From Spongiibacteraceae bacterium (GTDB taxonomy: Bacteria; Pseudomonadota; Gammaproteobacteria; Pseudomonadales; Dasaniaceae), in assembly GCA_030621845.1 (NCBI GenBank), contig JAUXHA010000018.1, positions 1 to 35,479 of the forward strand: a stretch of DNA of 35,479 bases, written 5' to 3'. The notes beneath the pieces are model-generated. The model saw only the letters and a program-made list of their open reading frames with translations. It was not told the DNA's origin and did not search any database. This document shows, piece after piece, positions 1-35,479 of the stretch (positions are counted from its first letter, which is position 1; each line of letters opens with the position of its first letter). Made by a program: the position numbers and the translations under genes.

Positions 1-202
1 GTACCATTGCTGCATGCTCTTTTTCCTCGTCTCTATTATGAGCAAGGATTGCTTTCAATTCTCCGTCTTTGCAGGCATCTACTCGTTGATTGTACCAATC
101 TACTGCTTCAAGCTCTTCCATAAGTGATGTAATAGCTCTGTGCATATCTCTTGTTTCGTTTGTAAGCTCTTCTATAGGCTCGTGATAACCTTCATTTGAC
201 AT
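1..202 (-). CDS. Encapsulated ferritin (EncFtn), N-terminal 67 residues, truncated by window edge
   Basis: The minus-strand frame opens with ATG at 202-200 and runs off the left edge. It is preceded by TAGGA about 7 bases upstream. The 67 visible residues match the encapsulin-associated ferritin-like family (Rhodospirillum rubrum EncFtn type): an N-terminal HEPIEEL segment, a first helix with MEELEAVDWYNQR and a second with LAHNRDEEKEHAAM. By alignment from memory, the ferroxidase ligands correspond to E30, E32, E60 and H63, with W36 and Y37 at the conserved aromatic sites. Family proteins are about 95-140 residues, form annular decamers inside encapsulin shells, and oxidise Fe(II) for mineral storage. 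A shell-targeting tail would lie at the unseen C-terminus. The encapsulin gene usually follows directly, here beyond base 1. Three of the four arginine codons are AGA and the fragment looks AT-richer than sohB, which could mean transfer, but the sample is small. Confidence 0.9.
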   Translation of the reverse strand, partial: MSNEGYHEPIEELTNETRDMHRAITSLMEELEAVDWYNQRVDACKDGELKAILAHNRDEEKEHAAMV

Positions 203-435
203 ATTTTTTCCTAAATAGTTGGATTGATCGATTATGCATAATGCCTTTATCAGGCGCAGCGTTGTAGTGTAGCCGATAGGCGAAACGGAAAAGCTGTCGC
301 CTGCCTAAAATTGTTATGTATTGACCTCGTTCACCCACTGCTCAAACTCTAGTGATTGTAACTGTTCGGCTGTATAAGTATTGCTAGATATAAATCCCAT
401 TGTATTTCAACATCAGTAAGTATCGGCATCATCGA
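203..435. other. Intergenic region between EncFtn and sohB: palindrome, hairpin and split small frames
   Basis: No convincing gene fills these 233 bases. They hold a perfect 12-bp palindrome at 231-242 (ATTATGCATAAT), 28 bases upstream of the EncFtn start. A 6-bp inverted repeat pairs AGGCGA at 278-283 with TCGCCT at 297-302. Two overlapping minus-strand reading frames of 28 and 27 residues lie at 314-400 and 349-432. The palindrome is a candidate operator for the EncFtn promoter; the short frames may be a decayed gene. Confidence 0.5.
231..242. promoter_or_regulatory. Perfect palindrome upstream of EncFtn, candidate operator
   Basis: The 12 bases read ATTATGCATAAT on both strands and lie 28 bases upstream of the EncFtn start codon, where a promoter or operator would sit. 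It does not resemble the Fur, IscR or OxyR consensus as I know them. Operator function is an inference from position and symmetry only. Confidence 0.35.
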
Positions 436-1485
436 CTACGCTTTATAATTATCCCTGCCCTGAACCTTGTTCCAGATCTTATCAAACACAGTCACCAGCG
501 CTGACTCCGCCGCAAAACCGATTTTTTCCATGAAGTTTTTCTTGTGAGTAAATGAAATAGAATAGATATCTGCTTCTTTGCGCTGCGCCATTAAGTATTC
601 GTCACTGGTGAGAATCTCGTCGATAAGGTTTTTATCCAGTGCCCGTAGTCCATACCAGATTTCCCCGGTAGCCACTTCAGTAATGTTGACCTGGGGCCGG
701 TGTTCAGAGACAAAACTTTTGAACAGCTGGTGGGTATCTTCGAGCTCTTCGGTGAACTTCTCCCTGCCCTTGTCGGTGTTTTCACCAAACATGGTCACTG
801 TGCGCTTGTGCTCACCGGCAGTAAATAGCTCGAAATCAATGTCGTTTTTCTTTAATAGGCGATGAAAATTAGGCAATTGGGCAAGCACGCCAATGGAACC
901 AATAATAGCAAAAGGTGCGGCGAGAATTTTGTTGCCGATACAAGCCATCATATAACCGCCGCTGGCAGCCACCGCATCTACCGCAACGGTCAACGGAATG
1001 TCCTGATTGCGCAAGCGCTGCAGCTGTGAGGCAGCAAGACCATAGGAATGCACCATACCGCCAGGGCTCTCAAGGCGAATGACAACTTCATCGCTGCTTT
1101 CGACCATGGTCAGTATGGCGGTGATCTCCTCGCGCAGTGAGGTCACTGCAGACGCTTTCATATCGCCATTGAAATCGAGCACATAGACACGCTTCTTGCG
1201 GGCTTCGTCCGCTGATTTATGTTTCTTCTTTTTCTTCTCCAGCTTGTCTTTTTTCTTCTGTTCTTTGTGTAGTTGCTTGAGTTGGTATTCATCGAGGATA
1301 ACGGATTTCAGGGTGTCCTCCATATCCTCATAGCGGTCATTGAGTATCTCAACCTCTATATGCCCTTCGTGTTCTTTTCGGCCGCGACTGCTGGCGGCGA
1401 TGATTGTCAGCACGACAATAATAATCGCCACTACGATGGTCATGGATTTGGCCAAAAAAAGCCCGTAACTACTGAGAAATTCCAA
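436..1485 (-). CDS. sohB: SohB-type inner-membrane S49 peptidase
   Basis: A 349-residue protein of the SppA/SohB family, close to the usual length for SohB (about 350). One membrane segment at about 10-31 anchors it in the inner membrane. A lysine-rich charged linker (about 65-99, with a run of KKKDKLEKKKKKHK) precedes the peptidase core. The Ser-Lys dyad is visible: S175 in AVAASGGYMM is the nucleophile and K227 in FTAGEHKRTV the general base, with the family spacing of 52 residues. The oxyanion-loop segment LESPGGMVHSYG also fits. The start is TTG at 1485-1483, supported by GGGG nine bases upstream, with no better in-frame ATG. Members degrade signal peptides or membrane-protein fragments in the periplasm; the specific substrate is not known. 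The gene lies downstream of the 221-residue membrane-protein gene after a 96-bp gap that contains a palindrome. Confidence 0.92.
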   Translation of the reverse strand: MEFLSSYGLFLAKSMTIVVAIIIVVLTIIAASSRGRKEHEGHIEVEILNDRYEDMEDTLKSVILDEYQLKQLHKEQKKKDKLEKKKKKHKSADEARKKRVYVLDFNGDMKASAVTSLREEITAILTMVESSDEVVIRLESPGGMVHSYGLAASQLQRLRNQDIPLTVAVDAVAASGGYMMACIGNKILAAPFAIIGSIGVLAQLPNFHRLLKKNDIDFELFTAGEHKRTVTMFGENTDKGREKFTEELEDTHQLFKSFVSEHRPQVNITEVATGEIWYGLRALDKNLIDEILTSDEYLMAQRKEADIYSISFTHKKNFMEKIGFAAESALVTVFDKIWNKVQGRDNYKA

Positions 1486-1524
1486 TGCAAAATACCCCTG
1501 AATGAGTTAAATCGATAATTCCGG

Positions 1525-1540
1525 CCGTCATTTATGACGG
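1525..1540. repeat. Perfect 7-bp inverted repeat between the 221-residue gene and sohB
   Basis: CCGTCAT at 1525-1531 and ATGACGG at 1534-1540 are perfect reverse complements with a 2-base gap. The element is 40 bases upstream of the sohB start and 42 bases past the end of the preceding gene. There is no T-run, so it is more likely an operator or mRNA hairpin than an intrinsic terminator. Confidence 0.4.
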
Positions 1541-1581
1541 TGGGGAATCTTGGCGGGAGGTGGGAGTTAAGTCAAGCCTGA

Positions 1582-2247
1582 CTATTGCCAGGCCTGTACA
1601 ACTTCTCTGGCGCGATCATTGATCGGACGCGCCAACAGGCCGTTGTGTGTGAGCATGACAGTAAATAGTGCGCCGTCGTGCATCGGTAGATAAGTGGCGC
1701 TGCCATAGCGCGCATCGACGAAGCCCAGTTGATTGCCGGCTTGATTGATCAGCTGCCAGATGTCGAGATTGTTTTTTGTTGATGCCAGCTCATACACCGT
1801 GCGCTCGGCATTGGTTTCTTCTTCCAGGGAATAATAGCGACCGCTGAGGCGGTCAAGACGATAGCCGGTATTCACTCCCAGGGTATTCATCATTGAATTC
1901 CACTTGAGAATTCGAGCATCTAATTGCCATAAATCACCCTTTAATTCATAGCTCTGCTCTATTCCATCGGCTTGTACCAGGGAGACTTTATATAATTGCG
2001 TGCCCAGGCGAGAGAAGCTCAGGGTGGCGATGGGTTGCTCCTTAAGTGCCGTTTTGTAGCTATAAAAATCCAGCGCGGCCAGGGTAAGAAAAACAGCAAC
2101 AACAACCAGACAAAGACCCGCCATGCCCTTTAACCAACTTAAAAACCAGTGACCTCGAAACAGTATTTTTGCTGCCAGCAAAATAACCACAAAAGCGAGT
2201 GCAAGTAATGCACCGGCTAATACAGTATAAACCAGGGTGCTATCCAT
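1582..2247 (-). CDS. Two-helix inner-membrane protein of unknown function, coupled to fimL-like gene
   Basis: A 221-residue protein with two hydrophobic segments, about 5-29 and 39-61, joined by a short positively charged loop (FRGHWFLSWLK). A soluble domain of about 160 residues follows, probably periplasmic by the positive-inside rule. The soluble part contains aromatic-rich stretches (GYRLDRLSGRYYSLEEE, NQLGFVDARYGSATYLP) but no enzyme motif I can identify. The ATG at 2247-2245 follows the stop of the upstream gene by three bases, with GAGG eight bases before it, so the two are translationally coupled. Similar proteins occur in other gammaproteobacteria; I recall loose annotations such as multidrug transporter, which the two-helix topology does not support. 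Linkage to a FimL-like protein suggests a role in envelope or pilus signalling, which is inference only. Confidence 0.75.
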   Translation of the reverse strand: MDSTLVYTVLAGALLALAFVVILLAAKILFRGHWFLSWLKGMAGLCLVVVAVFLTLAALDFYSYKTALKEQPIATLSFSRLGTQLYKVSLVQADGIEQSYELKGDLWQLDARILKWNSMMNTLGVNTGYRLDRLSGRYYSLEEETNAERTVYELASTKNNLDIWQLINQAGNQLGFVDARYGSATYLPMHDGALFTVMLTHNGLLARPINDRAREVVQAWQ

Positions 2248-2250
2248 AAA

Positions 2251-3996
2251 CTAAACCTCGGCCTCTGTGGCAAGCGGTTTGCCGTCGACTGCAAAACCCA
2301 GGGCAGCAAGACTTTCTTCGGCAACCTCAAGAATTTTATCATTGGCAGTCTGTCCCACACTAATCTCATTGAGATAGTATTCGAGGCTGATTAGCGCATC
2401 GGCAAGGGTTTCCAGCAACTGGTGACGTTGATTGCCCGCATCCGTCTGTTTCATATGACTTTCAACAAAAGCACTACTGCTTTTTAACACCGCAGCGGCT
2501 CGATTGTAGTTGAGCATTTGCAGGCCGCCGCGAACCGTATCCAGGGTAACCACCACATTGGCAACATGTGCCGCATCAAAATTGGAATCGACATAGGAAG
2601 TGATTGCTCTTTTTGCCAGCGCAATCCCCGCCTCGGCTTCTGCTATAACTAATTTTTCTGTTTCAGCTAAATAGCTACCGGCGACGATTTTGTTGCGCGT
2701 GTGCTCGTTGCCTTCATTAATTTCATCGAGGCTAATTTTTCCCCGTTCAAGCACCGACAATGAATTCTCAATAAACAACACTGTATCGGCGACTTCCAGA
2801 AAGTCTGCCGTTTCAAGGTCAGCCTTTTTGTCAGACCACAGGGCGACTTTCTCCAGTTGAAGCTTGAGCGTCTGCTGTGGCCCGGTAAGGTTGAGGATCA
2901 TCAGCGTGTCGGCAATACGCTCTAAAGTGCTTTGTAAGGTGGCATAATCATCACTATCGATCATGTTATTCTGGGATGATATTTCCAGTACATCTTTTGC
3001 CTGGTGTAATTCCTCCTTTAACAATCGGCTGACTGATTCAATCGCATCCTGACCGGGACCGTGCATCAGCTCACGCTGGCGCACCAGTTCCTTGTCATCC
3101 AGGTCGGGCGTATCATTTAATGAGTAGGCCTGGCGTACCGCATCCACTTCTGGCGTGTGGTGTGGTGACAGCATTAATAAAAACAGCAGGTCTGTAATAA
3201 CGCTGTCGGGCATGGCTTGATTTAAACCATGCTCACCTTTACTCACAACCTGGCGTAGCATTTTTTCAATATTAGCCAAAATACGCTTACGATTGATGGT
3301 CAGTTCCAGAGTGCCTGCGGCAAAACATTCCAGCACGGCGCTGGCCAGTCGCCAGGCGGGCTGCTGCTCGTGAGCACCCATCATGCCCACGGCACGCGAG
3401 ATCGACCGTGCCATCAGCTGGTAATAATGTGTGCCGGGGCGTTTTTGGTTGATAACACCCAATAAGCCGGTCTGATACATATGGCGCAGACGACCAATAG
3501 AAGAGAGTAACTCGCCCACCTCACTGCTTCCCACCGGCTCCAACCCCGTAGCCAGCGTGGTACCTTTCATCGAATAGAAATGATATTCCGGTAACAGGCT
3601 TTGTTTTCCCGCAATTCGCAATTCGTTGACAGTAGGAATGATCAGAATAGGCAGTGCCGACTGACGCATCATGATGAATTCTATATAGCGAGGCAACATG
3701 AAAAATGCATTAGTCAGGGCATTAATAATATTGTCGCCAGGGGTGTTTTCCAGCGATGCAATGTAGTTAATTAACGTGGCAGTTTCATCGGCGAGCAATG
3801 CCGCCCCCGGGTACTCCAGCATCCTGAATGTGCCACCAACCTGTGCCATGCCCGCAGCGCTGTCCTGGATATGCTCGACACTGTCCTGATCGGCCATGTA
3901 AGCTTCGAAATCGACTGCCGATTGCTCAATGGTATTGACGACCTCTTCCCGGATCATTTGCAGGGAATTTAGGTTTATGCTTATGTCCAGGGACAC
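2251..3996 (-). CDS. fimL: FimL-like protein (pseudo-Hpt, ChpA N-terminal homologue)
   Basis: A 581-residue soluble protein resembling FimL and the N-terminal part of the pilus chemosensory kinase ChpA. P. aeruginosa FimL, about 560 residues, promotes type IV pilus assembly, cAMP production and twitching through interactions at the cell pole. The N-terminal helix AQVGGTFRMLEYPGAALLAD aligns with the ChpA phosphotransfer helix (HQVHGTLQM), but the phosphorylatable His is Ala (A51). A second such helix near residue 480 (LDTVRGGLQMLNYNRAA) has Asp there. The RHMYQTGLLGVI segment also fits FimL. The GTG start at 3996 has GAGGAG five bases upstream; a nearby ATG is out of frame. Divergent nhaB matches the P. 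aeruginosa arrangement, where fimL lies close to nhaB. No pilus genes are in the window, so the pathway assignment rests on homology. Confidence 0.72.
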   Translation of the reverse strand: MSLDISINLNSLQMIREEVVNTIEQSAVDFEAYMADQDSVEHIQDSAAGMAQVGGTFRMLEYPGAALLADETATLINYIASLENTPGDNIINALTNAFFMLPRYIEFIMMRQSALPILIIPTVNELRIAGKQSLLPEYHFYSMKGTTLATGLEPVGSSEVGELLSSIGRLRHMYQTGLLGVINQKRPGTHYYQLMARSISRAVGMMGAHEQQPAWRLASAVLECFAAGTLELTINRKRILANIEKMLRQVVSKGEHGLNQAMPDSVITDLLFLLMLSPHHTPEVDAVRQAYSLNDTPDLDDKELVRQRELMHGPGQDAIESVSRLLKEELHQAKDVLEISSQNNMIDSDDYATLQSTLERIADTLMILNLTGPQQTLKLQLEKVALWSDKKADLETADFLEVADTVLFIENSLSVLERGKISLDEINEGNEHTRNKIVAGSYLAETEKLVIAEAEAGIALAKRAITSYVDSNFDAAHVANVVVTLDTVRGGLQMLNYNRAAAVLKSSSAFVESHMKQTDAGNQRHQLLETLADALISLEYYLNEISVGQTANDKILEVAEESLAALGFAVDGKPLATEAEV

Positions 3997-4296
3997 TTCA
4001 TCTCCTCAGCTAAAAATTGACGCCCGAGCAAAGACCGGGGCTTTAACCTATTCCAGTATAGTCACTATTTAACAAGTGAAGATTATTTTTAGTTAAATAT
4101 TGCAGGCTAAGTCATTGTATTTCCACTGGTATGCACCGGTTCAACTGACGCGGGCAATGGAACAAGGTGATTGAGTGATATTTAATCAAGCAATGTCCTG
4201 TAATGGCCATGGGTAAAGCAGCAGAATTCCATTTTCTGTTTCAATACCCCCATGCCCTGTGTAGAATCGCCCAATCTTTGAAGTTAGGAGCAAAAA
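3997..4296. promoter_or_regulatory. Divergent promoter region of fimL-like gene and nhaB
   Basis: These 300 bases separate divergent genes and must hold both promoters. An imperfect -35/-10 pair toward nhaB is TTTCAA (4239-4244) and TAGAAT (4262-4267) with a 17-base spacer. A 7-bp inverted repeat (ATTTAAC at 4067-4073, GTTAAAT at 4092-4098) lies in the AT-rich half nearer fimL. No reading frame here looks coding. Confidence 0.4.
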
Positions 4297-5802
4297 ATGG
4301 CCCGGAGCTTATCGGAAGGCTTAATACAAAATTTTTTAGGCCCCGCCCCACGCTGGTATAAATTAACGATTCTGGCCTTTTTGGTAATAAACCCCCTGTT
4401 ATTACTGCTCGCCGGGCCTTTTATTACCGGCTGGGTGCTCATTCTGCAATTTATCTTTACCCTGGCCATGGCCTTAAAGTGTTATCCCTTGCAACCGGGT
4501 GGTTTGCTGGCCATAGAAGCCATTGTTATAGGAATGGCCTCCGCCGAATCGGTTTATGCCGAAGCCTATAATAATTTCCAGGTCATTTTGTTGCTGGTGT
4601 TTATGGTAGCCGGCATCTATTTTATGAAGGACTTGCTGCTGTTTCTGTTCACGCGGATACTGCTAGGGGTTCGCTCTAAAAAACTCCTCTCGCTACTTTT
4701 TTCACTGCTTGCTGCCTTCCTCAGCGCCTTTCTTGACGCACTTACCGTTACCGCAGTGCTAATTACCATCGGTACCGGCTTTTTTGCTGTCTACCATAAA
4801 GTTGCCTCCGGCAAGAAAATACAAACGCATAATCACGATCACAGCAGTGATCGCGAGGTGATTGAGTTCCATCGTGACGACCTGGAAAATTTCAGGGCTT
4901 TTCTGCGCAGCCTGTTGATGCACGGTGCAGTAGGCACAGCGCTGGGTGGCGTTTGCACGCTGGTGGGTGAGCCGCAAAACCTGTTAATTGCCGAAAAAGC
5001 CGGCTGGGATTTTATCCAGTTTTTTACCTTGATGATGCCCGTCACCATGCCAGTGCTCGCCGGTGGTTTGATTACTTGCCTGTTACTGGAAATAACCGGC
5101 AGCTTTGGTTATGGCACCCTGCTACCTGCTAATGTGCGCACAGTATTGGAAGAGTATTCGCAAGAACTGGATGACAACCGCCATCCGGGTGAAAAAGCCA
5201 AGCTTCTTGTGCAGGCCCTTGTTGCCCTGTTTCTGATTGTCGGCCTGGCAACCCATCTTGCCGAAGTGGGTATTATTGGCCTTGCGGTGATTGTACTGCT
5301 TACCGCGTTTAATGGCATCATCGAAGAGCACCAGATTGGCCGCGCCTTTGAAGAGGCACTGCCGTTCACTGCCCTGCTGGTAGTCTTTTTTGCCATTGTG
5401 GCGGTAATACATGAGCAGCACTTATTTACACCGATTATCTCTGCCGTACTGGCTATGGATGCGGAGATCAGGCCGACAATGTTCTTTATTGCCAACGGTG
5501 TGCTGTCGATGATTAGCGATAATGTTTTCGTCGCCACTGTTTATATCAACGAGGTTAAAGATGCGTTGGATATGGGCGAAATAAGCCGTCAGGAATTCGA
5601 TAAGCTGGCAATCGCCATCAACACCGGGACCAACATTCCCAGTGTTGCCACGCCGAACGGTCAGGCCGCGTTCCTGTTCTTATTGACCTCGGCACTGGCA
5701 CCGCTGATTCGCTTATCTTATGGCAAAATGGTTATTATGGCATTTCCCTATACCATTGTTATGGGCAGCATTGGTATCTTATCAATTCACTATTTATTGT
5801 AA
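4297..5802 (+). CDS. nhaB: Na+/H+ antiporter NhaB
   Basis: A 501-residue polytopic inner-membrane protein nearly collinear with E. coli NhaB (513 residues). It exchanges cytoplasmic Na+ (and Li+) for external protons, giving salt tolerance and pH control. Conserved blocks include WYKL near residue 20, LAMALKCYP, the [12 protein letters not shown] helix carrying D147 (same position as the Na+-binding Asp of the E. coli protein), [17 protein letters not shown], and the C-terminal [21 protein letters not shown] hydrophilic loop at about 165-195 contains a histidine cluster (HNHDH) that could be a pH- or metal-sensing insertion. The ATG at 4297 is preceded by TTAGGAG with good spacing. The 3' end overlaps convergent dnaQ by 9 bp. 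Confidence 0.97.
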
Positions 5803-6510
5803 TTTAAGCCAGAGGCAAGCATTGTCACTGGCTTTGTCGATGCACTCAAGACGCTGTTGATGTGCCTTGAGTTCCTCTTCATTGGCACTGATCACCGGCA
5901 ATGCAGCGCGGTTGGCGCTCAGCTTTCTGATGCTGTTCACCCCGGCGCGCCCCTCCCCGCTTGACTCTTCCCCGGCCAACAGTAAATTGGTTTGCCCACC
6001 GGTCATTAACAAATAAACATCAGCAAGAATTTCGGCATCCAGCAAGGCGCCGTGTAGATCGCGTTGGGAATTATCAACAAAATAACGCTGACAAAGTGCA
6101 TCGAGGCTATTGCGTTGCCCCGGGTGTTTTTTTCGCGCCATTATCAGGCTGTCGATGACCGATGCGTAGTCAGCTATTTTGCCCGCACTGGATTTATAAC
6201 TTGCCAATTCGGCGTCAAGAAAGCCAATATCAAAAGGCGCATTGTGAATAACCAGTTCAGCACCATCAATGAAGGCGAGAAACTCATCGACAATTTGCCC
6301 AAACACCGGTTTGTCCACGAGAAATTTATTGGTGATGCCGTGAACCTCAATAGCGCCCTGGTCAATCTCCCTGCCGGGGTTAATGTACTGGTGGTAATGC
6401 CTGCCAGTCAGCCGCCGATTGACCAGCTCAACGCAACCGATTTCGATAATTTTATGTCCCTGGGAAACTTCCAGGCCGGTTGTTTCGGTATCAAGCACCA
6501 CCTGTCTCAC
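5794..6510 (-). CDS. dnaQ: DNA polymerase III epsilon subunit (3'-5' proofreading exonuclease)
   Basis: A 238-residue DnaQ with all exonuclease motifs: D7 and E9 in VLDTETTG, D94 in [11 protein letters not shown], and H153/D158 in [10 protein letters not shown]. These DEDDh residues bind the two metals that excise misincorporated nucleotides in the polymerase III core. A clamp-binding motif QTNLLL at 173-178 just after the catalytic domain corresponds to the E. coli QTSMAF site, and the tail that follows should contact the alpha subunit. The start is GTG at 6510-6508, overlapping the rnhA stop as GTGA, with GGAGG six bases upstream inside the rnhA 3' end. The gene is last in the methyltransferase-rnhA-dnaQ operon. 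The rnhA-dnaQ pairing is widespread in proteobacteria, though the two are often divergent in enterics. Confidence 0.96.
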
Positions 6511-6953
6511 AATCCACCTCCGGGCAGTTGGTCTATACCCCGGTTAGCTAATTGGTCGGCAATTTCATTTTCCCGATGACCACTGTGCCCCTTGACCCAG
6601 TGCCAACTGACATTGTGGCGCGCGGCCTGCTCGTCAAGCGCCTGCCATAAATCAACATTTTTCACCGGCTTTTTGCTGGCTGTTTTCCAGCCCCGTGCCT
6701 TCCAGTTTTCCATCCATTCGATAATGCCCATTCGAACATACTGGGAATCGGTGGTGACGCGGATATTACAGCGATCTTTCACTGCCCTGAGCCCTTCAAT
6801 GGCGGCCGTGAGCTCCATGCGATTATTGGTGGTTTCGCGCTCGCCACCAAAAAATTCTTTTTCGACGCCCCGATAGCGCAACAAGGCACCCCAGCCGCCA
6901 GGTCCCGGGTTTCCCCGGCAAGCACCATCGGTAAAAATTTCTATTTCTTTCAA
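6507..6953 (-). CDS. rnhA: Ribonuclease HI
   Basis: A 148-residue RNase HI, which cleaves the RNA strand of RNA-DNA hybrids such as R-loops and lagging-strand primers. The catalytic residues are all in place: D9 in [18 protein letters not shown]47 in NNRMELTA, D69 in TTDSQYV and D133 in [10 protein letters not shown]123 in the flexible VKGHSGH loop and the basic-protrusion tryptophans (ENWKARGWK) are present too. The start is TTG at 6953-6951, which overlaps the stop of the upstream methyltransferase as TTGA; GGAG lies nine bases before it. No in-frame ATG lies before the first catalytic residue, so TTG is forced. It overlaps dnaQ by 4 bp downstream. Confidence 0.96.
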
Positions 6954-7741
6954 TTTAGGGTCTCCGGCGTTCTGTGCGGCGTTCTGCCGCTTGATGTTGA
7001 TGGTTTAGCCGCACCAAAACGTCCAAAGCTTTTACCCGCCAGCTGCCAGCGGGTTTTCACCGGGGTCATGGTTGCCACTTCTTTAACGGCGGAAATGACA
7101 TAAAAGGCGCCGAAGGGCCAATTGTGCTTGTTGCGCGCCAGCAAGGGCAAGTCAAATTTGTTAAATAGTTGATGATTACTTATCGGTGGCCGATAAAAAC
7201 CGTATTGCACATCGATCACCTTGAAACCCAGCAAGGCTAACCAGTCCGTCAAGCGTCGGCTTCCCAGTCGATGGTTATGCCAGATGGAATTGGGCGATAA
7301 GCTGGCAAAAGCAGCGTAAAGCCCCAGCAAGGACCAGGGGTTAAAGCCGGCAATCAATAAATGGCCGTGAGGGACGATGACACGTTCCATCTCGCGTAAG
7401 ACAAAATGCGGGTTGCTGACGAATTCATGGGCATGATGCAGGATCACCGCATCGAGACTGCTAGTGGCAATGGGCAATTGATCGAATTCACACTGTGCAC
7501 CGTTGCCTGGCAGTGGGTGGCAGCGCTGATGACTCTGCACGCGAGCCTGGCCGGACAAATTGATATCGCGACTGACACTGAGTTGTAGCAGGTGATAACC
7601 GAAGCAGTTTTTCAAGGCGTCATCGAATAACAGCCTTTGCTCTGCCAACAGACTTTGTCCGGGTTCCGAGCAAAACCACTGCTCGAGCTGAGGGAGTAGT
7701 TGCTCCTGTGCGGGTTGATGTTTCCAGGATTTACCGGACAC
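6950..7741 (-). CDS. Class I SAM-dependent methyltransferase (Methyltransf_11 type)
   Basis: A 263-residue protein resembling the methyltransferase encoded next to rnhA and gloB in Pseudomonas (PA1814 as I recall). The fold is recognisable: an N-terminal helical part ([14 protein letters not shown]), an [13 protein letters not shown] segment matching motif [24 protein letters not shown] matching the post-motif strands, and a C-terminal basic tail. The usual glycine-rich motif I is poorly conserved: [12 protein letters not shown] replaces DLGCGTG, a trait of this family that leaves SAM binding less certain. The substrate is unknown. The start is GTG at 7741-7739. It overlaps rnhA by 4 bp and heads the operon, divergent from gloB. 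Confidence 0.85.
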
Positions 7742-7901
7742 GTTTACTCTTCCACGGTTAAAAGTCTTATCTTACTGAAAAAACCCCCGGAGCTGAACTT
7801 GCTTGTCAGGGTTTAGCCGATTAATCTAGGTGAGCGCTCTAAAACACAGTGTGTTGTGTTCTTAGCCTCCGCTGCAATTTCACTATATTTGGGTGTACCA
7901 A
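7742..7901. promoter_or_regulatory. Divergent promoter region methyltransferase/gloB with a 13-bp palindrome
   Basis: A 160-base divergent gap. AACACA (7843-7848) and TGTGTT (7850-7855) form a perfect palindrome around a single central base, 47 bases before the gloB start. TATATT at 7884-7889 could be a -10 element for gloB, but no good -35 was found at the right distance. The palindrome is an operator candidate by symmetry and position. Confidence 0.35.
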
Positions 7902-8681
7902 ATGATTAAAATCGAAGCCATTCCTGCCTATCAGGATAATTACATCTGGTGTATGTACGACCAGCACAGCCGTCAAGCCGTCGTAGTCGACCCGGGTGAT
8001 GCCCAGCCCGTATTGCAGATGCTGGCTGCAAGGCAGCTTGTGTTAGACGCTATTATTATTACCCATCACCATTTTGATCATGTCGGTGGTGTTGACGATT
8101 TACTCGCCGCCAATCCCGTTAGCGTCTATGGGCCCGTTAACGACACTATACCGCAGCTTACTGACCAGCTGGTTGAAAATGATCATGTTGAGTTACTGGG
8201 GCTGGATTTCACCGTATTTGAAGTGCCGGGGCATACGCTGGATCACATCGCCTTTTTTTCCACCGCAACGGATGATCAACCGATACTGTTCTGTGGTGAT
8301 ACCCTGTTCGCTGGCGGCTGTGGTCGCTTGTTTGAAGGCGATGCAGCAATGATGCATCATTCCCTGTCAAAGCTTGCCGCCCTGCCCGCACAGACCCGCG
8401 TCTACTGTGCCCATGAATACACGCTGGCTAATCTCGACTTTGCCATCGCTGTCGAACCGGATAATGCTGACCTGCAGCAACGGATAAAACAAGATCGTCG
8501 TACTCGGGAGCAATCCCTGCCCACCGTCCCCTCGGCACTGGCACTGGAAAAAGCCACTAACCCCTTCCTTCGATGTGACACAGGTTCAATTATTGACCGT
8601 GCGCAACAAATAAAAGGGGCTGAATGTGTGGGTGCTGCCGAAGTCTTTGCTACAATTCGTAATTGGAAAGACAATTTCTAA
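7902..8681 (+). CDS. gloB: Hydroxyacylglutathione hydrolase (glyoxalase II)
   Basis: A 259-residue metallo-beta-lactamase-fold enzyme that hydrolyses S-lactoylglutathione to D-lactate and glutathione, the second step of methylglyoxal detoxification in the cytosol. The binuclear metal motif THHHFDHVGG is present, followed by the further ligands in PGHTLDH, FCGDTLFAGGCGR and CAHEYTLANL. The C-terminal glutathione-binding end (IRNWKDNF) matches the family. The frame is also open from a GTG at 7893. I chose the ATG at 7902 because GGGTG at 7891-7895 sits six bases upstream and family members begin directly with the strand MIKIEAIPAYQDNYIW. It is divergent from the methyltransferase and followed 69 bases later by mltD in the same direction. 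Confidence 0.96.
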   Translation: MIKIEAIPAYQDNYIWCMYDQHSRQAVVVDPGDAQPVLQMLAARQLVLDAIIITHHHFDHVGGVDDLLAANPVSVYGPVNDTIPQLTDQLVENDHVELLGLDFTVFEVPGHTLDHIAFFSTATDDQPILFCGDTLFAGGCGRLFEGDAAMMHHSLSKLAALPAQTRVYCAHEYTLANLDFAIAVEPDNADLQQRIKQDRRTREQSLPTVPSALALEKATNPFLRCDTGSIIDRAQQIKGAECVGAAEVFATIRNWKDNF

Positions 8682-8750
8682 TCATTCCACCAACTTACTG
8701 GGCTTTTTTAAGGCTCTCTCGACACAGCACAGGCGCTAGATTTAGACATC

Positions 8751-10397
8751 ATGAATAATTATTTATCGAATAAAATCAACAAGTTAACTTTTATTGTTGT
8801 CGTAATATCCAGCTTTATGTTGTTGTCGGGCTGTAATACCAGTCCAGCCGAGGACAGCAATAGCGCGGAGCCAGGCGCTGAAACCTTTACTGAGTACAAG
8901 ATTGATTATGCTTACCCCTACAGCTGCGTGGCGGTCACCGGCGAACCAAAACAAGCCGAACCCGACGCGGTAGTACCTCGGGATATCTGGTATAAAATCC
9001 GCATGGGCTCACAACTCGACTGGGACATCAAACAAAAGCGACTACAAGCAGAGTTTAATTGGTACCAGCGCCACCCTAATTACATGGCCAGGGTCAGTCA
9101 GCGCTCTGAACGTTATATCTACTACATCACTGAACAAATACAGCAACGCGGCCTGCCAATGGAGCTGGCATTACTGCCCATCGTAGAAAGTGCCTATGAC
9201 CCCTTTGCTTATTCTCACGGACGCGCCTCCGGCATGTGGCAATTTATTCCCGGTACTGCCCGGGTCTATAAGCTTCAAATAAATTGGTGGTACGATGGAC
9301 GCCGGGATGTCATCGCCTCCACCGATGCTGCCTTGAATTACCTCACGTATTTACACAAGCTGTTTGATGGCGATTGGATGCTGGCACTGGCAGCCTATAA
9401 TTCAGGCCAGGGTACGGTGGGAAGGGCGGTTAGGAAAAACCGAAAATTGGGTCGCCCTACCGATTTCTGGTCACTTGACCTACCACGGGAAACCCGCAGT
9501 TATGTTCCCAAGCTACTGGCACTGGCAAAATTAATTGATAACCCCCAGCAATACGATATTGCCTTATACCCGGTGGCGAACCGACCCTACTTCACTAATG
9601 TCTCCACAGGTTCACAAATTGACCTGGCCGAGGCCGCCAGCCTGGCTGATATTGATGTGGAAGAATTGTATCGACTTAATCCAGGTTTTAACCGCTGGGC
9701 AACAGCCCCCTCAGGCCCCCATCGTTTATTAGTCCCTGTAGATAAAGCCGGTTTATTTGAGCAGCAACTAGCGACACTGCCCGACGCAGAACGCATGCAC
9801 TGGCAACGTTATACCGTTAAACAAGGTGATTCCCTGGGCCGACTTGCCCAGCGCTACCACACCGACGTACGAACTATTCGAGCCAATAACAAGATCAAGG
9901 GTAATATGATCAGGGAAGGACAGTCACTGCTGATTCCCATTGCAACTCAGGGTAGCAGCCACTATGCCCTGAGCTCTGATCAACGCTTGAAAAAAATACA
10001 GTCCACACGAAAAGGCGCCGCCGGCAGCCACCAGGTTTTTTATACGGTAAAATCAGGTGACAGTTTCTGGTCTATTTCTCGTCGTTATGGCGTCAGTAGC
10101 TCAAAGCTTGCACACTGGAATGGCATGTCGCCGAAGAACACCCTGCACCCCGGTAAAAAATTAAGTGTCTGGACAAATCAGTCCACCAGCAGTAACACCA
10201 GTCCCCGTGGACAACGTGACCCAATGATGCGAAAACTCGGTTACAGGGTGCGCAACGGCGATTCACTGGCACGTATTGCCGGTAAATTTAATGTCAGTGT
10301 CAATGATATTATCCGTTGGAACTCAGTCAATCCGAAGAAATATTTACAACCGGGACAACGCCTCACCCTCTACGTTGATATCACCGCGATGAATTAA
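8751..10397 (+). CDS. mltD: Membrane-bound lytic murein transglycosylase D with three LysM repeats
   Basis: A 548-residue lipoprotein that cleaves peptidoglycan glycan strands with formation of 1,6-anhydroMurNAc. The signal peptide ends in the lipobox LSGC, so the mature N-terminus is C28. The SLT domain covers about 120-250: catalytic E146 lies in LPIVESAYDP, followed by the GMWQFIPGTA and LALAAYNSGQG motifs. Three LysM glycan-binding repeats follow at about 352-396 (YTVKQGDSLGRLA), 429-474 (YTVKSGDSFWSIS) and 497-542 (YRVRNGDSLARIA). E. coli MltD has fewer repeats and is about 450 residues, so this one is extended. Lipidation should place it on the inner leaflet of the outer membrane. gloB upstream and mltD together match the order in Pseudomonas. 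Confidence 0.96.
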   Translation: MNNYLSNKINKLTFIVVVISSFMLLSGCNTSPAEDSNSAEPGAETFTEYKIDYAYPYSCVAVTGEPKQAEPDAVVPRDIWYKIRMGSQLDWDIKQKRLQAEFNWYQRHPNYMARVSQRSERYIYYITEQIQQRGLPMELALLPIVESAYDPFAYSHGRASGMWQFIPGTARVYKLQINWWYDGRRDVIASTDAALNYLTYLHKLFDGDWMLALAAYNSGQGTVGRAVRKNRKLGRPTDFWSLDLPRETRSYVPKLLALAKLIDNPQQYDIALYPVANRPYFTNVSTGSQIDLAEAASLADIDVEELYRLNPGFNRWATAPSGPHRLLVPVDKAGLFEQQLATLPDAERMHWQRYTVKQGDSLGRLAQRYHTDVRTIRANNKIKGNMIREGQSLLIPIATQGSSHYALSSDQRLKKIQSTRKGAAGSHQVFYTVKSGDSFWSISRRYGVSSSKLAHWNGMSPKNTLHPGKKLSVWTNQSTSSNTSPRGQRDPMMRKLGYRVRNGDSLARIAGKFNVSVNDIIRWNSVNPKKYLQPGQRLTLYVDITAMN

Positions 10398-10474
10398 TAG
10401 CAGCAAATGATAATATTCGGCTAAATCTGTTTATAATATCGCCCTTATAAAAATATCTTTAGATGAGGGATTCA
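10398..10474 (+). promoter_or_regulatory. Likely promoter of the M3 peptidase-opp operon
   Basis: The 77-base gap after mltD contains a consensus -10, TATAAT at 10432-10437, with TGATAA at 10408-10413 as a weak -35 (18-base spacer). It is the last intergenic gap of useful size before the tightly packed operon. The ribosome-binding site GAGGG at 10465-10469 favours the ATG at 10475. Confidence 0.4.
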
Positions 10475-12499
10475 ATGAAGCGTCTGCTGACCGCCACCGT
10501 ATTGTTAAGCCTGTTAGCCTGTAGTGAACGCGAGGCTGCTGAACCACTAGCAGCAACCCGGACAAGCCAAAGCCCTGATCTTTACCGTGTCGATTACACC
10601 GCCGAGGCGCTTACTCAGCAGTGCGAACTTGACCTGCAAGGTGCTCGTGATGCTTTCAGTTCACTTGAACGCCTGCAGCCGCCCTATAACGTAGACACCG
10701 TATTAAGACCGCTGGATCAATTATTCCTCACTATTGAAAACGGTACCGGGATGGTGTTTCTGTTAAGCAACGTTCATCCCGATGCCGCACTGCGGCAAGC
10801 CGGTGACCTCTGTGTACAGGAATTTTCAAAATTAATCACTGATCTCGGCTTATCAGTCCCCCTTTACCAGCACGTCGAGGCCGTAAACACGGATGAGCAA
10901 GATGCCGACACCCGCCGGTATCAGTCAAAAGTTTTACGGGATTTTCGACGCTCAGGGGTGAGTAAAGATAAAAAAACGCGCAATAGTATTCGCCAGCTTA
11001 ACGAGACAATTGTTCAATTAGGCCAGGATTTCTCCAGAAATATTCGGGACGACGTACGACACATCACTGTACCGCCAGCAGGCCTGGATGGCTTGCCGCA
11101 GGATTTTATTGAGCAGCACCCCGTCGATGAAGACGGTTATGCCAAAGTCACTACAAACTACCCCGATGTCTATCCCTACTTGCGCTATGCCAATAATGAC
11201 GGCCACCGGCTGGCGCTTTACCAGGAATTCCTGAATCGAGGCTATCCCGCCAATAAAAAAGTCTTGAAAGACATTATTGTTCAGCGCCAGACGCTGGCAG
11301 GCTTATTGGGCTACAGCGATTATGCCAGCTATGTCGCCGAAGATTTAATGGTGAAAACACCCCAGGTTATCGAGGATTTTATTACCCGTATTAGCACATT
11401 AACAGAGCAGCGCGCTAACAATGATTACGCGCAATTATTAGCTGCCCTGCAACAAACCGACCCCACTGCCCAGTCTGTGGGTAATTGGCAAAAAGCTTAC
11501 CTGGAAGAACGTGTGCGCAAGCAGCAATATCAACTGGATACCAAGGTCATTCGACAGTACTTCCACTATGACAATGTGGTGGCGGGGGTTTTTCAATTGA
11601 TGACCGACTTGTTCGGAGTAGAAATTACTCGCTGGGATACCCCGGTCTGGCATCAAAGCGTTACTGCTTACCAGGTCTGGGACCAGGGTAAAGTCATCGG
11701 TCGCTTCTACCTTGACATGCATCCCCGTGAAGGAAAATATGGCCATGCGGCACAGTTTGGCATTCGTCCGGGATTAAGTGGCCAACAACTGCCGGTTGCA
11801 GCACTGGTCTGTAATTTCCCCGGTGAAAACGATGGTTCAGCCTTAATGGAACACCGACAGGTCGAAACATTTTTGCATGAATTTGGCCACCTGATACACA
11901 GTATTTTTGGCGGTCAACAACAGTGGGCCACTTTTTCCGGGGTCGCTACGGAGAGAGATTTTGTCGAAGCACCCTCGCAAATGCTTGAGGAGTGGATATG
12001 GGATTACGATAGCGTGAAAGGGTTTGCGGTTAATTCCAATGGCGAATCAATACCGCGGCCATTGCTTGAAAAAATGCGCGCGGCCAGATCTTTCGCACGC
12101 GGAACATTTATACAGAACCAGATGTTCTATGCGGCATTGTCACTCGCTTATTACCAGACGCCCGTCGATCAACTCGATCTTGATAAAATACTGCGAGCAA
12201 AACAGGCTCAATACTCGCCTTTCGGCTACATCGAGAATACGCATTTCTACGCCGGCTTTGGCCACCTTTATGGCTATTCTGCCGCTTACTATACTTATAT
12301 GTGGTCCGAGGTGATTGCCGCTGATATTCTTAAGCAATTTGAGCAACAGGGTATGCGCAATAAAAAATTGGCGAATCATTATCGTCAAACCATACTGGCG
12401 CCCGGGGGTTCAAAAGATGCCGATCAACTGGTGCAGGATTTTTTATCGAGACCGTTTAACTTTGACGCCTTCGTCGAACGCTTAAACGGAGCTAACTAG
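10475..12499 (+). CDS. M3-family zinc oligopeptidase, predicted lipoprotein
   Basis: A 674-residue thimet-oligopeptidase-like metallopeptidase. The zinc site is complete: H468, E469 and H472 in LHEFGHLIHS, with the third ligand E498 in RDFVEAPSQMLEEW. The C-terminal tyrosine-rich substrate loop (HLYGYSAAYYTYMWSE) is also typical. It should cut short peptides, not proteins. Unlike the cytosolic OpdA/Dcp enzymes, it begins with MKRLLTATVLLSLLACSE, a lipoprotein signal with LLAC lipobox (C16), so it probably acts outside the cytoplasm. The frame opens at an ATG at 10463, but the ATG at 10475 is preceded by GAGGG at a 5-base spacing and starts the signal peptide cleanly. Its TAG stop overlaps the GTG start of oppA by one base, so it is translationally coupled to the peptide importer. 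Confidence 0.93.
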   Translation: MKRLLTATVLLSLLACSEREAAEPLAATRTSQSPDLYRVDYTAEALTQQCELDLQGARDAFSSLERLQPPYNVDTVLRPLDQLFLTIENGTGMVFLLSNVHPDAALRQAGDLCVQEFSKLITDLGLSVPLYQHVEAVNTDEQDADTRRYQSKVLRDFRRSGVSKDKKTRNSIRQLNETIVQLGQDFSRNIRDDVRHITVPPAGLDGLPQDFIEQHPVDEDGYAKVTTNYPDVYPYLRYANNDGHRLALYQEFLNRGYPANKKVLKDIIVQRQTLAGLLGYSDYASYVAEDLMVKTPQVIEDFITRISTLTEQRANNDYAQLLAALQQTDPTAQSVGNWQKAYLEERVRKQQYQLDTKVIRQYFHYDNVVAGVFQLMTDLFGVEITRWDTPVWHQSVTAYQVWDQGKVIGRFYLDMHPREGKYGHAAQFGIRPGLSGQQLPVAALVCNFPGENDGSALMEHRQVETFLHEFGHLIHSIFGGQQQWATFSGVATERDFVEAPSQMLEEWIWDYDSVKGFAVNSNGESIPRPLLEKMRAARSFARGTFIQNQMFYAALSLAYYQTPVDQLDLDKILRAKQAQYSPFGYIENTHFYAGFGHLYGYSAAYYTYMWSEVIAADILKQFEQQGMRNKKLANHYRQTILAPGGSKDADQLVQDFLSRPFNFDAFVERLNGAN

Positions 12500-14121
12500 T
12501 GTTAACATCACTGCGCTGCGTTTTTATAATCACGCTGTTATCCCTGTTGACCGCCGCTTGCGGGCCAATGGATAATAACGTTGATACCGGCACCGCTGGA
12601 CAAATCTTGCATCTGGGTAATGGCAGCGAACCACCCAGCCTGGACCCACACCTTTCAACCGCTGTTAACTCCAGCAATATCATCAGCACACTGCTTGAAG
12701 GCCTGGTGACACCGAATCCAAAAACTCTGGAGCCCGAGGCGGGTGCCGCTATATCCTGGGATATTTCAGCCGATTTACGCACCTACACTTTTCACCTCAA
12801 CCCTGACGGACACTGGTCAAATGGCGAACCGGTGGAGGCAAGTGACTTTGTTTATGCCTGGCATCGTCTGTTAATGCCCGAACTGGCGGCGGAATATTCT
12901 TATCAATTATTTGTACTGGAAAATGCCGAAGCTTTTTATAAAGGCGATATTACTGACTTCAATCAAGTGGGAGTAAAAGCAATTGATCGCTTGACCCTGC
13001 AAGTCAGGCTCAAGGCCCCTACGCCTTACTTTCTGTCGTTATTATCACACGCCAGCACTTTTCCCGTACATCCTGAAACCGTGGCAGCCTACGGTGATAT
13101 CGATGACCCCGGAAACTTGTGGACGCGAGCGGGTAACTTTGTTGGCAATGGCCCCTTTATTCTTACCGAGTGGGCACTTAACCGTATTGTCAGGGTTGAA
13201 AAAAATTCTCATTACTGGGATGCCGACACGGTGGCTTTAGAGGAAATCAGGTTCTACCCGATTGACAATTTAGGTACCGAAGAACGGATGTTTCGATCAA
13301 AGACCTTACATTTGACCGTTGGCGTACCGGAAGAAAAAATTGCCCGCTATGCAAAAGATAAACCCGAGTTAATTAATATTTCCCCCTATCTCGGCACCTA
13401 TTTTTACCGTTTCAATGTCAACAAAGCCCCCTTTGATGACAGCCGTGTCAGGCGAGCATTATCGATGTCAATTGATCGCCAGCAAATTGTTGACGCGGTG
13501 ACCAAAGGTGGGCAAATACCGACTTATAACCTTACTCCCGCCAACACGCTTGGCTATACCGCCAAAGCCGCCATCCCCTTTGATATCCCGGCAGCACGAC
13601 AATTAATGGCCGAGGCAGGTTATCCGCAGGGCAAAGGCTTTCCGGTGGTTGAGCTTTTATATAACACCAGTGAGGGCCATAGAAAAATTGCCATCGCTAT
13701 ACAGCAAATGTGGAAGCTGGCACTGGGCGTTGAAATTCGCTTGTTTAACCAGGATTGGAAGGCCTTTTTGGAAACAGAAAAAAATGGTGATTTTGCAATC
13801 GCCCGTGGTGGTTGGATTGGTGACTATGTTGACCCGAACACCTTCCTCGATATGTTTGTTAGCAATGGTGGCAACAATCGCACCGGCTGGTCTAACCAAA
13901 AGTATGATCAATTAATACAACAAGCTGGCCGCACCGCCGGAACGGATCAACGTTTTGAGCAGTTCCAACAGGCTGAAAAAATATTAATCGATGACAGCCC
14001 GATCATACCCATCTATACCTATACAGCAATTTACCTGAAATCCACCGATGTAAAGGGTTGGTATAACAACGTGCTCAACGCACATCCCATTAAATACGTA
14101 TACCTGCAAAGAGACGATTAA
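12499..14121 (+). CDS. oppA: Oligopeptide-binding lipoprotein OppA (SBP_bac_5)
   Basis: A 540-residue periplasmic peptide-binding protein of the OppA/DppA type (E. coli OppA is about 543). It has a lipoprotein signal with lipobox TAAC (C21), unusual for the soluble enterobacterial OppA but common elsewhere. The family signature appears at about 40-75 (GNGSEPPSLDPHLS, then LLEGLVTPNPKTLEPEAGAA), with the later EWALNRIVRVEKNSHYWD and DDSRVRRALSMSIDRQ blocks. The protein captures short peptides and delivers them to OppBC. The start is GTG at 12499, sharing its G with the TAG of the upstream peptidase, with GGAG eight bases before it. oppB begins six bases after its stop. Confidence 0.93.
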   Translation: MLTSLRCVFIITLLSLLTAACGPMDNNVDTGTAGQILHLGNGSEPPSLDPHLSTAVNSSNIISTLLEGLVTPNPKTLEPEAGAAISWDISADLRTYTFHLNPDGHWSNGEPVEASDFVYAWHRLLMPELAAEYSYQLFVLENAEAFYKGDITDFNQVGVKAIDRLTLQVRLKAPTPYFLSLLSHASTFPVHPETVAAYGDIDDPGNLWTRAGNFVGNGPFILTEWALNRIVRVEKNSHYWDADTVALEEIRFYPIDNLGTEERMFRSKTLHLTVGVPEEKIARYAKDKPELINISPYLGTYFYRFNVNKAPFDDSRVRRALSMSIDRQQIVDAVTKGGQIPTYNLTPANTLGYTAKAAIPFDIPAARQLMAEAGYPQGKGFPVVELLYNTSEGHRKIAIAIQQMWKLALGVEIRLFNQDWKAFLETEKNGDFAIARGGWIGDYVDPNTFLDMFVSNGGNNRTGWSNQKYDQLIQQAGRTAGTDQRFEQFQQAEKILIDDSPIIPIYTYTAIYLKSTDVKGWYNNVLNAHPIKYVYLQRDD

Positions 14122-14127
14122 ATAGCC

Positions 14128-15057
14128 ATGCTTAGGTTTATTATTTACCGGATTTTACAAGCCATCCCGGTGTTACTGGTGGTTATCTCCGCCACCTTCA
14201 TCCTGATCCGAATGGCACCCGGAGGACCTTTTGATGCTGAAAAAGCGGTGTCGCCTTATGTGCTGGAAAAACTCAATGAGCGGTACAATCTCAATGCACC
14301 ACTACCAGAGCAATTATTTGATTATATAAGCGGCATCATCAAGGGAGATTTTGGCCCGTCATTTAAATTCCCTACCCGCTCGGTCACAGAGATGATCGCC
14401 ACCGGCTTGCCAATTACCTTTGAACTGGCGTTTTACGCTATGTTGGTCGCCCTGCTTATCGGCATCACCGCCGGTCTGGTCGCCGCCATACGTCCTAATA
14501 CGGCGCAGGACTATGTGCCCATGTCAGTTGCCATGATAGGCATTTGTATGCCCTCCTTCCTGATGGGGCCGATACTGGTATTAATATTCGGTATCTGGTT
14601 AGAGTGGTTACCGGTATCGGGTTGGGGTTATTCGGCCGGTGATAAAATTCTACCGGCGATCACGCTGGGCTCAACGTATGCCGCTTATATTGCTCGCCTC
14701 ACACGGGGCGGTATGCTGGAAGTACTGTCACAGGATTATATCCGCACCGCCAGGGCCAAGGGTTTGCCTACTCGTACCATTATTTTTAAACACGCACTGA
14801 AGGGTGGCTTGTTACCGGTGGTCTCCTTTCTGGGCCCAGCCATCGCCGGTTTACTCTCTGGCTCCTTCGTCGTTGAAACCATTTTCCAGATTCCCGGGCT
14901 GGGCCGATTTTATGTCCAGGCCGCGTTTAATCGTGATTACACCATGATTATGGGCACCACAATTTTCTTTTCCATGTTGATTATATTTTTCAATTTGATT
15001 TCAGACATCATTGCCGCCTACCTTAACCCGCGGATAAAACTTGGGGGCGAAGGATGA
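14128..15057 (+). CDS. oppB: Oligopeptide ABC transporter permease OppB
   Basis: A 309-residue inner-membrane permease collinear with E. coli OppB (306 residues). It starts MLRFIIYRILQAIPVLLVV with the first membrane helix, has the GDFGPSFKFP and RMAPGGPFDAE motifs of the periplasmic loop, about six helices, and the cytoplasmic EAA coupling loop DYIRTARAKGLPTRTIIFKHAL that docks on the ATPase. It forms the peptide channel with OppC. Its 3' end overlaps oppC by four bases (ATGA). Confidence 0.96.
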   Translation: MLRFIIYRILQAIPVLLVVISATFILIRMAPGGPFDAEKAVSPYVLEKLNERYNLNAPLPEQLFDYISGIIKGDFGPSFKFPTRSVTEMIATGLPITFELAFYAMLVALLIGITAGLVAAIRPNTAQDYVPMSVAMIGICMPSFLMGPILVLIFGIWLEWLPVSGWGYSAGDKILPAITLGSTYAAYIARLTRGGMLEVLSQDYIRTARAKGLPTRTIIFKHALKGGLLPVVSFLGPAIAGLLSGSFVVETIFQIPGLGRFYVQAAFNRDYTMIMGTTIFFSMLIIFFNLISDIIAAYLNPRIKLGGEG

Positions 15058-15929
15058 GCAGTTTAGACCCCTCTGGCGAACAGGGCCGATCGCTGTGGCA
15101 GGATGCCATCGCCAGGCTGGGGCAAAACCGCCTGGCCATGCTGGGCCTTTACTTGCTCGCCTTTATGGTGATTATTGCCCTGCTAACCCCCTGGATAGCA
15201 CCGTACTCCTATGAAACCCAACAACTGGACCTTGGAGCTATAGCACCCAATGCCCGGCATTGGTTTGGCACCGATACCTTTGGCCGCGATTTACTCACCC
15301 GCATAATGTATGGCGGCAGGGTATCGCTGGCAGTAGGCTTTATTGCCACGGCGGTGGCGCTGGTTATCGGCGTACTGTGGGGTGCTGTTGCCGGTTATAT
15401 CGGTGGCCGTACCGATGCCGTGATGATGCGTATCGTAGACATATTATATGCCCTGCCCTTCATGATTTTTATCATTTTGTTGATGGTGGTATTTGGTCGT
15501 AGTATTTTATTATTGTTCCTGGCGATTGGCTGCGTAGAGTGGCTAACCATGGCGCGCATTGTCCGTGGCCAGGTATTAGCGTTGAAACAACAGGAATTCA
15601 TCGAGGCAGCCGTTGTTATCGGCCTGTCACACTGGCAAATTATTTATCGACATATTATTCCCAATATTTTGGGCCCGATCATTGTTTATATCACCCTGAC
15701 TATTCCCAGTGTCATGTTACTGGAAGCCTTCCTCAGTTTTCTTGGCCTCGGAATCCAGCCACCACAAAGTTCCTGGGGCTTGTTGATTTCCTATGGCGTG
15801 GAGACCATGGAAGAGTATCCCTGGTTACTGTTATTCCCCGGACTGGTTCTCTCCATCACCCTGTTTGCACTTAATTTCCTCGGCGATGGCCTGCGTGATG
15901 CGCTCGACCCCAAAGCCTCCAAGGATTAG
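15054..15929 (+). CDS. oppC: Oligopeptide ABC transporter permease OppC
   Basis: A 291-residue inner-membrane permease of the OppC/DppC type. The N-terminal OppC_N region (RLGQNRLAMLGLYLLAFM) is followed by the HWFGTDTFGRDLLTRIMYGG motif, characteristic of this subunit, and the EAA loop EFIEAAVVIGLSHWQIIYRH. The C-terminus LGDGLRDALDPK is the family hallmark. The ATG at 15054 overlaps the TGA of oppB, and a two-base gap separates its stop from oppDF, so stoichiometric translation is expected. Confidence 0.96.
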   Translation: MSSLDPSGEQGRSLWQDAIARLGQNRLAMLGLYLLAFMVIIALLTPWIAPYSYETQQLDLGAIAPNARHWFGTDTFGRDLLTRIMYGGRVSLAVGFIATAVALVIGVLWGAVAGYIGGRTDAVMMRIVDILYALPFMIFIILLMVVFGRSILLLFLAIGCVEWLTMARIVRGQVLALKQQEFIEAAVVIGLSHWQIIYRHIIPNILGPIIVYITLTIPSVMLLEAFLSFLGLGIQPPQSSWGLLISYGVETMEEYPWLLLFPGLVLSITLFALNFLGDGLRDALDPKASKD

Positions 15930-15931
15930 TT

Positions 15932-17575
15932 ATGGCATTGTTAAGCGTTACTAATTTAGCCACCAGTTTTTATACCCGCGATGGCGTGGTTAAAGCAGTA
16001 CAAGGTATTAGTTTTGACGTCGAGCGTGGCGAAACCGTCGCTATTGTCGGTGAATCAGGATCAGGTAAATCAGTAGCCTGTTACTCTTTATTACAATTAC
16101 TGCCACAACCCCCGGCCAGGATTGAATCAGGCCGCGCCCTGTTTGAGGGTATCGACTTGCTGCAGTGCAATGCAAAAGAAATCAGGGCGATTCGTGGCAA
16201 TCGAATTGCCATGATTTTCCAGGATCCGATGACCTCACTCAACCCCTATCTAACTATTGGCGAGCAATTGATAGAACCACTTCGCTTGCACCAGTCCATG
16301 GGCAAAGCTGAAGCATTAATAAAAGCTGAAGCCGCACTGGAAGAAGTGGGTATTGAGGATGCCAGTAAACGCCTGCAGCAATATCCCCATGAATTTTCAG
16401 GGGGAATGCGGCAGCGGGTGATGATAGCCATGGCGCTGATGTCAGAGCCTGATTTATTAATCGCAGATGAACCCACCACGGCCTTGGATGTCACCATTCA
16501 GGCGCAAATTTTTAAGCTGATAAAAACAATCCAGCAGCGTAGAAATCTGGCGGTGATCTTTATCACCCATGATCTGGCGGTGGTCGCACAAATATCCAAT
16601 CGCGTGCTGGTAATGCAAAGCGGAAAAGTTGTCGAACAGGGCAATACCGCTGATCTATTCAAAAATCCTCAGCATCAATATACCCGCATGCTGTTAGACG
16701 CTATTCCTGCCGATGCCAAGCCCGAGCAACATCGCTATAAGAGTAACGGCGCTGAGGAAACAGTTTTGACTGTGAGCAATCTTAACAGCAGCTACATTGA
16801 GCGCCCCGCCAGCTTCTTTCACCGCCAGGCCAGCACATTTAAAGCGGTTCGCAATGTCAGCCTCACGCTTCGTCGAGGTGAAATATTAGGCTTGGTGGGA
16901 GAATCCGGCTGCGGAAAATCCAGTTTGGCAAAAACAATTTTACGACTGGTTAAGGAAGACAGCGGCAGTATTCAATTGCAAGGCAATGAAATCACTACGC
17001 TCAAACCGCGCGAGGTTAAAAACTTGCGTAAAGATTTGCAGATTATCTTCCAGGATCCTTACGCCTCGCTGAATCCACGAATGTCAGTTTATGACACCCT
17101 GCTTGAGCCCCTGAAACTCCACAGTATCGTTCCATCCACTCAGTATAATGACTGCATTTCACAATTAATGCTTGAAGTCGGCCTGTCCCCCAGGGATATT
17201 CGTAAATATCCCCATGAATTTTCTGGCGGGCAGCGACAACGAATTGCTATCGCCAGAGCACTGGCAGTACGTCCCAAGCTGATTATTGCCGATGAACCGG
17301 TATCGGCGCTGGATGTAACGATACAGGCGCAGGTATTAAAGCTGATGTTGCATATCGTGGCTAAATACCAACTCTCGATGATATTCATTTCTCATGATTT
17401 ATCAGTAATACGTTCTGTTTGTGACCGCACGGCCGTTATGTACAAAGGCGAGATCATTGAGATGGATGAAACGGAAAAAGTGTTTAATCAGCCACAACAG
17501 CAATACACCCGACGATTACTCGAAGCCATACCGGCTCATGAGCCAAAGCAACAGGCCGAGCCGGGTAATTACTAA
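15932..17575 (+). CDS. oppDF: Fused peptide ABC transporter ATPase (OppD-OppF)
   Basis: A 547-residue protein with two complete ABC domains in one chain, equivalent to separate OppD and OppF and organised like E. coli YejF. Domain 1 has Walker A GESGSGKS at 40-47, signature SGGMRQR at 156-162 and Walker B with DEP at 179-181. Domain 2 has Walker A GESGCGKS at 323-330, signature SGGQRQR at 431-437 and DEP at 454-456. Each domain carries the peptide-transporter C-terminal stretch (NPQHQYTRMLLDAIP and QPQQQYTRRLLEAIP). Both ATP sites look active. It powers OppBC from the cytoplasmic face. The TAA stop shares its last A with the ATG of the next gene (TAATG), extending the operon into the BASS transporter. 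Confidence 0.96.
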   Translation: MALLSVTNLATSFYTRDGVVKAVQGISFDVERGETVAIVGESGSGKSVACYSLLQLLPQPPARIESGRALFEGIDLLQCNAKEIRAIRGNRIAMIFQDPMTSLNPYLTIGEQLIEPLRLHQSMGKAEALIKAEAALEEVGIEDASKRLQQYPHEFSGGMRQRVMIAMALMSEPDLLIADEPTTALDVTIQAQIFKLIKTIQQRRNLAVIFITHDLAVVAQISNRVLVMQSGKVVEQGNTADLFKNPQHQYTRMLLDAIPADAKPEQHRYKSNGAEETVLTVSNLNSSYIERPASFFHRQASTFKAVRNVSLTLRRGEILGLVGESGCGKSSLAKTILRLVKEDSGSIQLQGNEITTLKPREVKNLRKDLQIIFQDPYASLNPRMSVYDTLLEPLKLHSIVPSTQYNDCISQLMLEVGLSPRDIRKYPHEFSGGQRQRIAIARALAVRPKLIIADEPVSALDVTIQAQVLKLMLHIVAKYQLSMIFISHDLSVIRSVCDRTAVMYKGEIIEMDETEKVFNQPQQQYTRRLLEAIPAHEPKQQAEPGNY

Positions 17576-18432
17576 TGGACATGGCACAGTGGGTCCCGGT
17601 AATTCTTGCGCTGATCATGTTTTCTATGGGCCTGAGCCTAAAAACCAGTGACTTCCTCCGCATTCTGTCACAACCTGGAATCACTCTGCTGGGTTTGAGC
17701 TGCCAGCTTCTGTTATTACCCCTGTGCGCCTGGGGCATCGGGATGGTGTTAGGCCTGTCCGATGAATTGCAACTTGGCTTGCTGTTACTTGCTCTATGCC
17801 CCGGCGGTATTACTTCAAATCTTGCCAGTAAGTATGCCGGTGGTGATGTGGCACTGTCGGTCAGTCTAACCGCCTTCTCCAGTCTGCTGACGGTGCCCCT
17901 ATTACCCCTGATTCTGAATTTTGCGGCGAGCAGTAGCCATATTAGTGTAGAAAGCTTCTCTCTTCCGGTGAGGACGACGATTACACAATTAACTATATTG
18001 ACCATATTGCCAGTGGCTGTCGCCATGGCCTGCAACATTTTGTTTCCAGCAGCAGTGAATAAACATCAGCGCAAGGTGCTTTATCTAGCCACCTTGGGTT
18101 TCATCATCATTATTGCTTCTACCTGGCTGCAACAATGGCATTTTATTGTTCAATCGGCACGACAAATAGGCCTTGCCGTTATTTCCCTGAATTTATTAAC
18201 CATGTTACTTGGCTGGTATGCGGGCAAATTACTGCGCTGTCCTGTCAAACAGAAGATTAGTCTGGTGCTTGAAATCGGCTTGCAAAACAGCGCCCTCGCC
18301 TTTACTGTGGCGTTCAGCCTGATCGCCAATTCGGCACTGGCTATACCCTCCGCGTTCTATTCCGTGGTTATGGTATGCTCTGCCCTGTTAATTATTTTAA
18401 TCAGTCGGTATTCCAGTAATAACAATGCCTAG
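17575..18432 (+). CDS. Bile acid:sodium symporter (BASS) family transporter
   Basis: A 285-residue protein with about nine hydrophobic segments. The BASS/SBF motifs are present: FSMGLSLKTSDF in the first helix region, LLALCPGGITSNLASKYAGGDVALS around the sodium site, and LEIGLQNSALAF in the second crossover. Members carry organic anions (pantoate, pyruvate, oxo-acids, bile acids) with Na+, often outward in bacteria of this length class; the substrate cannot be read from the sequence. The start overlaps the oppDF stop by one base and the end overlaps the AraC-type gene by eight bases, so it is a true operon member. Use of sodium fits an organism that also carries nhaB. Confidence 0.88.
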   Translation: MDMAQWVPVILALIMFSMGLSLKTSDFLRILSQPGITLLGLSCQLLLLPLCAWGIGMVLGLSDELQLGLLLLALCPGGITSNLASKYAGGDVALSVSLTAFSSLLTVPLLPLILNFAASSSHISVESFSLPVRTTITQLTILTILPVAVAMACNILFPAAVNKHQRKVLYLATLGFIIIIASTWLQQWHFIVQSARQIGLAVISLNLLTMLLGWYAGKLLRCPVKQKISLVLEIGLQNSALAFTVAFSLIANSALAIPSAFYSVVMVCSALLIILISRYSSNNNA

Positions 18433-19531
18433 TCAGCTTAACAATGCAGCCGCAAGCGACACGCCAGATGAAGATGTGGTGCCATTGAAGTATGCCCGCA
18501 CAATGTTGAAAGTTGCAGAAGCCCAGGGTTATAACCTCGCTGATTTGACCCAATCTCTTGATGTTGGCATTGATATAGATTTTTTTGCCGCAGGCATTGA
18601 TCCGGAATTGCTTATTCCCGCTTCAGTCTATACCGCCGTCTACACTAAAGTCATAGACTTATTACAAGATGAGTCCTTTGGTTTCAGTCTGGTCCAACGT
18701 GCGCCTACAGGCTCATTTCGAATGATGTGCTTGACTATCATTCATTGTAAAAACCTCGATCACGCCCTGCGCCGTGCCATCGAGTTCAATAATTTTTGTA
18801 ATAGCTTGACCGGCCTGCCCCCCGACAACCTTAATCCTATAAGCCTTGATAATGATGGTATTGCTGAATATTGTTTTCCCAATAAAAGTCAATTAATCAA
18901 CATTGCTGCCGAAGACGAAATTATCAGTGTTGCCCACTGCGTTGCTATTTGGCGCCGCTTTAGTGGCTGGTTAATCGGCAAGAATATCGACTTACTCGAA
19001 GTTGGATTTCAGGGCAGCGCACCTGACAACACCGAATATCTGGAACAACTTTTCAAATGCCCGCTGCGCTTTAACCAAAGCAGGAATACGTTCAAATTCC
19101 CCGCCACGTATTTACAGGCGCCACTGGTACATACCGAAGATTCATTAAAAGAATTCCTGAAAAATGCGCCTTATCATCTGTTGGCCTCAATGGAAAAAGA
19201 TGACTCCTGTATTATGACCAAAATGAAACAAATCGTCGGCAATGATTTTAGTCGTGATTTTCCCAGCGTGGTGGCCATGTCCGAGCAACTCAATATGTCC
19301 GTCAGGACATTACGCCGCCGACTAAAAGAACTTGGTAGTACCTATCAAAAATTTAAAGATAACATGAGGTGCGATGCAGCGACTAACTATCTAAGTAGAC
19401 CCGAGTTGAAGATCAATGCAGTCTCAGCACTTTTAGGTTTTGATGAGCCCAGTGCGTTTCATCGTTCATTTAAAAAATGGACCGGGATGACGCCAGGCGA
19501 ATATCGCTCAAAACAGCAGATGAAATATTAA
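18425..19531 (+). CDS. AraC-family transcriptional regulator (Arabinose_bd ligand domain)
   Basis: A 368-residue regulator. The N-terminal 200 or so residues (ASVYTAVYTKVIDLLQDESFGF, then GSFRMMCLTIIHCKNLDHAL) match the arabinose-binding-like domain of the OruR/ArgR-type AraC subgroup. The C-terminal AraC DNA-binding domain at about 275-365 has two helix-turn-helix units, LNMSVRTLRRRLKELGSTYQ and the signature ending GFDEPSAFHRSFKKWTGMTPGEYR. Its ATG at 18425 overlaps the end of the BASS gene by eight bases. Position suggests it controls this operon, perhaps in response to an imported peptide or amino-acid product; ligand and sites are unknown. Confidence 0.92.
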   Translation: MPSQLNNAAASDTPDEDVVPLKYARTMLKVAEAQGYNLADLTQSLDVGIDIDFFAAGIDPELLIPASVYTAVYTKVIDLLQDESFGFSLVQRAPTGSFRMMCLTIIHCKNLDHALRRAIEFNNFCNSLTGLPPDNLNPISLDNDGIAEYCFPNKSQLINIAAEDEIISVAHCVAIWRRFSGWLIGKNIDLLEVGFQGSAPDNTEYLEQLFKCPLRFNQSRNTFKFPATYLQAPLVHTEDSLKEFLKNAPYHLLASMEKDDSCIMTKMKQIVGNDFSRDFPSVVAMSEQLNMSVRTLRRRLKELGSTYQKFKDNMRCDAATNYLSRPELKINAVSALLGFDEPSAFHRSFKKWTGMTPGEYRSKQQMKY

Positions 19532-19549
19532 CCCGGTTAGCAATTAACT

Positions 19550-20668
19550 ATGGATCAACTCGAAACTCCGTTTGGCAGCTATAAATTACAACGATTCCCC
19601 TTACAAAAAGATGAGCCACTTCGGGCATGGGACGCTGCCGATGAATTATTGCTCAAACATATTGCCGTTCATAATCTGGCAAAAACGCCGACATTAATCG
19701 TCAACGATTTATTTGGCGCGCTGACAGTCAATTTACATAAATTTACTTCAACACATTGGAGTGATTCATTTGTCAGTCATCTCGCTGCTGAGAAAAATTA
19801 TAGCAGCAACCAGTTAGTCAAGAAATTTCAAATTCTGGCTAGCACCAAAGCGCCCAAGGGAAGCTTTAATTTAGTGCTATTAAAAACTCCAAAGTCCAAT
19901 GCCCTGCTTGAATATCAACTTAATATAATCAACAGACTTGCTACAAAAGAAACTATTCTCATCGCCGCCGGCATGAATAAATACATTCACAGCAGTACCT
20001 TGAATGTATTTGAGAAAATCATCGGAAAAACAACCACTTCGCTAGCGGAAAAAAAAGCCCGCTTGATATTTTCGCAATTCTCCAAGCCTGGTATTAATAC
20101 AGAAAGTGACCCGTTACCAAGCCAATTTAACCCGGAACTGGATTTACAATTAGTGAACCAGGCTAATGTATTCTCAAAAGACAAACTCGATCAGGGCGCA
20201 CGCTTGATGATTGAACAATTTGACCGTTTACCGGTAGCAAAACATGTAGTTGATTTAGGCTGTGGAGACGGCATTCTCGGCATTATGGCGAAACGAAAAC
20301 AGGCGAATATAAAGCTGAGTTTTATCGACGAGTCCTATATGGCGATAGCATCAGCCGAGAGCAATTATCGGCAACATTACCCGGACAATGATGCAGAGTT
20401 TATTGTCGCTGACTGCCTGACTAATATTGAGCTGGAAAAACCAGATCTAATACTGTGCAACCCTCCGTTTCACTTGCATCATAGTATTAGCGATAATATT
20501 GCCTGGCGAATGTTTTCGCAGAGCCATAGCGCATTAGCTAAAGGCGGCCAATTATGGGTTGTTGGAAATCGGCACCTGAATTATCACCTGAAAATGAAAC
20601 GCTTATTTTCTAATTATGAAAATATCGCTGGTAATAAAAAATTCGCCATAATTTGCAGCCAGAAATAA
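19550..20668 (+). CDS. rlmG: 23S rRNA (guanine-1835-N2)-methyltransferase RlmG
   Basis: A 372-residue protein collinear with E. coli RlmG (378 residues), which methylates G1835 of 23S rRNA. It has the duplicated architecture of the RlmG/RsmC group: a degenerate N-terminal methyltransferase-like domain (LQRFPLQ, RAWDAADELLL, LIVNDLFGAL) used for RNA recognition, and an active C-terminal domain with motif I VVDLGCGDG at 233-241, FIDESYMAIASAE for SAM ribose binding and the catalytic NPPF at 304-307. The C-terminal VVGNRHLNYHLKMKRLF block also matches. It starts 18 bases after the AraC-type gene with a weak ribosome-binding site, so it may share the operon transcript without depending on it functionally. 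Confidence 0.95.
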   Translation: MDQLETPFGSYKLQRFPLQKDEPLRAWDAADELLLKHIAVHNLAKTPTLIVNDLFGALTVNLHKFTSTHWSDSFVSHLAAEKNYSSNQLVKKFQILASTKAPKGSFNLVLLKTPKSNALLEYQLNIINRLATKETILIAAGMNKYIHSSTLNVFEKIIGKTTTSLAEKKARLIFSQFSKPGINTESDPLPSQFNPELDLQLVNQANVFSKDKLDQGARLMIEQFDRLPVAKHVVDLGCGDGILGIMAKRKQANIKLSFIDESYMAIASAESNYRQHYPDNDAEFIVADCLTNIELEKPDLILCNPPFHLHHSISDNIAWRMFSQSHSALAKGGQLWVVGNRHLNYHLKMKRLFSNYENIAGNKKFAIICSQK

Positions 20669-20677
20669 GTGCTCGCT

Positions 20678-20703
20678 TGAACGCAATATATCTATTGCGT
20701 TCA
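20678..20703. repeat. Strong inverted repeat between rlmG and the LLM monooxygenase
   Basis: TGAACGCAATA (20678-20688) and TATTGCGTTCA (20693-20703) are perfect 11-bp reverse complements around a 4-base centre, TATC. The element starts ten bases after the rlmG stop and ends 38 bases before the next start. No T-run follows on either strand, which argues against an intrinsic terminator. It could be a TetR-like operator for the monooxygenase gene or an mRNA-stabilising hairpin. Confidence 0.6.
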
Positions 20704-20741
20704 CTATGAACCATACATGCGCCCTTGCATAAGGTACTGCT

Positions 20742-21611
20742 ATGAAATTCGTATTATCTACCTCATTCAGCTCTGTTGCTGATCTCACACAATTGGCACC
20801 CGTCGCAGATGAAACAGGCTGGGAAGCCATGTCATTCTCTGATCATGTGGTACATCCAGAAACGATTTCCACACCCTACCCTTATACTGACGATGGTCAA
20901 CGTCGGTGGCAGGTCTATACTGACTGGCCTGACCCCTGGGTAATGATGGGGGCCTTGTCAACAATCACAAAACGACTTCGCTTCACCAATAACATTTTTG
21001 TACTGCCCATGCGCAACCCTTACCTGATGGCTAAAGCCATCAGTACAGCCGCGGTTGTTTCCAACAACCGTATCACTGTAGCTATTGGTGTCGGCTGGTC
21101 AAAAGATGAATTTGAATTAATGCAGCAGGATTTTCATACTCGGGGTAAACGGGCAGATGAAATGGTAGAGATTATGAAATTATTGTGGTCGGGTGAAATG
21201 GTTAGCTACCAGGGGAAACACTATCAATTTGACGCGATGGAGATGAATCCAGCCCCCGGGGAAAATATTCCACTATGGGTAGGTGGCATCAGTGATGCGG
21301 CAATGAAACGCTCTGCCCGTCTTGCCGATGGCTGGGTCACAGATTTACAAGATTCTGATGAAATTATTAATTCTATAGCATTAATAAAACAATACCGTCA
21401 GCAATATGGCAGGGACAAACTGCCTTTTGATGTCATGGCGACACCCAATGATGCCTTTAGCATTGATGCCTATAAAAGATTAGAAGATGCCGGGGTCACC
21501 CATATACTGACTCAACCCTGGCCTTTTTATCATGGCGAGACTGATGATATCGATAATAAGATCGATGGAGTAAGGCGTTTTGCTGACGATATCATCGACA
21601 AAATGAGCTAG
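20742..21611 (+). CDS. Luciferase-like (LLM class) flavin-dependent oxidoreductase, TIGR03619-like
   Basis: A 289-residue TIM-barrel protein of the bacterial luciferase superfamily. Recognisable segments are the N-terminal LAPVADETGWEAMSFSDHVV, the FTNNIFVLPMRNPYLMAKAISTA barrel strand, AIGVGWSKDEFELM, and IPLWVGGISDAAMKRSARLADGW near the flavin phosphate site. Such enzymes use FMN or F420 to oxidise or reduce small organic molecules; F420 use is less likely here but not excluded, and the substrate is unknown. AAGG seven bases upstream supports the ATG at 20742. An 11-bp inverted repeat upstream suggests its own regulation. It converges on the small secreted-protein gene. Confidence 0.9.
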   Translation: MKFVLSTSFSSVADLTQLAPVADETGWEAMSFSDHVVHPETISTPYPYTDDGQRRWQVYTDWPDPWVMMGALSTITKRLRFTNNIFVLPMRNPYLMAKAISTAAVVSNNRITVAIGVGWSKDEFELMQQDFHTRGKRADEMVEIMKLLWSGEMVSYQGKHYQFDAMEMNPAPGENIPLWVGGISDAAMKRSARLADGWVTDLQDSDEIINSIALIKQYRQQYGRDKLPFDVMATPNDAFSIDAYKRLEDAGVTHILTQPWPFYHGETDDIDNKIDGVRRFADDIIDKMS

Positions 21612-21686
21612 GGTATGCCTTGTAATGTTTTAAGCGAATACTTATGCGGCGACGCTCAAAAAGGGAGTCTACTTCAAAGGCAAAGC

Positions 21687-21947
21687 CTAGTTTTTTACTG
21701 GCGTAGATAAAAAAGCTTTGTACTTATCCATACATTGCCGCTTCCTTTGGGCAAGCAGTATTTCCTCTGAATCAGAGTGAAAAACTATCTGTTTAACTTC
21801 ATCACAGGGTATTTTACTGAAATAGGACCAATCACGGTCAACTGCTCGTATTTTTGGCCCTTGTTGATTGTCAGTTGTTGCGGATAATGATGCACTGTGC
21901 GCGCCATTGATGCAGACAAAACAAAGTAATACAACAATCAATCGCAT
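21687..21947 (-). CDS. Small secreted protein of unknown function downstream of addA-like gene
   Basis: An 86-residue protein with a clear Sec signal peptide: MRLI, a hydrophobic core VVLLCFVCI, then NGAHS with probable cleavage after residue 18. The mature part of about 68 residues is polar, with two cysteines (in KIPCDEVKQ and KRQCMDKYK) that could form a disulfide. No family is recognised. The ATG at 21947-21945 lies inside the last codons of the upstream AddA-like gene (10-bp overlap), with AGGA nine bases before it, so it is the third gene of the addB-addA transcript. A periplasmic product in a recombination operon is unusual; it may simply be carried along. Confidence 0.65.
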   Translation of the reverse strand: MRLIVVLLCFVCINGAHSASLSATTDNQQGPKIRAVDRDWSYFSKIPCDEVKQIVFHSDSEEILLAQRKRQCMDKYKAFLSTPVKN

Positions 21948-24900
21948 TCTGTTAATTCCTGATAATACGGATAGTGAGTAAAGTATAGTGCAATTCTGAT
22001 TTTATCCGCGTCTAATTCAGGCTGAATGCCGCAGATATACCGTTTGTAATTCTCTATTTGACCGCTGTAACGAATCAGTTCGCGTTCAATATGTATGGCT
22101 TTGTCTTCACCAGCCAGGGGCTGGCCGGTCTTATAATCGATTATCCAGCAGTCTCCGTTTTGATCATATAAGAGACGATCAATAATCCGATGCTGTACAC
22201 GGCCTCCTTCAATCGCTGACAAAACATATTCGGCAAAGGATTGTGGGTGCTTGTTAGAAACAATCCATCGCCCACGCTCATCATTAATAACATTGTCAAT
22301 ATGACGACACACTTCAATCAGCAATTGCTGGTAATCGGCCAAGTAGAGTTGTTCGGCAAGAAAAAGTTGTTTTATCCATAATTGTTTTTTAGCTGGCGCC
22401 ATCACGATCCAAAAGTCGTGTTCCTGTTTAGTCAGCGATTCCAGTATGGCATGAATGACCAGGCCGGTAATTCGCCGGCAAGGATCACTTTCAATAGAAG
22501 GTCGATTCAAATCATTCTCGGTCACTTCAGTATTGAGGTAAAAGCCAGACAAGGGATTTTGGAACGACCAGGCAGGTGGTTTCCAGTCACTGTTAATACG
22601 CTGTAATTGCTGCGTGTAAAGCGGTGTTGATTGAAGGTTAATGTCTATTTGTTGTCCCTGCCTGTTTTCAGCATGTGGCCACTGCACGCTATCCTCAACT
22701 GCCTCCCACAGGGTGCGTAACAGGGTTCTTGCCGGTGGCGGTTTAGTGGCATCCTTAACGCTAAAAGTGAGATGAAGCTGGTTTCTGGCGCGGGTGCACG
22801 CAACATACATTAATCGAGTATTTTCCAATAGCTGTGATTTTGACTGCTCGCTCTGCAAGTGTTTATACATGCCATCATCAGCATCCCCTACTGCCGCAAT
22901 CGCTGCGATTAATAAGCCGGATCCCGTTTCAGATAAATATTCATTCCACATCAATAAGCTGCGATTTTCATTTCTTGGCGGTCTGGCAAGGCCTGGTAAT
23001 ATCACCGTATCAAATTCAAGTCCCTTAGCCTTATGAATAGTCATTATCTGCAGGGGGCGTTGTACTGTAGTCGATGCATAAAGTTTATTTAACAAATCCT
23101 GCAGTTGATCGAAATCAATTGAGCTACCCGCTTCCTGCATGGATTCTACTAAATCAAAGTAATCGTCGACAGATGAGAATTGATCAATATCAGTTAACAG
23201 TGACGCGCCGCCGAGTGATAACCACACACCTTCTACCCACACTCGAAAAGACTTTCGTTGGCTTTGGCTGAAGGCCGCTGCCAGACTTGAACGAATGGTT
23301 GCCAAACGCTGTTTCGAATTGCTACTGAGTTGCTGGCAATATTCAGGTTTATTCATTGCAGCCCACACCGTTTCCGATGGTGGCGCTAACAGCAGATAAA
23401 GTTCTTTATTATCCAGACCGCACAATGGGGAGCGCAACAGGGCTGCCCAGGCTATGCTGTCATGAACATTGGCCATGGCTTTGCTCAAGACGAATAAATC
23501 ACGGATAAACGGGTAACGGGTCAGCAGGTCAATATCGTTAGCAACCCATTCTATTCCGGCATCTTTCAACGCTGGTATAATTTCCTTGAGATGATTTCGA
23601 CCACGAACCAGTATCGCGATTTCAGAATCGGGATTAGCATCGCGAGCGTTTTTAATTAATTCAACTACATGATCCGCCTCATCATTTTTTGCCTGTTCAC
23701 CACTGAAACCTGACACCGTCGTTGCAGAACACACGGTGCCTTTATTAAACGATTGTGAATGCTCGTACTTTACCGCACCACGCGAGATATTTTCACAACG
23801 GGGAAATGACTGGGAAAATACTTTATTTATCCAATCGACAATCGTTTCACTTGACCTGAAGTTAACGCTAAGCGGGGTATCTTCCAGCAACAATTGATTG
23901 ATTCCGGCACGACGGGCATCGAGAAACAATCCGACATTGGCCTGCCGAAAACCATAAATCGACTGCATGCCATCGCCCACAATAAAAACTGTCCTGGGGT
24001 TAAGCGGATTAACTTTATTGGCTTCAGACCAGCCTTCTATTAACAATTTTAATAATTCGAATTGAGAGCTCGATGTATCCTGAAATTCGTCCAATAGAAT
24101 ATGTTGCAACTGGTAGTCCAGCTTGAGTAATAGTTCCGAAGGGTTATCTCCGCTGCCCAGAGACTCAAGTGCTGAAATTGCTATTTGTACGTAGTCTACT
24201 TCTCCGTGCTGCTGAAAAACTGTTTGCAACTGTGCCGACAGAACCGGAAGGAGAATACTCAGCGCTTCAATTAACTGCCATTGTTGCTCAGGATACTGGT
24301 GAACAGGAAGATCCCGTAGTTCTATCAAGGCTTCATGTAAGGCGTCATTACTGGATAATTCTTCAATAAGATTGAGCATTTTCTGCTTGCGAGCAGATGC
24401 TTCCTGTTTATCCCCGCTCAGTGTTTTAGTCGGAAAACCGATGCGTTTATCCAGTTTTTTCCTCCAGTCGTTACTCTTGGTCAGCAATAAATCAAGCAGT
24501 GACAACCAGACATCACCAAGCTCACCTGTGACCTCGGGAAAAGTATCAATACCCTGCAGGCAATGTGCGGGGTGTAAGTTTTTCTCCGCCGTTAAATGGC
24601 TTCCCGCATAATCCATTAATGGCAACAATTCACCAGCGCAAGGTTTGAGCATGAGTGCTACCCGATCGAGGGCATCGCGAATAATTTGCTGCGCAGTTTG
24701 CTCAAGCCCTGCCCTCACCTGTGTCCCATAGCCGGAAAACACGATATGTACCAGCCATTGGTCCCTGTGTTGAAGTAGCGAAACCAGCAATTCCTCAACT
24801 TTCAACATGTTATTATCGAGGTGGGCAATGAGTACCGTCAACATATCGGCAACTGGCCCATCCTGCTCCAGGCCAGAGAGTAAATCTCGAACCGCCTGCC

Positions 24901-25348
24901 GATAAAATCGTTCCGGCGTACTAGAAACCTGAGGCTGTGAGCCAAACTTGGAAAGTACAGGCATTTGTCGGGTTAATCGCGCGCAAAAGCTATCGATAGT
25001 TTGAACCTTCAAACGATTGGGATTATCCAGTAGTTGCCATCCACACTCATTACTACGACTGAGTGCCTGTCGACCCAGGGACCAGGTTAAGCGTTTATGC
25101 TGTTCAAGCGGTTCCTGCTCTTGACTGCCCAACTCCAGCGCCTGCACTACGCGATAATGCATCTCTGCCGCCGCCTTGCGGGTAAAGGTAATCGCTAGAA
25201 TCTCTTCCGGATTATTCACCCTCGCTAACAACACCAAAATTCGCTGGATTAACAGTTCAGTTTTTCCAGAACCTGCCGGCGCGGTAACACAAACCGACTT
25301 TAATGGGTCAATTGCCGCTGCCCGGTTAAATTGATCACTGAGCTTCAT
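21938..25348 (-). CDS. AddA-like UvrD-family helicase with C-terminal RecB-type nuclease
   Basis: A 1136-residue superfamily 1A helicase-nuclease that with its AddB-like partner should process double-strand DNA ends for homologous recombination. It has Walker A APAGSGKTE at 23-31, ITFTRKAAAEM (motif Ia), LLDEFQDTSSSQ (motif II), VGDGMQSIYGFRQAN (motif III), IMTIHKAKGLEFDTVILP (motif V) and RLMYVACTRARNQLHL (motif VI). Near the C-terminus the PD-(D/E)XK nuclease shows IDRLLYD followed by IIDYKTGQP (about 1055-1075). The frame is open 62 codons further upstream, but the ATG at 25348 has GAGGAG seven bases before it and starts the family N-terminus (MKLSDQFNRAAA); the extension would lie inside the upstream gene. 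The real overlap with that gene is 14 bp. Confidence 0.94.
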   Translation of the reverse strand: MKLSDQFNRAAAIDPLKSVCVTAPAGSGKTELLIQRILVLLARVNNPEEILAITFTRKAAAEMHYRVVQALELGSQEQEPLEQHKRLTWSLGRQALSRSNECGWQLLDNPNRLKVQTIDSFCARLTRQMPVLSKFGSQPQVSSTPERFYRQAVRDLLSGLEQDGPVADMLTVLIAHLDNNMLKVEELLVSLLQHRDQWLVHIVFSGYGTQVRAGLEQTAQQIIRDALDRVALMLKPCAGELLPLMDYAGSHLTAEKNLHPAHCLQGIDTFPEVTGELGDVWLSLLDLLLTKSNDWRKKLDKRIGFPTKTLSGDKQEASARKQKMLNLIEELSSNDALHEALIELRDLPVHQYPEQQWQLIEALSILLPVLSAQLQTVFQQHGEVDYVQIAISALESLGSGDNPSELLLKLDYQLQHILLDEFQDTSSSQFELLKLLIEGWSEANKVNPLNPRTVFIVGDGMQSIYGFRQANVGLFLDARRAGINQLLLEDTPLSVNFRSSETIVDWINKVFSQSFPRCENISRGAVKYEHSQSFNKGTVCSATTVSGFSGEQAKNDEADHVVELIKNARDANPDSEIAILVRGRNHLKEIIPALKDAGIEWVANDIDLLTRYPFIRDLFVLSKAMANVHDSIAWAALLRSPLCGLDNKELYLLLAPPSETVWAAMNKPEYCQQLSSNSKQRLATIRSSLAAAFSQSQRKSFRVWVEGVWLSLGGASLLTDIDQFSSVDDYFDLVESMQEAGSSIDFDQLQDLLNKLYASTTVQRPLQIMTIHKAKGLEFDTVILPGLARPPRNENRSLLMWNEYLSETGSGLLIAAIAAVGDADDGMYKHLQSEQSKSQLLENTRLMYVACTRARNQLHLTFSVKDATKPPPARTLLRTLWEAVEDSVQWPHAENRQGQQIDINLQSTPLYTQQLQRINSDWKPPAWSFQNPLSGFYLNTEVTENDLNRPSIESDPCRRITGLVIHAILESLTKQEHDFWIVMAPAKKQLWIKQLFLAEQLYLADYQQLLIEVCRHIDNVINDERGRWIVSNKHPQSFAEYVLSAIEGGRVQHRIIDRLLYDQNGDCWIIDYKTGQPLAGEDKAIHIERELIRYSGQIENYKRYICGIQPELDADKIRIALYFTHYPYYQELTECD

Positions 25349-28067
25349 CTGGAAACTCCTCAGACAATAAATCCTCAACTCGACAAATGCTTGAGTAATC
25401 GCAATAGTCACAGGTTTTGGGTCGCTGTTTGGGATCGACCATCGCCTTACCGGCAATAAAATCATCCGCCAGCGCGGACAAGGTCTTTTTCCAATGCAAC
25501 TGTAACTGCTGCCAATCTTGCGTGGCCGATGCATTTTTATATTGGGGTTTAAATTGAATCAGCGGCTCCGGTGACACTTCACTACCCACGGCAATTAATT
25601 CTCGTTTTTTGATATTAACTTGCGCAAAGGCAATCCCGGCAACAGTATTTTTCTCTGCAAGCAAACGCTGATAAAGCGGCAGTTGTGGATCTTCCGGACG
25701 AGCACCCCACCATTGAGCGGGACTAATACTGGAAGCTGTTTTATAGTCAATAATCAACAGCGAACCATCATCCAGTTGATCGATTCTATCGATGCGTATT
25801 GTCAGATCAAGTGGCGCATAGCGAAAACTGAATTTTTCTTCAACGGCGTTTACCGTAAAATTTGCACGCTCGGTTTCAGTTTTAAGCCACAGCAGTAATA
25901 ATTTATGTAATCGCGCTTTTTCCAATTCACGATAACGCGGTCCAATAAGCTCCGCTTGCCGGTGCAGCAATTGAGTAAGCGAAAACTCAGCGGCATTACT
26001 GCACAAGGTGTTTTTATCATCCTCATCCAATGCCAGCAAGCTGGCTCTATCTTTCAAGATTAACCAAATCTTTTCCAGTGCAGAATGCAATAAACCGCCA
26101 CGGGCTGCAGCACTGAGGCCCAGTTCCGGCACAGGAAATGCCTTGAGCTTTAAGCGGTGGCGGGCAAAAGCCCGGAATGGACAGGCCGCCTGGCTTGCGA
26201 ATAACGCACTTCCCCCTTTAATTATTTCGTCTTCAGTCACTTTAGGTGCCATACCCGGGTCAAACACTTCCACCATCGCTGATTCAATATGCCGGCGTCG
26301 AATCTCCTGTAAGGGAGTTAATGCCAGCAACGGCTTACCCAGTAAGTCACTATCAGTGCAGCAAGAAAAAGTTGTTATCAGTGGGCTGGGCTTCAAGTCA
26401 TTGCCATCAAGCGACAAGGGATAACTTAACACGACAGTGCTAGCACTGTGTATAAAGCGTTGCAGCAAGCCTGTTGCGTAGTCCAGCTCTCGCTCTGCTG
26501 TTGCATGGGGCATGGTTTTATCACGCTGCAAGGCATAGGGTAAAAATGGGTTTGGGCTGGGGTTACCCGGCCACTGCTGTTCTGACATTGAAGCGAGCCA
26601 GAGAAAATCAAACTCAAGCCCCGCCGCCTCCAGGGTTCCGAGTATCTGCAAGGATGAATCCAGCGTCTTTGGCTGGAACACTTGCTGCGACAGGCAAGCC
26701 CTCAACGCATTCACCGCCTGGGCATAATTCATCTCTGGCTGGATAACATCCAGAGCGGACAGGCCAGCTACAATGGTGTGCCATTGCTGTACCTGCTGAA
26801 ACTCCTCACTATCCAACTTACGCTTGCCCGGCCAGTCAAGCAATTCAACCAGGCGCTTAAAAACATCTGCCCACGCTGAAGGACGCTGTTGTTTTTTCTG
26901 CGCCCTTAATACCCCGGCCTGTTGTTGTAATCCATCAGCAAAGTCCCAGTGTTGTTCGGCAAATACACTGCTTGCCATATGACGAAATTGGGCAGCATTA
27001 ATTGATTCATGGGGAGACTCATACAAACTCGTCGCCAGGCTGGCCACGGCCCTGTCATCCTGCTCATTCAGGCAATAAAATGGGGATGACAGCATTGACA
27101 GGCATTGCCGGGCTTTCAACTCGGGCAAATGCATCGCAAGTGTTTGCAGCGCCGCCGTTATTATCGGTGCCTCGATCAGTGGATAGCCTGCAGAAATATT
27201 GAATGGCAGCCCCCTTCTTGCAATTGCCGGATCAGAAAACTCGGGCTCGATGACTTGCTGGAAAATACGTTGCACACGCTTGCGTTGTTCGCTGAGATCC
27301 GGGATCACCACCGCCACAGTGACGCCGGGATGGTTTTTTAATTGCTGCTTGGACCAGACAGCTGCCGCATATATCTCTTCCGTGTAATCACTACAAGCCA
27401 GTTTGCTGACAGCGGCTGGCTGTGCCGAGCCTTGCAAATGCTCAAAGTCACCCATGAGTGCAAGCAAGTTGTTCTCCAGCGGTGACAGGCTCTCAAACCC
27501 AAGTAAGCCAATACTCTCTTCCCGTGCAAAAGTCCCTTGCTGGTAAGCGTCAATGATAATATCGAAGCGCTGACTGGAATGATGAAATCCCTGTGCCGCA
27601 CAGGTTTTTTCAAATTGATCTGCCCATTGTAAAAAAACGCTGGCATCCTCATCACCGACAAAATAGTCTCGAACACGTTGACTGGACAAAGGCTGCTGCC
27701 AATATCTCAGGGTTCTGTAGGCCGAGGAAGCCTGTTGTGCTGCGGCAGCTGTACGCATCAACGCCACATCGCTATTTTGAATAATCTGTTCCCACAGAAG
27801 CTGTTCCTGTGCAGCACTTAAGGTAAACGTAGACAATGCCATGCTATCGGCTGACAATAATAATTGCCGCCAGCATTGTTGCACCCAGGCATCGAGCGAA
27901 AACACCCTGGGTTGCTGAATCACCGCTCGCCCCAGCTGTTGTTGATGGATGGTATAGGCACTTAATAAGCGACTGGCAAGACGCTGGTTAGAGGTAATCA
28001 CCAAGCCACCCATCGTCAATCGATCAACCATTGAATGGACATTAAGCAAAGAAACCAAGGGAGTCAT
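25335..28067 (-). CDS. AddB-like PD-(D/E)XK nuclease (probable DNA repair protein, TIGR03623-like)
   Basis: A 910-residue protein of the AddB-related family described as probable DNA repair protein. The N-terminal part keeps a helicase-like layout without a Walker A (VITSNQRLASRLLSAY takes its place), so it is probably not an ATPase. Middle segments (GTLEAAGLEFDFLWLASMSEQQWPG, TAERELDYATGLL) match inactive SF1 motifs. The C-terminal nuclease has IRIDRIDQLDDG and IIDYKTAS near residue 772. A 4Fe-4S cluster is indicated by a Cys near 626 (AACPFRAFARH) and three near 889 in CDYCDYSSIC, the AddB pattern C-xn-C-x2-C-x5-C. The frame also opens at a GTG at 28094; I favour the ATG at 28067, with AGG six bases before it. 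It overlaps the AddA-like gene by 14 bp. Confidence 0.9.
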   Translation of the reverse strand: MTPLVSLLNVHSMVDRLTMGGLVITSNQRLASRLLSAYTIHQQQLGRAVIQQPRVFSLDAWVQQCWRQLLLSADSMALSTFTLSAAQEQLLWEQIIQNSDVALMRTAAAAQQASSAYRTLRYWQQPLSSQRVRDYFVGDEDASVFLQWADQFEKTCAAQGFHHSSQRFDIIIDAYQQGTFAREESIGLLGFESLSPLENNLLALMGDFEHLQGSAQPAAVSKLACSDYTEEIYAAAVWSKQQLKNHPGVTVAVVIPDLSEQRKRVQRIFQQVIEPEFSDPAIARRGLPFNISAGYPLIEAPIITAALQTLAMHLPELKARQCLSMLSSPFYCLNEQDDRAVASLATSLYESPHESINAAQFRHMASSVFAEQHWDFADGLQQQAGVLRAQKKQQRPSAWADVFKRLVELLDWPGKRKLDSEEFQQVQQWHTIVAGLSALDVIQPEMNYAQAVNALRACLSQQVFQPKTLDSSLQILGTLEAAGLEFDFLWLASMSEQQWPGNPSPNPFLPYALQRDKTMPHATAERELDYATGLLQRFIHSASTVVLSYPLSLDGNDLKPSPLITTFSCCTDSDLLGKPLLALTPLQEIRRRHIESAMVEVFDPGMAPKVTEDEIIKGGSALFASQAACPFRAFARHRLKLKAFPVPELGLSAAARGGLLHSALEKIWLILKDRASLLALDEDDKNTLCSNAAEFSLTQLLHRQAELIGPRYRELEKARLHKLLLLWLKTETERANFTVNAVEEKFSFRYAPLDLTIRIDRIDQLDDGSLLIIDYKTASSISPAQWWGARPEDPQLPLYQRLLAEKNTVAGIAFAQVNIKKRELIAVGSEVSPEPLIQFKPQYKNASATQDWQQLQLHWKKTLSALADDFIAGKAMVDPKQRPKTCDYCDYSSICRVEDLLSEEFPDEAQ

Positions 28068-28265
28068 AATCAGCCTGATAGTATTATTAGCCACGATTGT
28101 AACCGTCAGGCATCTGCTTTAAAACGTAGCTAAGCGAGAAAATAATTATTAGTCCCAGTCTCCCAATAACGGTCAGGAATCAGCTACAATAGCCGGTTGC
28201 GATCACCTGCCCGGGCAAACTTAATGCCGGGGTGGATACAGAACAGGGCATAAGCCGGGAACAAA
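28068..28265. promoter_or_regulatory. Divergent region between addB-like gene and aroF
   Basis: About 200 bases with both divergent promoters. TACAAT at 28185-28190 is a possible -10 for aroF without a good -35. A perfect 10-bp palindrome, TGCCCGGGCA at 28208-28217, lies in the aroF leader. No TyrR-box-like TGTAAA-N6-TTTACA was found. Confidence 0.3.
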
Positions 28266-29345
28266 ATGATGAAAGACCCCGTAGTAGAGAATCTAAATGT
28301 TAAATCACAGGAGATATTAATTACTCCTCAGCAGCTCAAGGCTGAGGTGCCGATGTCTTCGACGGCGCGCCAGCTAATAGCTGAGAGCCGTGAGGTTATC
28401 CGCAATATATTGGATGGCAAAGATCACCGCATGTTTATTGTTGTTGGCCCCTGCTCAATCCATGATGTCGATGCCGCCATTGACTATGCTCAACGGCTAA
28501 AGAAACTGGCCGATGAAGTGGCCGATACACTTTATATTGTTATGCGTGTCTATTTTGAAAAACCCCGTACCACGGTAGGCTGGAAGGGTTTGATCAATGA
28601 TCCTCACCTGAACGATACCTTCAAAATCCAGCAAGGCCTGCATATTGGTCGCAAACTACTGCTTGATATTGCCGAGATAGGTTTACCTACCTCTACCGAA
28701 GCGCTAGACCCTATTTCCCCGCAGTATATGCAGGATGCGATCACCTGGTCGGCCATTGGTGCCCGCACCACTGAATCACAGACTCACCGTGAAATGGCCA
28801 GTGGCCTATCTTCGGGCGTGGGTTTTAAAAATGGTACCGATGGTGGTCTTGCTGTGGCAATGAACGCCTTGAACTCAGCCTCTAATCCCCATCGCTTTCT
28901 GGGTATTAACAACCAGGGCCAGGTTTCTATCATCCATACCAGTGGCAACCCCTACGCCCATATCGTACTGCGCGGTGGCTCTAACGGCCCGAACTATGAT
29001 GCTGCCCATATCAGTCAATGCGAGCAGCAACTGGCGAAATTTAATATTCCCGAAAACATCATGGTTGACTGTTCCCATGCCAACTCCAGCAAAAAACCTG
29101 AGCTGCAGCCACTGGTGATGGACAATATCACCACCCAGATAGTGGAAGGCAATAACTCCATCGTGGCATTGATGATAGAGAGTAATATCAATGAGGGTAA
29201 CCAGAGTATTCCCGAAGACCTCAGCCAACTCGCCTACGGCGTTTCTGTGACCGATGCTTGTATTGACTGGGACACTACCGAACAGGCGATCAGGGCCATG
29301 CGGGATAAATTAAAGCAACGATTACCCCAGCGTGAAAGAGCGTAA
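28266..29345 (+). CDS. aroF: 3-deoxy-7-phosphoheptulonate (DAHP) synthase, AroF type
   Basis: A 359-residue class I DAHP synthase, which condenses phosphoenolpyruvate and erythrose 4-phosphate in the first step of the shikimate pathway. The metal and substrate residues are present: C63 in VVGPCSIHD, the KPRTTVGWKGL loop near 100, GARTTESQTHREMASGLS, GFKNGTDGG and VDCSHANSSKK. Several stretches (TEALDPISPQY, HRFLGINNQGQV, MIESNINEGNQS, YGVSVTDACIDW) agree better with E. coli AroF, the tyrosine-sensitive isozyme, than with AroG or AroH. Tyrosine inhibition is therefore likely but untested. Two ATGs open the frame (28266 and 28269); either could be used. A bidirectional terminator follows the stop. 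Confidence 0.95.
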   Translation: MMKDPVVENLNVKSQEILITPQQLKAEVPMSSTARQLIAESREVIRNILDGKDHRMFIVVGPCSIHDVDAAIDYAQRLKKLADEVADTLYIVMRVYFEKPRTTVGWKGLINDPHLNDTFKIQQGLHIGRKLLLDIAEIGLPTSTEALDPISPQYMQDAITWSAIGARTTESQTHREMASGLSSGVGFKNGTDGGLAVAMNALNSASNPHRFLGINNQGQVSIIHTSGNPYAHIVLRGGSNGPNYDAAHISQCEQQLAKFNIPENIMVDCSHANSSKKPELQPLVMDNITTQIVEGNNSIVALMIESNINEGNQSIPEDLSQLAYGVSVTDACIDWDTTEQAIRAMRDKLKQRLPQRERA

Positions 29346-29349
29346 AACT

Positions 29350-29378
29350 AAAAAAGCCGCGATTATCGCGGCTTTTTT
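29350..29378. terminator. Bidirectional rho-independent terminator of aroF and nfuA
   Basis: GCCGCGA (29356-29362), loop TTA, and TCGCGGC (29366-29372) form a perfect 7-bp GC-rich stem flanked by an A-run (29350-29355) and a T-run (29373-29378), which also pair. It lies between the convergent aroF (stop at 29345) and nfuA (end at 29392), so it should terminate both transcripts. Confidence 0.93.
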
Positions 29379-29391
29379 ACTAAACAATGAT

Positions 29392-30018
29392 TTATTTAAA
29401 ATAGGCCTGGGAACGGTCGGTATGATCGGTAATATCGCGCACCGCGGTAAGCTGGGGTATTTGCTCGATCAGGGATTTCTCGACGCCGTCCTTTAAGGTC
29501 ATATCAACCATGCCACAACCCTGGCAGCCACCACCAAACTGTAAAATCGCAATGCACTGTTGCTCTTCTTCTACCACTTCCATCAGTGACACTTCACCAC
29601 CATGGGATGCCAGCGAAGGGTTTACCTCATTGTATAAAACATAATTAATCCGGTCTTCAATCGAGCTGTTGTCATTGACCTGGGGTAGCTTTGCATTGGG
29701 TGCTTTAATCGTTAACTGGCCGCCCATTCTGTCTTTGGCATAATCAACAAAGGCATCCTCAAGAAAAGGCAAACTGCGCTGCTCAAAGCGTGCCGTAAAT
29801 TCATCATACTCAACCAGATGATCAGTATCGTCTTCATCATCTGCACGGCAATAGGCGATACAAGTTTCTGCCTTGGGCGTACCCGGCTGGTTCACAAACA
29901 AGCGAATACCGGTAACATCACCTTCCTGGGAGGACAGTAACTCAGCCAGGTATTGCCGGGCTGACTCGGTAATTGTGAGATTTACCGGCTCGCGGGTCTC
30001 TGGCACTGCATCTGACAT
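29392..30018 (-). CDS. nfuA: Fe/S biogenesis scaffold protein NfuA
   Basis: A 208-residue NfuA with two domains. The N-terminal domain (about 1-105) is a degenerate A-type carrier fold ([37 protein letters not shown]). The C-terminal NifU-like domain at about 115-195 has the cluster-binding motif C165-Q-G-C168 in [16 protein letters not shown] dimer holds a 4Fe-4S cluster between the two CxxC motifs and passes it to client enzymes, especially under oxidative stress or iron limitation. The ATG at 30018 is preceded by AGAGG with an 8-base spacing. It is a single gene converging on aroF through a shared terminator and divergent from metH. Confidence 0.96.
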
Positions 30019-30300
30019 GGTCTACGCCTCTTCTGGGTATGATCTGTTGCTTTACTGTAGTCATCCCATTATTGCCAATACCGGGCGATACCCCAGGCAG
30101 GGACCAACTTAATTAACTGAAAGCTATATCAAAATATATTGATATAGATTACAATCGCACGCTTCCGGCATCACTGGAATATCTTATTATACCTCCAAAC
30201 TGTCATGCTAGAGAAGTACAGCGTTGGATATTCACCTTATAATTAAATGATTAACCCATGATTTATAAAGGGTTTTTGATTGCCACCTGATAGAAATAAC
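30019..30300. promoter_or_regulatory. Divergent control region nfuA/metH with a 22-bp dyad
   Basis: A 282-base divergent region. It includes a 22-bp near-perfect dyad at 30125-30146 followed closely by TACAAT (30150-30155), a possible metH -10. A second TATAAT lies at 30238-30243 without a well-spaced -35. I see no clear cobalamin or SAM riboswitch: no B12-box-like sequence or compact multi-helix core could be recognised by eye. No small gene is evident. Confidence 0.45.
30125..30146. promoter_or_regulatory. 22-bp dyad upstream of metH, candidate repressor operator
   Basis: TATATCAA (30125-30132) and TTGATATA (30139-30146) are perfect 8-bp reverse complements around AATATA; 20 of 22 positions are symmetric. 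The dyad ends four bases before a possible -10 (TACAAT at 30150-30155) and would cover its -35, as expected for a repressor site. The ATATC-AA...TT-GATAT shape recalls operators of ArsR-type SAH-responsive SahR regulators of methionine genes, but I am working from memory and cannot confirm the match. Confidence 0.5.
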
Positions 30301-33300
30301 ATGACCGAAAGAAAGCAACGTATCGAAACTCTTCAGCAAGCCCTGGCGAAACGAATCCTTATTATTGATGGTGCAATGGGTAGCATGATTCAAAACTATG
30401 CGCTGGAGGAGGCAGATTTCCGTGGTGAACGGCTGGCAGACTACCCACGGGATGTTAAGGGTAATAACGACCTGCTTTCAATAACACAGCCGCATATCAT
30501 CACCGAAATTCATCGCGCTTACCTCGAAGCAGGCGCCGATATTATTGAGACCAACACGTTTAATTCGACAAAAATAGCCCAGGGTGATTACCAGCTGGAA
30601 GCATTGTCTTACGAAATTAATACCGCAGCAGCCAAACTGGCACGGGTCGCTGCCGATGAGTTTAACGTGAAAACCCCGCAAAAACCCCGCTTTGTTGCCG
30701 GTGTCATTGGCCCAACACCTCGTACCGCATCGATATCACCGGATGTCAATGACCCCGGTGCCCGCAACGTCACCTTCGATCAGCTTGCTGAGGACTACTA
30801 CCAGTCCTGTGAGGCGCTGCTAAAGGGTGATGTTGATATCATTCTTATTGAGACCGTTTTCGATACCCTCAATGCCAAGGCAGCGATTTACGGGGTAAAA
30901 AACTGTTTCAGGGATATGGCTGTCGAACTGCCCATTATGATAACGGTAACCTTTCCTGATTTGAGCGGGCGCGTGCTGTCCGGGCAAAACCCTGAAGCGT
31001 TCTGGAATGCCATCGCCCATGCTAAACCCCTGATCGTCGGGGCTAACTGTGGCAGGCGTTTTAAGGAAATCCGTCCTTTCGTGGAGGAACTCGCCAACGT
31101 CGCTGACTGCTATTTCAGCGGTCATTTTAATGCCGGACTACCCAATGCCTTTGGTGAATATGATGAAACGCCGGAGATTATGTTTGATGACTTACATGAA
31201 TTTGCCCAGCGGGGCTTTCTGAATCTGGTGGGAGGGTGCTGCGGCACTACACCGGAGCACATTACAGCCATTGCCAAGGCAGCCGAGGGGCTGCCCCCCC
31301 GCAGCGTACAGCAGCCACCGATTGCTTGCCGACTCAGCGGTCTTGAAGCTTTTAACATCAGCAGTGACTCATTGTTTGTAAACGTGGGTGAACGTTGTAA
31401 TGTCACCGGCTCTGCGCGTTTTAAACGCCTGGTGCTGGAGGGAGACTATGACACCGCACTGGCCGTCGCCAGGGAGCAGGTCGAAAATGGCGCACAGATT
31501 ATCGACATTAACATGGATGAAGGCATGCTCGATGCTGAACATGCCATGGTCACCTTTTTAAACCTGATTGCCTCGGAACCGGATATTTCCCGGGTACCGA
31601 TCATGGTCGACTCCTCGAAATGGGAGGTGATTGAAGCTGGCTTGAAATGTATACAGGGCAAAGCGATAGTCAATTCAATTAGCCTCAAGGAAGGTGAGCA
31701 GGCCTTTATTGAAAAAGCGCAAAAATGCATGGACTACGGAGCAGCGGTAGTCATTATGGCCTTTGATGAAGACGGTCAGGCCGATACACAGGCAAGAAAA
31801 ATCGCCATCTGCCAACGCTCCTATCACCTTCTGCTAGACAAACTGGGCTTCTCACCCCAGGACATTATTTTCGACCCCAATATCTTTGCCGTTGCCACAG
31901 GTATTGAGGAGCACAATAATTACGCCGTTGATTTTATTCAAGCCACGCGATTCATAAAAGCAGAGCTACCCTACGCCTTGATTTCAGGGGGCGTCAGTAA
32001 CGTTTCGTTCTCTTTCCGCGGTAATAACCCCGTACGGGAAGCCATTCACTCGGTGTTTTTATATCACGCCATAAAAGCCGGTATGGATATGGGCATCGTT
32101 AACGCCAGTCAACTGGCTGTTTACGATGAACTGCCAGAAGAATTACGAGAACATGTTGAGGACGTCATTCTTAACCGTAGAGACGATGCGACTGAGCGTT
32201 TACTGGATATTGCCGCCAAATATGCGGGTAATAATGCAATCAAGGAACAGGACAATCCACTGTGGCGCCAATGGCCGGTAGCGAAGCGAATTGAACATGC
32301 CCTGGTTAAAGGCATCACTGACTTTATCGTAGATGATGCAGAAGAAGCGCGACAATTATCCGAGCAGCCCATTGATGTGATTGAAGGCCCATTGATGGAT
32401 GGCATGAACGTAGTCGGCGATTTATTCGGTGATGGCAAGATGTTTCTGCCCCAGGTGGTAAAGAGCGCCCGCGTTATGAAACAGGCGGTCGCTCATTTAC
32501 AACCTTTCATTGAAGATGAAAAGGAACAAGGTTCGCGCTTCAATGGCAAAATCATCATGGCGACTGTAAAAGGCGATGTTCATGATATCGGCAAGAATAT
32601 TGTTGGCGTGGTATTACAGTGTAATAACTTCGAGGTGGTGGACCTTGGGGTGATGGTATCCTGCGAGGAAATTCTTCGGGCTGCCCGGGAACAAAAGGCT
32701 GACATTATTGGACTCAGCGGCTTAATCACACCCTCACTCGATGAGATGGTTCATGTCGCCAGGGAAATGCAGCGCCAGGGCTTGTCTATCCCGCTGATGA
32801 TTGGCGGGGCAACTACCTCAAAAGCCCATACCGCAGTAAAAATTGAGCCGCAGTTCAGTAACTCGCCCACCGTATATGTACCAGATGCTTCACGCAGTGT
32901 GGCAATTACCAGTGAGTTAATGAATACTAAATCCCGCGACACTGGATGGCAGAAGCGTCAAGCGGAATACGCGATAATCAGGGAGCGTATTGCCAACCGC
33001 CAGCCCAAAAAGAAGCTGCTGAGTTACCAGCAATCTGTAGACAATGGCTTGTCCATCGATTGGGAAAATTATATACCGCCCAAGCCCACTATTGATGGTA
33101 CCAGGGTGTTTGAAGATTACCCGCTGCAATCACTCATAGAAACCATCGATTGGACACCGTTTTTTATTACCTGGGATTTGGCAGGAAAATATCCCAACAT
33201 TCTCACTGATGAGAAAGTCGGTGCAGCAGCGACTACGCTGTTCAATGATGCCCAGATGATGTTAAAAAGAATTGTCGATGAAAAATTACTCACCGCAAAA

Positions 33301-33996
33301 GCAGTTATTGGTTTTTGGCCAGCGGCAAGAACAAGCAGCGATGACATCAGTGTTTATAGTGATGAGAGCCGAACAGAATGTCTTGCTACGCTGCATCAGT
33401 TGCGCCAGCAAAGCGACAAGCCCAATGCTAAACCCAACCTCAGCCTGGCCGATTTTATCGCTCCGGCTGACTCCCCTGCCCGCGATTATATTGGTGGTTT
33501 TGTGGTTACCGCCGGTATTGGCGCCGAACAACAGGCACAGGCCTTTGAGCAGGCGGGCGATGATTACAATGCAATAATGATTAAAGCGCTGGCGGACAGG
33601 TTGGCGGAATCCTTTGCCGAGCATATGCACTTGCGCGTCCGCAAAGAGCTATGGGCATACGCTAGCGATGAGCAATTGAGTAACAAGGCCTTAATCAAAG
33701 AGCAGTATACCGGCATTCGTCCTGCCCCCGGTTATCCTGCCTGCCCGGATCACACCGAAAAAGGTACGCTGTTCACCCTGCTAAACGCTGAGCGGGCTAT
33801 AGGCACAAGCCTCACTGAGCATTATGCAATGACGCCTGCGGCCTCGGTCAGTGGTTTTTATTACTCTCATCCCCAATCACAATACTTTGCCGTGGGTAAA
33901 ATAGGCAAAGACCAGGTTGAAAGCCTTGCTGAGCGCAAGCAAATGCCAGTTGAAGCACTGGAGCGCTGGCTGTCTCCGGTACTGAATTACCTGTAA
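30301..33996 (+). CDS. metH: Cobalamin-dependent methionine synthase
   Basis: A 1231-residue MetH (E. coli 1227) that transfers a methyl group from methyltetrahydrofolate through cobalamin to homocysteine. Domains in order are homocysteine-binding (about 1-330; zinc ligands C250 in GANC and C313/C314 in [10 protein letters not shown]), pterin-binding (from [18 protein letters not shown]), cobalamin cap and Rossmann domains (lower cobalt ligand H761 in GDVHDIGKN) and SAM-dependent reactivation ([19 protein letters not shown]). An in-frame TTG at 30280 extends the frame by seven codons; I chose the ATG at 30301, which fits the family N-terminus, although no strong ribosome-binding site precedes it. 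One oddity is that the loop after C250 reads GRRFKEI where most MetH have a NCALG-type sequence. Confidence 0.95.
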
Positions 33997-34143
33997 CCCG
34001 GTTACGGCTAATCATAAAGCGGCAACGCTAATGTCGGGCAGTAACACGAAGAGTATCGGGGGGACGCAAGCCTGGAGTACGGGGCGCCGGAGCAGCGAGT
34101 GGTCTGTTACTTACTTAATGAGTAGTATCCACAACCCGCTGTG
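33997..34143. other. GC-rich intergenic stretch after metH with inverted repeat
   Basis: No gene is visible. AGTAACA (34040-34046) and TGTTACT (34105-34111) are perfect 7-bp reverse complements enclosing 58 bases that are strikingly G-rich (GGGGGG at about 34058-34063, and CGGGGCGCCGG near 34080-34090). The enclosed part could fold as a structured RNA, or the whole could be one copy of a dispersed intergenic repeat. No T-run supports an intrinsic terminator for metH. Confidence 0.35.
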
Positions 34144-34260
34144 TTACTGACCTGACAACCAAAAGACAAATGATGATACACAAACAGCTATGACCGCTAT
34201 AGTGGCGATCGCATCCACAAATCCGTCATTATATTCCTGTCCTGATTCATTCTCAGACAT
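34144..34260 (-). CDS. Small single-helix membrane protein, 38 residues, unknown function
   Basis: A short minus-strand frame from ATG at 34260 to TAA at 34146-34144. The first 16 residues are acidic and polar (MSENESGQEYNDGFVD), followed by a hydrophobic helix AIATIAVIAVCVSSFVFWL ending in SGQ. This is the layout of a one-pass small membrane protein. A purine-rich GAGAGA lies about six bases before the ATG. It is antisense to the flanking metH and cysI genes, so it needs its own promoter in the AT-rich sequence to its right. I recognise no family, but composition and ribosome-binding site make a real gene plausible. Confidence 0.6.
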   Translation of the reverse strand: MSENESGQEYNDGFVDAIATIAVIAVCVSSFVFWLSGQ

Positions 34261-34439
34261 AGTCAATCTCTCATTTTATTGATAGTAACAAAGCGCGACA
34301 GTATAACAGCTTTTCCCAGCATGCTTAGCTAATATTTCCCCGTTTTTCATAAACTTAACTCGATTGTGCAAGACAATTTTAGTATTATCAGCAGCCGTTT
34401 CAGCGGCACATAAGCGAACCAAGCACAGGTTTACGATTG
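34261..34439. promoter_or_regulatory. Divergent region between the small membrane gene and cysI
   Basis: About 180 AT-rich bases holding the promoters of both neighbours. TATTAT at 34383-34388 is a possible cysI -10, without a convincing -35. CAGG about ten bases before the cysI ATG is the likely ribosome-binding site. No recognisable CysB site was found by eye. Confidence 0.3.
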
Positions 34440-35479
34440 ATGTATATTTACGACCAATACGACCAGCAATTAGTTGACGAGCGCGTCAAGCAGTACCGCG
34501 GCCAAACCGAGCGTTATCTTGCCGGTGACATTACTGACGAGCAATTTCTGCCGCTGCGACTGCAAAATGGCCTGTATATCCAGCGCCTGGCGCCCATGCT
34601 GAGAATCGCCATACCCTATGGCACCTTTAACAGCAACCAAATGCGTAAACTGGCCTATATTAGCCGTCACTTTGACAAAGGGTATGGCCATTTTAGTACC
34701 CGCCAGAATCTGCAACTCAACTGGCCGAAGCTGGAACAAGTGCCCGATATACTGGAGCAGCTCGCCAGTGTGCAGATGCATGCGATCCAAACCAGCGGTA
34801 ACTGTATTCGCAACGTCACCACCGATGAATTTGCCGGTGCCGCGGCGGATGAATTAGAAGATCCCCGCCCCTATTGTGAAATCATCCGCCAGTGGTCAAC
34901 CTTCCACCCTGAATTTGCCTTTCTTCCGCGCAAATTTAAAATCGCCGTATGTGCTTCAAAAACCGATCGCGCGGCCTACCAGTTACATGATATTGCGGTT
35001 GAAGTGATACAGGACCAACAGGGAGAGACAGCCTTTAATATTCGGGTGGGTGGCGGTCTTGGACGTACCCCGGTGATTGCCAGCCTGATCAGGGAAGCTC
35101 TTCCCCGCCAGCACCTGATCACCTATCTGGAAGCCATCTTGCGTGTTTACAATCAATTAGGACGCAGGGATAACAAATACAAGGCCCGCATCAAAATACT
35201 GGTCAGGGCAATGGGCGTTGAGGCATTCCAGCAACAAGTCGATAAGGAGTGGCAATCCGTTAAAGACGGCCCCTCTACCTTGAGTGATGACGATTTTGAT
35301 TATGCCCGTACTTTTTTCAAATCACCGGCTTATGAAAGCGTTGATGACGTAACAGCATCGGCGTTAGTGGCGTCACAGCGTCAGCAACACAAGGCTTATG
35401 ATAACTGGTTACGCTGCAACGTCAGTGAGCACCAGGCACCAGGCTATGCCATTGTGACCTTGTCGTTAAAAACGACAGG
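34440..35479 (+). CDS. cysI: Nitrite/sulfite reductase hemoprotein (CysI type), N-terminal part, truncated by window edge
   Basis: The frame opens with ATG at 34440 and is open to the window end, giving 346 complete codons. The sequence matches the single-subunit sulfite reductase annotated cysI in Pseudomonas (PA1838 as I recall): MYIYDQYDQQLVDERVKQYR, then LRLQNGLYIQR, MLRIAIPYG, FSTRQNLQLNWP, QTSGNCIRNVTTDEFAG and FNIRVGGGLGRTP with DNKYKARIK. These belong to the ferredoxin-like half domain and the first siroheme-binding domain. The four cysteines for the 4Fe-4S/siroheme centre lie in the missing part. The enzyme reduces sulfite to sulfide for cysteine synthesis. A DUF934 gene often follows in this family; it would be outside the window. 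Confidence 0.95.
   Translation, partial: MYIYDQYDQQLVDERVKQYRGQTERYLAGDITDEQFLPLRLQNGLYIQRLAPMLRIAIPYGTFNSNQMRKLAYISRHFDKGYGHFSTRQNLQLNWPKLEQVPDILEQLASVQMHAIQTSGNCIRNVTTDEFAGAAADELEDPRPYCEIIRQWSTFHPEFAFLPRKFKIAVCASKTDRAAYQLHDIAVEVIQDQQGETAFNIRVGGGLGRTPVIASLIREALPRQHLITYLEAILRVYNQLGRRDNKYKARIKILVRAMGVEAFQQQVDKEWQSVKDGPSTLSDDDFDYARTFFKSPAYESVDDVTASALVASQRQQHKAYDNWLRCNVSEHQAPGYAIVTLSLKTT

What the first reader, a model, noticed from the sequence alone, without database searches (positions are those of the whole stretch)
1..202. Encapsulin cargo ferritin at the window edge: a probable iron-storage nanocompartment locus
The 67 visible residues carry the EncFtn signature (MEELEAVDWY and NRDEEKEHAAM, with putative ligands E30, E32, E60, H63). 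EncFtn works only inside an encapsulin shell, and the shell gene typically follows the cargo gene. The frame is cut by the edge, and the neighbouring sohB-fimL genes are ordinary, so this could be the end of an inserted encapsulin island. Encapsulin ferritin systems are little studied in gammaproteobacteria of this kind.
Basis: partly seen in the sequence, partly recalled or inferred. Interest (0 to 1): 0.7.

Follow-up and report, generated by a model that had tools for sequence, protein, structure and literature searches.

The report
Shell-less encapsulin-type ferritin (s-FLP)
The gene cut by the window edge makes a small iron-oxidising protein related to those that work inside encapsulin shells, but it is the short version that lacks the docking tag, and neither its genome as assembled nor any of 293 genomes of its order has a detectable gene of the classical shell, so it very probably works without one.

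Summary
The 67-residue reading frame at window 2-202 (minus strand) is a real EncFtn-type ferritin-like protein with every ferroxidase residue in place. The "nanocompartment locus" reading fails. The window is a whole contig of a draft genome that has no Linocin_M18 (family 1) encapsulin. In its order, 37 of 293 genomes carry an EncFtn-like gene over cut-off and 0 of 293 carry an encapsulin. The nearest complete relative (66 of 67 residues identical) is a 95-aa protein ending LFTDKPIAHK, with no targeting peptide, matching PDB 3k6c (Nitrosomonas NE0167). That is the known "short" class, s-FLP. Across 106 complete proteins the contrast is clear: 49 of 49 with a GSLK/GSLR tail lie in encapsulin genomes, against 3 of 57 without, and those 3 are not next to a shell gene. 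No encapsulin lies within 6 kb of 80 named relatives, and no neighbour is conserved. A 2024 review left open whether s-FLPs are encapsulated and listed LFTDKPIAHE as a putative targeting peptide. These results argue against both. Best reading: a free ferroxidase ring in the cytosol, probably for Fe(II) detoxification; the sink for its iron is unknown. Cys44 and His94 mark the short form, a lead for experiment.

The parts
2..202 (-). N-terminal 67 codons of a short EncFtn-like (s-FLP) ferritin gene, cut by the contig end; about 28 further codons are expected
   Evidence: PF22277 at 111 bits; 66 of 67 residues identical to a complete 95-aa protein in same-family genome G001; full-length match of that protein to 3k6c
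113..115 (-). Glu30, ferroxidase ligand (R. rubrum E32)
   Evidence: alignment with 5da5; roles from PMC5012862; 100% conserved
92..94 (-). Tyr37, beside the ferroxidase centre (R. rubrum Y39)
14..25 (-). Glu60-Lys-Glu-His63, the ExxH ferroxidase motif (R. rubrum E62, H65)
71..73 (-). Cys44, present in 99% of short forms and 2% of targeting-peptide forms
203..435 (.). Intergenic stretch upstream of the gene (towards sohB); no Fur-box-like site found

Best explanation
A stand-alone short EncFtn-type ferroxidase (s-FLP, NE0167 type). Subunits of two long helices pair to build a di-iron centre (E30, E60, H63 from each subunit; Y37 near by) and assemble into an open ring of ten, as the homologue 3k6c does. 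Fe(II) is bound at the entry carboxylates, oxidised at the paired sites and released as Fe(III). With no targeting peptide and no shell gene, the ring acts free in the cytosol, most likely to lower free Fe(II) under iron or peroxide stress rather than to store a mineral. Shown here: family, intact active site, short length in the nearest relatives, no tag in them, and no family 1 shell gene in the draft genome or its order. Known for homologues, not tested here: ring assembly and ferroxidase activity. Inferred: cytosolic detoxification role. Unknown: where the oxidised iron goes.
For: Family and active site. Short form: the nearest relatives are 92-106 aa, mostly 95, with the end LFTDKPIAH. 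No shell: PF04454 absent from the own genome and from all 293 genomes of the order, where 37 carry an EncFtn-like gene over cut-off. Positive control: in the order of G417, 51 of 76 genomes carry encapsulin, and the EncFtn there ends in GSLR/GSLK. Tail against shell gene in the genome: 49/49 versus 3/57 (Fisher p 5e-27, inflated by relatedness). Exceptions: G671 has a tailed copy at the shell locus and a separate short copy; in G339 and G355 the shell gene is far from the EncFtn gene or on another contig. G711, inside the tailed clade, lacks both tail and shell gene. No encapsulin in the flanks of 80 named short-form loci. No conserved neighbour. Purifying selection.
Against: The window's own C-terminus is not in the assembly, so its tail is inferred from relatives 94-99% identical over the first 67 residues. 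G000 is 84% complete, so absence in this one genome is weak without the order-wide result. The tail-shell association rests on few independent changes (3 on the tree; 2 independent pairs on well-supported branches). Encapsulins of other families were not properly tested (one search had no working positive control). EncFtn without a shell is said to be unable to keep a mineral soluble (PMC7762939), so a benefit without a shell needs another sink.
Confidence: 0.85

Rival explanations
1. Cargo of an encapsulin encoded just beyond the contig edge or in the missing part of the genome.
For: EncFtn family membership; the NCBIfam model is named encapsulin-associated; the frame is cut at the contig end and G000 is 84% complete.
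Against: 0 of 293 genomes in the order have PF04454 although 37 have EncFtn-like over cut-off, 30 EncFtn-positive genomes being at least 90% complete. The nearest relatives lack the tail, and no shell gene lies near 80 named relatives.
Confidence: 0.03
2. Loaded into some other, unrecognised shell through the conserved end LFTDKPIAH, the putative targeting peptide of PMC11202242.
For: The end is conserved (F87 100%, I92 92%, H94 96%); the review lists it as putative.
Against: Genomes that carry it lack family 1 encapsulin. The LFTxxPI part is also present in tailed forms, upstream of their real GSLR tag, so it looks like part of the core domain. No conserved neighbour that could be a shell.
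Confidence: 0.06
3. Obligate partner of a classical ferritin: s-FLP oxidises iron and hands it to bacterioferritin.
For: The own genome encodes a bacterioferritin (260 bits to TIGR00754), and 30 of 36 tested short-form genomes have a PF00210 ferritin.
Against: 29 of 32 genomes without s-FLP also have one, so there is no association. Four short-form genomes at least 96% complete have none detected (G013, G025, G167, G224). Bfr is not adjacent.
Confidence: 0.1

Closest known systems
NE0167 of Nitrosomonas europaea (PDB 3k6c), type member of the short class s-FLP in PMC11202242
   Same: Full-length match of the G001 relative to 3k6c, 95 aligned residues of 95, same length, same end LFTxKPIAH, same ferroxidase residues.
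   Different: Nothing of substance; the window copy is incomplete at the contig edge.
EncFtn of Rhodospirillum rubrum (5da5) and Haliangium ochraceum (5n5f, 7oe2), class FLP-TP
   Same: Core domain and ferroxidase residues.
   Different: They carry a 25-40 aa tail ending in GSLK/GSLR and a shell gene; the short forms do not, and they carry Cys44 and His94 instead.
Myxococcus xanthus EncB and EncC
   Same: Distant matches in the helical core.
   Different: Much weaker similarity; tagged cargo of EncA (literature, PMC11202242).

Membership tests
EncFtn-like (PF22277) | Pfam profile match over cut-off | tested here: met
   111.4 bits against cut-off 27 on the 67-aa fragment
EncFtn-like (PF22277) | Ferroxidase residues E, Y and ExxH | tested here: met
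   E30, Y37, E60, H63 aligned to 5da5
s-FLP (NE0167 class, PMC11202242) | About 95 aa, no long C-terminal tail, no targeting peptide | tested here: inconclusive
   Met in the nearest complete relatives; the window's own end is not assembled
s-FLP (NE0167 class, PMC11202242) | Decameric ring | not testable with these tools
   Known for 3k6c from PMC11202242; not tested for this protein
Encapsulin cargo ferritin (FLP-TP) | C-terminal targeting peptide (GSLK/GSLR type) | tested here: not met
   Absent in the nearest complete relatives; own end unseen
Encapsulin cargo ferritin (FLP-TP) | Family 1 encapsulin gene (PF04454) in the genome, usually adjacent | tested here: not met
   0 in own draft genome, 0 of 293 in the order, 0 in flanks of 80 named relatives
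Encapsulin cargo ferritin (any shell) | Encapsulin of family 2 (PF19307) | tested here: inconclusive
   No match in 9 genomes, but the control genomes did not ring either

The most novel reading that the evidence does not exclude
Short EncFtn proteins are a widespread, shell-independent ferroxidase lineage in Pseudomonadota, distinct in function from encapsulin cargo. Form-specific Cys44 and His94 may supply a second metal or redox site, or a partner contact, that replaces the shell.
Probability: 0.4. Interest if true: 0.5.

Novelty: new member of a known kind. Interest (0 to 1): 0.33.

Why it matters
Databases label these proteins encapsulin-associated, and a 2024 review left open whether the short class is encapsulated at all (PMC11202242). 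The order-wide absence of family 1 shell genes says most short forms are not, so the name misleads, and the question of what an open ferroxidase ring does without a container becomes directly testable. The window gene itself is an ordinary member.

Tried and rejected
Encapsulin island: rejected. Conserved operon partner: none in 84 loci; the 118-aa membrane protein 3' of the gene in G001 has no NCBIfam match and did not emerge as a conserved neighbour. Fur-box upstream: best-match scores barely above shuffled, window copy 11 of 19. De novo upstream motif: nothing convincing. Phage or viral carriage: no match in phage records or viral contigs; only 7 plasmid records. Rest of the gene elsewhere in the assembly: not found, inconclusive, no positive control for so short a query. 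The encapsulin profile was spoiled by EncFtn frames and is disregarded; it was rebuilt. No structure prediction was run because 3k6c matches the relative end to end.

Full report
What is there. The minus-strand frame at 2-202 opens with ATG at 202 and runs off the contig after 67 codons. It matches EncFtn-like PF22277 at 111 bits, falls short of the whole-protein cut-off of NCBIfam TIGR04535 probably only because it is cut (100 of 125 bits; the complete relative passes with 140), and hits PDB 3k6c best. E30, E60 and H63 are the ferroxidase ligands by alignment to R. rubrum EncFtn, Y37 the neighbouring tyrosine, E29/E32 the entry site and H55/E59/E62 the putative exit site (roles from PMC5012862; alignment).

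What lies beyond the edge. The window is the whole of contig 31 of a draft genome of 176 contigs, 84% complete, so it cannot be extended. A search for the last 37 residues found nothing, which is inconclusive. Relatives supply the rest. G001, in the same family, shares 66 of 67 residues, and its gene is complete: 95 aa, ending DYLFTDKPIAHK. Its 21 nucleotide differences over 201 bases change 20 codons, 19 of them silently. Its flanks share nothing with the window at the DNA level outside the gene and its first bases upstream, and no sohB match lies near it, so the gene is not in the same place in the two genomes. In G002, another genome of the same family, the matching stretch contains a stop codon and is partial, so it looks decayed there.

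Is there a shell? PF04454 (Linocin_M18, family 1 encapsulin) is absent from the own genome. In 293 genomes of the order it is absent from all, while EncFtn-like occurs in 38 (37 over cut-off; 30 of the 38 in genomes at least 90% complete and at most 5% contaminated). The search works: the controls rang, 6 of 398 genomes of the phylum score over cut-off, and 51 of 76 genomes in the order of G417 do.

A natural comparison. I took the EncFtn proteins of these genomes that are complete at the C-terminus and asked whether they end in a GSLK/GSLR-type targeting peptide. All 49 that do (118-137 aa) are in genomes with encapsulin; of 57 that do not (92-106 aa), 54 are in genomes without. The three exceptions fit: G671 has a tailed copy beside an encapsulin fragment on contig 15 and a short copy on contig 56; in G355 the two genes lie about 2 Mb apart, and in G339 they are on different contigs. 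G711, inside the tailed clade, lacks both tail and encapsulin. The p-value (5e-27) overstates the case, because the tree needs only 3 changes of the tail and gives 2 independent pairs on well-supported branches. The set was also not drawn at random: the order of G417 was chosen because it holds encapsulins, and the tail pattern was written after seeing tails.

Wider relatives. The 80 best loci from named genomes are short forms where read, 93-101 aa (L048 was not read there), from gamma-, beta-, alpha- and zetaproteobacterial records and single records labelled Myxococcales and Acidobacteria, many of them metagenome bins. None has an encapsulin in the sequence held, up to 6 kb each side. Apart from the gene itself, no neighbouring gene family recurs in more than 6 of 84 loci. 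It is a lone gene.

Literature. PMC11202242 names the class s-FLP, says it was first classed as non-encapsulated for want of a targeting peptide (citing Giessen and Silver 2017), calls the matter unclear because 3k6c forms decamers, and lists LFTD(E/N)KPIAHE as a putative, uncharacterised targeting peptide. The present data oppose that: the sequence is kept in genomes with no family 1 encapsulin, and LFTxxPI also stands in tailed proteins ahead of their true tag.

How it may work. The ferroxidase machinery is complete, so Fe(II) oxidation by a free ring is the simplest reading, and detoxification the likeliest purpose. PMC7762939 states that EncFtn cannot keep mineral cores soluble without a shell, so oxidised iron must go elsewhere. 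Bacterioferritin is present in the own genome, but an obligate link is not supported: ferritins occur in 30 of 36 genomes with s-FLP and 29 of 32 without, and four near-complete s-FLP genomes have none detected. Cys44 (99% in short forms, 2% in tailed) and His94 (96% against 14%) distinguish the form; the tailed set is mostly one bacterial order, so this may partly be ancestry. Their role is unknown.

Verdict. Observation confirmed; nanocompartment reading not supported; an ordinary member of a known but unexplained class, with comparative evidence that bears on an open question about it.

Noticed in passing
L168 (G671:C56) and L258 (G671:C15): One genome holds both a short EncFtn and a tailed EncFtn beside an encapsulin fragment: a ready-made comparison of the two forms in one cell.
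   Followed up: partly
L230 (G711:C939): EncFtn nested in the tailed clade has lost its targeting peptide, and no encapsulin was found in that genome: an apparent joint loss of tag and shell. The genome is in about 950 contigs, so assembly gaps are possible.
   Followed up: partly
L146-L149 (G355, G339, G403, G543; genus g217): A divergent 104-aa EncFtn-like group without tail; two of the four genomes carry an encapsulin at a distant place. Proteins at 44-45% identity to the short form sit on Bradyrhizobium and Rhodopseudomonas plasmids, annotated as hypothetical.
   Followed up: no
L003/L124 and L012/L125 (G013:C24 and C14): Two short EncFtn copies in one genome in which no classical ferritin (PF00210) was detected.
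   Followed up: no
L128 (G002:C9) and G204:C23:56742-56990: EncFtn-like stretches with internal stop codons, apparently decayed copies, in genomes of the same order.
   Followed up: no
window 436-1485 (-) and 4297-5802 (+): Ordinary neighbours: a SohB-type S49 peptidase and an NhaB Na+/H+ antiporter.
   Followed up: yes
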